DNA from: Bifidobacterium tissieri
Lineage (GTDB): Bacteria > Actinomycetota > Actinomycetes > Actinomycetales > Bifidobacteriaceae
Assembly (NCBI RefSeq): GCF_002259645.1
Contig: NZ_MWWV01000012.1
Span: 1-64,000 of the forward strand
Length of the DNA: 64,000 bases
Direction: 5' to 3'
Shown: positions 1 to 64,000 of the stretch, in pieces
How the letters are laid out: every line of letters starts with the position of its first letter
Position numbering within the stretch: the stretch's first letter is position 1
The notes under the pieces: generated by a model
What the model saw: only the letters and a program-made list of their open reading frames with translations
Told to the model about the DNA's origin: nothing
The model's database searches: none
Translations under genes and position numbers: made by a program

Positions 1-47
1 TTGTGATAGTCGGACGCGGAACGCGTCATGAAGGAGACCACGGTTAC

Positions 48-353
48 ATGGCATTGACCAAGAAGCAGATCAAGCAGTTGCGCGCCCTGGGCCAGCAGCT
101 CAATCCGGAACTCATCGTCGGCAAGAACGGCATCACCGACGCGTCCGTCGCCCAGGCTGACGAATGCCTCGAATCGCACGAACTGATCAAGTGCACGCTG
201 CTGGAAGGCTGCGGATACACCGCCAAGGAGGCCGGCGAGCTGTTCGCCGAACGTCTGCACGCCGATCTGGTCCAGGTGATCGGCCACCGGTTCGTGCTGT
301 ACCGGCGCAGCCGCAAGGATGGCGTGAAGAACATCCGTCTCGTGCGGGAGTAA
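48..353 (+). CDS. YhbY/CRS1-YhbY family RNA-binding protein
   Basis: This 101-residue protein matches the CRM (CRS1-YhbY) family, small RNA-binding proteins linked to ribosome assembly. It opens with the typical MALTKKQIKQLRALGQ segment, contains the VGKNGIT loop near residue 30 that corresponds to the family's GxxG-type RNA-binding loop, and ends in a basic stretch (YRRSRKDGVKN). The ATG at 48 is chosen because AAGGAG lies 12 bases upstream; an in-frame GTG nearer the window edge has no such site. A hairpin follows about 80 bases after the stop. The family assignment is firm; the exact ribosomal role is inferred. Confidence 0.88.
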   Translation: MALTKKQIKQLRALGQQLNPELIVGKNGITDASVAQADECLESHELIKCTLLEGCGYTAKEAGELFAERLHADLVQVIGHRFVLYRRSRKDGVKNIRLVRE

Positions 354-430
354 TCAGGGGAGTGGCGCGCGAATGTGTCGTCGCGCCCGTATGAACGACC
401 ACGCGCATGAACAACCACATGGACATGAAC

Positions 431-466
431 GAGACCCCGGAGCTGTGTTTCAAACCCCGGGGTCTC
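431..466 (+). terminator. Terminator hairpin after YhbY gene
   Basis: Arms GAGACCCCGG (431-440) and CCGGGGTCTC (457-466) pair perfectly around a 16-base loop. No real T-run follows, as with most stems in this window. Confidence 0.65.
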
Positions 467-1125
467 ATGGTTGATTATTGTTCATAATCACCTTTCCTTC
501 AGTTATCGGACGACCGGTATCACGGTATCGTCCATCTGCAGTTATCCATATTCAGTTATTCGTCGGACGTCATTGCCCAACCGATGTTCCTGTCTGAGCC
601 ATTCGCGACCTCTATGTTCGTCATTGCCCATTCACCGATGTGGGTCTCTTCGTTGCGTGTTCCTCGTTCTCTGCATCCTGATGTTTTCTGCTCTGCGTCG
701 TCCGTGTCGTTCGTCTGATATCCACCGGACGGATTCCCTGTTCTGTTATTCCTGTTGGTGTGGTGCCACTGCCTCTGTTTTGTTGTCCGCGTCGTCGCGG
801 TTTTCTGAAGATCGGATGCGAACCATAAATCGAACACATCCTCATGTTTGATTTATGGGGTTCGATCATCTCCAACCTCCACTCATAGTATATCATGAAT
901 CGCCGGGAAAGCAATCACGGAGCGTTGTAATTTCAACGATGTTTGATTGAAGCACATGTGTTTGGAACTGTGTGCCGCCTGTTGGATGGTGTGGGAGTTG
1001 CGTGTGATATGAGGGGGTATTTCTCACATTTGCGAACATCGATCGAATGCGGTTGTGCCGTGGGAACGTGAAAGAACCGTGATGTTCGAAAGACCTCGGG
1101 GAAAGGTCCTCCTACACTTGTTCGA
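467..1125. other. Gene-poor region with an imperfect inverted repeat
   Basis: About 660 bases contain no convincing gene. The plus strand is pyrimidine-rich at 480-800 and carries the 11-mer GTCATTGCCCA twice (569-579 and 620-630). An imperfect inverted repeat spans roughly 817-868, pairing GAACCATAAATCGAACA with TGTTTGATTTATGGGGTTC. A minus-strand reading frame from a GTG at 837 down to 556 (93 residues, hydrophilic, with a partly repeated IGxWAMT segment) begins inside this repeat after GAGG, but resembles no known family and is not called. No RNA gene is recognised. Confidence 0.5.
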
Positions 1126-1935
1126 ATGCACATCTCCAATAATGCCTATGTCATGATGAGGCGTATCGTCGCCTCCGTTCTGTCCGTCGTGTTCATGTTC
1201 GGACTCGCCGGGTGTTCCATATCCGAGGAGTCCGCGCAGCGGGGATTGGACGAGCTGACGCAGTCGCTCTCCTCCGGCAGTACGCCCACGCTGGCGGAGG
1301 GTGCGTCGGCTGATTCCCCGAACAGCATCGTCTGGTCGCAGCAGCAGTACCCTGATTATTATGTGGTCACTGGCAAGGCTGATTTCTCCAAGGCCGGCAC
1401 CATGCCCGCAACCGGCGAGATCCGGTACACGGGTCTCGATTCATACGGTCGTGCCGGCATGGTCGTCGGCGTGATCGACAAGCAGCTTCGCGACAGCGGC
1501 TCGTCCCGTGACCGGAACATGCCTGATACGATCGCAGGCTACCCTCATCCGAATCCCAAGGTGTCGATCGATCTGGGTGGTGGCAAGGCGTACCGGGGTT
1601 ATCTGTTCAACCGCAGCCACCTGCTGGCCAAGAGTCTCGGCGGTCAGGATTCCGTGGAGAACATGGTGACGGGAACCCGAACCCAGAACGTGGGCAAGAA
1701 CCAGCCCGCCGGCGGCATGGCGTACACGGAGGATGAGGCACGCAACTGGCTGGACGACAATCCGAAGGGCACGGTGGAGTATATGGCCACGCCGAACTAT
1801 GAGGGGTCGGAGCTGCTGCCGCGTACCGTGAGTGTGGATATTCGTACGTCCGACGGCTCGATCGATCAGCATGTGATCGTGTTCAACACAGCCAGCGGCT
1901 ACGACATCGACTACCAGAACGGCGGCGTGAAGTAG
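1126..1935 (+). CDS. DNA/RNA non-specific endonuclease, lipoprotein (EndA-like)
   Basis: This 269-residue protein has a lipoprotein signal: a basic start (MMRR), a hydrophobic stretch and an LAGC lipobox with the acceptor at Cys30. The body resembles the DNA-entry nuclease (EndA/NUC1, beta-beta-alpha-metal) family, with NRSHLLAKSLGG around His165 (candidate catalytic histidine) and ENMVTGTRTQN around Asn179 (candidate metal-binding asparagine). It should act outside the membrane, degrading nucleic acid for nutrition or defence. The start is uncertain: 1126, 1153 and 1156 are all ATG and none has a strong ribosome-binding site, but the signal peptide fits any of them. It is transcribed alone and followed by a strong hairpin. 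Confidence 0.83.
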   Translation: MHISNNAYVMMRRIVASVLSVVFMFGLAGCSISEESAQRGLDELTQSLSSGSTPTLAEGASADSPNSIVWSQQQYPDYYVVTGKADFSKAGTMPATGEIRYTGLDSYGRAGMVVGVIDKQLRDSGSSRDRNMPDTIAGYPHPNPKVSIDLGGGKAYRGYLFNRSHLLAKSLGGQDSVENMVTGTRTQNVGKNQPAGGMAYTEDEARNWLDDNPKGTVEYMATPNYEGSELLPRTVSVDIRTSDGSIDQHVIVFNTASGYDIDYQNGGVK

Positions 1936-1970
1936 CGGTTTTGCGGACCGTTCCATTCCCTCGAATGGCC

Positions 1971-2007
1971 AATGGCCGGCTCCCGGTAACGCGGGGAGCC
2001 GGCCATT
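1971..2007 (+). terminator. Terminator hairpin after nuclease gene
   Basis: Arms AATGGCCGGCTCCC (1971-1984) and GGGAGCCGGCCATT (1994-2007) form a perfect 14-bp stem with a 9-base loop, without a following T-run. Confidence 0.7.
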
Positions 2008-2067
2008 GTCATATGTGTGGCCGTCCGGTGTGTGAGACGGAACGGATGATACCCCCGTATCGTCGTT

Positions 2068-2078
2068 GGGGGGGGGGG
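2068..2078 (+). repeat. Homopolymeric tract of 11 G
   Basis: Eleven consecutive G lie 82 bases before the start of the surface-protein gene, in its promoter or leader. Tracts of this kind are prone to slipped-strand mispairing and drive phase variation of surface proteins in several bacteria. Regulation here is inferred. Confidence 0.85.
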
Positions 2079-2160
2079 TAGTTTGAGGAGCATGCGTGCG
2101 ATGTCGGACGTATGACCGGCTTGTGGTGCACGCTGATGAGTAGTGAAAGGAAGCGAACGC

Positions 2161-5037
2161 ATGAACAAGGCGTTGAAGGTTTCAGTGGCGACGACCGTTG
2201 CCGTGGCATCGCTCGGTGCGCCGGCGATGGCGATGGCCGATGAAGTGCCGTCGGACGTGGCGGAGGAGCAGGCGGCTCGATCGACGACGAATGTCGCCGA
2301 CGCCCAGGCCAAGGCTGATGCCGCACAAGCCACATTGGACAAGGCGCAGTCGAATCTTACCGATGCGCAGAATGCCAATAAGCAGGCGCAGGCCGACAAG
2401 AACAATGCCGATGAGAAGAACCAGCAGGCGCAGGCTGACAAGCAGCAGGCCGAACAAACCGCCGCCAACGCTCAGACTGCAGCCGATGCCGCGGCAAACG
2501 TCAAGCAGCAGGCCGTGGCGCAACAGCAGCAGGCCGAAGCGGACAAGACGACTGCCGAAGCGGACAAGAAGACCGCCCAGCAGGAACAGGAGGCCGCCCA
2601 GGCGAATAAGGAGCAGGCGCAGGCCGAGGCCGACAAGGCCGGACAGGCCGTGGACGCGGCTCAGGGCCGGGTGGACAAGGCCCAGTCCGCGGCTGATGCG
2701 GCCATTGCGGACAAGGAGAAGGCCGAAGCCGATCAGAAGCAGGCCGAGTCCGACAAGGCGACGGTCGACCAGACGGTGGCCGAGGCGGAACGGGATAAGG
2801 CACAGGCCGAAGCCGACAAGCAGCAGGCGCAGGCGGACGCCGATCAGGCCGCCAAGGACAAGCAGGACGCCGACCGGACCGCGGCCGACAAGCTCGCGGA
2901 CCTGAAGGTCAAGCTCGACGCGGAGAACACCGCCAAGGCGGAGAAGGACGCCGCCGACAAAAAGGTTTCGGATCTGGAGAAGGAGGACGGCGGGCTCGCC
3001 GACCTCGCCGCCCAGCTGGATGCCGCCAGGCAGGCCGCCGACGAGGCTTCCAAGGCGCAGGCGGATGCGGACAAGGCGAAGGACGAGGCCGACAAGGCCA
3101 GGGACACGGCCTCGGCCGACGCGACGGCCAAGCGGCAGGCGGCCGACAAGGCGCAGCAGGCGGCGGACGCGAAGAAGGCGGTGGCCGACAGCGCCGACTA
3201 CAAGCTGCAGCAGGGCGCGTCGCAGTACTATCTCGACCGTGGCGCGCAGCGCGCGTACCGTATCCTCACCGACGGGACCGAGACGATGTACCTCCAGTAC
3301 ATCCATAACGGCGACAAGGCGGATGCCACGTCGATCGACAACATGCTGCGCGCATTGCAGTACATCAAGGAGTGCAACGAGATCCGCAAGGGCGAGGGGC
3401 TGCCCGAGCTTCAGGTGTCCGACGAGATGATGGCCATCGCTCAGGCGGACACCGACTTCGCCAACGAGAACACGTACCATCCCCGCCAGTTCTACGTCTA
3501 CAGCGAGAACCTTGCGTGGGGCTTCACCGAGGACAACAGCCCGTTCCGGGGATGGTACGACAAGGAGAAGGCGATCTACGAGCAGGCGGTCAGGGAGAAC
3601 CCCGAGATCAAGAAGCTCAGCCCCCTCGCCCTGCAGACCCAGTACCCGACCCTGTACCGGCAGGTCGGACACTACCTCAACATCGTCGGCGGAACCACCG
3701 TCACCGGGTTCGGCGTCTCCCAGAACGGCAAGTACTACCCCAACACCGCAGGCCAGACCTTCAACCCCGGCGACTCCACCACCAACGGCAATCGCATCAT
3801 GACGGTCGATGACTACATCGCCGATCTGACCGCGTGGAAGACCTCGCTGGAGAACGCCAGCGGCGACTACCAGGCAGCACAGTCCACGGCCGACAAGGCC
3901 GCCCAGCTGGCCGCACAGGCCGAGCAGGATGCGGCTGAGAAGACCGATGCGGCCGAGCGTGCACAGGCCGAGCTCACGGCAAAGACCGATGAGGCCAAGA
4001 CCGCCAAGGAGGCGCTGGCCGCCGCGCAGAAGGCATACGACGAGGCCGTCAAGGCCAATCAGGACAAGGCCCACGCCCTCGAACAGGCCAAGAAGGAGCA
4101 GACGGCGAAGACCGAAGCCTACGAGCAGGCCAAGAAGAACACAGCGGATGCGAAGAACGCGGCTGACACCGCACAGCAGAAGGCCGCGGAAGCGCAAACC
4201 CGTCTTGACAAGGCGAACTCGGCCGTAGCGGACGCGCAGACACGCATCGACGCGGCACAGCAGAAGGCCGATGCGGCCAAGGAGGCAGCCGCCACCGCCG
4301 ACCAGCGCATCAGCCAGGCCAAACAGGACCGCCAGAACGCGCAAGCTCGTCTCGACCAGGCCGAACAGGACAAGCAGACGGCACAGCAGGCCTTGGACCA
4401 GGCGAAGGCGGACAAGACCGGAGCCGACCAGAGGCTGGCTGAAGCGCAGGCCCGTCTTGACAAGGCGAACTCAGCCGTAGCCGCCGCACAGGCGCGCATC
4501 GACACCGCCGACCGGCAGATCGCGGACGCACAGTCCACGATCGACCAGGCCGACAAGACAATCGCTGCCGCAGCGGCCGCCCAGTCCGATTTGGAGAAGG
4601 CCACCGCCACAGCAGCGGCCACGCAGGCCGCAGCGGACAAGGCGAACGCCGAGGCCGAGCGTACCGCCGCGGCGCTTGAGCAGGCGCAGTCCGCGTATGA
4701 TACGGCGAAGGCCGACAAGATCGTGGCGGACGGCGCGCTCGCTGATGCCAAGAAGGCTGCCGAGGAGGCGTCCAAGAACCAGGAATCAGCCCAGCAGCAG
4801 CTTCAGCAGCAGAACGGCTCCGCTGGCTCCTCGGTGGATGGTTCCGGTGTGACGAACACCGCCGCCGGACTGAGCGCGGGCACGGCGACGGTGGATGCTC
4901 CCACGGCTGTTGTCAACGAGTACGGTCCGCTGGCTGCAACGGGTGTCACCTCCGAGGTGATGCTTGGTCTTACCGCGATCATGACGCTCGTTGGTGCCGG
5001 TTGCGTGCTGACCCGCGTGCACCTTGACCGCGAGTGA
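2161..5037 (+). CDS. LAXTG-anchored coiled-coil surface protein with central CAP domain (SEC10/PgrA-like)
   Basis: The 958-residue protein has a Sec signal peptide (MNKALKV, then a hydrophobic stretch to AMAMADE). Two long Ala/Gln/Lys/Asp-rich coiled-coil arms, about residues 35-345 and 560-890, flank a globular CAP/SCP domain near 390-560 with SENLAWG and VGHYLNIVGG signatures. The C-terminus carries LAATG (924-928), a hydrophobic helix and a short charged tail, matching the LAXTG signal of class E sortases. This layout resembles SEC10/PgrA surface-exclusion proteins of Gram-positives. Two near-identical blocks (LDKANSAVADAQTRID and LDKANSAVAAAQARID) show internal duplication. The ATG at 2161 follows AAAGGAAG; an in-frame GTG at 2143 is less likely. 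The ligand is unknown. Confidence 0.85.
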   Translation: MNKALKVSVATTVAVASLGAPAMAMADEVPSDVAEEQAARSTTNVADAQAKADAAQATLDKAQSNLTDAQNANKQAQADKNNADEKNQQAQADKQQAEQTAANAQTAADAAANVKQQAVAQQQQAEADKTTAEADKKTAQQEQEAAQANKEQAQAEADKAGQAVDAAQGRVDKAQSAADAAIADKEKAEADQKQAESDKATVDQTVAEAERDKAQAEADKQQAQADADQAAKDKQDADRTAADKLADLKVKLDAENTAKAEKDAADKKVSDLEKEDGGLADLAAQLDAARQAADEASKAQADADKAKDEADKARDTASADATAKRQAADKAQQAADAKKAVADSADYKLQQGASQYYLDRGAQRAYRILTDGTETMYLQYIHNGDKADATSIDNMLRALQYIKECNEIRKGEGLPELQVSDEMMAIAQADTDFANENTYHPRQFYVYSENLAWGFTEDNSPFRGWYDKEKAIYEQAVRENPEIKKLSPLALQTQYPTLYRQVGHYLNIVGGTTVTGFGVSQNGKYYPNTAGQTFNPGDSTTNGNRIMTVDDYIADLTAWKTSLENASGDYQAAQSTADKAAQLAAQAEQDAAEKTDAAERAQAELTAKTDEAKTAKEALAAAQKAYDEAVKANQDKAHALEQAKKEQTAKTEAYEQAKKNTADAKNAADTAQQKAAEAQTRLDKANSAVADAQTRIDAAQQKADAAKEAAATADQRISQAKQDRQNAQARLDQAEQDKQTAQQALDQAKADKTGADQRLAEAQARLDKANSAVAAAQARIDTADRQIADAQSTIDQADKTIAAAAAAQSDLEKATATAAATQAAADKANAEAERTAAALEQAQSAYDTAKADKIVADGALADAKKAAEEASKNQESAQQQLQQQNGSAGSSVDGSGVTNTAAGLSAGTATVDAPTAVVNEYGPLAATGVTSEVMLGLTAIMTLVGAGCVLTRVHLDRE

Positions 5038-5110
5038 TGGATTCGAGAGGATAAGCATCGAATCGATGCTGGAGACGATGCACTCCAATTGGATGCATGA
5101 CCTATTGGAC

Positions 5111-5167
5111 GCATGATGATGGAGCCCGTACCTGCATGCAACGCGGGTACGGGCTCCATCATCATGC
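5111..5167. terminator. Bidirectional terminator, 22-bp perfect stem
   Basis: Bases 5111-5132 pair perfectly with 5146-5167 around a 13-base loop, between convergent genes (surface protein and LysR regulator). It probably ends transcription from both sides. Confidence 0.82.
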
Positions 5168-5200
5168 GATGAGCGACATATCGTGTCGGCTGTTGACCGT

Positions 5201-6124
5201 TCAGTCGATCAGCGTGTAGCCGTGGTTGGCGATCACGGACTTGAGCTTGTCGAGGTAGATCTCGGCGGCCTGGGAGAGTTTGGTGCGTTCGTTGGTGATC
5301 CAGCCGACCAGCATCTTCTCATCGGATTCAAGCGGCACGGTCACGATCTTCTCGGAGTTGAGATCCTCGTTGTCGATGCCGGAGCAGACCGTGTAGCCGT
5401 TGAGTCCCACGATGAAGTTGAGGATCGTGGCACGGTCGGTCACGTTGATCTGCTTGGGGGAGTATTCGGGCCAGACGGCCTCCTCGGCGAAGTAGAAGCT
5501 ACCCTCCTCACCCTGCTCGTACTGGATCCACGGGTAGGGTTTGAGATCCTCCATGGTCAGGCTCTTGCGCGAGGCGAGTGGGTTGGAGCGGGAGAGGAAC
5601 ACGTGCAGACCGGCGCGGAAGATCGGATGGAATTCCAGATGCTTCTCGCGCAGCAGCTTGCCGATCACGTCCTTGTTGAAGTCGGACAGGTACAGGATGC
5701 CGACCTCGGACTGCATGTTGGCGACCTGATTGATGATGTCCTTGGTGCGGGTCTCGCGGATGGTGAACTCGTACTCGTCGGACTTGATGGAGTTGATGAG
5801 CTCCACGAACGCTTCGACGGCGAACATGTAATGCTGCGTGGAGACCTGGCACAGCTGCTTGCGTGGCTTGGCGTTCTTGTAGCGCTCCTCGAGCAGCGCG
5901 GTCTGGTCGAGGACCTGACGCGCGTAGGTGAGGAATTCGGCGCCGTCCACGGTCAGGGCGATGCCCTGCGACGAGCGGGTGAAGATCTCGATGCCCATCT
6001 CCTTCTCCAGTTCCTTGACGGCGGAGGAGAGTGCGGGCTGGGAGATGTAGAGTTCGTGGGACGCCTCGTTCATCGAACCGCATTCGACGATCTTGACGAT
6101 GTACTTGAGCTGAAGCAGTGTCAT
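5201..6124 (-). CDS. LysR-family transcriptional regulator
   Basis: The 307-residue protein has the LysR layout: an N-terminal winged helix-turn-helix (about residues 3-60, with GSMNEASHELYISQPALS) and a C-terminal effector-binding domain. LysR regulators bind DNA as tetramers and respond to small molecules; the effector is unknown. It is transcribed in the same direction as the solute-binding protein gene 62 bases upstream, so the two may be co-transcribed. A long bidirectional stem follows its stop. Confidence 0.92.
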   Translation of the reverse strand: MTLLQLKYIVKIVECGSMNEASHELYISQPALSSAVKELEKEMGIEIFTRSSQGIALTVDGAEFLTYARQVLDQTALLEERYKNAKPRKQLCQVSTQHYMFAVEAFVELINSIKSDEYEFTIRETRTKDIINQVANMQSEVGILYLSDFNKDVIGKLLREKHLEFHPIFRAGLHVFLSRSNPLASRKSLTMEDLKPYPWIQYEQGEEGSFYFAEEAVWPEYSPKQINVTDRATILNFIVGLNGYTVCSGIDNEDLNSEKIVTVPLESDEKMLVGWITNERTKLSQAAEIYLDKLKSVIANHGYTLID

Positions 6125-6186
6125 AAGTTTTTATGATAGCCACTGGGGTTGTCATCAATTTAATTTATGCCGATTCGTGGGACGTG

Positions 6187-7275
6187 TCACTGGTTTTTCA
6201 AACCGTTGATCAGCGTCTGCATGGCGTCGTTCGGCGGCAGTTCGACGACCTGCTGGACCTGGTCGATCGTGCCGGGCACGTGGAATCGGCTGATGCCATC
6301 GGTGCCGGTATAGTTCGCGGACCGGAATCCGTGACGCTCCCATGCGAGCTTGCGCACATTGTCGGAGCGCATGAGATCGAGCAGTTTCCCGCCCTTGTCG
6401 TCGAGCGCGATGAACACGTGCGTGCTCCACACCGTGGGCGTGGGGTAGGCGATGACCAGATCGTTCTTCACCTGCGCGTACGTGTCCGGCTGGGTGGCGG
6501 CGAGATCCAGGATCTGGCTCTCATAGCCGACCATCATCGGTTTCGAACCGACACCGAGGGTGAGGAACTGGCTGAAACTGTCCTCGCTGCTGGTCTCCAT
6601 CCACCCGGACTTGCGGAATATCGTCTGCAATGCGGGCAGATCGCGGTTGACGCTGTCGACCGTTGCCGGGGTCCCGCCGTTCATCACGGTCGCGAGCAGG
6701 GCCGCATACTCGTTGCCCGAATTGGACTTCACCGGGTCCGTGGATTCGATATGGAAGGCACCATAGCCGGTAGCCCATCCCACGTCGGCCCACGAACGAT
6801 CCTGCTGCATGGCCTCCACCACTTTGGCCATGTCCAGCCGGTACACGCCCGAATCATCCTTCGACATGAGCCCGGTGGAGCACAGGCCGTCCGCCACCTG
6901 CCGGTACGTGTACACGACGATGGGACTGTTGAAGACGATGTCCTGCCGGCTCACATCCACGCCCTTGGCCTTGCCGTATTCGGCGGCAGCCCTGCTGGAG
7001 GGGAACAGGTAGTCCATGCCGGACCGGTCGGCGTCCATCATGTCCAGGCTGCCGGCCTTCCGGTAGGACACGTCCAAGCCAGCGTCCGTCGCCAACGTTC
7101 GAAACTGCGGATCGTCGAACAGGCCGGTCTTCTCACCACCCAGATATCCGGTCACGGTCACGGTCTGCACCGGCTTCGGCCGGGTGGCCTGCCATGCGAT
7201 GCCGCCACACAGCACGATCACGGCGACGAGCAGTACACACAATCCCACGATTCGGGATTTCGACAGATGGGCCAT
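6187..7275 (-). CDS. Membrane-anchored extracellular solute-binding protein
   Basis: This 362-residue protein begins with a basic segment and one hydrophobic helix (about residues 9-28), with no lipobox cysteine, so it is likely membrane-anchored outside the cell. The rest resembles periplasmic-binding-protein type II folds (compare YLGGEKTGLFDD, and alternating segments ending in an RFHVPGTID-type tail). No permease or ATPase gene is adjacent, so the transport role is unproven; a sensing role is possible. GGAAAGGA lies upstream of the ATG. It is followed closely by the LysR gene. Confidence 0.6.
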   Translation of the reverse strand: MAHLSKSRIVGLCVLLVAVIVLCGGIAWQATRPKPVQTVTVTGYLGGEKTGLFDDPQFRTLATDAGLDVSYRKAGSLDMMDADRSGMDYLFPSSRAAAEYGKAKGVDVSRQDIVFNSPIVVYTYRQVADGLCSTGLMSKDDSGVYRLDMAKVVEAMQQDRSWADVGWATGYGAFHIESTDPVKSNSGNEYAALLATVMNGGTPATVDSVNRDLPALQTIFRKSGWMETSSEDSFSQFLTLGVGSKPMMVGYESQILDLAATQPDTYAQVKNDLVIAYPTPTVWSTHVFIALDDKGGKLLDLMRSDNVRKLAWERHGFRSANYTGTDGISRFHVPGTIDQVQQVVELPPNDAMQTLINGLKNQ

Positions 7276-7376
7276 CGGTCGTATCCTTTCCAGCCTGCAC
7301 GGTCCCCGAAAGGAATGGATTCAGGGTACCGGCGTCCGATTCCACGATACCGTCAGGGGCATCCGACAACAGTCGA

Positions 7377-8570
7377 CTACAACCCCTTGCGTTTGAGCTC
7401 GGCGACAAGCCCCACGTAGAACTCACGCACGTCGAAGCCGGGAATGTTCTCACGATTCAAGTCGATCATGTCGGCATGGGAGATGCCACGATCACCGGAC
7501 GGCTCCAGCCACGTGAACCAGTCACCCCAAGGGAAGGGTGGGCGGGACACCAGACCATCATTCGGCCCGTCGAACCATTTGACCAGCGGATAGGTGAAAT
7601 TCAGCGGGAACCGGCCCGTCGTGGCATGCAGCAGACGCGAGCCAACGCTCTGACAGACGATGCCGGGAAACTGGCCGAGACCGATGCTACGGTTGATGCG
7701 CTCGCATCCCGCTTGCGTCAGATCATGTACGGCAGCCATGAAGTCTGGATGCGTGTCGCCCAGCTTCGCTGCCGCGGCATTGTAGGATGCGGCCACCCGA
7801 CGCTGCGCGGGCTCGGGAATGGACCCGAGCAGATAGTCGGCGAACCCGCAGCCGCGATGCGGCGTATTGATGGTGGTCAGCGAGGCGACATACCCGCCGA
7901 TTCCCTCGCGGGCAATCGCCCAACGCATGTCGAGCCCGCCCTTGGAATGGGCGATCACGTTGACCTTGCCACATCCGGTCTCCTCGACGATCCGACGAAT
8001 ACGGTCGGCGAGCTCACGGGCACTGTCGGCGACCGACGCCGCCGACTGATGGTTGCCATAGTAGATGATCGCCCCATTGCGCTCCAGCTCCCCGGGGATA
8101 CGCCCCCAATAATTGATCAGACGCGAGTCCCGGAAGAACACGCCATGCACCAGCAGGATCGGATACCGTGTGGCGCACACCCGCTGCGCTGCACGGGAAC
8201 GGTCAAGTGCCTCCTTGGCGGTTTCAAACCGGACCTCATCACGTACCGTGCGAATGATCAGACGCAACGCGATGAGATTGGCGATCGGAATCCACCCGCA
8301 GACGATGCCAATGACCCGAATACGCATGCCAAGCTGCACGCTGGTCAGATACACGGTGATAATCCCAACCCAAAAGATCACCGATTCGACAAGCACGACG
8401 ACGAGCGTGACAACGAGCCAGGGCAGCCAGTCACGCGGAATCATGACGAACGCGGCACCGGCGAGCGCCACCGTCGCGACCAACGTCGTCCACCAGAACA
8501 CCTGCAGGGTCACCACACCGAAACCGCATGCGCGCAGTCGGCCGGACGGCATAGCCGTCGCACCATTCAT
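7377..8570 (-). CDS. Alpha/beta hydrolase, triacylglycerol-lipase-like, membrane-anchored
   Basis: The protein is 397 residues from the ATG at 8570, chosen because AGAAGGAG precedes it; a longer frame opens at 8627. Three hydrophobic segments fill about residues 10-110. The catalytic part follows: YPILLVHGVFFRD (oxyanion-hole region), VNVIAHSKGGLD with the nucleophile serine in the AHSKGG elbow, and INTPHRGCGFADYLL. These are hallmarks of lipases of the LipA/PGAP1-like group, so it probably hydrolyses a lipid or ester at the membrane. The substrate is not evident. It sits about 100 bases upstream of the solute-binding protein gene in the same orientation. Confidence 0.8.
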   Translation of the reverse strand: MNGATAMPSGRLRACGFGVVTLQVFWWTTLVATVALAGAAFVMIPRDWLPWLVVTLVVVLVESVIFWVGIITVYLTSVQLGMRIRVIGIVCGWIPIANLIALRLIIRTVRDEVRFETAKEALDRSRAAQRVCATRYPILLVHGVFFRDSRLINYWGRIPGELERNGAIIYYGNHQSAASVADSARELADRIRRIVEETGCGKVNVIAHSKGGLDMRWAIAREGIGGYVASLTTINTPHRGCGFADYLLGSIPEPAQRRVAASYNAAAAKLGDTHPDFMAAVHDLTQAGCERINRSIGLGQFPGIVCQSVGSRLLHATTGRFPLNFTYPLVKWFDGPNDGLVSRPPFPWGDWFTWLEPSGDRGISHADMIDLNRENIPGFDVREFYVGLVAELKRKGL

Positions 8571-8641
8571 CGCATCTCCTTCTGCACCCCAGTTATCCCC
8601 GAACACACGTTCCATCCTATCCGCCATCGCCTACGTTTGGC

Positions 8642-8720
8642 AGCACGATGAATGCGGCATTCGTCCTCGACCCCGACGGCAACAACATCGAAGCCGTCGT
8701 CGACTGGTCCGGCTGGTACA
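8642..8720 (+). pseudogene. Remnant of a VOC (glyoxalase/bleomycin-resistance) family protein C-terminus
   Basis: The plus strand encodes NAAFVLDPDGNNIEAV just after an ATG at 8648. This is the characteristic C-terminal signature of small VOC/glyoxalase-fold enzymes, where it supplies the last strand and a metal-binding glutamate. Nothing before it in that frame resembles the rest of such a protein, and after it the frame dissolves into Thr/Pro/Asn-rich text that is the antisense of the neighbouring gene. It looks like the tail left after deletion of a VOC gene. Confidence 0.5.
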
Positions 8721-8745
8721 CCCACACCACCAACTTAACCAACCA

Positions 8746-9732
8746 TCACGCCAACACCACAGACACCACCAACCCCGCAGACTCCTCACCAGACCACACA
8801 CCACCAGTACGATCCCAACCCATACCATTCGCACGCACCGCAACAACACCATACCCACGAGCCTGAGTCACCAGCCACACAGCACACTGCCATACCAATC
8901 GCCGAGCATCCCCATCAGACAACCCCGACGGCAACGACAACACCAACGACCCGGAACCGGACACCACTGATGAACCGGCCCCAGACGCGCTCGCCGAAGA
9001 AGACCCAGACACGGCCCCAGACGCGCTCGCCGACGCCGACGCGCCCGCAGCACCATCCGACACCGTGATCATCGGAAACCTAGTCCCAATCGCTGCAACC
9101 AACCCATCCCGATCAGAACCACCAGCCGGCTCCAACGCACACCCAGCCCCCGCAGCCACCTCACCAGTCAACGCCTGCGCCCAAGCCCGAGCCAAATCAT
9201 CCCAATTCGCATACAAATCCGGATACCCCGACCGCTGCACCTCCTGCGCAGCATCCTCCGTCGGAATTGACTGCCAATCAGGCACCTTCACCAGCGCATC
9301 ATAAAACGCGTTGATCGCATACGACTCATCCATCAACTGCTCAACCGAACCCCAACCCTGACTAGGACGCTGCTGAAAAAGCCCAACCGAATCCAGATCA
9401 CCATAATCAATATTCGTCAACTTCGACTCCTGCATCGCCGTGGCAATCGCCACAGTAACCGCATGATCAGGCAAACCCCGCTCCATCGCAATACGAGCAA
9501 TAAGCGCCGCATTCGACGCCTGCGTAGGACTCAACGGAATCGTGCCAGACCCAGCCGAACAATACGCGTCAGCCGCCGAACGCGGCGCAACAGTATCCGC
9601 ACGACGCAGATTAATCAGCACAGCAACCATGGCAAGCGCCGTAACAGCAGCAACCACAGTGAACATCACCGCAACCACCGTACCAACACCACCACGTCGC
9701 CCCACACGCCCATATCGCAAATGCCGTCCCAT
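8746..9732 (-). CDS. Lytic-transglycosylase-like secreted or membrane-anchored protein
   Basis: The 328-residue protein has a basic N-terminus, one membrane helix (about residues 18-42), a globular domain with AMQESKL and GDLDSVGLFQQRPSQGWG, a Ser/Ala/Gly-rich linker and a smaller C-terminal domain. The ESKL and GLFQQRPSQGWG motifs belong to an actinobacterial lysozyme-fold domain in which the glutamate is a candidate catalytic residue, which suggests wall remodelling. GGAGGTG precedes the ATG at 9732. Codon use is unusual: third positions are mostly G or T, unlike the C-ending preference of neighbours, giving a plus strand rich in A and C. Recent acquisition is possible. Confidence 0.7.
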   Translation of the reverse strand: MGRHLRYGRVGRRGGVGTVVAVMFTVVAAVTALAMVAVLINLRRADTVAPRSAADAYCSAGSGTIPLSPTQASNAALIARIAMERGLPDHAVTVAIATAMQESKLTNIDYGDLDSVGLFQQRPSQGWGSVEQLMDESYAINAFYDALVKVPDWQSIPTEDAAQEVQRSGYPDLYANWDDLARAWAQALTGEVAAGAGCALEPAGGSDRDGLVAAIGTRFPMITVSDGAAGASASASASGAVSGSSSASASGAGSSVVSGSGSLVLSLPSGLSDGDARRLVWQCAVWLVTQARGYGVVAVRANGMGWDRTGGVWSGEESAGLVVSVVLA

Positions 9733-9867
9733 CACACCTCCATCATCGTCGTGCCACACATCGTGGCATCCACAGATGACATTCCCCTAACGGGACAAGA
9801 ACGGGAATGGAAAACGGAAGCGGTGGGGAACCCACAGCAGCAGATCACCCCACCGCATACGAAGACG

Positions 9868-10857
9868 CTACCTCAACCAACCAGGACGCCCATTACGCAC
9901 CGCCCTGGTACCAGCAGTCGGACCGGTCGCCAACTCCAGACGCAGCGCCGACTCGGCAAGCCGATCCAGACCACGGCCCAACCACCAGGAGATGAGGATG
10001 ATCACACCACCGAACATCGCCCGGCTCGTACCCGAAGCGGCCAGCGCACTGTCAGGCAGACGGTTGACGACACCGGTGAGCAGCGCTCGCATCATGGTGA
10101 GCCGGGTGATGTCGGGGCGGACCGTGGTGGTTTCGATGAGGTCGATGGCGTCACCAACCAGTTCGGACAGCTGCTCCTCCTGACCATCCTCAGAATACTC
10201 GACGTCCTCCACAGCGTGACGCAGGTCACGACCACGCCGGGAGCCGGCATCGGCGGGATGAATGCGTTCGACCTCATCGATGATGAGAGCGGCCACGAGA
10301 CTGGGGCCGGCAGGGGAGGCCAGCGCATCAACGAGCAGCTGCATGGTACGGTCGATCGGGGCGGCGAGTACCGTATCGGTCCCACCGTCATCGACCGCGT
10401 TCTGCACGAGCCGCTGCCAGGCCCGCCACACGCCATAGCGCTCGTCAGCGGAGACGATGAGTTGCATCAGACGCAGGGAGGTGTGCACCTGATGCGGGGC
10501 GAGGCGCCTGGCCTGACGGTCAAGATGCAGACGCATCAGCAACGTCTGCCGGCTGGCGTCCCCGGTGAGAGGGAACGGAGTGAGAGGGATGATGGGGGAG
10601 TCAAGCAGTTTCACCGCTTCGACATCGTAGGGCTTGAGGCCGCGGATCCGCCCGCGACGGTCAGGAGCAGGGTACTCCCAGCGGGGACGGACGATACCAT
10701 TGGGCTGAACGTAGGTCTTGAGATATGAGGTGCGCTCGTCGGTGACGATAAGCCCGTTGCCCATATCGGTCACATCAGCCGAACGCACCGATGCGCGCAA
10801 CTGTTCAGAGAGGAGGGAGAGATTGATGCGATACCTGTTGTTGTCGTTGATCGACAT
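9868..10857 (-). CDS. Hypothetical protein with one hydrophobic segment near the C-terminus
   Basis: The 329-residue product is not recognised. It is mostly soluble with many Arg/Asp/Leu residues, an acidic stretch near residues 230-250, and one hydrophobic segment (GGVIILISWWLG) about 45 residues from the end. The ATG at 10857 is preceded by AAAGGAAAGC. It lies upstream of the transglycosylase-like gene in the same direction, with a gap of about 135 bases, so a cell-envelope connection is possible but unproven. Confidence 0.6.
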   Translation of the reverse strand: MSINDNNRYRINLSLLSEQLRASVRSADVTDMGNGLIVTDERTSYLKTYVQPNGIVRPRWEYPAPDRRGRIRGLKPYDVEAVKLLDSPIIPLTPFPLTGDASRQTLLMRLHLDRQARRLAPHQVHTSLRLMQLIVSADERYGVWRAWQRLVQNAVDDGGTDTVLAAPIDRTMQLLVDALASPAGPSLVAALIIDEVERIHPADAGSRRGRDLRHAVEDVEYSEDGQEEQLSELVGDAIDLIETTTVRPDITRLTMMRALLTGVVNRLPDSALAASGTSRAMFGGVIILISWWLGRGLDRLAESALRLELATGPTAGTRAVRNGRPGWLR

Positions 10858-11055
10858 GCTTTCCTTTCGTTCGTTATCAGACCACATCTCCATCGCCTAA
10901 GGCAACATGTATGCATGAAAATGCATACACGAATCCCTAGGTATCTGGTCAATGCGCTCAAAACGAGCGAAAGCATGAAAAATCACACCATGTCAAACAA
11001 TACCACACTTTTCAAAAGAACAAAACGCTAAAAGTAAGCAAAAGAATCATCGACT

Positions 11056-11964
11056 TCAGCCGCGCTCGCCGTCGTCCGCCGATGACGCGGTGCGCTTGTC
11101 CGCCTGCTCGATGATCACACGCAGGTAGTCCTGTGCCGCCGTCTTGCGCCGGGGAACCAGACTATCTACGATCGCATCCTTCCTGCCACGATTTTTGACA
11201 TACAGAAACCCGATGATGGAGAAGACCAGCGCGCCGATGAAGTTGACGATGAGATCCTCCATCGTGTCGATAAGACCAATGTCCAAGTAACCGCCAAGAC
11301 CAAGATCATTGCCGTTGACGCTGACCTGCGTGATGTCGGGAATGGAGACGATCCGGTTGCCATGAGACGGATCCAGCATGACCGAACTGATGGAATGGAC
11401 GACCGCGTCCTTCTGCATATCCAATCCGAACAGCATGTCCATGCTGAATTCGAAGAATTCCCAGACCACGCCGATCGTCATGGAGAAACAGAACGAGACG
11501 AGTGCCAGATAGGCGGGAGACAGTTTAAACTTCGTCGTATTGGAACGGTTGAGCAGGTCAACCAGTGAGAACCCGATCGCGGCGGCGAGGAACCCGTTCA
11601 GCGTATGCAGCACGGTATCCCAAAAGGGGAACAGCTCGTAGAAAGCGCTGATTTCGCCAAGGATCTCCGCAGAGAACACGAAGACCAGCATAATCACTTC
11701 AAGAACGGACGGAAGCTCAATGCGCAGCTGCAACTGAATGAATGCCGGAGCCAGAAGCAATAGCAACGTCAGTACGCATAGGAACACGTTCTCATAATCG
11801 CCGTTGAAAAACTGCAGAATCGCCATGGCGATGACGAGCGCACGAAGGGTCACATACACGGCGAACGACACCTTGTGCTCGCGAAGCTCCATGCGCATCG
11901 CCTGCCGTATGATCCTCCAACGGTGCCGTACCGAGGAGCTTGCGTTCCTGTTTTTACCCATCAT
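11056..11964 (-). CDS. Polytopic membrane protein (DUF2238-like)
   Basis: The 302-residue protein has about seven hydrophobic segments between residues 40 and 250 and a charged C-terminal tail (KNRGRKDA onward). The segment FPFWDTVLHTLNGFLAAAIGF followed by GVVWEFFEFSMD resembles the DUF2238/YjdF group of membrane proteins of unknown function. GGAAGGG lies just before the ATG pair at 11964 and 11961. About 200 bases of AT-rich DNA separate it from the unknown gene downstream. Biochemical function is not predictable. Confidence 0.7.
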   Translation of the reverse strand: MMGKNRNASSSVRHRWRIIRQAMRMELREHKVSFAVYVTLRALVIAMAILQFFNGDYENVFLCVLTLLLLLAPAFIQLQLRIELPSVLEVIMLVFVFSAEILGEISAFYELFPFWDTVLHTLNGFLAAAIGFSLVDLLNRSNTTKFKLSPAYLALVSFCFSMTIGVVWEFFEFSMDMLFGLDMQKDAVVHSISSVMLDPSHGNRIVSIPDITQVSVNGNDLGLGGYLDIGLIDTMEDLIVNFIGALVFSIIGFLYVKNRGRKDAIVDSLVPRRKTAAQDYLRVIIEQADKRTASSADDGERG

Positions 11965-12061
11965 CGAGCCCTTCCAATTCCTGCTTGTCGACACGTGTTA
12001 GTCTACCGAACACGCCTACAATCGGTAATCGGCAGACATGTGTGACAAAAAGGGGGATACG

Positions 12062-12361
12062 ATGTCGCTGAGCATGGCGCAAAAGACCGCTACGATCAGG
12101 GAATTCAAGGAGAACATGCGTCGTCTGGGGTTGACGGTCGATCAGGTGGGGGATGCATTCGGTGTCAGCGGGCACACGATTCAGAAGATCATCGATCTTA
12201 AATCCGGACGTCTTGAGTATCCATGGATCATTCGCGGGTATCTGATCGAGCGTGCTCGTGAACAGGACGTGGAGCTTGTGCCGTTCACAGCGTTGCGTGG
12301 CGATCCGCACGATTACTGGTTCCTTGACGATGCGGTGCTCGATGCGAAAACGGTCCGATAA
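12062..12361 (+). CDS. DUF2316 family protein
   Basis: The 99-residue protein matches the DUF2316 pattern: an N-terminal helix-turn-helix-like part (FKENMRRLGLTVDQVGDAFGVS), then a W-x-x-R-x-Y-L core and a DPHDYWFLDD tail. The start of the fold looks like a DNA-binding motif, which suggests but does not prove regulation. AAGGGGG precedes the ATG. It is divergent from the membrane protein at 11964, sharing a gap of roughly 100 bases. Confidence 0.72.
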   Translation: MSLSMAQKTATIREFKENMRRLGLTVDQVGDAFGVSGHTIQKIIDLKSGRLEYPWIIRGYLIERAREQDVELVPFTALRGDPHDYWFLDDAVLDAKTVR

Positions 12362-12467
12362 GGCTGGCTGATGATGGTCTCGTCCTCCGACGTTTGGAAA
12401 TGTCTCGAAACGGCAGAGGATTTTGATATGACGAAACCGTCGCGGGGAAGAATGCCATAATCAAGGT

Positions 12468-12833
12468 ATGACTCGTTTTCTTTCACGATGGATCGTGCTC
12501 ACGATTGCGGCCGGTGTCATGGTCGCCGTCCTGCCCGGCATGGAGGCGGTGGGGGAGCCGCCGATTCTCGGAATAGCGGCATTCTCCCTGTTTCTCGCGC
12601 TGATCAATGCCTCGATCAAACCGGTGGTGCAGCTCATAGCGTTACCGCTGTCAATCATGAGTTTCGGACTATTCGCGTTGATTATCAACTGGCTGTTCAT
12701 GGAGCTGGCGTCGTGGCTGGCGTTGTCATTGTTTGATGTGGGCGTGATCATCCATGGTTTCCTCTGGGCGGTGATCGGTTCGCTGATCATGGCGATTGTG
12801 TCAGGCATCGTCAATGCGGTGATTGGGGATTGA
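12468..12833 (+). CDS. YvlD/phage-holin-IV-like small membrane protein
   Basis: The 121-residue protein has four predicted membrane helices and the family pattern of ALINASIKPVVQLIALPLSI followed by FALIINWLFMELAS. This is the YvlD (4-TMS holin superfamily IV, formerly DUF360) group, found in many non-phage contexts and often linked to envelope stress. No phage gene is nearby, so lysis is not inferred. A good GC stem ends the transcript. Confidence 0.82.
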   Translation: MTRFLSRWIVLTIAAGVMVAVLPGMEAVGEPPILGIAAFSLFLALINASIKPVVQLIALPLSIMSFGLFALIINWLFMELASWLALSLFDVGVIIHGFLWAVIGSLIMAIVSGIVNAVIGD

Positions 12834-12865
12834 TCCGGTAGTTTGCTGGGCTCGAGTACAGAGCA

Positions 12866-12898
12866 GGGGTCGCGCGTTTGGATGTAACGCGCGACCCC
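12866..12898 (+). terminator. Terminator hairpin after YvlD-like gene
   Basis: GGGGTCGCGCGTT (12866-12878) pairs with AACGCGCGACCCC (12886-12898) around a 7-base loop, followed by ATATTTGTTT. Confidence 0.82.
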
Positions 12899-12934
12899 AT
12901 ATTTGTTTACGAGGAATGGAGAATAATCAGTATA

Positions 12935-12972
12935 ATTATAGACAAGTTTGTATCACAGACTTCTTCTATAAT
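12935..12972. promoter_or_regulatory. AT-rich inverted repeat containing a -10-like box before the winged-helix gene
   Basis: ATTATAGA (12935-12942) and TCTATAAT (12965-12972) are perfect inverted copies with a 22-base spacer. TATAAT at 12967-12972 is a consensus -10 box for the plus strand, and its mirror image gives one on the minus strand. The repeat lies about 70 bases before the regulator's start and could be its autoregulatory operator. Confidence 0.45.
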
Positions 12973-13043
12973 AAAAACTACCGTATAAAACAACAACCAA
13001 ACGACACCGCAACAAAACAAACCTGCACAGAAACAGGAGGGGC

Positions 13044-13367
13044 ATGAACGAGATCATCCATTCCACGACCCGGCTGCGCATCATGGCCACCATGGTCGAG
13101 CTGGGGGTTGGGCGTCGTATTTCGTTCAAACGTCTAATCAGATTGCTGGACGTCACCAAAGGAAACCTGTCCGTGCAATTGAAGAAGCTGAACGAAGCAG
13201 GCTACATCACGATCATCAAGTCGTTTTCCCCAACGGGTGTTCCCTCGACGGAAGTCAAACTCACCAGGGAAGGCAAAGCCGCCTTCGATAGATATCTCAC
13301 TGATCTGCGCAGAATTCTCAAACCGGATTTTGACTTGTCGGAAGAGATGACATCGGCACAGCAATAG
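13044..13367 (+). CDS. Winged-helix transcriptional regulator (MarR/HTH_34-like)
   Basis: The 107-residue protein has a winged-helix fold: ISFKRLIRLLDVTKGNLSVQ gives the recognition helix and EAGYITIIKSFSPTGVP the wing, about residues 25-75. It is a small single-domain DNA-binding protein. ACAGGAGGGG precedes the ATG. It sits 160 bases before jetA in the same direction, with an inverted repeat both before it and between it and jetA, so it is a candidate regulator of the jet operon (inference). Confidence 0.8.
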   Translation: MNEIIHSTTRLRIMATMVELGVGRRISFKRLIRLLDVTKGNLSVQLKKLNEAGYITIIKSFSPTGVPSTEVKLTREGKAAFDRYLTDLRRILKPDFDLSEEMTSAQQ

Positions 13368-13441
13368 TGACCAGAGAGCAGGGAGCACCTGTACAACGTT
13401 TGAGGTGATGTCCAGAGTACGGGGCTGTCATCGTCACAGTC

Positions 13442-13490
13442 ATTGCGTAATGGACCGTATGCAACGACGTATGCTAGCTTGTAACGCAAT
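13442..13490. promoter_or_regulatory. Inverted repeat in the jetA promoter region
   Basis: ATTGCGT (13442-13448) and ACGCAAT (13484-13490) are inverted copies; extending to nine bases gives one mismatch. Two CGTATGC copies lie between them. The repeat ends about 40 bases before the jetA start and is a possible operator. Confidence 0.35.
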
Positions 13491-13527
13491 CGGCGAATGG
13501 AAATGAAGAAAAGAGCGAGGAACGGTT

Positions 13528-15039
13528 TTGGGTGATGTGAGACAGGAGCTGGAGCGACTTCGGTCGGTGTACGAGACCGGCGTGCTACGCCTGCTCCTAC
13601 GTCGCAATTCAATGCTGTATGTGGCGTTGCTGCGTTCCTCGTTTGATCCACTGACCGGGGAACTGCCTAGGGAGATCCTTGAAGACCGCATCGCTCAGGG
13701 ATTGAGAGAACTGGTCGGTTCCGGTGAATATGCGCTTGGCGAAGACCAGACGTATGCATCTGCGGCACGTCAGGTCCTTGCCGAACTAACCCGTGAGGGC
13801 GATGACGATTACGCGTGGCTGGCCAACTCATTGGATACCGGTACGCATCGATTCCTCTATCGTCTCACGGCACGCGCGCATCGGGCGATCGACGCACTTT
13901 CCCGACTCGATGACGATACACGGACCCTGTCCGGAGCACAGGCGAACAGCATCATCATGGAGATCGAACACGCCCGTATGCAGTTGACCGAGGATCCGCG
14001 GGAACGCGTCACGTTGCTCAATCGAGAGATCAAGACTCGTAAACGTGAGATCAAACGAATCCTGCACGGTGATGATACCAGTCGTCTATCCGATCAGGCC
14101 GTTGAGGACATCATCGCCGTAATTCACAACACCCTGCGAGGAGTGCCTGTGGAATTGCACGAACTCGCATTATCCGAACGTGACAACGGCGATGCACTTC
14201 GTCGTCGTATGCAGTCTGGAGGCATGTCGGTGAATGCGATACTCACCGCATATCACAATGGGTATCGCAAATCGTTCCGCGAATCCGATAGTGGACGACG
14301 ATTCGATGACGCGTTCCAGATCATCGTCACTGATGAAGGTCGTCAGCAGATCGACGATGCGATGCGTGCCATCGCCAAGAGCCCGTATCTGGAAGGGGAG
14401 ACCAGTACGCTGCTCGGCCAGGTCAAGTCCGAACTTGCCCGCATCTATGACGGCATTGAGGATGTCCGTAGGCAAATGCGAGTTTCAGATGAAGCCGTCA
14501 GCCGTCTGGTGCGTCAGCAGACCGACACCCGCTATCGCACCATGCTCGACACGCTTAATCGGCTGTTCGTCAAACTCAACACCGAAGCACGCGAACACCC
14601 AGACGACGGTGCAACGCCATATGACACAAACACCGCGTCCGTACGTTTGGCAGGACTGCCCACACGTCCAGCCAAGCCAATGACCCGTTCCACAACGCCG
14701 GAATTGGCCACTCACACGCCCGTTGTCCCACTTGGCATCCCCGACATTCAGTCGATGATCGAAGTAGGCGGACCGAGGCTCAAACGCATGATCACAATGA
14801 TCCTGGATCATCCGGTTATGCAGAATGATCTGGTGAATATGGCCGCCAGTTTCAACCAGCTGCCTGAAGCAGAGCGTCGAGAAAGCGAACTCATCGGCTT
14901 TCTCGGCAGTCTCCGTGCCTCGGGAGAAGGCTACGTGACCTGGCATTGCATGACATTGGGTGGCAAACCACGATCATGGCGAACCCGGCCCGTATTGGTA
15001 AGCGAAGCGACGTTGACAACCATCATGGAGGAAGAATGA
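13528..15039 (+). CDS. jetA: JetA/MksF-like kleisin (DUF3375), Wadjet-type SMC complex
   Basis: The 503-residue protein matches DUF3375, the kleisin subunit of Wadjet type I (JetA) and MksBEF (MksF) condensin-like complexes. The N-terminal [21 protein letters not shown] and the long helical middle with [13 protein letters not shown] are typical. Kleisins bridge the SMC heads. It uses a TTG start: GAGG at 13517-13520 is seven bases upstream, and no better ATG is nearby. Its stop overlaps the jetB start (ATGA), so the pair is translationally coupled. Family Wadjet complexes act against plasmids; whether this one does is uncertain because jetD is missing. Confidence 0.86.
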
Positions 15040-15854
15040 GCGACATGACGAACGACACGCTCTTGGATGGCGATGGCACCGACATCAATCCAAACGCCCT
15101 GTTCGAAGGCGATCTGAGTACCATGCCGTCCGATGCACGCATGGCGGCGATCGCGCTCAAACGTGACCGGTATATCACCGGATCCCTGTACGACACGGTG
15201 ATGGACAACCATGACGACGTCGTGCGTTCCCTCAACAATGACATGCTGGAACTGGTCGTCAACACCCATTACCGCATCATGTACGCCGCACCGGTCAGTG
15301 GTCCGGACATCGTCATCCGTTCGCTGAAAACCCGATCCAGTCTGACACGAGAAGAAGCGGCATTGCTGGCATTCCTGCGCATCCGAGTGCTGGAATACGA
15401 AAACGTGAACGCCGACGTCGATCAATGGATCGTCGGATATGAGGAAATCCGGGCAGCGCTGACCACAGGCGCGGGATACCTCGCCGCACGCAACGATGAG
15501 GAAGGCGTGCTCAGAAAACTCTCCGTGACCATATCCATGGCACTGACCCACGGATACCTATCCGAAGTGGAAGACGATGACGGCATGTACCGAATCACGC
15601 CGTTGGTTCCCGTCGTGCTGGACCGGCAGCTCGCCGAGGAATGGCTGAATGCCAATTCCGCGGAGGTTGACGATCCCACGACGGCAAACGGCAAGGATCT
15701 CACTGATGGGGTCGATACGACGATGTCTGGCGATCCTGACTATGCGTCAGATGACGGAACGAATGACCTGCCGGGCAGGGGGCGTGATGCCGGAACCAAT
15801 GCGTCACGCGAGGGCATGACATTGTTCGAGGATGAGGAGGATGAGGGGAAGTGA
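15036..15854 (+). CDS. jetB: JetB/MksE-like KITE subunit (DUF4194)
   Basis: The 272-residue protein resembles DUF4194, the KITE-type winged-helix subunit that binds the kleisin in Wadjet/MksBEF complexes. [21 protein letters not shown] and the [13 protein letters not shown] segment fit the family. The last 60 or so residues are an acidic, low-complexity tail. The ATG at 15036 follows GGAGGAAGA and overlaps the jetA stop; a longer frame from 14946 would overlap jetA by 90 bases and is not used. The stop abuts jetC. Confidence 0.84.
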
Positions 15855-15856
15855 CC

Positions 15857-18800
15857 ATGTCACACGATATGCAGATCATTGCCGACCGTTGGATGCTGAA
15901 TAGCCGTTGCCTCATCAACTGGGGCTCGTATGACGGTTACCATGAATTCCGCCCCTCCACGGATGCCATGCTTCCGGTCACACTGCTCGCAGGGGCGAGC
16001 GAATCCGGAAAATCCACTCTGGTGGACGCGCAGATCTCCCTGCTGTATCCGACCGGCACACCCTTCAACAAGGCATCCAATACCGGTCGCTCCGAGCGTA
16101 GCGATTACACATATCTACGCGGCATGCTCGGCTACGACAACACCGGCAATGGTGATGTTCCGGCGTTCCTTCGAGGACGTCGTGACGACGGGACCCCGCA
16201 GCCGGTCTGGGGAGCAATCGTGGATACGTACGTCAATCACACCACCGGTCAGACGTTGTCGTGCGGCAAGTTCCTCTACCTGTCGGCGGGCGACGGGCAG
16301 GGAGATGTCCGTCGGCAATACGTCACCTGGGATCACACGATCGATCCACGACTCATGGACCGCTACCGCGACACCCCGTTTACCCCAACCCAGTTGAAGA
16401 ACACGTATGTCGGATGCGACACATTTCCGAACGCCGACGCGTTCCACACATACATCTGGCGGGTCATGGGACTGAGCGCGGAAGCATGCCGGCTACTGCA
16501 CAAATTGCAGTCGGCCGATGCGCCCTCGCGTCTCGACGATATTTTCAAGCAGGGTGTGCTTGGAGTGCCGGAGGCGATTGGACTCGCGCAGTCCGCCGTC
16601 TCCGATTATGAACGGTATGACACGAACTTCCGAAGCATGGCGGAGAAGACCCAGCGAATCGAACGACTCACTGCCATTCAGCATGCCTACGACGCCTATG
16701 CCACGGCATTGCAGAATGTGCACGACTTTGCTCCGGTGGACCCGGAATCCGAACAGGGCAATGGCCACGCCACGATCGTAAGCTGGGTGACAAACCGCAT
16801 GACCGGCGAAGTACGCAAGCGGGTGCCAATCGATGTGCTTGCCCTGAAGCGCAAAGAGCAGGATCTCGAATCCCTGCAACGACAGGCGGACGCCATGCGG
16901 GATCGTGTTTCGCAAATCGAAACGCAACTGAACAATCACGATGAGGGAAGCCTCACACGCTTGGAAGCCCAGCTGAAGCAGGCGGAGATCACGCTGCAGG
17001 ATGTCACCGAACAGCGTGATCGCTTGCAGACACGGTTTGCCACCGCTGGCATGACCATGCCCGATGACGCGCAATCGTGGGAATCATGCCGCGCCGATAT
17101 CGCCACATTAAGTGTTGAGCTTAACCAGCGCAAGGATTCGCTGACGGAGCAGCGCAATACCGCGGTACGTATGATCGGTGAGGCAAAACGTACATTGGCT
17201 GCGTTGCGTCAGGACTACGACCGTCAACGCAGGCAGCGCACCCGTATCTCCCAACCGATGGATGAGGCACGGTCATTGCTCGCACAGGCGACCGGACTAT
17301 CCACCGACGAGCTGCCGTATGTGGCCGAGCTCATGGATGTTCGGGAGGATGCCGAGGAATGGCGCAACGCCATGAACGTGGTCTACGGTCAGCTTGCCCA
17401 GACCATTCTCGTGGACAAGCGTCACGAGGCGGGCTTCGCCGCGAAGGTGAGCACAATCGATCCCAAGCGTATGATCCGTCGCACATGGACGTTTGTGGAC
17501 ACCACCAGGGATTACATCGCCGATGGCGAGAAGGCGTGGATGTCAGGCAAGCTCCGATATCGGGAGGATTCGCCGTTCGTCGATTGGCTCAAATCCCAGA
17601 CGTCCTCCGAACGGCTGGATGCTCTATGCGTGGATGACATCGATGATGAGTCCGCCACACGGCAGGTGCAGCGGGATGGTCAGATCAAATCCGGAAGGCA
17701 CGGCCACCACGGCAGCAAGGGATTGCACCCCGTCATTGGTTTCGTCACCGAGTCATATCTTGACGAACTGCGCAGCCAGTTCGTCAAAGCGGAAGCCCGT
17801 CTGTCCGATGCGGAGGACGACTATCGTGAGGCGGACGCCGGCATCGACCTGTTGCGAGCCAAAGAGGAGTTGGCGGATCAGCTGTCGTACACGACATGGG
17901 ACAAAATCGATGTCGACGGAGCCGAACAACGGATCTCGGAACTGCGCACGACCATCGATTCGTTGCGCGACGATCCGGAGCTCGCCCATCTGCTTGATGC
18001 CCGACGAAACGTGCAACAGCAGCTTGACGCCATGCAGGAGCAGGCGATACGCGCAAAGATGGACCGAGATGAGATCCAGCAGGCCATTCAGACCGCTCGG
18101 CAATGGCTTGACGAACATCGAGGCGTCACGCTGACCTCCGACACGTCCGGGCATCTCGCCGACGCAGCGATCAAGGTTCTGACCGACGCATACGAGCACG
18201 TGTTCTCCAGCGTGCTCAACCCGGAGGATCGGGCCGGCCTGATCGTCACGGCAGCGAACAGGACCGCTGCGAACAAGGTCACGACCGATGAGGAATCGAA
18301 GCGGTCGAAACCGGGGGAGACGTTCGTGGAGCGGGCCGTGTCCAGCGTGGAGAAGGAGATTCGTCAGAAGATCGCAAGGTTGCGTGAGAACGTGGATGCC
18401 ACGCGCAAAACCGTAGAGGATCGGATGACGACGTACCATTCCCTGTACGTGCCTGATGACAATACCATCACGACCACTGTGACCGACTACCGGTTCTATC
18501 AGGAGGAATTGAAGAGCCTGAATCTGCTGGCTGCGACGACCGCGACCAATGAGGAATACGTAAATTGCCTGGACAAGCTGCTGATGGACTTCACCCAGCT
18601 CAACCGGGCGATCGATGCGGATGCTCGAGACATCGATGACCAGCTGGACAAGATCAACGCCATGCTCAAAGGGCAGCAATTCGGTCCACGACACGGCAGT
18701 CTGTCCATCGGCGCGGATGTACGGCGTCCGGAAGCCACATTCACCGGACCGTTGAAGCGGACGATGACATTGCTCAGTGAATGGAAGGCCGGCAGCCGTG

Positions 18801-19312
18801 TGTCCCCGGAGGAGAATCGTCGGGTATTCGCCAAATGCGCCGGACTGGTGAATCGGCTCAGGACGGAGCTCGAACAGGTTCGTGACGCGAACGGCATCCG
18901 CAGCTATGGTGCCCGCAACCTTGACCCGCGATGCCGCTCCTCGTTCTACGCGATCGTGCATCATAAGGACGGGCCGGATGAGCGCATCACCTCCACCGGT
19001 GGCAAATCCGGTGGCGCATTGCAGGAGCTGACATCGTTCGTATATGGTGCGGCGCTGATCTATCTGCTGGGTGGCGACGTGACCGGACAGCCCACATACA
19101 CCACGCTGTTCCTTGACGAGGCGCTGATCAAGGCCGATGGCCGCTATACCCAGCGTGCGCTGTCGGTGCTGCCCCGACTGGGATTCCAGGTGATCGTCTC
19201 GGCTCCGGAAAGCAAGACCGCCGAGATCCTGGAAGTCTCCTCGAAGGCGTACGTGGCGTACCGTGATCCCGACACCTCCCGCTCGTATTTGCAGGAGGTG
19301 CTTCCCGAGTAA
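15857..19312 (+). CDS. jetC: JetC/MksB-like SMC ATPase
   Basis: The 1151-residue protein is an SMC/SbcC/MukB-type ATPase. A Walker A motif, GASESGKST, lies at residues 46-54. Long heptad-like coiled coils (about 270-470 and 610-960) surround a hinge-like region. The C-terminal head has the signature TGGKSGGALQ (Ser1051) and Walker B LFLDEALIKAD (Asp1087, Glu1088). It would load on and extrude DNA with JetA and JetB. The ATG at 15857 sits eight bases after GAGGGG; a GTG at 15851 overlapping the jetB stop is the alternative. The next gene is convergent, so no jetD follows. Confidence 0.88.
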   Translation: MSHDMQIIADRWMLNSRCLINWGSYDGYHEFRPSTDAMLPVTLLAGASESGKSTLVDAQISLLYPTGTPFNKASNTGRSERSDYTYLRGMLGYDNTGNGDVPAFLRGRRDDGTPQPVWGAIVDTYVNHTTGQTLSCGKFLYLSAGDGQGDVRRQYVTWDHTIDPRLMDRYRDTPFTPTQLKNTYVGCDTFPNADAFHTYIWRVMGLSAEACRLLHKLQSADAPSRLDDIFKQGVLGVPEAIGLAQSAVSDYERYDTNFRSMAEKTQRIERLTAIQHAYDAYATALQNVHDFAPVDPESEQGNGHATIVSWVTNRMTGEVRKRVPIDVLALKRKEQDLESLQRQADAMRDRVSQIETQLNNHDEGSLTRLEAQLKQAEITLQDVTEQRDRLQTRFATAGMTMPDDAQSWESCRADIATLSVELNQRKDSLTEQRNTAVRMIGEAKRTLAALRQDYDRQRRQRTRISQPMDEARSLLAQATGLSTDELPYVAELMDVREDAEEWRNAMNVVYGQLAQTILVDKRHEAGFAAKVSTIDPKRMIRRTWTFVDTTRDYIADGEKAWMSGKLRYREDSPFVDWLKSQTSSERLDALCVDDIDDESATRQVQRDGQIKSGRHGHHGSKGLHPVIGFVTESYLDELRSQFVKAEARLSDAEDDYREADAGIDLLRAKEELADQLSYTTWDKIDVDGAEQRISELRTTIDSLRDDPELAHLLDARRNVQQQLDAMQEQAIRAKMDRDEIQQAIQTARQWLDEHRGVTLTSDTSGHLADAAIKVLTDAYEHVFSSVLNPEDRAGLIVTAANRTAANKVTTDEESKRSKPGETFVERAVSSVEKEIRQKIARLRENVDATRKTVEDRMTTYHSLYVPDDNTITTTVTDYRFYQEELKSLNLLAATTATNEEYVNCLDKLLMDFTQLNRAIDADARDIDDQLDKINAMLKGQQFGPRHGSLSIGADVRRPEATFTGPLKRTMTLLSEWKAGSRVSPEENRRVFAKCAGLVNRLRTELEQVRDANGIRSYGARNLDPRCRSSFYAIVHHKDGPDERITSTGGKSGGALQELTSFVYGAALIYLLGGDVTGQPTYTTLFLDEALIKADGRYTQRALSVLPRLGFQVIVSAPESKTAEILEVSSKAYVAYRDPDTSRSYLQEVLPE

Positions 19313-19336
19313 TCTGCGGGCCGGACTCTGCTTTGG

Positions 19337-20395
19337 CTACTCCTCCAGCGTGATGGGCTTGCTATGGTCCTGACGGTAGATGTCGGGCTCCACGTAGATC
19401 TCGAACGTATACCAGGGGAGCGCGTTGCGCACGGAGGTTTCAAGCTTGTCGACGGTCTGCACATCGAAATCGCGATCAAGTTTTGAAGTCTCGATCTTGA
19501 CGCACAGCAGGATGTCGTTCTCCGACATGTGCACGGTCTGCATATTGAGCAGGCGTGTCACGCCCGGGGTTGCCTTGACCGCGGCGACGATCTTGGAGCG
19601 CGTATCCGGATCGACGGCTTCACCGATCAGCAGAGAACCGGATTTGAAGGCGAGCAATATCGATCCGCAGATCAATACCAGACCGACCATGAGACCACCG
19701 ATGGCATCCCACAGCTCGTTGTCCAGAATGATCGCCAAGCCGATGCCGGTACCGGCGAAGGCGAGGCCGATCAGAGCAAGCGTATCCTCCATGATCACGG
19801 CTGCAAGCTCAGCGGACTTGGTGCGCCTCCAGAACCGGTAGAGGCCCATGTGCGGGGTATTGGTGTTGCGCATACGCTCGTTGGCTTCCTTGCTGCTCTG
19901 ATGCAGACCGTAGCCTTCCAGGCATGCGCTGATGGCCACGACGGCAAGCGCCACAAGGAGCTCGCCCTGATTGGCATCGCGCAGAGCGGGGTTCTCAACG
20001 ACGGCGATGATCTTTTTTACCGCCTCTGACGTGGAGAAGAATCCGCCGACGAAGAAGAGCAACGTGGCGACGACGAACGACGCGAGATACTTGGCCCGAT
20101 AAAGCCCGAATGGATGATCGCCGTCGGTCTTGTGATGGGAGAATCGTCCTCCGATCATCAGGACGATTTCATTGGAGCAGTCGGCGATGGAGTGAACGGA
20201 CTCGGAAAGCATGGCGGATGAACCGGTGAATGCGGCGGCGCACAGTTTGGCGATGGCGACGCCGATGTTGGCCGCAAGTGCGGCCTTGACCGCCGTTCCC
20301 GCATGTTTGCTGTTCTGAGCGACTGTTGGTTGTTTCGTAGTGCTGACGTTATTGGTTGCTACAGCCTGTTGAGCCGAATCCGCGGATTCGTCCAT
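19337..20395 (-). CDS. Cation diffusion facilitator (CDF) family transporter
   Basis: The 352-residue protein has six predicted helices and CDF features: SAMLSESVHSIADCSNE in the second helix, DHPFGLYRAKYLAS after it, and VIMEDTLALIGL in the fifth helix, whose acidic residues resemble the metal site. A C-terminal cytoplasmic domain (DIRQDHSK-like tail preceded by a metallochaperone-like fold) follows. It probably exports Zn, Mn or Fe by proton exchange; the metal is not predictable. The gene converges with jetC, 24 bases away, and no regulator is adjacent. Confidence 0.88.
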   Translation of the reverse strand: MDESADSAQQAVATNNVSTTKQPTVAQNSKHAGTAVKAALAANIGVAIAKLCAAAFTGSSAMLSESVHSIADCSNEIVLMIGGRFSHHKTDGDHPFGLYRAKYLASFVVATLLFFVGGFFSTSEAVKKIIAVVENPALRDANQGELLVALAVVAISACLEGYGLHQSSKEANERMRNTNTPHMGLYRFWRRTKSAELAAVIMEDTLALIGLAFAGTGIGLAIILDNELWDAIGGLMVGLVLICGSILLAFKSGSLLIGEAVDPDTRSKIVAAVKATPGVTRLLNMQTVHMSENDILLCVKIETSKLDRDFDVQTVDKLETSVRNALPWYTFEIYVEPDIYRQDHSKPITLEE

Positions 20396-20474
20396 GGCGG
20401 TTCACCCCGTTCTTCCCTGATATGGATTGCGTAAAGACAGCATCAGTATAGGCCGTCTTGTGACGGGGGTGACA

Positions 20475-20535
20475 CGGTGATCCATTCGAGTGTTATCAGC
20501 GCCTCACATAGGAAGCCCACCCGAATGGATCACCG
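20475..20535 (-). terminator. Hairpin downstream of the ABC-F gene
   Basis: CGGTGATCCATTCG (20475-20488) pairs perfectly with CGAATGGATCACCG (20522-20535) across a 33-base spacer. It lies just past the stop of the minus-strand ABC-F gene. Confidence 0.6.
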
Positions 20536-20558
20536 AACTCTGTGAACGCTGTCGACGA

Positions 20559-22160
20559 TTATTCCTCCGCGACCAGGTCGAGATAGTCGTCGTTCCACAG
20601 GTCCTCATCCCCATCGGGCATGAGCAGCACGCGTTCGGGATTCAGTGCCTTGACTGCACCCTCATCGTGGGTGACAAGGACGATGGCGCCCTCGTACTTG
20701 GCGATGGCCTTGAGGATCTCCTCTCGCGAGGCGGGGTCAAGGTTGTTGGTGGGCTCATCCAAAAGGAGCACATTGGCCCGTGACGTGACAAGAGTGGCGA
20801 GGGCAAGTCGGGTCTTCTCACCACCGGAAAGCACATGCGTGGGTTTGAGGGCGTCGTCTCCGGAGAAGAGGAAGGAACCGAGGATGCTACGTGCCTGAGT
20901 GTCGTTGAGCTCGGGGGCGACATGGGTGAGGTTTTCAAGTACGGTCACGTCGTTGTCAAGAGTGTCGTGCTCCTGAGCGAAGTAGCCGATCTTGGCGCCG
21001 TGTCCGAACACGACCTCTCCGGTGTCCGGCTGATCGATTCCGGCGAGAATGCGCAGGGTGGTGGTCTTGCCTGCACCGTTGTATCCGAGGATGACGACTC
21101 GGGATCCCTTGTCGATGGCGAGGTTGACACCGGCGAAGACGATGTTGGATCCGAACGCTTTGGAGATGTCCTTGGCCATGATCGGGGTGCGGCCGCAGGG
21201 GGCGGGTTCGGGGAACCGGATGTCGGCGACCTTCTCCTGCTTCTGCGCTTCGCTGGTTTCGGACAGCAGCCGTTCGGCGCGACGCATCATGTTCTGCGCG
21301 GCAGTGGCCTTGGTGGCCTTGGCATGCAGGCGAATGCCCTGCTTCATCAGGCGTTCGGCCTTCTTCTCGGCGACCTCGCGTTCACGGCGCCGACGTTCCT
21401 CATCGACGACACGCTGATGCAGGTAGGCCTTCCATCCGAGGGAGTACATGTCGATCTGGCCGAGTTGGGCATCGAGATGCCAGACCTTGTTGACAACCTC
21501 GTCAAGCAGCTCGGTGGAGTGGGAGATGACAAGGAATCCACCCTGGAACTTCTTGAGATAGTCGCGCAGCCATTCGATGGAGTCGGCGTCCAAATGGTTA
21601 GTGGGCTCGTCGAGGATCATGGTGTCGGCGTTGGAGAAGAGAATGCGGGCCAGTTCGATGCGGCGACGCTGGCCACCGGAAAGCGTGCCGAGTTCGCGCT
21701 TGAGAACCTCCTGATCAAGGCCAAGGCTTTCGGCCATGACGATGGCTTCGGACTGGACGGCGTATCCACCGGCGTTCTCAAAGTCCTGCTGGGCCTTGTC
21801 ATAACGCCGCATGGCCTTTTCCATGATGTCCGGGTCGGGATTGGTCATTTCCTTTTCCGCTTTGCGAATGCGGGTAAGGATGGTGTTGATGTCTCGCGCG
21901 CTCATGATGCGGTCGAGCGCCGTCTGATCCTGATCGCCGGTGTGCGTGTCCTGCGGCAGGTAGCCAAGCTTGCCGCTGACACGCACCTTGCCGGCGGTGG
22001 GCAGCATGCTGCCGGTGATGACGCGGGTGAGCGTGGTCTTGCCGGCACCGTTACGGCCGACCAGACCGATGCGGTCGCCTTTCGCCACGTGGAAGTCCGT
22101 GGGATGGAGCAGTGTTCGCGCTCCGATGCGGATTTCCAGTCCCTGTGCGTCAATTGCCAT
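20559..22160 (-). CDS. ABC-F family ATP-binding protein
   Basis: The 533-residue soluble protein has two ABC ATPase domains and no membrane segment. Domain 1 has GRNGAGKTT near residue 36 and LSGGQRRRIELAR; domain 2 has GYNGAGKTTT near 355 and LSGGEKTRLALA. A charged linker rich in Arg/Lys/Glu (about residues 240-305) joins them, the ABC-F arrangement. ABC-F proteins bind the ribosomal E site and act in translation or antibiotic protection; which applies here cannot be told. The gene is monocistronic. Confidence 0.92.
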   Translation of the reverse strand: MAIDAQGLEIRIGARTLLHPTDFHVAKGDRIGLVGRNGAGKTTLTRVITGSMLPTAGKVRVSGKLGYLPQDTHTGDQDQTALDRIMSARDINTILTRIRKAEKEMTNPDPDIMEKAMRRYDKAQQDFENAGGYAVQSEAIVMAESLGLDQEVLKRELGTLSGGQRRRIELARILFSNADTMILDEPTNHLDADSIEWLRDYLKKFQGGFLVISHSTELLDEVVNKVWHLDAQLGQIDMYSLGWKAYLHQRVVDEERRRREREVAEKKAERLMKQGIRLHAKATKATAAQNMMRRAERLLSETSEAQKQEKVADIRFPEPAPCGRTPIMAKDISKAFGSNIVFAGVNLAIDKGSRVVILGYNGAGKTTTLRILAGIDQPDTGEVVFGHGAKIGYFAQEHDTLDNDVTVLENLTHVAPELNDTQARSILGSFLFSGDDALKPTHVLSGGEKTRLALATLVTSRANVLLLDEPTNNLDPASREEILKAIAKYEGAIVLVTHDEGAVKALNPERVLLMPDGDEDLWNDDYLDLVAEE

Positions 22161-22294
22161 GATTCACCTGCCGATTGTGTCAGTTCGTTGTGTTCTCGTA
22201 AAGTCCAACCGACCATGATACCGAACGGCATGCCGAAGCACATTCGAGCTGCTCCTACGCGGCTTCGCCTCCCTGACCGAGATCTGACCGACGA

Positions 22295-22780
22295 TTACCG
22301 TTCCTCAGAGGACTGGTTGAGCCGAATCATATGTTCGATGAATTCACGAACCGCTCCTCGGCCTCCATCGCGCCGGCATACGTAGTCGACGACGTCGATG
22401 ATGCCCTGTGCACTGTCGGCGGGGCATCCGGATAGCCCCACGAAACGGATAGCCTCAAGATCATTGAGATCATCACCGATGTAGGAGACTTCGGCTGAGG
22501 TCAGTCCTCGCTCGTCCATAAGGCGTCTCAACAGAGGCAGTTTGTCATGAATGCCCTGATGCAATTCGGTGACGCCCAGTTCGGCGGCTCGACGTTCAAG
22601 AATCCTCGATTCGCGCCCGGTGATGATCATCGGCGTGATTCCGGCCTCGGGCAGCAGATGCTTGATGCCATAGCCATCCTTGCAGTTGAACGTCTTCATC
22701 ATTTCACCGTCCGGGCCGATGCAGATGCGTCCATCGGTGAGCGTGCCATCCACGTCCATCACCAGAAGTCGAATGGTCAT
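22295..22780 (-). CDS. KdsC-type HAD phosphatase
   Basis: The 161-residue protein matches the HAD subfamily of KdsC (KDO-8-phosphate phosphatase): DVDGTLTDG at residues 8-16 (nucleophile Asp), ITGRES, a lysine around residue 75, and GDDLNDLEA with the acidic pair. It has no cap domain, as in KdsC tetramers. The ATG overlaps the upstream MATE stop (ATGA), so the genes are coupled. Gram-positives lack KDO in LPS, so the substrate is probably another sugar-acid phosphate, such as a nonulosonic acid precursor; this is inference. Confidence 0.82.
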   Translation of the reverse strand: MTIRLLVMDVDGTLTDGRICIGPDGEMMKTFNCKDGYGIKHLLPEAGITPMIITGRESRILERRAAELGVTELHQGIHDKLPLLRRLMDERGLTSAEVSYIGDDLNDLEAIRFVGLSGCPADSAQGIIDVVDYVCRRDGGRGAVREFIEHMIRLNQSSEER

Positions 22781-24237
22781 GCCGTTTCCCTTTCCTTGCG
22801 AGCGTTGCCGGTGCCACCGCGCAATTCCGGCAGCATGATGATGAGCAGAATGATGGCAAGGATCGCGGTAAGCAGATCGGCGATGGCTTGGGCGGCGATA
22901 ACTCCCTGGTATCCCGCCACTCGCGAGGCGACGGCCAGTACGATGACCAGGATCACACCCTGTCTGCTGATCGACAGGATGAATGCGCCCAATGCCTTGC
23001 CCGTCGATTGGAAGGTGCAGGTGGTGACCATGACGATGCCGACGCACAACAGACTGAGCAGCTGCACCCGCAGCATGCCGGCGCCAAGGTCGATGATATG
23101 GGGATCGTTGATGAAGAAGCCCATGAGCTGCCGGTCGAAGACGCTGAGCAGGATCGTCATGATGATGGCGAACGCGCTGAGGAAGAGGTATGAGAATCGC
23201 AGGATTCCCGACAGTCGTTTCATGTTGCGGGCACCGTAGTTGTAGCCGATGAGCGCCTGGGCGCCGAACGCGAATCCGACGAATACGGACACCGCGATCA
23301 TGATCACCTTCAATGCGATGCCCATGGCGGCCACCGGATCGTTGCCGTATCGCAACAGGTACAGGTTCACCATGACGATGCCGAAGCTCTGCGTCAGATT
23401 GGTGATGGCGGCGGGGATGCCGATGACCAGAATGTCCTTGATTTCCAGGCTGGTGATGTCAAGCAGTCGACGGCGGACCGGAACCGGCCGTTCCACAAAC
23501 GCCTTGCCGTAGTTCTTCGTCGACTGTTCGGCGTTTTTCGCATTCCTGCGGCGGATCATGAGTCGTGGATCGATGGACAGGTTGCCGCTTCGGAACAGTA
23601 GGAACCAGACGAAGTAGGCATCGGTGCACACGTTGGCCAGTACGGTGGCGAACGCCGAGCCGGCGGCACCCCATCCGAACACGTGGATGAACAGCGGGTT
23701 GAGGATGATGTTGACCACGGTGCCGGCGATCTGGCCGATCATGGAGGGTACGGCATGGCCTTCGGTTCGGAGTTGGTTGACCGGTGTCATGGAGACGATG
23801 ATGAGCGGCGATCCGATGATGATCCACGTGTAGTATGCGGATGCGTGCTCCCAAGTGGCTTCGTTCGCGCCGAGCATGGAGAGGATCGGCGATCGGAACA
23901 CGAGACCACAGATCAGGATGATAACGCCGATGAGAAGGGAGCCGTAGAAGCAGAACACACTGAGCCGCTTGCCGTCCGCGTACCGGTGCTGTCCGAACAG
24001 TCGGGAGATGACGGAGCTGCCGCCCAGTCCGAAGATGTCACCGATGGCGATCATGACCATGAATATGGGAGCGGACAGGGATACGCCTGCCACCATGTTC
24101 GCGTTGCCGGTATGGGCGATGAAGTACGTGTCGACCATGTTGTAGACAAGGGTGACGAGCATACTCATGACCACGGGCATGGCCAGGCTGAAATACGCTT
24201 TGGGGATAGGGGCCCTTTCAAATAGTTCGTTGTCCAT
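22777..24237 (-). CDS. MATE family efflux transporter
   Basis: The 486-residue protein has about twelve hydrophobic segments. The N-terminal part, PKAYFSLAMPVVMSMLVTLV then YNMVDTYFIAHTGN, is typical of MATE (MatE/DinF-like) transporters, with a second repeat around residue 260 (VIGIPAAITNLTQSFGIVM). It probably exports a drug or metabolite in exchange for cations. The ATG at 24237 follows AGGAGA; a longer frame would begin at 24309. It is translationally coupled to the KdsC-like gene, which might link a sugar-acid step with export (inference). A divergent metallopeptidase gene starts 230 bases away. Confidence 0.9.
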   Translation of the reverse strand: MDNELFERAPIPKAYFSLAMPVVMSMLVTLVYNMVDTYFIAHTGNANMVAGVSLSAPIFMVMIAIGDIFGLGGSSVISRLFGQHRYADGKRLSVFCFYGSLLIGVIILICGLVFRSPILSMLGANEATWEHASAYYTWIIIGSPLIIVSMTPVNQLRTEGHAVPSMIGQIAGTVVNIILNPLFIHVFGWGAAGSAFATVLANVCTDAYFVWFLLFRSGNLSIDPRLMIRRRNAKNAEQSTKNYGKAFVERPVPVRRRLLDITSLEIKDILVIGIPAAITNLTQSFGIVMVNLYLLRYGNDPVAAMGIALKVIMIAVSVFVGFAFGAQALIGYNYGARNMKRLSGILRFSYLFLSAFAIIMTILLSVFDRQLMGFFINDPHIIDLGAGMLRVQLLSLLCVGIVMVTTCTFQSTGKALGAFILSISRQGVILVIVLAVASRVAGYQGVIAAQAIADLLTAILAIILLIIMLPELRGGTGNARKERETA

Positions 24238-24470
24238 GTTGGATTGTCTCCTGCGCTTCTTCTTCGACAGGGGGCCACACGTTCTGCCCACACATTCCGT
24301 CGCCTGCATCGCTGTGCTCTGTCGCTGCGCGGCTGCCTGTATCCTTCACTGGGTAGTTAAGCGCATATGGGTGGACAAGATCAGCCGACCGTGTTGTGGC
24401 GGACGAGGTAGGTCCTCCACTCATGGGTACAGTGGTGTTGTTCATTCATCGATGCGGACGGGGCCACCAT

Positions 24471-24839
24471 ATGAGAATCAGCGACGAGGATTTCGAAATC
24501 GCCATTGAAGAGGCGTTGCAGCTGATTCCGCAACGGTTTCATAGGGCGCTCACCAATATCGGCATCGCCATGGACGACGAGCCGAACGAACGTGAACTCG
24601 CCACCATGGATGGGGCTTGCGGGGAGCTGCTGGGCCTGTATGAGGGGATCCCGCTACCGGAGCGATCGAACGGCTACGGGGGAGTGATGCCGGATATCAT
24701 CACGATCTTCAAGGGGCCTCACGAACGCATTTGCTCGACGCATGAGGAGCTGGTCATGCAGATTCGTAAGACCGTGATGCATGAGATCGGCCATTACTTC
24801 GGATTCGATGACGAATATCTGCATGCGCATGGATACTGA
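24471..24839 (+). CDS. Zincin-like metallopeptidase family protein
   Basis: The 122-residue protein has the HEIGHYFGFDDEYLHAHGY tail: the HExxH zinc motif and a further acidic ligand, matching the possible-metallopeptidase (DUF1025/zincin) family common in Actinobacteria. The preceding region carries the family's GxMPDIITIFKGP segment. The ATG at 24471 starts at MRISDEDFE, the expected family beginning; its ribosome site is weak (GGACGGGG). Peptidase activity is inferred from the motif. A hairpin follows directly. Confidence 0.84.
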   Translation: MRISDEDFEIAIEEALQLIPQRFHRALTNIGIAMDDEPNERELATMDGACGELLGLYEGIPLPERSNGYGGVMPDIITIFKGPHERICSTHEELVMQIRKTVMHEIGHYFGFDDEYLHAHGY

Positions 24840-24840
24840 T

Positions 24841-24866
24841 GGTTTCGGACGATATTGTCCGAAACC
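24841..24866 (+). terminator. Hairpin between metallopeptidase and acylphosphatase genes
   Basis: GGTTTCGGAC (24841-24850) and GTCCGAAACC (24857-24866) form a perfect 10-bp stem with a 6-base loop, two bases after the stop codon. A TTG at 24855 lies inside it, which argues against using that codon as the next gene's start. Confidence 0.6.
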
Positions 24867-24884
24867 GGGGATAGACAGGCATAC

Positions 24885-25181
24885 GTGACGGAAACACAGC
24901 AGATACGCGTGCATATCAGGATCTCCGGCATGGTGCAGGGAGTCGGGTTTCGCTATTTTACGGTCACCGAGGCCAATCGTCTTGGGTTGACGGGCTGGGT
25001 GCGCAACAGAATGGACGGATCAGTGGAAGCCGAAGCCCAGGGAGAGGACACCGATATCAGCCGACTCACCGCCCGTCTTCGTGTCGGTCCTCGATGGAGC
25101 ACGGTCGAGCATGTCGTGATCGACCGGATTCCCCTTGTTCCCGGTGAACGGTCATTCACCGTCAGACGAGATCGGGAATAA
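24885..25181 (+). CDS. Acylphosphatase
   Basis: The 98-residue product has the acylphosphatase core: RISGMVQGVGFRYFTV (catalytic Arg in GVGFR) and LTGWVRNRMDGSVEA (catalytic Asn in WVRN). It hydrolyses acyl phosphates such as acetyl phosphate in the cytoplasm. The start is uncertain: GTG at 24885 is taken, since the TTG at 24855 lies inside the preceding hairpin. The protein is complete through SFTVRRDRE. Confidence 0.88.
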   Translation: MTETQQIRVHIRISGMVQGVGFRYFTVTEANRLGLTGWVRNRMDGSVEAEAQGEDTDISRLTARLRVGPRWSTVEHVVIDRIPLVPGERSFTVRRDRE

Positions 25182-25192
25182 GCGTTCGCCGG

Positions 25193-25390
25193 TCAGCAGC
25201 ATCCGGTGGATTGATGGGTTTCATGGAAGTCATCACGCGCCCGCCAGAATTCACGTGCGCTCATCGGCTCATGATCGGGATGATTGCGACGGTGCCGCTC
25301 GACATACCGGTCATAGGCGTTCTCTCCGGTCAGATCGCGCCAGAATTCGTGGAACTCGTGCCACGCCGTTCGAATGCTTGCCATGGTCAT
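25193..25390 (-). CDS. YbdD/YjiX family protein (CstA partner)
   Basis: The 65-residue protein matches the YbdD/YjiX (DUF466) family: YDRYVERHRRNHPDHEPMSA and FWRAR are characteristic, and it ends in a Cys-Cys pair. Family members accompany CstA-type transporters and are required for pyruvate uptake. AGAAGG precedes the ATG at 25390; a second ATG at 25384 is possible. It lies about 180 bases downstream of cstA in the same direction. Confidence 0.86.
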   Translation of the reverse strand: MTMASIRTAWHEFHEFWRDLTGENAYDRYVERHRRNHPDHEPMSAREFWRARDDFHETHQSTGCC

Positions 25391-25462
25391 CGACTGCCTT
25401 CTTCCGTATCCGTATCAGGGAGCACCCGGTCCATATCGGAGATATCGACGCGAGCGCATGAC

Positions 25463-25501
25463 GTGGCCGCCGGCCGGAGGGGTCTCCGACTCGACGGCCA
25501 C
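25463..25501 (-). terminator. Hairpin between cstA and the YbdD gene
   Basis: GTGGCCG (25463-25469) pairs with CGGCCAC (25495-25501), and an inner GGAG/CTCC element can extend it. It lies 70 bases after cstA and could act as an intercistronic attenuator or processing stem. Confidence 0.4.
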
Positions 25502-25573
25502 GATTGTGTTGTGTGTTGTGGATGGCGTCCGCAACTTGTCTGCCTGTTCAGCATGCGGATGCCATCATGCCGG

Positions 25574-27973
25574 TCATGCCGGCTGCTTGACCTTGCCTTC
25601 CAGCTCGTCGCGCTGTTCGCGGCTGAGGCCCGGGATGAGTTCGGGGTCGCCGACGATGGCGTATTCCTTGACGAGCTTGCGGTCCAGCTTGGACGGGATC
25701 ATCGTCACCGGTGCGAAGAAGTTCGATTCGACGAACGGATCCTCGCTGGTGGTGGTGTCCTTGGTGCGGATGGTCTGGACGATGCGCACCACGCCACATA
25801 CCATCACGAATGCCACGGTGATGAGGAACACCGCGGACAGCGTTCCCTGGATGAACGTGTTGCGGACGATGGCCTTTTCGATCTCGATCTGTGCCGGATC
25901 GGTGAGCGTGGCCAGCTTGGCGGTGGCGTCACGCCACTGCTGCCAGTAGCCGACGGCGGAATCCGTGGAGAAGATCTTCTGCCACGATGCCACGAAGGTC
26001 ACAGCCGTGTCGAACACCAGCGGGATGACCGGGATCCACACGTACTTGACGTATCCCTTACGCACCACCATCACGGTCACCACCAGCAGGGCCACGGCGG
26101 CTATCAGCTGGTTGGCTATACCGAATAGCGGATAGAGCGTTTGTATGCCGCCTCGGGGGTCGGTTACGCCCATGAGGAGCAGCGAACCCCATGCCGCGAC
26201 CACGACGGCCGTGCAGAACCATGCACCGACTCGCCATGACGGGTCCTTGAACTTGGGCCAGATGTTGCCCAGAGCGTCGGACAGCTGGAAGCGGGCGACT
26301 CGTGTCACCGCGTCGACGGCGGACAGGATGAACAGTGCTTCGAACATGATGGCGAAGTGGTACCAGAATCCCATCATTGTTCGTCCGCCGCCGATCTGGT
26401 GCAGGATGTGTGCCATACCCACGGCCAGTGTCGGTGCACCACCGGTACGGGAGACGACGGAGGGTTCGCCAACGTCCTTGGCGAGCTGACGGTAGGCTTC
26501 GGCGTCGGTGTAGACCTTGTCGTTGCCGTTTTCATCCCACGAATCCCATTCCGCGTGGATCTTGTTGCCGTGCACGTCGGTGACGCCGAGGTTCTGCACG
26601 GCCTGGGCCATGATGTCCTCCTTGTCCTGGGCGACCTGCACCACGGCGGGGCCGGCGAGCTTTTCGCTGGTGGCCTCGGAGGTGTTCATGCCGAAGTAGA
26701 TGCCCTGGTTGAGGGAGATGGCGGCCACGATGGCCATGACGGCCACGAACGATTCCATGAGCATGCCGGCGTAGCCGATCATGCGCACCTGGCTTTCCTT
26801 CTGGATCATCTTCGGCGTGGTTCCCGAGGAGACCATGGCGTGCATGCCGGACAGGGCGCCGCAGGCGATGGTGATGAACAGGAACGGGAAGATGGCGCCA
26901 GCGAACACCGGGCCTTCGGTGTTGGTGGCGAACGCGGTGACGGCGGGCATCTCCACGATCGGGCGCACGATGACGATACCAAGCGCGAGGATGCAGATCG
27001 TACCGACCTTCATGAAGGTGGACAGGTAGTCACGAGGCGTGAGCAGCAGCCACACGGGCAGGATGGCGGCGAAGAAGCCGTAGATCACCATGCACCATAC
27101 CAGTGCGGTGGGGGACAGGTGCAGGTACTGACCGAAGGAGGATTCGGACACCCAGCGGCCGGCGATGATCACGAAGATCAGGACGGCGAATCCGACGATG
27201 GACACCTCGGTGATCTTGCCGGGCTGCACGTAGCGCAGCCAGAGGCCCATGCAGATGGCGATCGGGATGGTGCAGCCGACGGAGAACACGCCCCACGGGG
27301 AAGCGGCCAGTGCGTTCACGCAGATCATGGCGAGCACGGCGAGCACGATCATCAGCATGACGAACACGATGATCGTGGCGACCGAACCGCCGATCCTGCC
27401 GATCTCATCCTTGGCCATCTGACCGAGGGAACGACCGCCTCGACGCATCGAGAAGAACAGCACGAGCATGTCCTGCACGGCACCGGCGAGACATACGCCG
27501 ACGATGATCCAGATCGTGCCGGGCAGGTAGCCCATCTGCGCGGCCAGGATCGGGCCGACCAGAGGACCGGCGCCGGCGATGGCGGCGAAGTGGTGTCCGT
27601 AGAGCACCACGCGGTTGGTCGGATCGAAGTCCTTGCCGTTGTTGATGCGTTCGGACGGTGTGGCGTTACGGTCGTCCGGCCGCATGATCTTCTGCTGAAT
27701 GTAGAGCGCGTAGAAGCGATAGGCGATTGCGTAGGTGCACACTGCCGCGATGACGAACCACAGCGTGTTCACCTCTTCGCCTCGGATCACGGCGATCATC
27801 AGCCACGCGAGTACGCCCAACGCGGTGATGGCCACCCAGATCGCGACCTTCTTAGGCGTCCACTTGTAATCCGGCTCAACCCCAACCGGAACGCCTTCTT
27901 TGTTTCTGATGATTCGGGACTCTTCCTCCTTGGTGTAGGAGGGGATCCCTTCCTTTGCAGCCACTTTGCTCAT
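25574..27973 (-). CDS. cstA: CstA-type carbon starvation protein / pyruvate transporter
   Basis: The 799-residue protein has about sixteen hydrophobic segments and the CstA/BtsT family blocks: YRFYALYIQQKI, GHHFAAIAGAGPLVGPILAAQ, and TMMGFWYHFAIMFEALFILSAVD. CstA imports pyruvate (and peptides in some bacteria) by proton symport. AAGGAG lies before the ATG. A consensus -35 (TTGACA) with 17-base spacing to a weak -10 is upstream. The small YbdD partner follows as its operon mate. It diverges from uvrA. Confidence 0.93.
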   Translation of the reverse strand: MSKVAAKEGIPSYTKEEESRIIRNKEGVPVGVEPDYKWTPKKVAIWVAITALGVLAWLMIAVIRGEEVNTLWFVIAAVCTYAIAYRFYALYIQQKIMRPDDRNATPSERINNGKDFDPTNRVVLYGHHFAAIAGAGPLVGPILAAQMGYLPGTIWIIVGVCLAGAVQDMLVLFFSMRRGGRSLGQMAKDEIGRIGGSVATIIVFVMLMIVLAVLAMICVNALAASPWGVFSVGCTIPIAICMGLWLRYVQPGKITEVSIVGFAVLIFVIIAGRWVSESSFGQYLHLSPTALVWCMVIYGFFAAILPVWLLLTPRDYLSTFMKVGTICILALGIVIVRPIVEMPAVTAFATNTEGPVFAGAIFPFLFITIACGALSGMHAMVSSGTTPKMIQKESQVRMIGYAGMLMESFVAVMAIVAAISLNQGIYFGMNTSEATSEKLAGPAVVQVAQDKEDIMAQAVQNLGVTDVHGNKIHAEWDSWDENGNDKVYTDAEAYRQLAKDVGEPSVVSRTGGAPTLAVGMAHILHQIGGGRTMMGFWYHFAIMFEALFILSAVDAVTRVARFQLSDALGNIWPKFKDPSWRVGAWFCTAVVVAAWGSLLLMGVTDPRGGIQTLYPLFGIANQLIAAVALLVVTVMVVRKGYVKYVWIPVIPLVFDTAVTFVASWQKIFSTDSAVGYWQQWRDATAKLATLTDPAQIEIEKAIVRNTFIQGTLSAVFLITVAFVMVCGVVRIVQTIRTKDTTTSEDPFVESNFFAPVTMIPSKLDRKLVKEYAIVGDPELIPGLSREQRDELEGKVKQPA

Positions 27974-28019
27974 GGCCCCTTCTCCTTACAGAAACGCGAC
28001 TTTGCGCTTCTGCTTCGAG

Positions 28020-28048
28020 AGACTACTTTGAAAGATAATCATTGTCAA
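28020..28048 (-). promoter_or_regulatory. Predicted cstA promoter
   Basis: On the minus strand TTGACA (28043-28048), a 17-base spacer and TAGTCT (28020-28025) form a sigma-70-type promoter about 45 bases before the cstA start. The -10 is weak. Confidence 0.55.
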
Positions 28049-28131
28049 CATCGTTTCTCAAAAATTCATTCGGATGTTCCTTGGGGGTTCGAAGAACGAA
28101 ATATGACCAGAATTCGATCACTTCGCCAATA

Positions 28132-28147
28132 TCGAACAGTAGTTCGA
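28132..28147 (+). promoter_or_regulatory. LexA/SOS box upstream of uvrA
   Basis: TCGAACAGTAGTTCGA is a perfect CGAAC-N4-GTTCG palindrome, the Gram-positive/actinobacterial LexA site. It lies about 90 bases before uvrA and resembles the box before ruvA in this window. Confidence 0.8.
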
Positions 28148-28235
28148 AATATGAGGCGGATTGCGCTATTCTTGGGTCCGGAAAACATCCATGACACGGC
28201 GACATCCCATCGGGGGAAAAGGACGAGGCACAGGA

Positions 28236-31187
<2,952 letters not shown>

Positions 31188-31286
31188 CGTATGCCATCAG
31201 GAATGATCGAACGCCACGCACCCGGCGTGTGGCGCAGGACAGCCAAGCAACTGCAGCGGGAACATCGGGAACAGGAGGGCTCTCCC

Positions 31287-33512
31287 ATGGCTTCGGTCAA
31301 CGACCCCACCGGAGAATCGGTCAACGTGAACGGAGCTCCGCTGCTCGGGGACTCACGTGACCTGTTCCGGCCGAAAACCGGTGATATTCCCGCCCAGCCC
31401 GGCGTCTACAAATGGAGGGATGCCGAAGGGCGGGTGATCTACGTCGGCAAGGCGAAGAGCCTGCGCAACCGTCTGACGAACTACTTCCAGCCGCTGTACC
31501 AGCTGCATCCGAGAACCCAGACCATGGTGCTCACCGCCCGTAGTCTCGAATGGACGGTGGTGGCCACGGAACTCGAGGCGCTCACGCTCGAATACACATG
31601 GATCAAGGAGTTCGATCCGCGATTCAATGTGGTCTTCCGTGATGACAAGACCTACCCGTATCTGGCGTTGTCAGTCGGCGACGAATACCCCAGGGTATGG
31701 ATCACCCGCAGCCGTAATCGCCGTGGCACACGCTATTTCGGCCCGTATGCGAAAGTGTGGGAGATCCGGCAATCACTCGACTTGCTGCTCAAGAGCTTTC
31801 CCGTACGCACCTGCACGGACAGCGCGTTCCGCAAGGCGCGGCTGACGAATCGCCCTTGCCTGCTCGCATCGATTGGCAAATGCTCGGCGCCCTGCGTATC
31901 ACGCATCGACGCCGGTGAACATCGGCTTATGTGTGAGCGTCTTGTCGGCGTCATGACCGGACGACTTGGCCGATCGTACGTCGCCCAGCTTACCGAGGAC
32001 ATGAAAGCGGCAAGCGCCGAGCTCGAATTCGAACGGGCCGCCCGTCTTCGCGATCAGATCGCCGTACTCAACACCGTGCTGCAACGCAATGCGGTGGCGT
32101 TCGGCTCAGACGTGGACGCCGATGTGTTCGGTTATGACGCGGATGAGCTCGAGGCCAGCGTCCACGCGTTCTTCGTACGTTCCGGTGCCATTCGTGGCGA
32201 ACGCAGCTGGAGCGTGGAACGGGTGGAGGATATCGGGGACGCCGATCTGATCGCCGATCTGATCACGCAGGTGTATTCGGAGATGGCCGGACAGTCCGCG
32301 GCTTCGCCGGAAATCACTTCGGCAGGCGCAGTCGCGGTGTCTCGCAGCCGTGATGCGATCGGCTCCACGCAAAGCGTGACCGCCGTGGATGCCTCGTCAA
32401 GAGCGCAGGCGACCCGTTCCCGTCATTCTCGTCAGGAGATGACGGGACGTGCCGATCTTCTGGCTCCCATTGCACCAGTGCCACGGGAGATCATCGTCCC
32501 GGTGGAGCCGTCACGACGTGACGAACTGGAACAGTGGCTCACCGGCATCCGCGGTTCGACGGTCACCATTCGCGTGGCGTCACGAGGCGAGAAGAAGGAT
32601 CTGATGGATCGGGCCACGGCGAATGCGAAGCAGTCACTGCAACGCAGCAAGATGAGCCGGATCAAGGATGTGGGCACCCGCACGGAGGCCATGAACGACG
32701 TGGCCCGCGCCTTGGGGCTGAAGCAGGCGCCACTGCGTATCGAATGCTATGACATTTCGAACACGGTCGGAGGCATCTATCAGGTCGCCTCGATGGTGGT
32801 GTTCGAGGATGGCATGGCCAAGAAGTCCGAATACCGTCGATTCGCCATCCGAGGCAAGGACGGCAAGGGGGCGGTGGACGATACCACCGCATTGTACGAG
32901 ACGCTGACACGCCGATTCCGGCACGGCAACATCGCCGGGGACTCCGGTGAAAGCATGGACAACGAACGCCGCGCCGCCAAGGCCATGGCGGATTCAGATT
33001 CCGCACCGGAATCCGTTGTTCAGCAGAACACCGACCATCGGCATTTCGCATACAAGCCGAACCTGATCGTCGTCGACGGCGGACAGCCACAGGTGGCGGC
33101 AGCGGCGCAGGCCATGGCCGACTGTGGAGTGGATGATGTGGCATTGTGCGGTCTGGCGAAGCGTCTGGAGGAGGTATGGGTTCCCGATGACGACTATCCG
33201 ATCATCCTCAAGCGTCAGTCCGAGGGCATGTACCTGCTGCAGCGTGTACGCGACGAATCCCATAGGTTCGCCATCACCTACCATCGCGAGGCGCGAACCC
33301 GTGGCGGACTGCGTTCGGCTCTGGATTCCATTCCAGGCATCGGATTGACCCATCAGAAGAAGCTGCTGCAACGATTCGGTTCGGTCAAGATGATGCGCAG
33401 CGCAACCGTCGACGAGCTCATGCAGGTTCCCGGAATCGGGGAGAAAAAGGCCCGGGCCATTTATGACGCGTTGCATGACGACGGGGAAAAGAGCGATCCG
33501 CCGTCATCCTGA
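31287..33512 (+). CDS. uvrC: Excinuclease ABC subunit UvrC
   Basis: The 741-residue protein is UvrC, which makes both incisions flanking DNA damage. It has the GIY-YIG nuclease domain (GVYKWRDAEGRVIYVGKAKS, about residues 25-105), a UVR motif (AASAELEFERAARLRDQI), the C-terminal RNase H-like endonuclease domain and two helix-hairpin-helix motifs (IPGIGLTHQKKLL, VPGIGEKKARAI). Residues around 350-400 are a Ser/Arg/Ala-rich linker of low complexity. ACAGGAGGGC precedes the ATG at 31287; the frame extends further up to 31191 but without a site. A short hairpin overlaps the stop. Confidence 0.96.
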   Translation: MASVNDPTGESVNVNGAPLLGDSRDLFRPKTGDIPAQPGVYKWRDAEGRVIYVGKAKSLRNRLTNYFQPLYQLHPRTQTMVLTARSLEWTVVATELEALTLEYTWIKEFDPRFNVVFRDDKTYPYLALSVGDEYPRVWITRSRNRRGTRYFGPYAKVWEIRQSLDLLLKSFPVRTCTDSAFRKARLTNRPCLLASIGKCSAPCVSRIDAGEHRLMCERLVGVMTGRLGRSYVAQLTEDMKAASAELEFERAARLRDQIAVLNTVLQRNAVAFGSDVDADVFGYDADELEASVHAFFVRSGAIRGERSWSVERVEDIGDADLIADLITQVYSEMAGQSAASPEITSAGAVAVSRSRDAIGSTQSVTAVDASSRAQATRSRHSRQEMTGRADLLAPIAPVPREIIVPVEPSRRDELEQWLTGIRGSTVTIRVASRGEKKDLMDRATANAKQSLQRSKMSRIKDVGTRTEAMNDVARALGLKQAPLRIECYDISNTVGGIYQVASMVVFEDGMAKKSEYRRFAIRGKDGKGAVDDTTALYETLTRRFRHGNIAGDSGESMDNERRAAKAMADSDSAPESVVQQNTDHRHFAYKPNLIVVDGGQPQVAAAAQAMADCGVDDVALCGLAKRLEEVWVPDDDYPIILKRQSEGMYLLQRVRDESHRFAITYHREARTRGGLRSALDSIPGIGLTHQKKLLQRFGSVKMMRSATVDELMQVPGIGEKKARAIYDALHDDGEKSDPPSS

Positions 33513-33601
33513 AGTCAGGATGTCATAGAGACGCTTTTAGAATCATCCATGAATAATCGGTTCCATGGGCTAGCATGAGACCAGAGAGCAAGGAGCATTC
33601 G

Positions 33602-34495
33602 ATGACAGAAATCAGGCACCGCGCGGCCGTGTTGGGCAAGCCCATATCGCATTCCCTGTCACCGGTCATCCACAACACCGCCTACCGGGCGATGGGCCTG
33701 AACGACTGGTTCTACGACAGCCATGAGGTGGACGACCATACCTTGGGCGACTTCATCGGAGAGCTCGACCCTCGGTGGAGCGGACTGAGCCTGACCATGC
33801 CCCTAAAAAAGGCGATCATGCCGATGGGAGAACCAAGCAACCGCTGGGCCGAAAAGCTTGGCGTAGCGAATACCGCCGTCTTCCAGTGGCGGGGCAACTC
33901 GGGTACTCCCGATATCAAGCTGTACAACACCGACGTGGCCGGCATCAATCTAGCGATCACCAACGCCATGCGTCATGATGGCCGCCCGGTGCCTAATGAC
34001 ATCCGTGGCAATGGTCTGGTGATCGGCAGCGGCTCCACTGCGACATCGGCGATCGCCGCCTTCTCCACTTTGCAGATCCAGCACGTGACCATCGCCGCCC
34101 GGCATCCGGAAAAAGCACATGCCCTTGCGCCGTTGGCACAGACCTTCGGCATGAGCGTCGACGTGATCGCGCTCGGTCAGGTACCCGAGATCGTCAGTGG
34201 CGAACAGATCGTCGTCAGCACGTTGCCGTCGCATGCGGCTGACTCCACCGCCGCTGGCCTTTCCGCGCTACGCCCCGGCAGTGTGCAGGGCACGTTGCTC
34301 GATGTCGTCTATGACCCGCGTCCCACCGCGTTGATGACCATATGGAAGCGCCTCGGCGGCATCGCCGTTGGTGGCGAGGAAATGCTCCTGTATCAGGCCA
34401 TCCCACAGATCTCCTACATGACGGGCACGGATTTCGATGCCCTGCCGCCCACCCTTGATTCGACCATCCGTCACGCTTTGGAGGAGGTGCTGTGA
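33602..34495 (+). CDS. aroE: Shikimate dehydrogenase-family protein
   Basis: The 297-residue protein matches AroE: GKPISHSLSPVIHN at residues 11-24 (shikimate-binding serines), LTMPLKKAIM (catalytic lysine) and NTDVAG, followed by a dinucleotide-binding segment GSGSTATSAIAAF that differs somewhat from the GAGGAA consensus. It reduces 3-dehydroshikimate to shikimate with NADPH, the aromatic pathway's fourth step. AAGGAG precedes the ATG. Its stop overlaps the rapZ start. Because AroE paralogs exist, quinate or other specificity cannot be ruled out. Confidence 0.86.
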   Translation: MTEIRHRAAVLGKPISHSLSPVIHNTAYRAMGLNDWFYDSHEVDDHTLGDFIGELDPRWSGLSLTMPLKKAIMPMGEPSNRWAEKLGVANTAVFQWRGNSGTPDIKLYNTDVAGINLAITNAMRHDGRPVPNDIRGNGLVIGSGSTATSAIAAFSTLQIQHVTIAARHPEKAHALAPLAQTFGMSVDVIALGQVPEIVSGEQIVVSTLPSHAADSTAAGLSALRPGSVQGTLLDVVYDPRPTALMTIWKRLGGIAVGGEEMLLYQAIPQISYMTGTDFDALPPTLDSTIRHALEEVL

Positions 34496-35403
34496 TGACC
34501 GGTGCCGAAAAGACCGAGGAAGAACGTCCCCAGCCCGCCGACTCATTCGAGGTGCTGCTGATCACCGGCATGTCTGGTGCCGGTCGTTCCCGTGCCGCGG
34601 ATAGCGTGGAAGACATGGGCTGGTATGTCGTTGACAACCTGCCTCCGAAACTGCTGGTCCCTCTGGTCGACATGATGACCTCGTCGGGATCGAAGGTGCA
34701 CAAGCTTGCCGCAGTCATCGATGTGCGCTCCCGATCCTATTTCGATGATCTGGCACAGGTGCTCAGCCATCTGGATGACCTAGGCGTCAAATACCGCATC
34801 CTGTTCCTAGACGCGACCGATGACGTGCTCATCCAACGGTATGAGTCCGTTCGCCGTCCTCATCCTCTGCAGCATGGGCGTCGTCTGATCGACGGCATCG
34901 AGGAGGAACGCGTGCTGCTGGAGAATCTCAAGGAACGTGCCGACATCGTCATTGACACTTCGAAGCTGAGCATTCATCAGCTATCCACCAAGCTCTACGA
35001 TGGCTTGCTAGGCAAAGGCCCCCAGACCGTCGCGGTCCATATCTTCAGTTTCGGATTCAAATACGGAATTCCACTGGATGCCGATTTCGTCGCCGACGTA
35101 CGATTCCTGCCCAATCCGTTCTGGGTGCCTCAGCTCCGTGAGCTCACCGGAAACGACAAGGCCGTCAGCGACTATGTGCTGTCCAGCGATGGCGCCACGA
35201 AATTCCTCGACTCGTACACGGACGCCATCCTCACCGCCATAGCCGGATACTCTCGCGAGGACAAGCATTTCGTGACCATCGCCATCGGCTGCACCGGAGG
35301 ACAGCATCGGTCCGTGGCCATGAGTCAGGCTCTGGCCAAGCGTCTGATCGCAAAGGGTCTCAATGTCACCGTGTCGGCACGTGAGCTGAAGCGTCATCAC
35401 TGA
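34495..35403 (+). CDS. rapZ: RapZ/YvcJ-family nucleotide-binding protein
   Basis: The protein is about 302 residues, of the RapZ/YvcJ family of P-loop proteins that bind nucleotides and, in some bacteria, RNA. It has GMSGAGRSRA (Walker A with Arg in place of the usual Lys, as in actinobacterial relatives), DNLPPKLL, and the C-terminal IGCTGGQHRSV. The ATG at 34495 shares a base with the aroE stop; GTG at 34492 is an alternative, and GGAGGTGC lies upstream of both. It stands before whiA, as in many Gram-positives, though yvcK, the usual gene between them, is not here. Confidence 0.93.
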   Translation: MTGAEKTEEERPQPADSFEVLLITGMSGAGRSRAADSVEDMGWYVVDNLPPKLLVPLVDMMTSSGSKVHKLAAVIDVRSRSYFDDLAQVLSHLDDLGVKYRILFLDATDDVLIQRYESVRRPHPLQHGRRLIDGIEEERVLLENLKERADIVIDTSKLSIHQLSTKLYDGLLGKGPQTVAVHIFSFGFKYGIPLDADFVADVRFLPNPFWVPQLRELTGNDKAVSDYVLSSDGATKFLDSYTDAILTAIAGYSREDKHFVTIAIGCTGGQHRSVAMSQALAKRLIAKGLNVTVSARELKRHH

Positions 35404-35597
35404 TCTCACTCCGATCCGGTTGTTCATGGTGGAGCAGGTTATCTCACATCCTGAAAACCTTTGGATAAGTATCGAAATGAATACGGTTTTTGTCCACCTG
35501 ATTCTGTAACACAGAAGATCGGTGCGTACGACAGCCCGAACGGCGATACTCGATCGACACCACCATTGAAGCTGTACATTTTAAAGGAGGTTAGCTC

Positions 35598-36554
35598 TTG
35601 GCTCTGGTTGATGAAGTCAAAAGCGAACTGGCCGCAATCGATGACGAACTACCCGCTGCCAAGAAGGCTCAAGCGGCTGCGATGATCCGTTTCGGAGGCG
35701 GTTTGCACCTCATCCAACGTCATATTGTCGTTGAAAGTCAGTTCGATTCGCTGGATGCATCTCAGTGGCTTCAACGTACCATTCAAGAGGTCTACGGTCA
35801 CGAAGCCGATCTGATCAAGGTTGCGCGCAAGACCCCTACAGGCACCGTTGAACGGTATTCGGTACGCGTGCTCAAGGCCGGTGGCGCTCTGGCGCTGCAA
35901 TCCGGTCTGCTTGACCGTCGCAAGCGTCCCGTACGTGGACTGCCCGCCGAAATCGTCTCCGGCAACATCGCCCAGATCAAGGCCGCATGGCGCGGGGCAT
36001 TCCTCGCCCATGGCGAACTGTCCGATCCGGGCAAGGCCAGTTATCTTGAGATCGTCTGCCCGGGTTCCGAGGCCGCCCTTGCTCTGGTAGGTGCGGCACG
36101 ACGTCTTGGCATTACCGCCAAGGCCCGTCAGGTGCGGAGTTCCGAACGAGTCACACTGCGCGATCCCGATGTGATCGAACGCATGCTCACGCTTATGGGG
36201 GCCACCCGTACGGCACGCGAATGGAGCGGCAAGCGCAACGATGGCGAATATCGCGGCAAGGCGAACCGTCTGGCGAACTTCGACGACGCGAATATGCGCC
36301 GTAGTGCCAAAGCGGCCGTTGAAGCCAGCGAAAAGGTGCAGAAGGCATTCAAGATCCTGGGTGATGACGTGCCTGAGAACCTGCGAGCAGCAGGTCAGCT
36401 GCGGCTCGATCACCGCGACGCCAGTCTGGAAGAGCTCGGCCGTCTTGCGGATCCGCCCGTAACCAAGGACGCCATCGCAGGCCGCATCCGCCGTCTGCTG
36501 CAACTCGCCAACAAGGTGGAGAAGCAGCGTGCCGCCGCTGCCGCCGCCGAATAG
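35598..36554 (+). CDS. whiA: WhiA DNA-binding protein
   Basis: The 318-residue protein has the WhiA layout: an N-terminal LAGLIDADG-like domain and a C-terminal helix-turn-helix ([27 protein letters not shown]). WhiA regulates cell division and, in sporulating relatives, sporulation. The start is TTG at 35598, fixed by AAAGGAGG seven bases upstream. A 190-base leader separates it from rapZ. A long stem ends the transcript before pgk. Confidence 0.94.
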
Positions 36555-36592
36555 GAGCAATGAGTCTTGCATAATCGCCAGCTGCGATTCCA

Positions 36593-36628
36593 CATTGGGG
36601 GTACCCGTACTGTCGGGTACCCCCAATG
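36593..36628 (+). terminator. Terminator hairpin after whiA
   Basis: CATTGGGGGTACCCG (36593-36607) pairs perfectly with CGGGTACCCCCAATG (36614-36628) around a 6-base loop. No U-tract follows. Confidence 0.75.
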
Positions 36629-36790
36629 TCGTTATGCGCAGTTGAGATCACAACTGCAACCGTAATTGTTCACTACACGCGACATCGCGGCCGTGGCTAA
36701 TAGGTTTTTTCTCATTGGCACGGTAAGATTCCTAATGGCGCAGCACATGCGGATTCTGTTTTGTCCGCGCCGCAGCAGGAAAGGATATCA

Positions 36791-37999
36791 ATGAAAACTC
36801 TCAAGGATCTAGGAAATCTTCAGGGCAAGCGTGTTCTGGTACGCGCTGATTTCAACGTTCCGCTTGACGGCACGACCATTACCGACGATGGTCGTATCAA
36901 GGCGGCCCTGCCGACCATCAAGAACCTGCGCGAGCAGGGTGCCAAGGTCATCCTGATGGCCCACCTTGGTCGTCCGAAGGGCAAGGTCGTTCCCGAGCTG
37001 AGCCTCGCCCCCGTCGCCGTGCGTCTCGGCGAGCTGCTGGGCATCACCGTGCCGCTGGCCAAGGACACCTACGGCGAGGACGCCCAGGCCAAGGTCGCCG
37101 CCATGAATGATGGCGACGTCGTGCTGCTGGAGAACGTCCGCTTCAACCCGGAGGAGACCAGCAAGGACCCGGCCGTGCGCGCCCCGTACGCCAAGAAGAT
37201 CGCCGCTCTGGGCGATGTCTTCGTCTCCGACGGCTTCGGTGTGGTGCACCGCGCCCAAGGTTCCAACTACGATGTCGCCGCTGACCTGCCGGCCGCCGCT
37301 GGTCTGCTGGTCGAGAAGGAAGTCACCGCACTGTCCAAGGCCACCGAGAACCCGGAGCGTCCGCTGACCGCCGTCCTCGGTGGTGCCAAGGTCGCCGACA
37401 AGCTCGGCGTCATCTCCAACCTTCTGGGCAAGGTCGATCGCCTCATCATCGGCGGCGGCATGGCCTACACCTTCCTCAAGGCCCTCGGCTACGAGGTCGG
37501 TAACTCCCTGCTCGACGAGAGTAACATCGAGACCGTCAAGGGCTACATGGAGACCGCCAAGAAGAACGGCGTCGAGCTCCTGCTCCCCGTCGACGTGGTC
37601 GTCAACCCCGGCTTCCCGGCAGGCGATGACGCCGTCATCGACCCGAAGACCGTCGCCGCCGACGCCATTCCGTCCGATGAAGAAGCTCTGGACATCGGTC
37701 CGGAGACCCGCAAGCTGTTCCACGACAAGATCGTCGACTCCAAGACCGTCGTGTGGAACGGCCCGATGGGCGTGTTCGAAGTCCCGACCTTCGCTGAAGG
37801 CACCAAGGCTGTGGCCGAGGCTCTGGTCGACGCCACGCACGCCGGCGCATTCACCATCGTCGGCGGTGGCGATTCCGCAGCCGCCGTGCGCAACCTGGGC
37901 TTCCCGGAGGATGGCTTCTCGCACATCTCCACTGGTGGCGGCGCTTCCCTCGAGTTCCTTGAGGGCAAGGAGCTGCCGGGCCTGAGCGTCCTCGAGTAG
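36791..37999 (+). CDS. pgk: Phosphoglycerate kinase
   Basis: The 402-residue protein is phosphoglycerate kinase: [14 protein letters not shown] near residue 17, GRPKGK, and [13 protein letters not shown] near the C-terminus. It transfers phosphate from 1,3-bisphosphoglycerate to ADP in the lower glycolysis shared with the bifid shunt. AGGAAAGG precedes the ATG. Codon use is strongly biased to C-ending codons, as expected for high expression. gap does not precede it, and tpiA follows separated by a long terminator. Confidence 0.97.
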
Positions 38000-38013
38000 T
38001 TCTCACCTTTCTT

Positions 38014-38074
38014 TGCAGACTCCCCGGAATCCACTTCGCATCATCAGATGCGCGTGGATTCCGGGGAGTCTGCA
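38014..38074 (+). terminator. Terminator after pgk, 21-bp stem with inner hairpin
   Basis: Bases 38014-38034 pair perfectly with 38054-38074. Inside the loop GCATC (38038-38042) pairs with GATGC (38047-38051), giving a stacked hairpin. It falls in the pgk-tpiA gap of about 165 bases, so the two genes are likely separate transcripts. Confidence 0.75.
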
Positions 38075-38164
38075 TGTCAGTAGGACCATACGAACGATCC
38101 AAGTCGTACGATATAACCCGCGTCGATACACCCGTCGGCGCATGCAACGTAAAAAGGAGCATCC

Positions 38165-38965
38165 ATGGAGCGCAAACCGGTGGTGGCCGGCAACTGGAAG
38201 ATGAACTTCGACCATCTTGAAGCCACCTATTTCGTTCAGAAACTGGCATGGACGTTGCGTGATGCCAACTTCGACTTCAAACGTTGCGAAGTGACGCTCA
38301 TGCCTCCGTTCACGTCGATCCGCAGCGTTCAGGTGCTCATTGACGCCGATCGTCTGAAACTCACCTATGGCGCTCAGGCCGTATCCGTGACCAATCAGGG
38401 CGCGTTCACCGGTGATGTCTCAGCCGATATGCTGGCTCGTCTCGGATGCAAATACGTACTGGTCGGGCATTCCGAACGTCGCAAGTATCATCCCGAGGAT
38501 GATGCCAATATCGTCGATCAGGTCCGCGCCGTACTGACCGCGGGCATGCGACCCATATTGTGTGTGGGAGAGAGTTTCGAAGAACGCCGTCAGGGCATCG
38601 AACTGGAATTCGCTGTCGGACAGGTGCAGGATGTCATTCGGGATCTGTCCGATAAGGAAGCCGCTCATATGCTTATCGCTTACGAGCCGGTCTGGGCCAT
38701 TGGTACGGGTATGGTGGCAACTCCCGAGTCTGCCCAGCAGGCCGCCTCGGCCATTCGTTCACACCTGAACGAGGTATATGGCGAGACAGTATCCGACAGG
38801 GTTCGCATCCTATACGGAGGGTCCGTAAACGCATCGAATGCGACCCAGCTCATGCAGGAGGGTCATGACATCGACGGATTCCTCGTGGGAGGCGCTTCAC
38901 TCGACGCCGACGAATTCGCCACGATCGCGCGGCTGACGTCCAAGGCAGCGCAGAATCGTCGTTGA
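38165..38965 (+). CDS. tpiA: Triosephosphate isomerase
   Basis: The 266-residue protein has NWKMN (Lys), GHSERR (His) and AYEPVWAIGTG (Glu), the TIM-barrel catalytic residues, and LYGGSV. It interconverts dihydroxyacetone phosphate and glyceraldehyde-3-phosphate. AAAAAGGAGC precedes the ATG. secG follows after 91 bases. Confidence 0.97.
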   Translation: MERKPVVAGNWKMNFDHLEATYFVQKLAWTLRDANFDFKRCEVTLMPPFTSIRSVQVLIDADRLKLTYGAQAVSVTNQGAFTGDVSADMLARLGCKYVLVGHSERRKYHPEDDANIVDQVRAVLTAGMRPILCVGESFEERRQGIELEFAVGQVQDVIRDLSDKEAAHMLIAYEPVWAIGTGMVATPESAQQAASAIRSHLNEVYGETVSDRVRILYGGSVNASNATQLMQEGHDIDGFLVGGASLDADEFATIARLTSKAAQNRR

Positions 38966-39056
38966 CCCCTAGTTCCTTCATAGTTTTTTCCATTTCAACA
39001 ACCGTTTATCCCGCATGTGGGGTATCCTTGCTTAGAGTCGTAATTCGGAGGTAACC

Positions 39057-39305
39057 GTGGCCATTGTCAAGATCGTTCTTGAAATCATCGTCGTGCTGGC
39101 CAGCATTCTGCTGACCCTGCTGATTCTTATGCACAAAGGCAAGGGTGGCGGCCTGTCCGACATGTTCGGCGGCGGCCTGACCGCCAATGCCGGCACTTCC
39201 GGTGTGGCGGAGAAGAACCTGAATCGCCTTACCGTCATCGTGGCACTTATTTGGGTGGCCATCATCATCGCCCTGGGACTCATGGCCAAGTACGGTCTCG
39301 CCTGA
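39057..39305 (+). CDS. secG: SecG preprotein translocase subunit
   Basis: The 82-residue protein has two membrane helices (about residues 5-23 and 55-78) and the SecG signature LLILMHKGKGGGLSDMFGG. It assists SecYEG export. It begins with GTG, with CGGAGG five bases upstream. It stands after tpiA, a common actinobacterial arrangement, and is closed by a GC stem. Confidence 0.95.
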   Translation: MAIVKIVLEIIVVLASILLTLLILMHKGKGGGLSDMFGGGLTANAGTSGVAEKNLNRLTVIVALIWVAIIIALGLMAKYGLA

Positions 39306-39323
39306 TTCCCCTCATTTTCCTGC

Positions 39324-39354
39324 AAGGCCCGTGGCTCATGTTGCCACGGGCCTT
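39324..39354 (+). terminator. Terminator hairpin after secG
   Basis: AAGGCCCGTGGC (39324-39335) pairs with GCCACGGGCCTT (39343-39354) around 7 bases, followed by ATCATTTCATC. Confidence 0.82.
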
Positions 39355-39465
39355 ATCATTTCATCATCGCTGAGATCCGCCATATAGGGCATTCCCCGTC
39401 CCGACCATTCACCGTGCATTGGCATGGAACGTCATTTGATTGTCCGCAAAGGAGAACCATCAACC

Positions 39466-40302
39466 ATGACCGGTATCGAGCTTCCCCGTCTGATCGTCGC
39501 CGACCTTGATGGCACATTGCTTCATGACTCCGATACCTTCGAAGGACGGTTCATGACACAGCGAACCGTTGATACGATCAATCGCATGCACGATAGGGGA
39601 GTGCGGTTCGCGGTGGCAACAGCACGACCGGTCAGTACCGCACTTGCACTTGTCAATCGTCTTCCCGTCGACGCCTGCGCCTACCTCAACGGAGCACTTA
39701 TCGACTTCAATCCAAGTCAATCCGATTACGATATGCTCACCGCAGGGAAAGTTCCTAGTGATGGACATGTGCTCAGACTCGGATTCTCTTCAACGCGCGC
39801 CTGCGAGGTGTGCCGTTTCCTGTTGGAGGAGTTTCCCGATATCCGGATCGGCATTGTGATGAACGATATCCGATACACCAACTTCGACGTACGAGAACTG
39901 TGGAAAACACAGACATTCCGGTACACGGACTTCACCGACGTCCCTGATGGAGTCGCCGACAAGATCATCATCTTGCCACAGCCTGAACAATGCGATCGCC
40001 TACGCACACTGATCCCACCGGATTTTGACGTAAGCATCAGTGAGGGCGTCATGTGGATGTTGATGAATCCGTTAGCCAACAAGAGTCACGCACTGGATCT
40101 GCTGTGTGCCAAATTGGAAATCCCCTTGAACGCTACAGCAACCTTCGGTGACGATCTTATCGACATCGCCATGCTGCAACGTGCAGGTAGGGGAGTGGCC
40201 GTAGCCAATGCTGTTCCTCGCGTATTGAACATCGCTGACGAGATCTGCCCATCAAACAACGAGGACGGTGTCGCGCAGTGGATCGAAGATAAATTGAACT
40301 AA
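39466..40302 (+). CDS. Cof-like HAD hydrolase
   Basis: The 278-residue protein is a HAD phosphatase of the Cof/type IIB group: DLDGTLLHD at residues 10-18, ATARPVST, a cap domain in the middle, NPLANKSHAL, and FGDDLIDIAML. It probably dephosphorylates a sugar phosphate or similar metabolite; the substrate is not predictable. AAAGGAG lies 11 bases before the ATG at 39466. No terminator is evident; the AT-rich region that follows contains repeated TTGAAC motifs. Confidence 0.88.
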   Translation: MTGIELPRLIVADLDGTLLHDSDTFEGRFMTQRTVDTINRMHDRGVRFAVATARPVSTALALVNRLPVDACAYLNGALIDFNPSQSDYDMLTAGKVPSDGHVLRLGFSSTRACEVCRFLLEEFPDIRIGIVMNDIRYTNFDVRELWKTQTFRYTDFTDVPDGVADKIIILPQPEQCDRLRTLIPPDFDVSISEGVMWMLMNPLANKSHALDLLCAKLEIPLNATATFGDDLIDIAMLQRAGRGVAVANAVPRVLNIADEICPSNNEDGVAQWIEDKLN

Positions 40303-40705
40303 ACACCAGAGATTGCACATATACTGCATTGAACTTCTGAATCATTGGTGCAAGTCCCCTAGAGGAAATGCACCGTACAACTACCGATGCAAACGTTGAA
40401 TACACGGCGTATACGGCATGTCGACATGTAGCAGACAGAAAGTTCAATTTACAAAGCTTTACATAGTCATTTTTCTATATCTTTAGAGCTAATTCTATCT
40501 AAACGAGCATAATGCAATCGTTTTCCTCTAGATTTACATCGTTTTCACACTATTTACAGATCATGTAAACAGTATATTGAACCTCTTCGTTTACCTACGA
40601 ACGTTTGCATTTGTCCGTATATTGAACTACTGAATTTCTTCTTACCGCGGCGTGCTACTGTGTTGAACTATTAGATCACTGATACTTGAACCTTCAAGGA
40701 GCGGT
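40303..40705 (+). repeat. AT-rich region with repeated TTGAAC motifs, presumed regulatory
   Basis: The 400-base gap before the XRE-aminotransferase gene is AT-rich compared with its surroundings and carries similar elements: ATTGAACTTCTGAATCA at 40328, ATTGAACTACTGAATTT at 40621, GTTGAACTATTAGATCA at 40662, ATTGAACCTCTTC at 40576, and a reverse copy at 40436-40448. The arms of CTTGAACCTTCAAG (40685-40698) flank the ribosome-binding site. They could be operators for the adjacent XRE domain. No gene is seen here. Confidence 0.55.
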
Positions 40706-42328
40706 ATGAGTCGGGAAACGTTCGCCAAGCGGTTGAACTCCGCCATGTCACTACGACATATGAAACAGATCGACGTGGTCCGCGCCGCGCAGAGAAAAGG
40801 ACTCAAGCTCGGCAAAAGCCATATCAGCCAGTACGTCAGCGGTAAGACGGTGCCGCGCATCGAGACCCTGAGATTTCTGGCCGCAACATTGAATGTCAGC
40901 GACCAATGGCTCCATGGTGACGATGTTCCCATGGAACGCGGATCAGACGCTGACTCCAAACACGATTCGTTCGCACCCACATCACCGGCGAATGAATTCG
41001 TCACCACGGAGCCATCCGCCGCAGAATCATTGTCATCTCCGGCTTTTGACGACCGACCGTGCACTGAAACTCATCCCACCACACCATCCATCACCATTTC
41101 GGAAGGACATCCCATGCGTCGTTTTACCAAATCCACCAAACTCGATAATGTGCTTTACGACGTGCGAGGTCCGGTGGTCGATGAGGCCGCTCGCATGGAG
41201 GCCACCGGCACGCATGTACTCAAGTTGAACATCGGCAATCCAGCCCCCTTCGGATTCCGAACCCCGGACGAAGTGATCTACGACATGGCCCATCAGCTGC
41301 CCGACTGCGAGGGATATTCCGCATCCAAAGGACTGTTCTCCGCGCGCAAGGCCATCATGCAATACTCGCAGCTGAAGAATCTGCCCAATGTCAGTATCGA
41401 CGACATCTATACCGGCAATGGGGTCAGCGAGCTTATCAACCTCTCGATGTCCGCGTTGCTTGACAACGGCGACGAAGTGCTCATTCCTAGCCCTGACTAT
41501 CCGCTGTGGACGGCCTGCGTCAACCTCGCCGGCGGTACCGCGGTCCACTACCTGTGTGATGAGCAATCTGAATGGTATCCGGACATCGACGACATGCGTG
41601 CCAAGATCACGGACAAGACCAAAGCCATTGTGGTCATTAATCCGAACAACCCCACAGGAGCCCTGTACCCCAAGGAGGTGCTTCAGCAGATCGTTGATCT
41701 GGCACGCGAACATCAGCTCATGATTTTCTCCGACGAGATCTATGACCGTCTGGTCATGGACGGCCTGCAGCATATCTCGATCGCTTCCATGGCACCTGAT
41801 CTGTTCTGTGTGACATTCTCCGGACTGTCAAAGTCCCATATGATCGCCGGATACCGCGTGGGCTGGATGGTGCTCAGCGGCAACAAGAACATTGCGAAGG
41901 ATTACATCGAGGGCATCAACATGCTCACGAATATGCGTATCTGCTCGAACGTGCCGGCACAGTCGATCGTACAGACCGCACTCGGTGGTCATCAGAGCGT
42001 CAACGACTACATCGTGCCCGGCGGCCGCATCTACGAACAGCGCGATTACATTTACAATGCGCTGAACGCGATTCCTGGCGTCACCGCGGTCAAGCCCAAG
42101 GCGGCGTTCTACATCTTCCCAAAGCTCGATGTGAAGAAATTCAATATCACGGACGATGAGCAGTTCGCGCTCGACCTGCTGCACGACGAGCGTATCCTCA
42201 TTACCCGCGGCGGCGGTTTCAACTGGCACGAGCCCGATCACTTCCGTATCGTTTACCTGCCGCGTATCGAAGTCCTCAAGGATGCCACCACCAAGCTCAC
42301 CGACTTCCTGAGCTACTATCGGCAGTGA
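40706..42328 (+). CDS. XRE-type helix-turn-helix fused to an alanine-type class I aminotransferase
   Basis: The 540-residue product joins two parts. Residues 5-70 are an XRE-type helix-turn-helix (KQIDVVRAAQRKGLKLGKSH, then ISQYVSGKTVPRIETLRFLA). After a Ser/Pro-rich linker, residues 137-540 are a PLP-dependent aminotransferase of the AlaA/AlaT type, with NPNNPTGALY, SDEIYDRLVMDG and SGLSKSHMIAGYR (PLP lysine about 376). CAAGGAGCGG precedes the ATG. An internal ATG at 41114 (Met137) has GGAAGG at good spacing, so a stand-alone aminotransferase might also be made. An enzyme that senses its own substrate and regulates DNA, as in GabR-like proteins, is possible, but GabR uses a different (GntR) domain. 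Confidence 0.9.
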   Translation: MSRETFAKRLNSAMSLRHMKQIDVVRAAQRKGLKLGKSHISQYVSGKTVPRIETLRFLAATLNVSDQWLHGDDVPMERGSDADSKHDSFAPTSPANEFVTTEPSAAESLSSPAFDDRPCTETHPTTPSITISEGHPMRRFTKSTKLDNVLYDVRGPVVDEAARMEATGTHVLKLNIGNPAPFGFRTPDEVIYDMAHQLPDCEGYSASKGLFSARKAIMQYSQLKNLPNVSIDDIYTGNGVSELINLSMSALLDNGDEVLIPSPDYPLWTACVNLAGGTAVHYLCDEQSEWYPDIDDMRAKITDKTKAIVVINPNNPTGALYPKEVLQQIVDLAREHQLMIFSDEIYDRLVMDGLQHISIASMAPDLFCVTFSGLSKSHMIAGYRVGWMVLSGNKNIAKDYIEGINMLTNMRICSNVPAQSIVQTALGGHQSVNDYIVPGGRIYEQRDYIYNALNAIPGVTAVKPKAAFYIFPKLDVKKFNITDDEQFALDLLHDERILITRGGGFNWHEPDHFRIVYLPRIEVLKDATTKLTDFLSYYRQ

Positions 42329-42374
42329 GCGAACCGACCGAACTAAGACGGTTTTGGAGCGTTAATCGAATAGG

Positions 42375-42408
42375 AGAGGGAGTCGGAGGTGTTTCTTCGG
42401 CTCCCTCT
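42375..42408 (+). terminator. Terminator hairpin after XRE-aminotransferase gene
   Basis: AGAGGGAGTCGGAG (42375-42388) can pair with CTTCGGCTCCCTCT (42395-42408) with mismatch and wobble in the upper stem. Confidence 0.6.
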
Positions 42409-42589
42409 GCTGTTGGTTGATCTCATACTGATTGCGGCTTGAGCCGAACGTGCAATGGCATGACTAATCGATGAGCATAATGACGCAACGCCACCACTGA
42501 AGGCACAAGAGCCGATGAGAATAAACAACGCTTATTCCATCCTTCAACGGCCCATCCGAAAACAGCACTAATGGATTTCAGGCATGCAA
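42409..42589. other. Intergenic remainder without recognised gene
   Basis: The 180 bases between the two terminators of the convergent aminotransferase and tal genes show no recognisable coding or RNA feature. Confidence 0.5.
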
Positions 42590-42621
42590 AAGGGCTCCGA
42601 CCCATATGGATCGGAGCCCTT
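42590..42621 (-). terminator. Terminator hairpin after tal
   Basis: AAGGGCTCCGA (42590-42600) pairs with TCGGAGCCCTT (42611-42621) around 10 bases. On the minus strand it lies 55 bases past the transaldolase stop, with a T-rich run (TTTTGC) after it. Confidence 0.75.
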
Positions 42622-42675
42622 GGCCGTCCCCGCTATGCGATTCCTGTTATCCGGTTCGCGTAGCGTTTAGGATTT

Positions 42676-43779
42676 TCAGCCGTTGACGCGGTCGATACCG
42701 GCCTGCACGTCGGCGAGCACGGAATCCCAGGACTTGATGAAGGCGGCGACGCCATCGGCCTCGAGCTTGTCGGTGACAGCCTTGAAGTCGATGCCCAGAT
42801 CGGCGAGCTTGGCCATGATGGCGTGGCTCTCCTCGTAGGTGCCCTTGATGGTCGGGGCGCCGTTACCGTGGTCGGCGAGGGCGTTCAGGGTCTTCTCCGG
42901 CATGGTGTTCACGATGTGCGGGGCGACGAGCTCGTCCACGTACACGCAGTCGGAGTAGGCCGGGTTCTTGGTGCCGGTGGAAGCGAACAGCGGACGCTGC
43001 TTCTTGGCACCCTTGGCTTCGAGAGCGGCCCAACGCGGATCCTCGGCGAACTTCTTCTCGAACAGCTCGTAGGCAAGACGAGCGTTGGCGATGGCGGCCT
43101 TGCCTTCGAGAGCCTTGGCCTCATCGGTGCCGATCTCCTCGAGCTTCTTGTCCACAGCGGTGTCCACACGGGAGACGAAGAAGGAGGCGACGGAGCCGAT
43201 GTGCTCCAGCGGGTGGCCGTTGGCGTCAGCCTGGGCGATGCCCTCGATGAAGGCGTCGATGACCTGCTCGTAGCGCTCGAGCGAGAAGATCAGGGTGACG
43301 TTCACGGAGATGCCCTTGGCCAGGGTGGCGGTGATGGCCGGCAGGCCTTCCAGGGTGGCCGGGATCTTGATCATGGCGTTCGGACGGTTGACCTTCTCCC
43401 ACAGCTCCACGGCCTGCTTCTCAGTAGCCTCGGTCTCGTGGGCAAGGCGGGGGTCCACCTCGATGGAGACGCGGCCGTCGACGAAGTCGGTCTTCTCGGC
43501 GATCTCGCGGAAGATGTCGGTGGCGTTGCGCACATCGGTGGTGGTGAGCTCGCGGATGGCGGTCTCGACATCAACCTTGCCGAGCTCCTTGAGCTGGGCG
43601 TCGTACGGGCCGACCTGGCTCAGGGCCTTCTGGAAGATGGAGGGGTTGGTGGTCACACCGACGACGTTCTTGTCGGCGATGAGCTCCTGCAGGTTGCCCG
43701 ACTCGATGCGGGTGCGGGACAGGTCGTCCAGCCAGATGGAAACGCCGTTGTCGGACGTGCGCTGAGTTGCAGCAGTCAT
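42676..43779 (-). CDS. tal: Transaldolase
   Basis: The 367-residue protein is transaldolase of the long (actinobacterial) type: GVTTNPSIFQKAL near residue 42, VSIEVDPRLAHE and NAMIKIPATLEG (Schiff-base lysine). It moves a dihydroxyacetone unit between sugar phosphates. Together with the transketolase upstream it rearranges fructose-6-phosphate carbon in the bifid shunt. AAGGAG precedes the ATG at 43779; the frame upstream lacks a better start. The genes share direction and probably an operon, separated by about 90 bases with a stem. Confidence 0.96.
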   Translation of the reverse strand: MTAATQRTSDNGVSIWLDDLSRTRIESGNLQELIADKNVVGVTTNPSIFQKALSQVGPYDAQLKELGKVDVETAIRELTTTDVRNATDIFREIAEKTDFVDGRVSIEVDPRLAHETEATEKQAVELWEKVNRPNAMIKIPATLEGLPAITATLAKGISVNVTLIFSLERYEQVIDAFIEGIAQADANGHPLEHIGSVASFFVSRVDTAVDKKLEEIGTDEAKALEGKAAIANARLAYELFEKKFAEDPRWAALEAKGAKKQRPLFASTGTKNPAYSDCVYVDELVAPHIVNTMPEKTLNALADHGNGAPTIKGTYEESHAIMAKLADLGIDFKAVTDKLEADGVAAFIKSWDSVLADVQAGIDRVNG

Positions 43780-43805
43780 ATGTTTTCTCCTTGTTTCTTT
43801 CATTC

Positions 43806-43837
43806 CGGCTCCCCGTGATCGGAAAAGAGGGGAGCCG
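43806..43837 (-). terminator. Intercistronic hairpin between tkt and tal
   Basis: CGGCTCCCC (43806-43814) pairs with GGGGAGCCG (43829-43837). On the minus strand it is preceded, not followed, by a T-run, so it may be an mRNA processing or partial-termination stem. Confidence 0.45.
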
Positions 43838-43868
43838 AAAAAACTTGTACCGGGTTACCGGAGATCGA

Positions 43869-45971
43869 TCAGGCGTTGGCCTCGGCGATGGAAGCCTTGG
43901 CGGCCTCGACCACGTGCTCGGCGGTGATGCCGAGGTCGATCATGTTCTGAGCGCCGTCACCCTGCAGGCCGAACTGCTCGATGGACACGGCCTTGCCGTA
44001 GGAACCGAGGTACTTGTACCACGGCATGGCAACGCCGGCCTCGACGGACACGCGGGCCTTCACGGCAGCCGGAAGCACGGCTTCCTTGTACTCGGCGTCC
44101 TGCTCCTCGAACCACTCGAGCGACGGAGCGGAGACCACGCGGGCCTTCACGCCTTCGCCGGCCAGGGTCTTGGCGGCTTCGACAGCCCACTGGACCTCGG
44201 AACCGGTGGCCATGAGGATGACGTCCGGAGTGCCCTCGGTATCGACGAGCACGTAGGCGCCCTTCTTCACGCCTTCCTTGGCCTTGGCAGCGGTCTCGGC
44301 GAGCACCGGGACACCCTGACGGGTCAGGACCATGGCTGTCGGCAGCGTGTTCTTCTTCTCGAAGAAGGCACGGTAGGCTTCGGCGGTCTCGTAGGCGTCG
44401 GCCGGACGAACGACCTCGAGCTGCGGGATAGCACGGAATGCGGCCAGATGCTCGATCGGCTGGTGGGTCGGGCCATCCTCGCCGACGGCGACGGAATCGT
44501 GGGTCCACACGTACAGGTTCGGGATCTCCATCAGAGCGGCAAGGCGCACGGCCGGACGCTCGTAATCGGAGAACATGAAGAACGTGCCGCCGAACGGACG
44601 GGTGTAGGAGCCCAGCAGGATGCCGTTGGTGATGGCACCCATGGAGAACTCGCGCACGCCGAAGTGCAGCTGACGGCCGTACGGGTTGCACACCGGCCAC
44701 TGCTTGGTGGCGCACTCTTCAGGAGCGAAGGTGGCGGCACCCTTGAGGTCGGTCTTGTTGGAGCCACCGAGGTCGGCGGAGCCGCCCCAGAGTTCCGGCA
44801 TGACGGCGGCCATGGCGTTCAGCACGGAGCCGGAGGCACCACGGGTGGCGACCTTCTTACCGACCTCGAAGGTGGCCTCGAGATCGTCGATGGCCTTGTC
44901 GAAGCCCTCGGGCAGCTCGCCGGCCTTGATGCGGTCGAACAGGGCGGCCTTGTCCGGGTTGGCCTTGCGCCACTCGTCGTACTTCTTGTCCCACTCGGCG
45001 TGGGCGGCCAGACCGCGCTCAGCAACCTTGCGGGCGTGAGCCAGGGCCTCTTCGTCCACCTGGAAGCTCTTCTCGGGATCGTAGCCGAGCAGTTCCTTGA
45101 GGCCGGCAACGGCCTCGGCACCCAGCTTGGAGCCGTGGGAGGACGGATCGTTGGTCTTGCCCGGGGTCGGCCATGCGATCAGGGTGTCGACCTTGATGAT
45201 CTTCGGCTGGTTCGGAGCGGCGGCCTGAGCCTTGGCGATGACATCGGCAAGACCCTCGACGTCCTCCTTGTAGGAGCCATCGGGCTGAATGAAGCTGAAC
45301 TCGTCGGTGTACCAGCCGTAGGCCTGGTAACGCTTGAGCACATCCTCGGCAAGCACTAGGTTGGTGTCGCCTTCGATCTGGATGCGGTTGGCATCGAAGA
45401 TCACGGTGATGTCGCCGAGCTGCTGGTTGGCGGCCAGGGAGGCAGCCTCGCCGGAGATGCCCTCCTCGATGTCGCCTTCACCGCAGATGACCCAGATCTT
45501 GTGGTCGAACGGGGATTCGCCGGCGGGGGCTTCGGGGTCGAGCAGACCACGCTGGAAGCGCTGGCCGTAGGCGAAACCGATGGCGGAGGCCAGACCCTGA
45601 CCCAGCGGGCCGGTGGTCATTTCGATGCCCGGAGTCAGGCCGTACTCGGGGTGGCCCGGGGTGCGGGTGTCGGCACCGCCACGGAAGTGCTTGAGATCAT
45701 CCAGCGTCAGTCCGTAGCCGGAGAAGTAGAGCTGGACGTACTGGGTGAGCGAGGCGTGTCCACCGGAAAGGATGAAGCGATCGCGACCCTCCCACTTGGG
45801 ATCGTTCGGATCATGCTTGATGAAGTGCTGGTAAAGGGTGTAGGCGATAGGTGCCAGCGAGACGGGGGAACCGGGGTGGCCGCTTCCGGCGTTCTCGACC
45901 GCATCAGCCGAAAGGACCTTGGCCATCTTGATGGCGCGCTCGTCCAGTTCGGTCTCCTTGAATTCGGTCAT
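43869..45971 (-). CDS. tkt: Transketolase
   Basis: The 700-residue protein is transketolase: SGHPGSPVSLAPIAY near residue 30, FILSGGHASL, the thiamine-diphosphate binding region CGEGDIEEGISGEAAS, and the pyrimidine domain with DSVAVGEDGPTHQPIEHL. It transfers two-carbon units using thiamine diphosphate. GGAAGGAAAG precedes the ATG. It is paired with transaldolase. Codon use is strongly C-biased, as in pgk. Confidence 0.97.
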   Translation of the reverse strand: MTEFKETELDERAIKMAKVLSADAVENAGSGHPGSPVSLAPIAYTLYQHFIKHDPNDPKWEGRDRFILSGGHASLTQYVQLYFSGYGLTLDDLKHFRGGADTRTPGHPEYGLTPGIEMTTGPLGQGLASAIGFAYGQRFQRGLLDPEAPAGESPFDHKIWVICGEGDIEEGISGEAASLAANQQLGDITVIFDANRIQIEGDTNLVLAEDVLKRYQAYGWYTDEFSFIQPDGSYKEDVEGLADVIAKAQAAAPNQPKIIKVDTLIAWPTPGKTNDPSSHGSKLGAEAVAGLKELLGYDPEKSFQVDEEALAHARKVAERGLAAHAEWDKKYDEWRKANPDKAALFDRIKAGELPEGFDKAIDDLEATFEVGKKVATRGASGSVLNAMAAVMPELWGGSADLGGSNKTDLKGAATFAPEECATKQWPVCNPYGRQLHFGVREFSMGAITNGILLGSYTRPFGGTFFMFSDYERPAVRLAALMEIPNLYVWTHDSVAVGEDGPTHQPIEHLAAFRAIPQLEVVRPADAYETAEAYRAFFEKKNTLPTAMVLTRQGVPVLAETAAKAKEGVKKGAYVLVDTEGTPDVILMATGSEVQWAVEAAKTLAGEGVKARVVSAPSLEWFEEQDAEYKEAVLPAAVKARVSVEAGVAMPWYKYLGSYGKAVSIEQFGLQGDGAQNMIDLGITAEHVVEAAKASIAEANA

Positions 45972-46193
45972 GGATCAACTTTCCTTCCAATCGGATGGAA
46001 CCAGCGTGCCCGTTCTGGGCGCCGTGCATGCACGGACGAGTAGAACGTGCGCATTGGCTTCATTTGCCCTTTTATGCTAACCCAGTATGGAGACTTCCTC
46101 CAGCATTTCCCCACGTGAGTTGTGAACTAAATGTTCATGCATGTTCTTTTTTGTTTGATTAAGACCGTGCAAAAGTTCGCTTTTCGCCATCAG

Positions 46194-46220
46194 CTAGCAG
46201 TCGCCATCATCGAGTGCTAA
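46194..46220 (+). promoter_or_regulatory. CIRCE element (HrcA operator) upstream of hrcA
   Basis: CTAGCAGTC, nine bases, then GAGTGCTAA. The right arm is the exact CIRCE consensus; the left arm matches TTAGCACTC at seven of nine positions. It lies 35 bases before the hrcA start, so HrcA probably represses its own operon. Confidence 0.78.
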
Positions 46221-46255
46221 AAAGGTACAGTACGGCGATTTTCAAAGGAGGTTCC

Positions 46256-47368
46256 ATGGCCAACGAACGACGCATGTTGGTTCTCCGTGCCGTGATAGAG
46301 GACTATATTCGCACACAGGAACCGGTAGGTTCGGCGGCCTTGACACGCGGACACAAACTGGGTGTCAGCTCGGCCACCGTGCGCAATGATATGGCCGCGC
46401 TGGAGGACGAGGGATATCTGGTGCAGCCTCACACATCGGCAGGAAGGATCCCCACTGAAAAGGGATACCGGTACTTCGTCGACAAGCTCGCCACCGTCGT
46501 GCCGCTGTCCAAGGCACAGAAGCGCGGCATACGCACGTTCCTCTCCGGATCGGTGAATCTTGACGACACGCTCCGACGTTCGGCGCGCCTTCTCGCGCAG
46601 ATCACCGGTCAGGTCGCCGTGGTCGCAAGCCCGTCACTGGCGCGATCGGCATTGCGCCACATCGAAATGGTTCCCGTATCCACGGTCACCGTGCTTGTCG
46701 TCGTCATCACCGATACCGGACGGGTAGAGCAGCGTACGATCGTCTCCGCCGGGCGGCCTTCGGACGACGTACTCAATCAGCTTGTCTCCCGTATCAACAC
46801 CGTATGCCAGGGCGAATCCCTGCGACGCGCCGGTGACGACGTCCGGCTCTTCGCTCAGGACGATCCCGATCCATCCATACGCGCCTTTCTGGAAGCCACC
46901 GCACGAGTGCTCGATGAGCTTGCCACGCAGGAACAGGCCAGCAATCTGTATATGGCGGGTACCTCGCAACTTGCCCACCAATCAGCCTCCGACATGGCGT
47001 CATTGGCCTCCCTGTTCGACGCACTTGAGGAACAGGCCGTTCTGATGCGACTGATGACAGCACTGACCGAGGTCTCGCAACTCCACGGCGTAGGTATAGC
47101 CATCGGATCTGAGACCCACACGCCAGGACTTATGCACGCCTCGGTGATCACATCCGGATACGGGCAATCCACCGCCGGCACGACCGATGCCGAAGACGGT
47201 TCGACGAATGGCTCATCGGTCGAACCAGTGGCGTTCGTCGGTTCGATCGGCCCCACGCATATGGACTACGCGAGCACGATCCCCGCAGTCCGGGCTGTAG
47301 CAAAGTACCTGACCGAATTCATGAGGAACGAGGAGGGGAAGACCGACTCGGACGACGATACCGACTAA
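46256..47368 (+). CDS. hrcA: HrcA heat-shock repressor
   Basis: The 370-residue protein is HrcA: the winged helix RRMLVLRAVIEDYIRTQEPV then SSATVRNDMAALEDEGYL, PHTSAGRIPTEKGYRYFVD, and a GAF-like C-terminal part. It represses heat-shock genes by binding CIRCE. AAAGGAGG precedes the ATG at 46256; a longer frame from 46214 would overlap CIRCE. dnaJ follows 82 bases later, the usual hrcA-dnaJ operon. Confidence 0.95.
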   Translation: MANERRMLVLRAVIEDYIRTQEPVGSAALTRGHKLGVSSATVRNDMAALEDEGYLVQPHTSAGRIPTEKGYRYFVDKLATVVPLSKAQKRGIRTFLSGSVNLDDTLRRSARLLAQITGQVAVVASPSLARSALRHIEMVPVSTVTVLVVVITDTGRVEQRTIVSAGRPSDDVLNQLVSRINTVCQGESLRRAGDDVRLFAQDDPDPSIRAFLEATARVLDELATQEQASNLYMAGTSQLAHQSASDMASLASLFDALEEQAVLMRLMTALTEVSQLHGVGIAIGSETHTPGLMHASVITSGYGQSTAGTTDAEDGSTNGSSVEPVAFVGSIGPTHMDYASTIPAVRAVAKYLTEFMRNEEGKTDSDDDTD

Positions 47369-47450
47369 TGCTCCGCCACACCTTGTGGCACAATATTCGA
47401 CAGCGAAACCATAAACGACAATCACAACCGACGACAGGAAAGATCAGGAA

Positions 47451-48602
47451 GTGGCCGATTATTACGAAGTGCTGGGCGTGGATCGCAACGCCAGCGAGGA
47501 TGAAATCAAGAAGGCCTATCGCAAGATGAGCCGCAAGTACCATCCCGACATCGCGGGCCCCGAATTCGAGGATAAGTTCAAAGAGGTCAACTCCGCATAC
47601 GAGGTGCTCTCCGACCCGGACAAGCGCCGAATGTACGATCAGGGCGTCGATCCGAACAATCCGAACGCCGGCGGTTTCGGAGGAGCAGCCGGATTCGACA
47701 TGGGCGACATCTTCGGTCAGTTCTTCGGGCAGAGCTTCGGTGGGGGTTCGCAGGGACCGGTTCCGCGAACGCAGCCCGGACGGGACTCCCTGGCCAACGT
47801 GACCATCGATCTGAAGACGGCCGTGTTCGGCGGCACTGCCCACGTGGATATCCGCACGATGTCGTTGTGCCCTGATTGTCAGGGAAGCGGCACTGTCAAG
47901 GGTGAGCAGCCGGTCACCTGTCCTGATTGCCAGGGTCGCGGTTTCGCGCAGAAGGTGGTGCGCACCATGCTGGGGCAGATGATGACATCGGCTCCTTGCG
48001 AGCGCTGTGAGGGCCATGGCACGATTATCCAGAATCCGTGTCCGTCGTGTATGGGACATGGTCGTATCCGTTCCAAGCGTAACGTTGGTGTGTCTGTTCC
48101 CGCCGGCATTTCCGATGACACTCGTCTCCGTCTGGCCTCGCAGGGCGAGGTGGGCGAGTGCGGAGGTGCTGCTGGCGATCTGTATATCGACGTGCGCATC
48201 GCCCCGGATAAGACGTTTGTGCGTGACGGCGATGATCTCCATTGCTGGATCGAAGTGCCGATGAGCTGGGCCGTGCTTGGCCACAGCCTTGAGATCGATA
48301 CCTTCGACGGACCTCGGACCATTGAGATCCCGGCAGGCAGTCAGCAGGAGGATGTCGTCACGTTGGATGGACTGGGTGTGACTCGTCTGCGTTCCAAGGG
48401 CGAGCGCGGCGATATCATCGCTCACATCATGGTGCTGATTCCCACCAAGCTGAGCGATAAGGAGCGCAAGCTGATGGAGGAGTTCGCTGAGTCGCATGAT
48501 GGTGACGCTCAGCATGTCACCCAGCAGTCGAAGCCTCGTCCGGCAGGTGGTTCTGGTAAGAAGGGCGGGTTCTTCTCCAAGCTCAGAGATGCGTTGAGCT
48601 GA
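47451..48602 (+). CDS. dnaJ: DnaJ co-chaperone
   Basis: The 383-residue protein has an N-terminal J domain with KYHPDIAG (HPD motif), a Gly/Phe-rich stretch (about 68-100), and a zinc-binding domain with four CxxCxG repeats: [32 protein letters not shown]. It activates DnaK ATPase and delivers client proteins. It starts with GTG after AGGAA. Paired with hrcA under CIRCE control. Confidence 0.95.
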
Positions 48603-48799
48603 TATTGGTGTTTCTGTGACCGCGTGATTGGTTCCCATTGGATTGTGTGCCATTGGCGGGCTGATGTGCGCGGTAGTGAACGGGCCTCTTTCCGGGACAT
48701 GTTCTGAGTCGCTGTCTGTGACTCATATGTCGTCATTGGATCGGGGCCCGTTGTTGTTTGTCGCTGTGTTTCCGTTCTGCTGCTCTGCGGATCGGTGGT

Positions 48800-49594
48800 T
48801 TAGCGAAGTAGTGAACGGCACATCGAACGGAATTCGCTGACGTATCCGCCGCCGAAGAACACGCAGTGGCCTGCAATGGGGTAGAGCTGCCAGAGTGTGG
48901 TGCGTTGTTCGTATCCGGCTTTGAGCGGGTGCACCGACTGGTAGCCGTCCATGATCTGGCCGAGGTATGACATGCCGAATAGGTGCAACATCGCCAGGTC
49001 TTCTTCGCGATGGCCTCCGTGTGCGGCCGGGTCGATCAGTACCGCTTCGGTATGGCCGTCGCTGTTTTTGGTCCACATGACGTTGCCGCTCCAGAGATCG
49101 CCGTGGATGCGTGCGGGTTTGTCCTTGGCTGCTCCGCCCAGCAGTTCTGGTAGTGCGTCCACCACTTCCTGGGCCATTTCATAGTCGTACTGGTCGAGTT
49201 CGCGGCGTTCAATGCCCATGCGAACCATCGGCAGCAGTCGTCCTTCGGCGAAGTAGGTGGCGGGGTCGTCCCATTCTCCGGTGTCCATGGGGACTGGGTC
49301 CTGTAGGGGGCCGAAGTAGCAGGTTCCCTTATATCCTTCGGGAGCTGAGCCGAAGTAGGGGGCGCCGGTATCGTGCATGCGGGCGAGCGCAGCACCGAAT
49401 GCGTATGCCGCGTCGGCGGTGGGGGAGGCGGCGGCCACGCGTTCGATGTCGAGGTGGTCCTTGCCCCATTCGTATACGTCCACTACGCGGGGGCCGCCTT
49501 TGCTTTGCGCCTCTCCGAGCCATTGCAGGCCTCGTCCTTCGCATTCGAAGAATCCTTCCGGGGCCATGACGCGGCTCTTGCGGTACTTGGACAT
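48800..49594 (-). CDS. Fructosamine-3-kinase family protein
   Basis: The 264-residue protein resembles the FN3K/APH kinase family: KPARIHGDLWSGNVMW (catalytic loop) and VLIDPAAHGGHREEDLAML (metal-binding Asp), with an N-terminal LPPKxFVKVN-like segment replaced by KSRVMAPEGFFECEGRGL. It would phosphorylate fructosamines and so help repair glycated proteins, or a related sugar. AGGAGGAA lies before the ATG at 49594; a longer upstream frame lacks one. The lysine that anchors ATP in relatives is hard to place near the N-terminus. Confidence 0.82.
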   Translation of the reverse strand: MSKYRKSRVMAPEGFFECEGRGLQWLGEAQSKGGPRVVDVYEWGKDHLDIERVAAASPTADAAYAFGAALARMHDTGAPYFGSAPEGYKGTCYFGPLQDPVPMDTGEWDDPATYFAEGRLLPMVRMGIERRELDQYDYEMAQEVVDALPELLGGAAKDKPARIHGDLWSGNVMWTKNSDGHTEAVLIDPAAHGGHREEDLAMLHLFGMSYLGQIMDGYQSVHPLKAGYEQRTTLWQLYPIAGHCVFFGGGYVSEFRSMCRSLLR

Positions 49595-49808
49595 CACATT
49601 CCTCCTTGCTGAAAACACCGCCCATATTAGGGCCGCGATCGTGCGGCCGCCACCCCGGTCGCATACCCGTATAGGCACGCGACCGGCTCGTGTCCATTCC
49701 GTGAGCGGACACCCCTTTCTTCATCGTTTCTTAGAGGGGTGCGGCTATTGTGTTGCAACGTATCGTAGATAAACCAATCGAAAAGACGTAAGGGACAACG
49801 AGGGGTAT

Positions 49809-50735
49809 ATGAATTTCTTCCAAGCCATCGTCCTCGGTCTGGTGCAGGCGTTGACTGAGTATCTGCCTGTATCTTCCAGTGCACATATTCGTATCGTCGG
49901 TGATCTGATGATCGGTTCGGATCCGGGAGCCGCGTTCACTGCCATTATTCAGATCGGTACCGAGCTGGCCGTTCTGCTGTATTTCCGTCGTGACATCATT
50001 CGTATTCTTGGAGCCTGGTTCGGTTCTCTGTTCGGCAAGGAGGGCAAGGACTGGAAGAGTCGTCTTGGTGCCCATAACGAGGACACCAAGATGGGCTGGT
50101 ACATCATCATCGGTACCATGCCGATTCTTATTGCCGGCTTGCTGCTCAAGGATGTGATCGAGACCACGTTCCGTAACCTGTGGATCACGGTGACGGTGCT
50201 TATTGTCTTCGGCGTGCTGTTGTGGGTGTTTGATGCGCGTTCCAAGCAGATCAAGACCATGGAGCGTATGACGGTCAAGGATGCCATCATCTTTGGTATC
50301 GGTCAGATGCTCGCCCTGATTCCTGGCGTCTCCCGTTCGGGTGGTACCATCACCTTCGGTCGCGCGTTGGGGTACACCCGTGAGGCTGCCGTACGCGTGG
50401 CGTTCCTGATGGCCATTCCCGCCGTGTTCGGTGCGGGTATTCTCGAGACTGTGTCCGCGGTGAAGGATGTAAGCGCCTGCTCCGCAGGCGGCCAGGCTGC
50501 CGCCAAAGCGTGTGCGGCCATCGGCGCGTTCCCGGGTTGGGGTCCGACCATTGCGGCCACGTTCGTGTCGTTCTTCGTCGGCTATATCGTGATCATCGGC
50601 TTCCTGAAGTTCGTGTCCACGTTCTCGTACAAGGCGTTCGCCATCTACCGTATCGGTCTTGCCGTCGTGGTGGCGATCCTGCTCATCACCGGCGTGCTGC
50701 CGGCGATTGATCCGTCCGTCGCCGCCGCGGCCTGA
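49809..50735 (+). CDS. uppP: Undecaprenyl-diphosphate phosphatase UppP/BacA
   Basis: The 308-residue integral membrane protein has GLVQALTEYLPVSSSAH (residues 11-27), PGVSRSGGTITFGRALG and about eight hydrophobic segments, the BacA/UppP family signature with the catalytic Glu/Ser/Arg residues. It recycles undecaprenyl diphosphate for wall synthesis and can give bacitracin tolerance. GAGGGG precedes the ATG. A strong bidirectional terminator follows. Confidence 0.96.
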   Translation: MNFFQAIVLGLVQALTEYLPVSSSAHIRIVGDLMIGSDPGAAFTAIIQIGTELAVLLYFRRDIIRILGAWFGSLFGKEGKDWKSRLGAHNEDTKMGWYIIIGTMPILIAGLLLKDVIETTFRNLWITVTVLIVFGVLLWVFDARSKQIKTMERMTVKDAIIFGIGQMLALIPGVSRSGGTITFGRALGYTREAAVRVAFLMAIPAVFGAGILETVSAVKDVSACSAGGQAAAKACAAIGAFPGWGPTIAATFVSFFVGYIVIIGFLKFVSTFSYKAFAIYRIGLAVVVAILLITGVLPAIDPSVAAAA

Positions 50736-50791
50736 CCGCGGTTCGTTACGGGTCAGCAGCGCCAGTAGCGATAACGCAAAGCAAATCGTAT

Positions 50792-50844
50792 AAAGCAATA
50801 TAGGGTGATCGGTTCGTCTGGAACCGATCACCCTATATTGCTTT
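50792..50844. terminator. Bidirectional terminator, 24-bp perfect stem
   Basis: Bases 50792-50815 pair perfectly with 50821-50844 around a GTCTG loop. The stem is flanked by AAA on the left and TTTT on the right, so it fits both uppP and the convergent PAC2 gene. Confidence 0.9.
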
Positions 50845-50887
50845 TCGTTCTATTGCGCGGACAGACTTCGACTGTGCCACGTGTCGA

Positions 50888-51724
50888 TCATTCCTCTGGT
50901 GCCGCAGGATGGTCAAACGAGCGAAGGAACTCCTCGGTCTCCTCAACGAGCTGCTTGGCGTGGGGAGTGGGAACATCCTGTTCGCCGCTCTCGTCCATCA
51001 TGCGTTCGAGATGATGCACGTAGTCACTCAGGTCGTCGTTGCAGCGGATGAGCATATCGGCCTTTCGACGCCATTTTTCGGCACGGTCGGCAAGGTCGGT
51101 TTCGTCGAATCCCACGCCGATGATCGAGCCAAGTTCCTCCAGCAGACGCATGGTGCCTGCCGGGCAGTCGTCGCCGCCGAGATACTGGGGGATGGAAACC
51201 CATAGGGAACGGGCTTCGAAGCCGTCTTCGGCAGCCGCATAGTTCAGTACGGTGGGAATGCCCACGGGACCGCAGTAGGAGTCGTTCTCAGGGTCGTCAT
51301 CGTCGCCGTCGGAATGGCTGACAGGCAGGGCTCGTGTATGCGCGCAGTCGGCGAACATGGCCCCGAGCGTGATGATGTCGGTCACTTCGCATTCATCGGC
51401 GAAGCGCAATGACCGCTGGCAGTAGTCTGACCAGTGGAAATTCGGTTCGGGACCCATCTCGACGTATACGGTGGTGTGTTCGTCGATGGTGACCTCATAG
51501 AACGTGGTTTCCGGCCAGACGATGCGTTTGCGTCCTTGCACATTGCACATCATCGGCCGGGAGGACTGGTAATCATAATAGGAATCGCAGCAGATGTGTC
51601 CGATCTCTCTGGATTCGTAGACGTCCAGCAAATGGCGCACCGTATCGGTGGCTGCCTGACAGGCATCGTTCCATCCTCCGAACGCGGCGATCATAAACCG
51701 TCGTTTGCTCATACTCTCACTCAT
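50888..51724 (-). CDS. PAC2 family protein
   Basis: The 278-residue protein matches the PAC2 family (proteasome-assembly-chaperone-like), common in Actinobacteria: FGGWNDACQAATDTVRHL at the start, RPMMCNVQGRKRIVWPETTFYE, and GIPTVLNYAAAEDGFEARSLW. The C-terminal part is helical and acidic. Function in bacteria is uncertain. The start may be 51724 or an internal ATG at 51712. Confidence 0.85.
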   Translation of the reverse strand: MSESMSKRRFMIAAFGGWNDACQAATDTVRHLLDVYESREIGHICCDSYYDYQSSRPMMCNVQGRKRIVWPETTFYEVTIDEHTTVYVEMGPEPNFHWSDYCQRSLRFADECEVTDIITLGAMFADCAHTRALPVSHSDGDDDDPENDSYCGPVGIPTVLNYAAAEDGFEARSLWVSIPQYLGGDDCPAGTMRLLEELGSIIGVGFDETDLADRAEKWRRKADMLIRCNDDLSDYVHHLERMMDESGEQDVPTPHAKQLVEETEEFLRSFDHPAAPEE

Positions 51725-51830
51725 ATCTCCACCCTATCGCAGCCTTGTGTTTTCAACGGTTGAGTATGCCCAGCGAGAACGGGGGAGACACCCGAACTCA
51801 CGACCTATACAGATTGGCGACACGCCGAGT

Positions 51831-51859
51831 TTGCATGATCTTCAGGTGATCGCTATATT
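51831..51859 (+). promoter_or_regulatory. Promoter of the tRNA array
   Basis: TTGCAT (51831-51836), a 17-base spacer and TATATT (51854-51859) form a good sigma-70-type promoter, about 50 bases before the first tRNA-Gly. Confidence 0.65.
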
Positions 51860-51910
51860 AATTACTCGTGCTTACGGCACCGGCCAGTCAGGTCGGGGTT
51901 GAAAACACAT

Positions 51911-51983
51911 GCGGACATAGCTTAGTTGGTAAAGCGCGACCTTGCCAAGGTCGAGACCGCGGGTTCGAGTCCCGTTGTCCGCT
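51911..51983 (+). tRNA. tRNA-Gly (GCC), copy 1
   Basis: 73 bases. The acceptor arms GCGGACA and TGTCCGC pair, the anticodon loop is TTGCCAA with GCC, and the T-loop GGTTCGAGTCC is standard. The discriminator is T. No CCA is encoded. Confidence 0.96.
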
Positions 51984-52008
51984 CGAGTCCCACAGTTGGA
52001 CCGCATGT

Positions 52009-52079
52009 GGTGGGTTAGCCAAGCGGTTAGGCAGCGGCCTGCAAAGCCGTATAGACGAGTTCGACTCTCGTACCCACCT
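52009..52079 (+). tRNA. tRNA-Cys (GCA)
   Basis: 71 bases. Acceptor GGTGGGT pairs with ACCCACC, the anticodon loop is CTGCAAA with GCA, and the discriminator is T. Confidence 0.95.
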
Positions 52080-52117
52080 CTCATGAGGAAGATATACTCT
52101 TCCGAATGAACACAACC

Positions 52118-52189
52118 GGGCGGTTGGCGCAGAGGTAGCGCACTTCCCTGACACGGAAGGGGTCACAAGTTCGAATCTTGTATCGCCCA
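52118..52189 (+). tRNA. tRNA-Val (GAC), copy 1
   Basis: 72 bases. Acceptor GGGCGGT pairs with ATCGCCC (one G-U), anticodon loop CTGACAC with GAC. The encoded CCA follows (52190-52192). Confidence 0.94.
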
Positions 52190-52233
52190 CCAGATCGGCC
52201 TAGCCGATTTGACTAATTGAAGAGGTTCAGTTT

Positions 52234-52306
52234 GGGTGATTGGCGCAGCGGCTAGCGCACTTCCTTCACACGGAAGGGGTCGTAGGTTCGATTCCTACAT
52301 CACCCA
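52234..52306 (+). tRNA. tRNA-Val (CAC)
   Basis: 73 bases. Acceptor GGGTGAT pairs with ATCACCC; anticodon loop TTCACAC with CAC. Confidence 0.94.
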
Positions 52307-52328
52307 CCGGTACTGGCAACAGTACTAT

Positions 52329-52401
52329 GCGGACATAGCTTAGTTGGTAAAGCGCGACCTTGCCAAGGTCGAGACCGCGGGTTCGAGTCCCGTTGTCCGC
52401 T
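52329..52401 (+). tRNA. tRNA-Gly (GCC), copy 2
   Basis: Identical to copy 1 at 51911 over its 73 bases. Confidence 0.96.
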
Positions 52402-52440
52402 CTCGAATCGGTCGAGCGATCGGCTGGTTCTGACACAACC

Positions 52441-52512
52441 GGGCGGTTGGCGCAGAGGTAGCGCACTTCCCTGACACGGAAGGGGTCACAAGTTCGAATC
52501 TTGTATCGCCCA
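52441..52512 (+). tRNA. tRNA-Val (GAC), copy 2
   Basis: Identical to the first tRNA-Val(GAC) over 72 bases, including a shared ACACAACC just upstream, but without an encoded full CCA. Confidence 0.95.
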
Positions 52513-52535
52513 CGAATGGCCATTCGGTCACTTTT

Positions 52536-52608
52536 GCGGACATAGCTTAGTTGGTAAAGCGCGACCTTGCCAAGGTCGAGACCGCGGGTTCGAGTCCCGT
52601 TGTCCGCT
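52536..52608 (+). tRNA. tRNA-Gly (GCC), copy 3
   Basis: Identical to copies 1 and 2 over 73 bases. It ends the array. Confidence 0.96.
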
Positions 52609-52615
52609 CCAGATC

Positions 52616-52638
52616 ACCGCTCTCCGGAGCGGTTTTTT
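52616..52638 (+). terminator. Rho-independent terminator of the tRNA array
   Basis: ACCGCTC (52616-52622) pairs with GAGCGGT (52627-52633), followed by a T-run, eight bases after the last tRNA. Confidence 0.9.
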
Positions 52639-52647
52639 GTTATCTGA

Positions 52648-52992
52648 TTGCTTCTGATCACATGCGTGTTGTATCTCCTGCATTCCATATGCGCCCTGTT
52701 TGCCAAGCAGTATGAAGACAGTATCGTCTGCGCCATTGAGGTGATGCCGTCCCTCAGGAATGAATTCGATGCGGCATACGATCCAGATACAAGCGAGGAA
52801 AAGATGCAGAATACCATTGACTCGCATATGAACGTGCTTCCAGCGGATAAGCAGGAAGCACTCGGCAATTGCATGATGTATCAGACCGCAACACTCAGAT
52901 CATTCGGCAAGGAGGCCAAGCCGATGGATCAGCTTACGGAACAGGAGCGCAAGGGTCTGATCGCTCAGGGAAAACTGGTGGAGCAACGATGA
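52648..52992 (+). CDS. Hypothetical protein, possibly truncated
   Basis: An open frame of up to 114 residues follows the tRNA terminator. It is not recognised. The start is unclear: no candidate (TTG 52648, GTG 52741, ATG 52744) has a clear ribosome-binding site, and the N-terminal part looks non-coding. The C-terminal half (DSHMNVLPADKQEALGNC to KGLIAQGKLVEQR) is hydrophilic and plausibly coding. It may be the tail of a gene cut when the neighbouring transporter decayed. Confidence 0.35.
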   Translation: MLLITCVLYLLHSICALFAKQYEDSIVCAIEVMPSLRNEFDAAYDPDTSEEKMQNTIDSHMNVLPADKQEALGNCMMYQTATLRSFGKEAKPMDQLTEQERKGLIAQGKLVEQR

Positions 52993-53023
52993 GGCGGTGA
53001 CCTTCGAATACGGGCAAACGACA

Positions 53024-53386
53024 ATGAAAACAATAGGAAAGAGACAATCGTCCGTTGTTTTGGACGGCCGCACTGATCAACAGGTCAACACGTTGTCGGG
53101 TGGTCAGTAGCAACGTGTGCAAATCGCCCGCGCTCTCGCATGCCATCCACCCGTGGTGCTGGCTGACGAGTCGACGGGACAGTTGGATCATACGACCACC
53201 ACGTTGGTGATGAACGCGATCGCCAAGACACGTGATTTCGGCACGACGATGGTGATCGTGACGCATGACGATTATGTCGCCTCATACTGCGAGCGCATCG
53301 TACGTCTGGAAGACGGTAGCGTGCATTCCGTCAAGGGCGATGACGGCACGTCGCATGGCTTCGGCGAGAGGATGCGCGATGCGTAG
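53024..53386 (+). pseudogene. ABC transporter ATP-binding protein fragment (MacB/LolD-like)
   Basis: Only the C-terminal part of an ABC ATPase remains: VLDGRTDQQVNTLSGGQ, then an in-frame TAG at 53108-53110, then QRVQIARALACHP, VVLADESTGQLDH and VIVTHDDYVASYCERI. The Walker A part is missing altogether, and the TAG replaces what should be a glutamine codon (CAG) in the signature motif. The ATG at 53024 opens the fragment but is unlikely to be an original start. The final codons overlap the following permease gene by eight bases, as in intact operons. Confidence 0.8.
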
Positions 53387-54549
53387 CGGGAGAGGCGGAG
53401 AGCGTCGGAGGCACGGTCGAAGTCAGGCGGGCAAAAGTATTACAGAACAACATGATGTTGAGTGGTCGTTCCGTGTAGTGTTGCGTCAGACGGGGCGTAC
53501 GTTGGCATCGCAACGGCTGATGACTCTGCTGCTGGTGGTGACGATAGCCGTGGCCACGGGAGCGTGCACACTGCTGGACGCGACGTCCCGATCCGAGATC
53601 TTGTCCGAGTATGATGAGGCGGTGGTGGCCGGGCTGAATGTATATCATGCGCATGCTGCAGGGGACGATGGTACTGGCCGGATCAGCGCCGCGTTGTGCG
53701 CGTCGTTGAACACGAATCCATCGGTTCGCGCCTCAGCCGGGTTTTTCGGTTCCCATGCGGCGATGATCATCAAGGCTCCGGGACAGCGTTTCTCGTACGT
53801 TCCCGTGGTCGGCGACATCACCCGTATCCTGTCGGTGAACAATGCGTCCGATTACGATGATGGCTTCTTCATCGATCGACAAACCGCCACAGGGATCGGC
53901 ATCACCGATGGGGACAACGTGCAGGTGAGGCTTGATGACGGTGCCGTGCAGACCGGCGTGGCTCACGTGGTGGATGCCGATCGCGGGTTCGCCGACACTC
54001 CACGATTGTGGGCGTATGCGGCACCGCAGGGCAATCTCACTGACTGCTATGTGGAGTTCGTTCCCGGGGCGATGTCCGATGACGAGCATGCGGTCGGCTG
54101 GCTGACATCGGCGTTGGATGGACAGGCTACGACCATATCGGTCACATCGATGGCGCAGGTCGATGGGGACCGGCTGCTGGATCGGTATATGGGACGTTCC
54201 ACGCGGCTACTGTGGGTCGCGGGTGGCGTGGTGACGTTCCTGCTGCTGTTTCTGCCGATGGTGTTCCGCAGGCATGAGTTCGCGTTGTATCGCAGCGTGG
54301 GGGCCGGCAGGAATCCCACCGCACTGATTTTCGTGCTCTCGAGCATGGCGGTCGCGCTGCTGGGGTATGGCATCGGCCTGGCATGGGCGATATTGATGGT
54401 TCTCTGGACGCACCGCGGTTTGCCGTCACCGGGGGGAGACGATCATGTTCGCCGGCGCATCAACGATGACGTGTGTGACGTTGCTCACACTAGGGTGCGT
54501 GGTGTTGTCACGAGGCAATATGGCCGCATACATTCATAGGCAGCTTTGA
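53379..54549 (+). pseudogene. FtsX/MacB-type ABC transporter permease, frameshifted
   Basis: The frame begins at ATG 53379 and encodes about 385 residues: a first helix near residue 45-65 (MTLLLVVTIAVATGACTLL), a long extracellular domain, a second helix (LLWVAGGVVTFLLLFLPMVF), the FtsX-like loop RRHEFALYRSVGAGRN and a third helix ending MVLW. Beyond about 54400 the protein sense is lost (THRGLPSPGGDDHVRRR); a different frame downstream reads [17 protein letters not shown], the expected fourth helix, and stops at 54549. One or more indels have probably occurred in this stretch, near the GGGGGG at 54430. Confidence 0.7.
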
Positions 54550-54682
54550 ATGGATTCCCAACGTCTGCGCGCGCTCACACGGCGCGTGGCGATTGTCGCC
54601 GACGACACATACAGTTGCATCGTCAAGTTCAGTCCAGGCCTGCACATTAGTAACGCGGACCCCCGATAGCAAAGGACATACC

Positions 54683-56716
54683 ATGGCGCAAGCTACCATC
54701 TCCATCACGGTCGACGACGAGGCGAAGGAGGTGGAAGCAACCACCACCGGCGTCGAACTGTTCGCCGACGACAAGAACATCATCGCCGTGCGTCTGAACG
54801 GCGAACTGCGCGATCTGTACACGCCGCTGCATGACGGCGACAAGGTCGAACCCGTCGCTCTGGACAGCGAGGACGGTCTGGCGATCATGCGCCACTCCGC
54901 CACCCACGTGATGGCCCAGGCCGTGCAGCAGATCCGCCCAGAAGCCAAGCTCGGCATCGGCCCGGTGATCAAGAACGGCTTCTACTACGACTTCGATGTG
55001 GACGAACCGTTCACCCCGGCGGATCTCAAGGACATCGAAAAGCGCATGCAGCGCATCATCAAGTCCGGCCAGACCTTCCGCCGTCGCGCCGTCACCGAGG
55101 AGGAGGCCCTCGAAGAGGAGAAGGACCAGCCGTACAAGATCGAGCTGATCAAGGACAAGGAAGCGCATCTTGACCCGGAGGCCGCCACCGAGGTGAGCGA
55201 ATCCGAGCTGAGCTTCTACGACAACGTGGATCATGACGGCAATGTGGTCTGGAAGGACCTGTGCCGTGGACCCCACCTGCCCAACACCCGTTTCATCAAG
55301 GCGTTCAAGCTGGAGCGTAGCGCGGCCGCCTACTGGCGTGGCAGCGAGAAGAACCCGATGCTGCAGCGCATCTACGGCGTGGCGTTCTTCACCAAGGAGG
55401 ATCTGAAGGAATACCAGACCAAGCTGGAGGAGGCCGCCAAGCGCGATCACCGCAAGCTCGGTCAGGAAATGGATCTGTTCTCCTTCCCCGATGAGATCGG
55501 ACCGGGTCTGGCCGTGTTCCATCCCAAGGGCGCCGCGATCATCAACGCCATGGAGGACTACTCGCGCGAGCAGCACCGTAAGCACCACTACAGCTTCGTG
55601 CAGACCCCGCACATCACCAAGGGCGGCCTGTACGAGACCTCCGGCCACCTGCAGTGGTACAAGGACGGCATGTACCCGCCGATGCGCCTCGACGAGGAGC
55701 GCGACGAGAACGGCAACATCACCAAGCAGGGCTTCGACTACTACCTCAAGCCGATGAACTGCCCGATGCACAACCTGATCTTCAAGTCCCGCCAGCGCAG
55801 CTACAAGGAGCTGCCGCTGCGCCTGTTCGAGTTCGGCACGGTCTACCGTTACGAGAAGTCCGGTGAGGTGCACGGCCTGACCCGAGTGCGCGGTCTGACG
55901 CAGGACGACTCCCACATCTACTGCACCCGCGAGCAGATGAAGGACGAGCTCAAGAGCCTGCTGAACTTCGTGCTCGGTCTGCTCAAGGACTTCGGTCTCA
56001 ACGACTTCTATCTGGAGCTGTCCACCAAGGACGAGCACAAGTTCGTCGGCTCGGATGAGATCTGGGAGGAGGCCACCAGCACGCTGGCCGAGGTCGCCAA
56101 GGAGTCCGGTCTCGAACTCGTGGCCGATCCGGGCGGCGCCGCCTTCTACGGCCCGAAGATCTCCGTGCAGGCACGTGACGCCATCGGCCGCACCTGGCAG
56201 GTCTCCACGATCCAGCTGGACTTCAACCTGCCCGAGCGCTTCAAGCTCGAATACATCGCGAAGGACGGCACGCACCAGCGCCCGGTGATGATCCACCGCG
56301 CACTGTTCGGCTCCATCGAGCGCTTCTTCGCCATCCTGCTCGAGCACTATGCCGGCGCGTTCCCGGCATGGCTCGCCCCCGTGCAGGTGACCGGCATCCC
56401 GGTGGCCGACGAGTTCGCCCCGCATCTGGAGAAGTTCATCCACGAGCTGGAGGACAACATGGTGCGCTGCGAGATCGACTCCTCCGACGATCGTTTCGGC
56501 AAGAAGATCCGCAACGCGTCCAAGTCCAAGGTGCCGTTCACGCTCATCGTGGGCGAGGACGACATGAACAAGAACGCCGTGAGCTTCCGTTTCCGTGACG
56601 GCAGCCAGCTCAATGGCGTGCCGGTGGATCAGGCCAAGGAGTCGATCCTCAAGGTGATCGCCAAGCGCGTGCAGGTCAATTCCGCCGACGACTTCACCGC
56701 CGCTACTGAAGCCTGA
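54683..56716 (+). CDS. thrS: Threonyl-tRNA synthetase
   Basis: The 677-residue protein is class II ThrRS: an N-terminal TGS domain (about residues 1-62), the second additional domain with [13 protein letters not shown], and the catalytic core with [10 protein letters not shown] (zinc Cys), TQDDSHIYC and [14 protein letters not shown], then an anticodon-binding domain. It charges tRNA-Thr. AAAGGAC precedes the ATG at 54683; a longer frame from 54593 has no site. C-ending codons dominate. Confidence 0.97.
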
Positions 56717-56751
56717 TTCCGTCAGGTTCCCGCCGGTCCGCTCCGGCGTCT

Positions 56752-56801
56752 GACAATACTGGTCCGCAGGATGGGTGCCCGTCCTGCGGACCGGTATTGT
56801 C
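56752..56801 (+). terminator. Terminator hairpin after thrS
   Basis: Bases 56752-56771 pair with 56782-56801 (one G-U pair in 20) around a 10-base loop. No U-tract follows. Confidence 0.75.
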
Positions 56802-56855
56802 GATATACCACCATAAAATCGCACTGTTTAACCATCCATAATCCTTAGGAGAGTC

Positions 56856-57611
56856 ATGTCAGGACATTCCAAGTGGGCGACTACGAAGCACAAGAAGGCG
56901 GCAATCGACGCCAAGCGTGGCAAGCTCTTCGCCAAGCTCATCAAGAACATCGAGATCGCGGCCCGTCAGGGCGGCGGTGACCCGAACGGCAACCCGGCTC
57001 TGTACGATGCCATCGTCAAGGCCAAGAAGAACTCCATGCCTGCCGACAACATCAAGCGTGCCGTCAAGCGTGGCTCCGGTGAGGAAGCCGGCGGCGCCAA
57101 CTACGAGGACATCGTCTACGAAGGCTACGCTCCCGGTGGCGTTGGCCTGATCATCGAATGCCTGACCGACAACCGCAACCGTGCGGCCGCCGACGTGCGT
57201 TCCACCCTGTCCAAGAACGGCGGCTCTCTGGCTGAGAATGGCTCCGTGAGCTTCAACTTCGAGCGCAAGGGCGTCATCGAGGTTCCCTCCGAGGGCGTGG
57301 ACTTCGACAACCTGTTCGAGATCGCAGCCGAGGCCGGTGCCGAGGACGTGACCGATGATGGCGACGTATTCACCGTCACCACCGGCCCGAGCGATCTGAT
57401 CACCGTCCGCAAGGCCCTGCAGGACGCCGGTATCGATTACGACTCCGCCGAACTCGCCATGGTCGCCCAGAACGAGATCGAACTCGATCTCGACGGTGCT
57501 CGCAAGGTCTCCAAGCTGATCGACGCTCTCGACGACCTCGACGACGTGCAGAACATCTACAGCACGTGGAAGGCCACCGACGAGATCATGGCCCAGCTGG
57601 ACGAGGAGTAG
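56856..57611 (+). CDS. YebC/PmpR family transcriptional regulator
   Basis: The 251-residue protein is a standard YebC family member: [20 protein letters not shown] at the start, [20 protein letters not shown], and [19 protein letters not shown]. Family members are DNA-binding regulators or, per newer work, help ribosomes at polyproline. TAGGAGAG lies before the ATG. It heads the yebC-ruvC-ruvA-ruvB cluster, typical of many bacteria. Confidence 0.95.
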
Positions 57612-57647
57612 TCCTCCGTTCCAGCGAACAGCCAAGGAGTTCATTGC

Positions 57648-58229
57648 ATGATCATTCTTGGAGTCGACCCCGGACTCACCAGGTGCGGAGTCGGCGTTGT
57701 GGAAGCCGGCGCTTACCGCCGGCTTTCCTTTATTCACGTCGATGTCGTCCGCTCCGATCCGCACGAATCGCAGGACCTGCGCCTGCTCAAAATATACAAG
57801 GGTTTGTGCGCCAAGCTCGATGAGTTCATCCCCGATGCGGTGTCGATCGAGCGCGTGTTCGCCCAAGCCAATCGCAACACCGTGCTCGGCACCGCCCAGG
57901 CCGCCGGCGTGGCCATGCTCGCCGCAGCGCAACGCGGCATACCCGTGGCATTGCATACTCCGACCGAGGCGAAGCTGGCCATCACCGGAAACGGTCAGGC
58001 GCAGAAGATCCAAGTCGAGCGCATGGTCACGCGCATTCTCAATCTCAATACCATGCCAACTCCGGCCGATGCCGCAGATGCCCTCGCACTGGCCATATGC
58101 CACGCGTTGCGTCCATCGGGAGCCCTGCAGGGCGGCGAACGGGAACAGCATCTCACCCCGGCCCAACGGCAATGGGCCGAAGCGACACGCAAAGCGAATC
58201 GCGGCAAAATGCTGCATCGAGGCATGTAA
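57648..58229 (+). CDS. ruvC: Crossover junction endodeoxyribonuclease RuvC
   Basis: The 193-residue protein is the Holliday junction resolvase: [14 protein letters not shown] with the first catalytic Asp, [19 protein letters not shown] with Glu, and [12 protein letters not shown] with the last Asp pair. It cuts Holliday junctions with RuvAB. GCCAAGGAG precedes the ATG. A stem follows, then the SOS box of ruvA. Confidence 0.96.
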
Positions 58230-58233
58230 CTAC

Positions 58234-58260
58234 CCGCACGCCGGTCACCCCGGCGTGCGG
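58234..58260 (+). terminator. Hairpin between ruvC and ruvA
   Basis: CCGCACGCCGG (58234-58244) pairs with CCGGCGTGCGG (58250-58260) around 5 bases, right after ruvC. Confidence 0.68.
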
Positions 58261-58295
58261 AAGTGGGCATATGACCGTCCGATCCGCTACAATAC

Positions 58296-58309
58296 CGAAC
58301 AGATGTTCG
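58296..58309 (+). promoter_or_regulatory. LexA/SOS box upstream of ruvA
   Basis: CGAACAGATGTTCG fits the CGAAC-N4-GTTCG pattern exactly and lies about 30 bases before the ruvA start. It matches the box upstream of uvrA, so ruvAB are probably SOS-induced from this internal promoter. Confidence 0.8.
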
Positions 58310-58339
58310 AAATAGTTCGTCGGGGAAATGAGGTAGTCG

Positions 58340-58957
58340 ATGATCGCAAGCCTGAATGGCACGATTGCGGCGGTCACCAAAGACGCGGCAATCATCGAAG
58401 TGGGGGGAGTGGGCTATGAGGTCCGTATGCCGAGCAGTGATCTGGCCGCCATGCACATCGGGCAGAAGACGACTGTCTTCACCCGTCTTGCCGTCTCGCA
58501 GGACGCCATCGCACTATACGGCTTTCTGTCGAAAATGGCCAAGGATCTGTTCCTCAGTCTGCAGAAGGTCAGCGGCATAGGTCCTAAGGTCGCATTGTCC
58601 CTGGTATCCACGCTCGGGCCGACACAGCTGATGAGCGCCGTCGCCAACGGTGATGCCGCCGCCCTTTCCAAAGCCCCCGGCCTTGGAAAGAAGGGGGCGC
58701 AGAAGATCATTCTCGAGCTGAAAGGCTCGATCAATCTCAGTGAGCTCGAAGACGGGACTCAGGCTGTGGAGGAACCAAAGGATTCAGGTACCGAGCAGGT
58801 CGTGGAAGCCCTAGTCTCGCTGGGCTGGCAACAGCGCGACGCGGCGCAGGCCGTCCGTCAGGTGCTGCAAAGCGAGCATCACGAGGGGCCTGTCACGTCA
58901 CAGGACGTACCGCAGCTGCTCAAGACCACATTGGCATCCATGGACAGGGGAAGGTGA
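58340..58957 (+). CDS. ruvA: Holliday junction helicase subunit RuvA
   Basis: The 205-residue protein is RuvA: MIASLNGTIAAV, VGGVGYEVRMP, HhH motifs (KVSGIGPKVALSLVS and KAPGLGKKGAQKII) and a C-terminal domain that contacts RuvB. It holds the junction in a square plane. ruvB starts nine bases later. Confidence 0.96.
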   Translation: MIASLNGTIAAVTKDAAIIEVGGVGYEVRMPSSDLAAMHIGQKTTVFTRLAVSQDAIALYGFLSKMAKDLFLSLQKVSGIGPKVALSLVSTLGPTQLMSAVANGDAAALSKAPGLGKKGAQKIILELKGSINLSELEDGTQAVEEPKDSGTEQVVEALVSLGWQQRDAAQAVRQVLQSEHHEGPVTSQDVPQLLKTTLASMDRGR

Positions 58958-58966
58958 TCAAACGTC

Positions 58967-60028
58967 ATGACGAACGACGACGATATGCAGGTCAACGCCG
59001 GCGCCCGGGAGGAATCCCTGCGCATGGTCTCGGCCACGCCGATGGGTGCCGATCAGGTCAGCGACGAGGAGCTTCGGCCTTCCGGACTCGACGAGTTCAT
59101 CGGACAACCCCGACTCAAGGCGCAGATGAAACTGTTCCTCAACGCGGCCATGAAGCGAGGAGTGGCCCCGGACCATATTCTGCTTGCCGGCCCTCCCGGC
59201 CTAGGCAAGACCACGTTGGCCATGATCGTGGCCAACGAACTTGACTCGCCTATCCGCATCACCTCCGGACCGGCCATCCAGCACGCCGGCGATCTCGCAT
59301 CCATCCTGTCCTCCCTGGAGGAGGGTGAAGTGTTGTTCATCGACGAGATCCATCGTCTGCCGCGGGCCGCCGAGGAGCTGCTGTACATCGCCATGGAGGA
59401 TTTTCGCGTGGACGTCGTGGTGGGCAAGGGACCCGGCGCATCGTCCATTCCGCTGACCCTGCCGAGATTCACCGTGGTGGGAGCCACCACCCGCGAAGGC
59501 ATGCTGCCGTCGCCATTGCGGGCCCGTTTCGGTTTCACCGCACATCTCGACTTCTATCCGCGTGATGAGATGCGTAAGCTGATCCTGCGCTCGGCGACCG
59601 TGCTGGGCGTCAGCATCGACGAGGACGCGGCCGAGCAGCTGGCCCGCCGATCCCGCGGAACGCCGCGAATCGCCAACCGTCTATTGCGACGCGTCAGGGA
59701 CTGGGCCGTTGTCCACGATCTTGACCATGTGGATGCGTCAGCCGTTCGCGACGCCCTGGATCTGTATCAGATCGATGTGGAGGGCTTGGACCGTCTGGAC
59801 ATCGCCGTGCTCAAGGCCATCTGCGGCAGCTTCAACGGAGGACCCGTGGGACTGAACAATCTTGCGGCCATGGTGGGTGAGGAATCGGAAACCGTGGAAA
59901 CCGTCTGCGAACCGTATCTCGTCCGAGAGGGCTTCCTGGTGCGTACCCCCAAGGGCCGCGTGGCCACTTCGCGGGCATGGGAGCATCTGGGAATCACCCC
60001 GCCGGATGATGTCAACGTGCTGTTTTAG
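58967..60028 (+). CDS. ruvB: Holliday junction helicase subunit RuvB
   Basis: The 353-residue AAA+ ATPase has [16 protein letters not shown] (Walker A, about residue 72), LFIDEIHRL (Walker B), GATTREG (sensor 1) and [13 protein letters not shown] (sensor 2). It drives branch migration. It is coupled with ruvA. The N-terminus is longer than in E. coli by about 15 residues. Confidence 0.97.
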
Positions 60029-60105
60029 CCTGAATGGGTTGGTTCCCGAGGGTTTTCAAGCGTTCGGGAGCATCACGACTAGCCTGCAAAGGAGATCAAA
60101 ACATT

Positions 60106-60582
60106 ATGGGTGGTAATTCAAACACCATGATGCTCATCGCCATCATCGTCGTCATCGCCGGCATGATGTGGTACCAGTCCCGCCAGTCCAAGAAGAAGCA
60201 GGGCGAAGTGCAGAACTTCCGCACGAACCTGAAGAAGGGCGATCCGGTTGCCACGTACTCCGGTCTGATCGGCGTTGTCGAGGAGGTCGATCTCGATGCC
60301 GACCAGATCGTCATCAACTCCGAGGGCACTCTGAGCCGCTGGCGTATTCAGGCGGTCACCGAGCCTCCGGTCGTGCCGAACTACGTATCCGACGAGGAGT
60401 ACGAACGCGAGCAGAAGGAGAAGGCCGAAGAAGCCGATTCGGATGCCGCAAAGAACTCCGACGGGATCGCTGACGCCGACTATGTCAACCCCGCCGACGC
60501 TCAGGACAATGGCATTGAAACCGTGAAGTCCGAGGAATCCGACAAGGACGACACTGACAAGAAGGACGAGCCCGCCAAGTAA
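60106..60582 (+). CDS. yajC: YajC preprotein translocase subunit
   Basis: The 158-residue protein has one N-terminal membrane helix (about 6-22), a basic SRQSKKKQGE segment and KKGDPVATYSGLIGVVEEVD, the YajC core. The C-terminal half is acidic and low-complexity (EREQKEKAEEADS to DDTDKKDEP). It assists SecDF-linked export. AAAGGAG is 11 bases before the ATG. It follows ruvB, as in many bacteria. Confidence 0.9.
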   Translation: MGGNSNTMMLIAIIVVIAGMMWYQSRQSKKKQGEVQNFRTNLKKGDPVATYSGLIGVVEEVDLDADQIVINSEGTLSRWRIQAVTEPPVVPNYVSDEEYEREQKEKAEEADSDAAKNSDGIADADYVNPADAQDNGIETVKSEESDKDDTDKKDEPAK

Positions 60583-60611
60583 GACGGGTCCGCCAGCATA
60601 ATGGCAAACCG

Positions 60612-60637
60612 TGGCCGGCTCCCTTTGGGGCCGGCCA
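60612..60637 (+). terminator. Terminator hairpin after yajC
   Basis: TGGCCGGC (60612-60619) and GCCGGCCA (60630-60637) form an 8-bp stem followed by ATATATTT. Confidence 0.68.
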
Positions 60638-60661
60638 TATATTTCGTCAGAGGTGAAGACA

Positions 60662-61240
60662 ATGACATCCGACATCACCGTCAACCAGCTGTCAGCCATG
60701 GGGGAGGAGAACGCGGAATATCTGCTCTCCCTTATCCGTACCATTCCCGGCTTCCCGAAGGAAGGTATCAACTTCAGGGATTTCATGCCTGTTCTTGCCG
60801 ATGCCAAGGGACTGTCCATCCTCATCGACGCACTGGTCGAGTCGCTCCCGGTGGATCCCGATGAATTCGATGTCGTGGCCGGACTCGAATCCCGCGGCTT
60901 CCTGATCGGCGTTCCACTCGCTTTGCGTCTGGGCAAAGGATTCGTGGCTATCCGCAAAGCGGGCAAACTGCCGCCGCCCACCAAGCGCATGGAGTATTCT
61001 CTCGAATACGGTACGGCCGCGATCGAAATCGAGGACCAGGCCGTTCGCTCCGGTGAACGCGTACTGATCGTCGACGATCTCATCGCCACCGGCGGTACCG
61101 CGCAGGCGGCTGAGAAGCTGATTCAGGAGCATGGTGCCACCGTGGCCGGCTTCAGCTTCGTCATGGAGCTTACCGGCATTCCCACGCCCCCCTCCATCGG
61201 CCAGCACAAGAGATCATCGCTGCTGACCATGCCCGCCTGA
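60662..61240 (+). CDS. apt: Adenine phosphoribosyltransferase
   Basis: The 192-residue protein matches APRT: FPKEGINFRDFMPVLADAK, VVAGLESRGFLIG, and RVLIVDDLIATGGTAQAA, the PRPP-binding loop. It salvages adenine to AMP. The C-terminus (GIPTPPSIGQHKRSSLLT) is short compared with some relatives. GAGGTGAA precedes the ATG at 60662. Confidence 0.94.
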   Translation: MTSDITVNQLSAMGEENAEYLLSLIRTIPGFPKEGINFRDFMPVLADAKGLSILIDALVESLPVDPDEFDVVAGLESRGFLIGVPLALRLGKGFVAIRKAGKLPPPTKRMEYSLEYGTAAIEIEDQAVRSGERVLIVDDLIATGGTAQAAEKLIQEHGATVAGFSFVMELTGIPTPPSIGQHKRSSLLTMPA

Positions 61241-61328
61241 CAGGAACCGTTTTCCGGGAACACAGGGATTCCGGTTTCGGCAAGCCGGTTACTCTCATCA
61301 GAGACGAAAGGAAATACGAGGTCATCCC

Positions 61329-62525
61329 ATGGACCTTTACGAATACCAAGCGCGAGAGCTGCTCGAAGAGGCTGACATTCCCACGCCCCGCGCGATCTTT
61401 GCGCAGAACTCCCACGACGTGGCCGAAGCGACGAAAACGATCGGCTTCCCCTGCGTGATCAAAGCCCAGGTGAAGATCGGCCATCGCGGTCAGGCCGGCG
61501 GAGTCAAGATCGCCCACAATCTCGAGGAAGCCATTCTGCTGTCGGAGCAGCTGTTCCCCATGACCATTCATGGGCATAAGGTCAACGGCGTTCTGGTCGC
61601 CGAAGCCAAGAACATCCTCCACGAATACTATGTCTCGATTTCCGTGGACCGCACCTCGCGCGACTACGATGTGCTCGCCACCGCGAACGGCGGCACTGAG
61701 GTCGAGGAGATCGCCAAGGCGCATCCCGAATCCGTCAAGCGCCTGCATATCGAGCCGCTGGAGGACTTCGATCTCGCTGCGGCAAAGCGCATGGCCGAAC
61801 AGATCGGCTTCTACCATGCCGATGGAGATCAGGCCGCCGAGATCCTGCTGAACATGTGGAAGGCGTTCCGTGACACGGACGCCACGCTGGTGGAGATCAA
61901 CCCGCTGGCGAAGATCGGCGATCCCGAAGACGAATCATCGAAGTCCCTGTGCGCTTTGGACGCCAAGATCTCCCTCGATGACAATGCGGCGTTCCGTCAT
62001 GACGGATGGAAGCGCTTTGTGGATCCGAACGCCGGCGACCCTCTGGAGAATCAGGCGCGCGCGCTTGGACTGCACTACGTGCATCTCGACGGTCAGGTCG
62101 GCATCATTGGCAACGGTGCGGGACTTGTCATGAGCTCGCTCGACGCCGTGGCCGGAGCAGGCGAGAGCCAGGGCAGTGGGGTCAAGCCAGCCAACTTCCT
62201 CGACATCGGCGGCGGAGCCTCCGCGGCCGTCATGGCGGAAAGCCTTGAGATCGTTCTGGAGGATCCGAAGGTCCAATCCGTATTCATCAACGTGTACGGA
62301 GGCATCACCTCATGCGAGGAAGTGGCCAACGGCATTCTTGAAGCCATCTCCTCCCTCAACAGCATCCGACCGATCGTGGTGCGATTCGACGGCAACAAGG
62401 CCACGGAGGGCCTGCGGATCCTCGCCACGGCGAACAATCCGCATATTCTCGTGGCCAAGACCATGGAACAGGCCGCATCGAAGGCGGCCGAACTCGCAGC
62501 GAACAGCAAGGGAGATGCACGATGA
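61329..62525 (+). CDS. sucC: Succinyl-CoA synthetase subunit beta
   Basis: The 398-residue protein has an ATP-grasp domain ([36 protein letters not shown]) and a C-terminal CoA-ligase-like domain with LVEINPLA and [18 protein letters not shown]. It forms the SucCD heterodimer that makes or uses succinyl-CoA. The stop overlaps the sucD start (ATGA). Confidence 0.95.
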
Positions 62526-63442
62526 CACTGTTTATCGAAGATGGAGCCCCCGTCATCGTTCAGGGCATGACCGGACATCAGGGCATGACGCACACCGCCC
62601 GTATGCTGACCGCCGGAACCCGCATCGTCGGTGGTGTCAATCCGCGCAAGGCGGGAACCACGGTGCCGTTCACCGTGGACGGAGAACAGGTCGAGATCCC
62701 GGTGTTCGGCACATGCGCCGAAGCACGAGAGGCCACCGGTGCCAAGGCCAGTGTGGTGTTCGTTCCCCCGCGTTTCGCCAAGGGGGCGGTCGTCGAAGCC
62801 GTTGAGGCCGGCATCGAGCTGATCGTAGTCATCACCGAGGGCATTCCCGTCGCCGACACCGCTTATTTCGTGGCTCTTGCCCGAGAAAATGGCGTGCGCA
62901 TCATCGGGCCCAACTGCCCTGGTCTGGCCACCTTCGGCACCGGCGATGATCCGCATGGCGTGAATCTCGGCATCATTCCGGATGGGATCGTGCCGCGCGG
63001 ACCGCTCGGTCTGGTGTCCAAGTCAGGCACCCTGACCTATCAGCTCATGGGCGAACTCTCCGATGTCGGCTTCACCGCCGCTCTGGGAGCCGGTGGAGAT
63101 CCGATCGTAGGCACCACCCTTCTGGAAGCCGTGCAGGAGTTCAATGCCGATCCCAACACCAAGGCCGTGGTGATGATCGGCGAGATCGGCGGCAGCGCCG
63201 AACAGGAAGTCGCCGAATGGGCCAAGGACCACATGACCAAACCGCTGGTGGCATACATCGCCGGTTTCACCGCACCGGAAGGCAAGCAGATGGGCCATGC
63301 CGGTGCCATCGTTTCCGGAGGCAAGGGCACTGCGAAGGAGAAGAAGGAAGCACTGGAAGCCGTAGGCATCCGCGTTGGCCGTACTCCTGGTCAGACCGCT
63401 GAAATCATGCACGAGATTCTGGCTGCCAACAATATCGCATGA
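62522..63442 (+). CDS. sucD: Succinyl-CoA synthetase subunit alpha
   Basis: The 306-residue protein binds CoA and carries the phosphohistidine: [14 protein letters not shown] (CoA loop), [21 protein letters not shown] and [20 protein letters not shown], where the His is phosphorylated. Coupled to sucC. The stop overlaps the start of the next gene (ATGA). Confidence 0.95.
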
Positions 63443-64000
63443 GGCTGAATCCCAAGGATTTCGTCAGGGGACTGGGCGTATCCGCCCTCTCCCTTGCCCT
63501 ATATGCCATAGCATTGGCCTGCTTCAACGCCCTGATGCTGCTGATCATCTCCATGGAGGAAGGCGGTCAGGGCGTTACCGACTACACCATGAATTTCACC
63601 GAATCGGTGATACTGCTGTCTCAGGGCGTCGGACTTGAATTCGAAACAATTCATCTCACGCTGATTCCATGGGGATTGACGATCCTGCTGATCGTCCTGA
63701 TCCGTTCCGCGGCATCACGGCTGGGAAGCTCATGGCCGGGGCTGCTTACCGGTTTGGCGTTATGGGTGGCTATGCACGCATGGATGGCGGCGACCGTCCA
63801 GATGGTCCTCATCGATTCCATGCCCGTCATCCTGCTGAAGACCGGTGTCATATACGTCATCGGATATCTATGGGCGTTGATTCCCCGCACCAATCTGGTC
63901 AAGCGCATCAGGTTGGACAACATCTCGGTTCTCCCGTCTCCCGTACTCATGGCGCTACGTGAGGCGTTGCGTCTGACCGGCATTCTCCTCACCTGCTTCA
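63439..64000 (+). CDS. DUF6350-like membrane protein, partial (runs off the window)
   Basis: The frame opens at an ATG overlapping the sucD stop by ATGA and stays open to the window's end, giving 187 residues. It has several hydrophobic segments ([56 protein letters not shown]). Actinobacteria often have a DUF6350 membrane protein gene directly after sucD and before purine genes, so this is the likely family by position and topology. Function is unknown. Confidence 0.75.

Follow-up and report, generated by a model that had tools for sequence, protein, structure and literature searches.

Here we describe an intact, translationally coupled jetA–jetB–jetC operon on the forward strand of Bifidobacterium tissieri DNA (positions 13528–19312 of the 64,000-nucleotide stretch analysed, hereafter the window), from which jetD, the nuclease gene of type I Wadjet systems, is absent. 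We consider it probable that this JetABC is kept by selection without JetD and is in effect an MksBEF-like accessory SMC complex, with DNA compaction or segregation as its most likely use. The nuclease-free kind is already known from MksBEF of Pseudomonas aeruginosa, a condensin (PMC7485682) that likely originated by loss of JetD (PMC10586767). The new part is that a single locus is armed and disarmed over and over, as bifidobacteria have many independent, partly very recent JetD changes at orthologous loci, seen for example in B. vansinderenii compared with B. callimiconis and the window genome, and in the genome pairs G095–G045 and G083–G084. Such close natural pairs with and without JetD make the role of JetABC without its nuclease directly testable. 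A search of the Wadjet and JetD literature, covering few subscription papers and thus no proof of novelty, returned no paper on JetD-less loci in bifidobacteria.

A jetABC operon of type I Wadjet ancestry

All three proteins match their expected families far above the cut-offs, in agreement with a preliminary description of this DNA that had read them as a kleisin, a KITE subunit and an SMC ATPase (Table 1). JetA scores 282 bits against DUF3375 (cut-off 28.6) and JetB 97 bits against DUF4194 (cut-off 32.7), JetC carries the Pfam domains AAA_29 and SbcC_Walker_B, and the PADLOC profiles JetA1, JetB1 and JetC1 return 820 (full length), 337 and 1731 bits. JetC also aligns with the solved JetC of the P. 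aeruginosa and E. coli Wadjet systems (8dk2, E value 4.6e-27; 8as8, E value 2.9e-25), and a profile of JetB relatives matches solved JetB with an E value of 7.5e-24. The Walker A (GASESGKST), signature (STGGKSGGALQEL) and Walker B (TLFLDEALIKADG) motifs are all intact, in this JetC as in nearly all of its relatives, and the ATPase was thus rightly described as free of decay. We conclude that type I Wadjet ancestry of the operon, without jetD, is confirmed.

Table 1 Features of the jetABC region, in window coordinates
Feature	Position	Strand	Evidence
Winged-helix (HTH_34) regulator, upstream, same strand	13044..13367	+	Pfam PF13601, 68 bits; cluster c60
jetA (mksF-like), kleisin, DUF3375, 503 aa	13528..15039	+	Pfam PF11855 and PADLOC JetA1
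jetB (mksE-like), KITE subunit, DUF4194, 272 aa	15036..15854	+	Pfam PF13835 and PADLOC JetB1
jetC (mksB-like), MukB-like SMC ATPase, 1153 aa	15851..19312	+	PADLOC JetC1, PDB matches, motifs
Gap from jetC stop to 3' end of convergent CDF gene, 24 bases	19313..19336	.	Junction comparison of the window genome (G000), B. callimiconis (G001) and B. vansinderenii (G008)
Cation-efflux (CDF) transporter, convergent, conserved flank	19337..20395	-	Pfam PF01545, 129 bits; gene order

The start codon of jetA is TTG, with an RBS-like GAGGA 6 nt upstream, and the jetA/jetB and jetB/jetC junctions are 4-base overlaps (ATGA and GTGA). The winged-helix gene upstream is a possible regulator of jetABC, inside or outside the operon. 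Upstream of both, 3' of a holin-like gene, lies a strong hairpin of 13 pairs with a T-rich tail (12866–12898), likely a terminator. At the other end, the CDF gene does not start 24 bases after jetC, as had been stated; it ends there, with its stop at 19337.

JetD is missing from the whole genome

The window corresponds to bases 1–64000 of contig 4 in a genome of 2.87 Mb (38 contigs, 99% complete). A Pfam search of the whole 2.87 Mb found no match to JetD_C (PF09983), and a JetD profile that we built from 21 bifidobacterial sequences likewise found none here; across the 30 remaining JetD-less genomes its best E value was 0.06. The same profile recovers the JetDs of B. vansinderenii, G026 and G044, and is sensitive enough to pick up a remnant of 100 residues in G084. 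The absence of jetD noted for the window therefore extends to the entire genome, and the earlier suggestion that JetD is encoded elsewhere is excluded here at the sensitivity of these profiles; assembly gaps are an unlikely explanation for the 31 absences. With JetD missing both from the locus and genome-wide, plasmid cleavage by the window system is not expected.

A first tblastn search for jetD remnants 3' of jetC matched every JetD-less locus, and we traced these matches to two JetD reading frames that were too long and ran over jetC in a different frame. Once JetDs of correct length were used, the sole remnant was that of G084, and there was none in 32 JetD-less loci.

jetD comes and goes at orthologous sites

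The window JetC is 75% identical to those of B. callimiconis 2028B and B. vansinderenii Tam10B. All three genomes share the same gene order, with the winged-helix gene upstream and the CDF and ABC-F genes downstream, and these conserved flanks make their jetABC sites orthologous. B. vansinderenii has jetD at exactly the window site, B. callimiconis does not; the B. vansinderenii insert, missing in the other two, spans about 2.4 kb and holds jetD, which shares 4 bases with jetC, together with a 336-aa gene that matches no Pfam family. In the JetC tree the window genome is the outgroup to the other two, the GC content of jetD in B. vansinderenii is 0.56 compared with 0.64 for jetC, and its JetD clusters (support 82/88) among JetDs from other clades. 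Taken together, these make a gain in B. vansinderenii no less probable than two separate losses. Low GC in several jetD genes hinted at recent gain, but for G095 the JetD and JetC trees agree, and low GC alone was therefore not accepted as proof. In the JetD-less B. callimiconis, a TAG stop interrupts jetA (locus L070, about 13584–13600), so that in one species, at least, loss of the complex is probably under way.

Across the family, 68 of 189 genomes encode JetA; 37 of these have a JetD_C match, which in G084 is a fragment and in G026 lies away from jetABC, and the remaining 31 carry jetABC alone, with no JetD anywhere. A JetC tree of 67 loci requires 17 or more switches in JetD presence, and 15 independent pairs sit on its well supported branches. 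Two close pairs illustrate this: G084 differs from G083, whose locus is complete, by a fresh loss of about 785 bases within jetD, with jetABC 90% identical, and the loci of G045 (jetD absent) and G095 (jetD present) share 93% DNA identity.

We then examined 66 JetA loci from 395 genomes of the actinobacterial class, using iterated profiles for their annotation. In the resulting JetC tree, JetD is present in 19 of 19 members of one clade, absent from 16 of 17 in another (which includes a compact group) and from 18 of 23 in a third, and the bifidobacterial clade is mixed. Six genomes (G190, G237, G371, G373, G389 and G470) carry a complete jetABCD together with a separate JetD-less JetABC. JetABC without JetD is thus a widespread and lasting state, not peculiar to the window, and defence annotation that counts JetABC as Wadjet overstates plasmid immunity in the bifidobacterial group. 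JetD state may also help to explain bifidobacterial differences in plasmid uptake.

JetABC is under purifying selection without JetD

In JetD-less lineages JetABC is under purifying selection. Pairwise Nei–Gojobori dN/dS between JetD-less species is about 0.04–0.25, no higher than between JetD-bearing species, with medians of 0.094 compared with 0.109 for JetA, 0.157 with 0.25 for JetB and 0.114 with 0.166 for JetC; pairs that mix a JetD-less and a JetD-bearing species average the time before and after the change. For G005 and G006, which share a common JetD-less junction, neutral expectation is about 45 stops in jetC, 14 in jetA and 7 in jetB, and none is observed. Only one of the 32 loci without an adjacent jetD has a broken jetABC gene, that of B. 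callimiconis.

An accessory complex beside SMC–ScpAB

The window genome keeps SMC–ScpAB (SMC hinge at C33:4912, ScpA at C17:29395, ScpB at C17:30199), which makes its JetABC an accessory instead of a replacement. Bifidobacteria that lack ScpA show no enrichment of JetABC (25 of 40, compared with 35 of 72; p = 0.17), which thus seems unlikely to be an indispensable stand-in condensin. We also rejected the idea that specifically the JetD-less form replaces lost SMC–ScpAB: 26 of 31 JetD-less species keep ScpA, and independent pairs show nothing of the association seen in the raw counts (Fisher p = 0.002).

Separately, the SMC hinge, ScpA and ScpB are jointly missing from 27 of 35 bifidobacterial genomes tested, the 35 having mostly been picked for ScpA absence. 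The 27 are G022, G027, G028, G035, G039, G040, G043, G044, G047–G051, G054, G055, G057, G059, G060, G062, G067, G073, G081–G084, G091 and G123. Among them, G039, G047, G049, G073 and G081 have JetABC without JetD, and G050, G055 and G057 have neither SMC–ScpAB nor JetA. The B. longum strain of a Hi-C study has only a distant MksBEF homologue (PMC10197239).

By comparison with known systems, the window operon shares with type I Wadjet (JetABCD, also MksBEFG or EptABCD) the JetA, JetB and JetC families, their order and the coupled operon, but has no JetD nuclease (DUF3322 plus JetD_C/TOPRIM) at the locus or in the genome, whereas its sister B. vansinderenii has one. Like P. aeruginosa MksBEF, it combines a kleisin, a KITE subunit and a MukB-like SMC, with no nuclease subunit, beside a complete SMC–ScpAB. 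It differs in belonging to another sequence lineage, actinobacterial JetABC, with a putative chromosomal function, and in that bifidobacterial JetD comes and goes at one locus between sister species. C. glutamicum MksBEFG is likewise an actinobacterial DUF3375/DUF4194/SMC operon, but it has the nuclease MksG and acts on plasmids, not on chromosome folding (PMC7083940, PMC10123090).

Judging from other members of the family, the JetA kleisin and JetB would link JetC dimers, and the assembled dimer of dimers would load on DNA and use ATP to extrude or bridge loops, in the manner of other Wadjet and MukBEF motors. Without JetD the outcome would be DNA compaction or help with segregation, of the chromosome and possibly of plasmids, instead of cleavage, and the complex would act beside SMC–ScpAB as an accessory. 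The preliminary description had offered a condensin, as opposed to plasmid defence, as one option. It is now the best-supported one, given purifying selection, an intact ATPase and many long-lasting JetD-less lineages; the chromosomal part of that option would hold by analogy with P. aeruginosa MksBEF. Counting against it, an effect of the JetD-bearing MksBEFG of C. glutamicum on chromosome folding was undetectable (PMC7083940).

The same conserved motor could instead serve plasmid control without a nuclease. JetABC would then still recognise small DNA circles through total loop extrusion, and would silence, compact or mis-segregate them without cutting, comparable to Smc5/6 acting against extrachromosomal DNA. 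The Wadjet motor is a sensor of circle size (PMC10586767) and is fully conserved in the window, and loss of mksB raises plasmid copy number in C. glutamicum (PMC7083940). B. subtilis, however, needs all four Jet subunits against plasmid transformation (PMC10586767), and we regard this explanation as unlikely.

Probable effector exchange and the JetB N terminus

The JetA, JetB and JetC trees differ somewhat, and JetD conflicts most with JetC (AU p = 5e-94, deltaL 266 over 387 columns, compared with deltaL 46 over 503 columns for JetA and JetC), even though most JetD clades match JetC clades. A conflict of this strength makes it likely that JetD has to some extent been exchanged between lineages. 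Extending this to actinobacteria at large, JetABC could be a stable platform that has its own function, to which JetD is added as an exchangeable module, dropping out of one locus and returning to it time and again. Wadjet defence and MksBEF-type condensin would then be reversible states of one complex and not separate systems; we offer this generalization tentatively and think it may well not hold.

An exchangeable effector also raises the prospect, anticipated in part by the earlier proposal that another nuclease replaces JetD, that a different nuclease, with its gene at another genomic site, docks on JetABC. Unlinked effectors do occur: G026 has an orphan jetD (L139, G026:C47, about 7651–8958) far from its jetABC on C24, which is either one half of a Wadjet split by nature or a JetD that stands by itself. 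But no JetD homologue was found in any of the 31 JetD-less genomes, and comparison of neighbourhoods revealed no replacement gene common to the JetD-less loci. The adjoining genes look ordinary and vary by species and clade, with glnE, uvrA/uvrC, a MazG-like gene, an ABC permease and the CDF transporter among them (the glnE, uvrA, uvrC, MazG-like and permease identities are putative, read from the sequences by eye), which speaks against a common neighbour as JetD substitute and leaves the replacement proposal with no support there.

The JetB N terminus bears on the same question. In another Wadjet an IFDR motif at this end contacts JetD (PMC10586767), and the window JetB has an ALFEGD motif at residues 21–26 (15096–15113), of a type (ALF[ED]GD or RFDGD) that is nearly invariant in most actinobacterial JetB, JetD present or not. 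Its retention in JetD-less species would fit docking of a substitute effector. Yet ALFxGD is also kept in the mostly JetD-less actinobacterial clade and missing from the clade that always has JetD. We had considered the motif as a JetD dock that erodes without JetD, but it shows no erosion, and class-wide it is absent precisely from the clade that never lacks JetD. In actinobacteria ALFxGD therefore does not mark effector docking. Solved JetBs can be aligned only past ALFxGD or over its final residues, and the motif could therefore not be equated with IFDR. On balance, a swapped or split effector appears quite improbable.

Least probable, and already disfavoured, is a disarmed Wadjet in decay, in which jetD would have disappeared only lately and jetABC would persist as a remnant that has yet to break: the fresh internal jetD deletion of G084 with intact jetABC and the stop in B. 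callimiconis jetA would fit it, but neither nonsynonymous changes nor stops are in excess over divergences of dS 0.3–1, broken genes are confined to that one locus, and one actinobacterial clade lacks JetD almost throughout.

Two further observations concern gene content at individual loci. In G095 (L130, about 11030–11800), two small genes 3' of jetD resemble, by eye, an MNT/HEPN toxin–antitoxin pair and are absent, together with jetD, from the sister genome G045. In G090 (L128, 5443–9515), about 4 kb with several other genes separates jetA from jetB in a divergent Wadjet.
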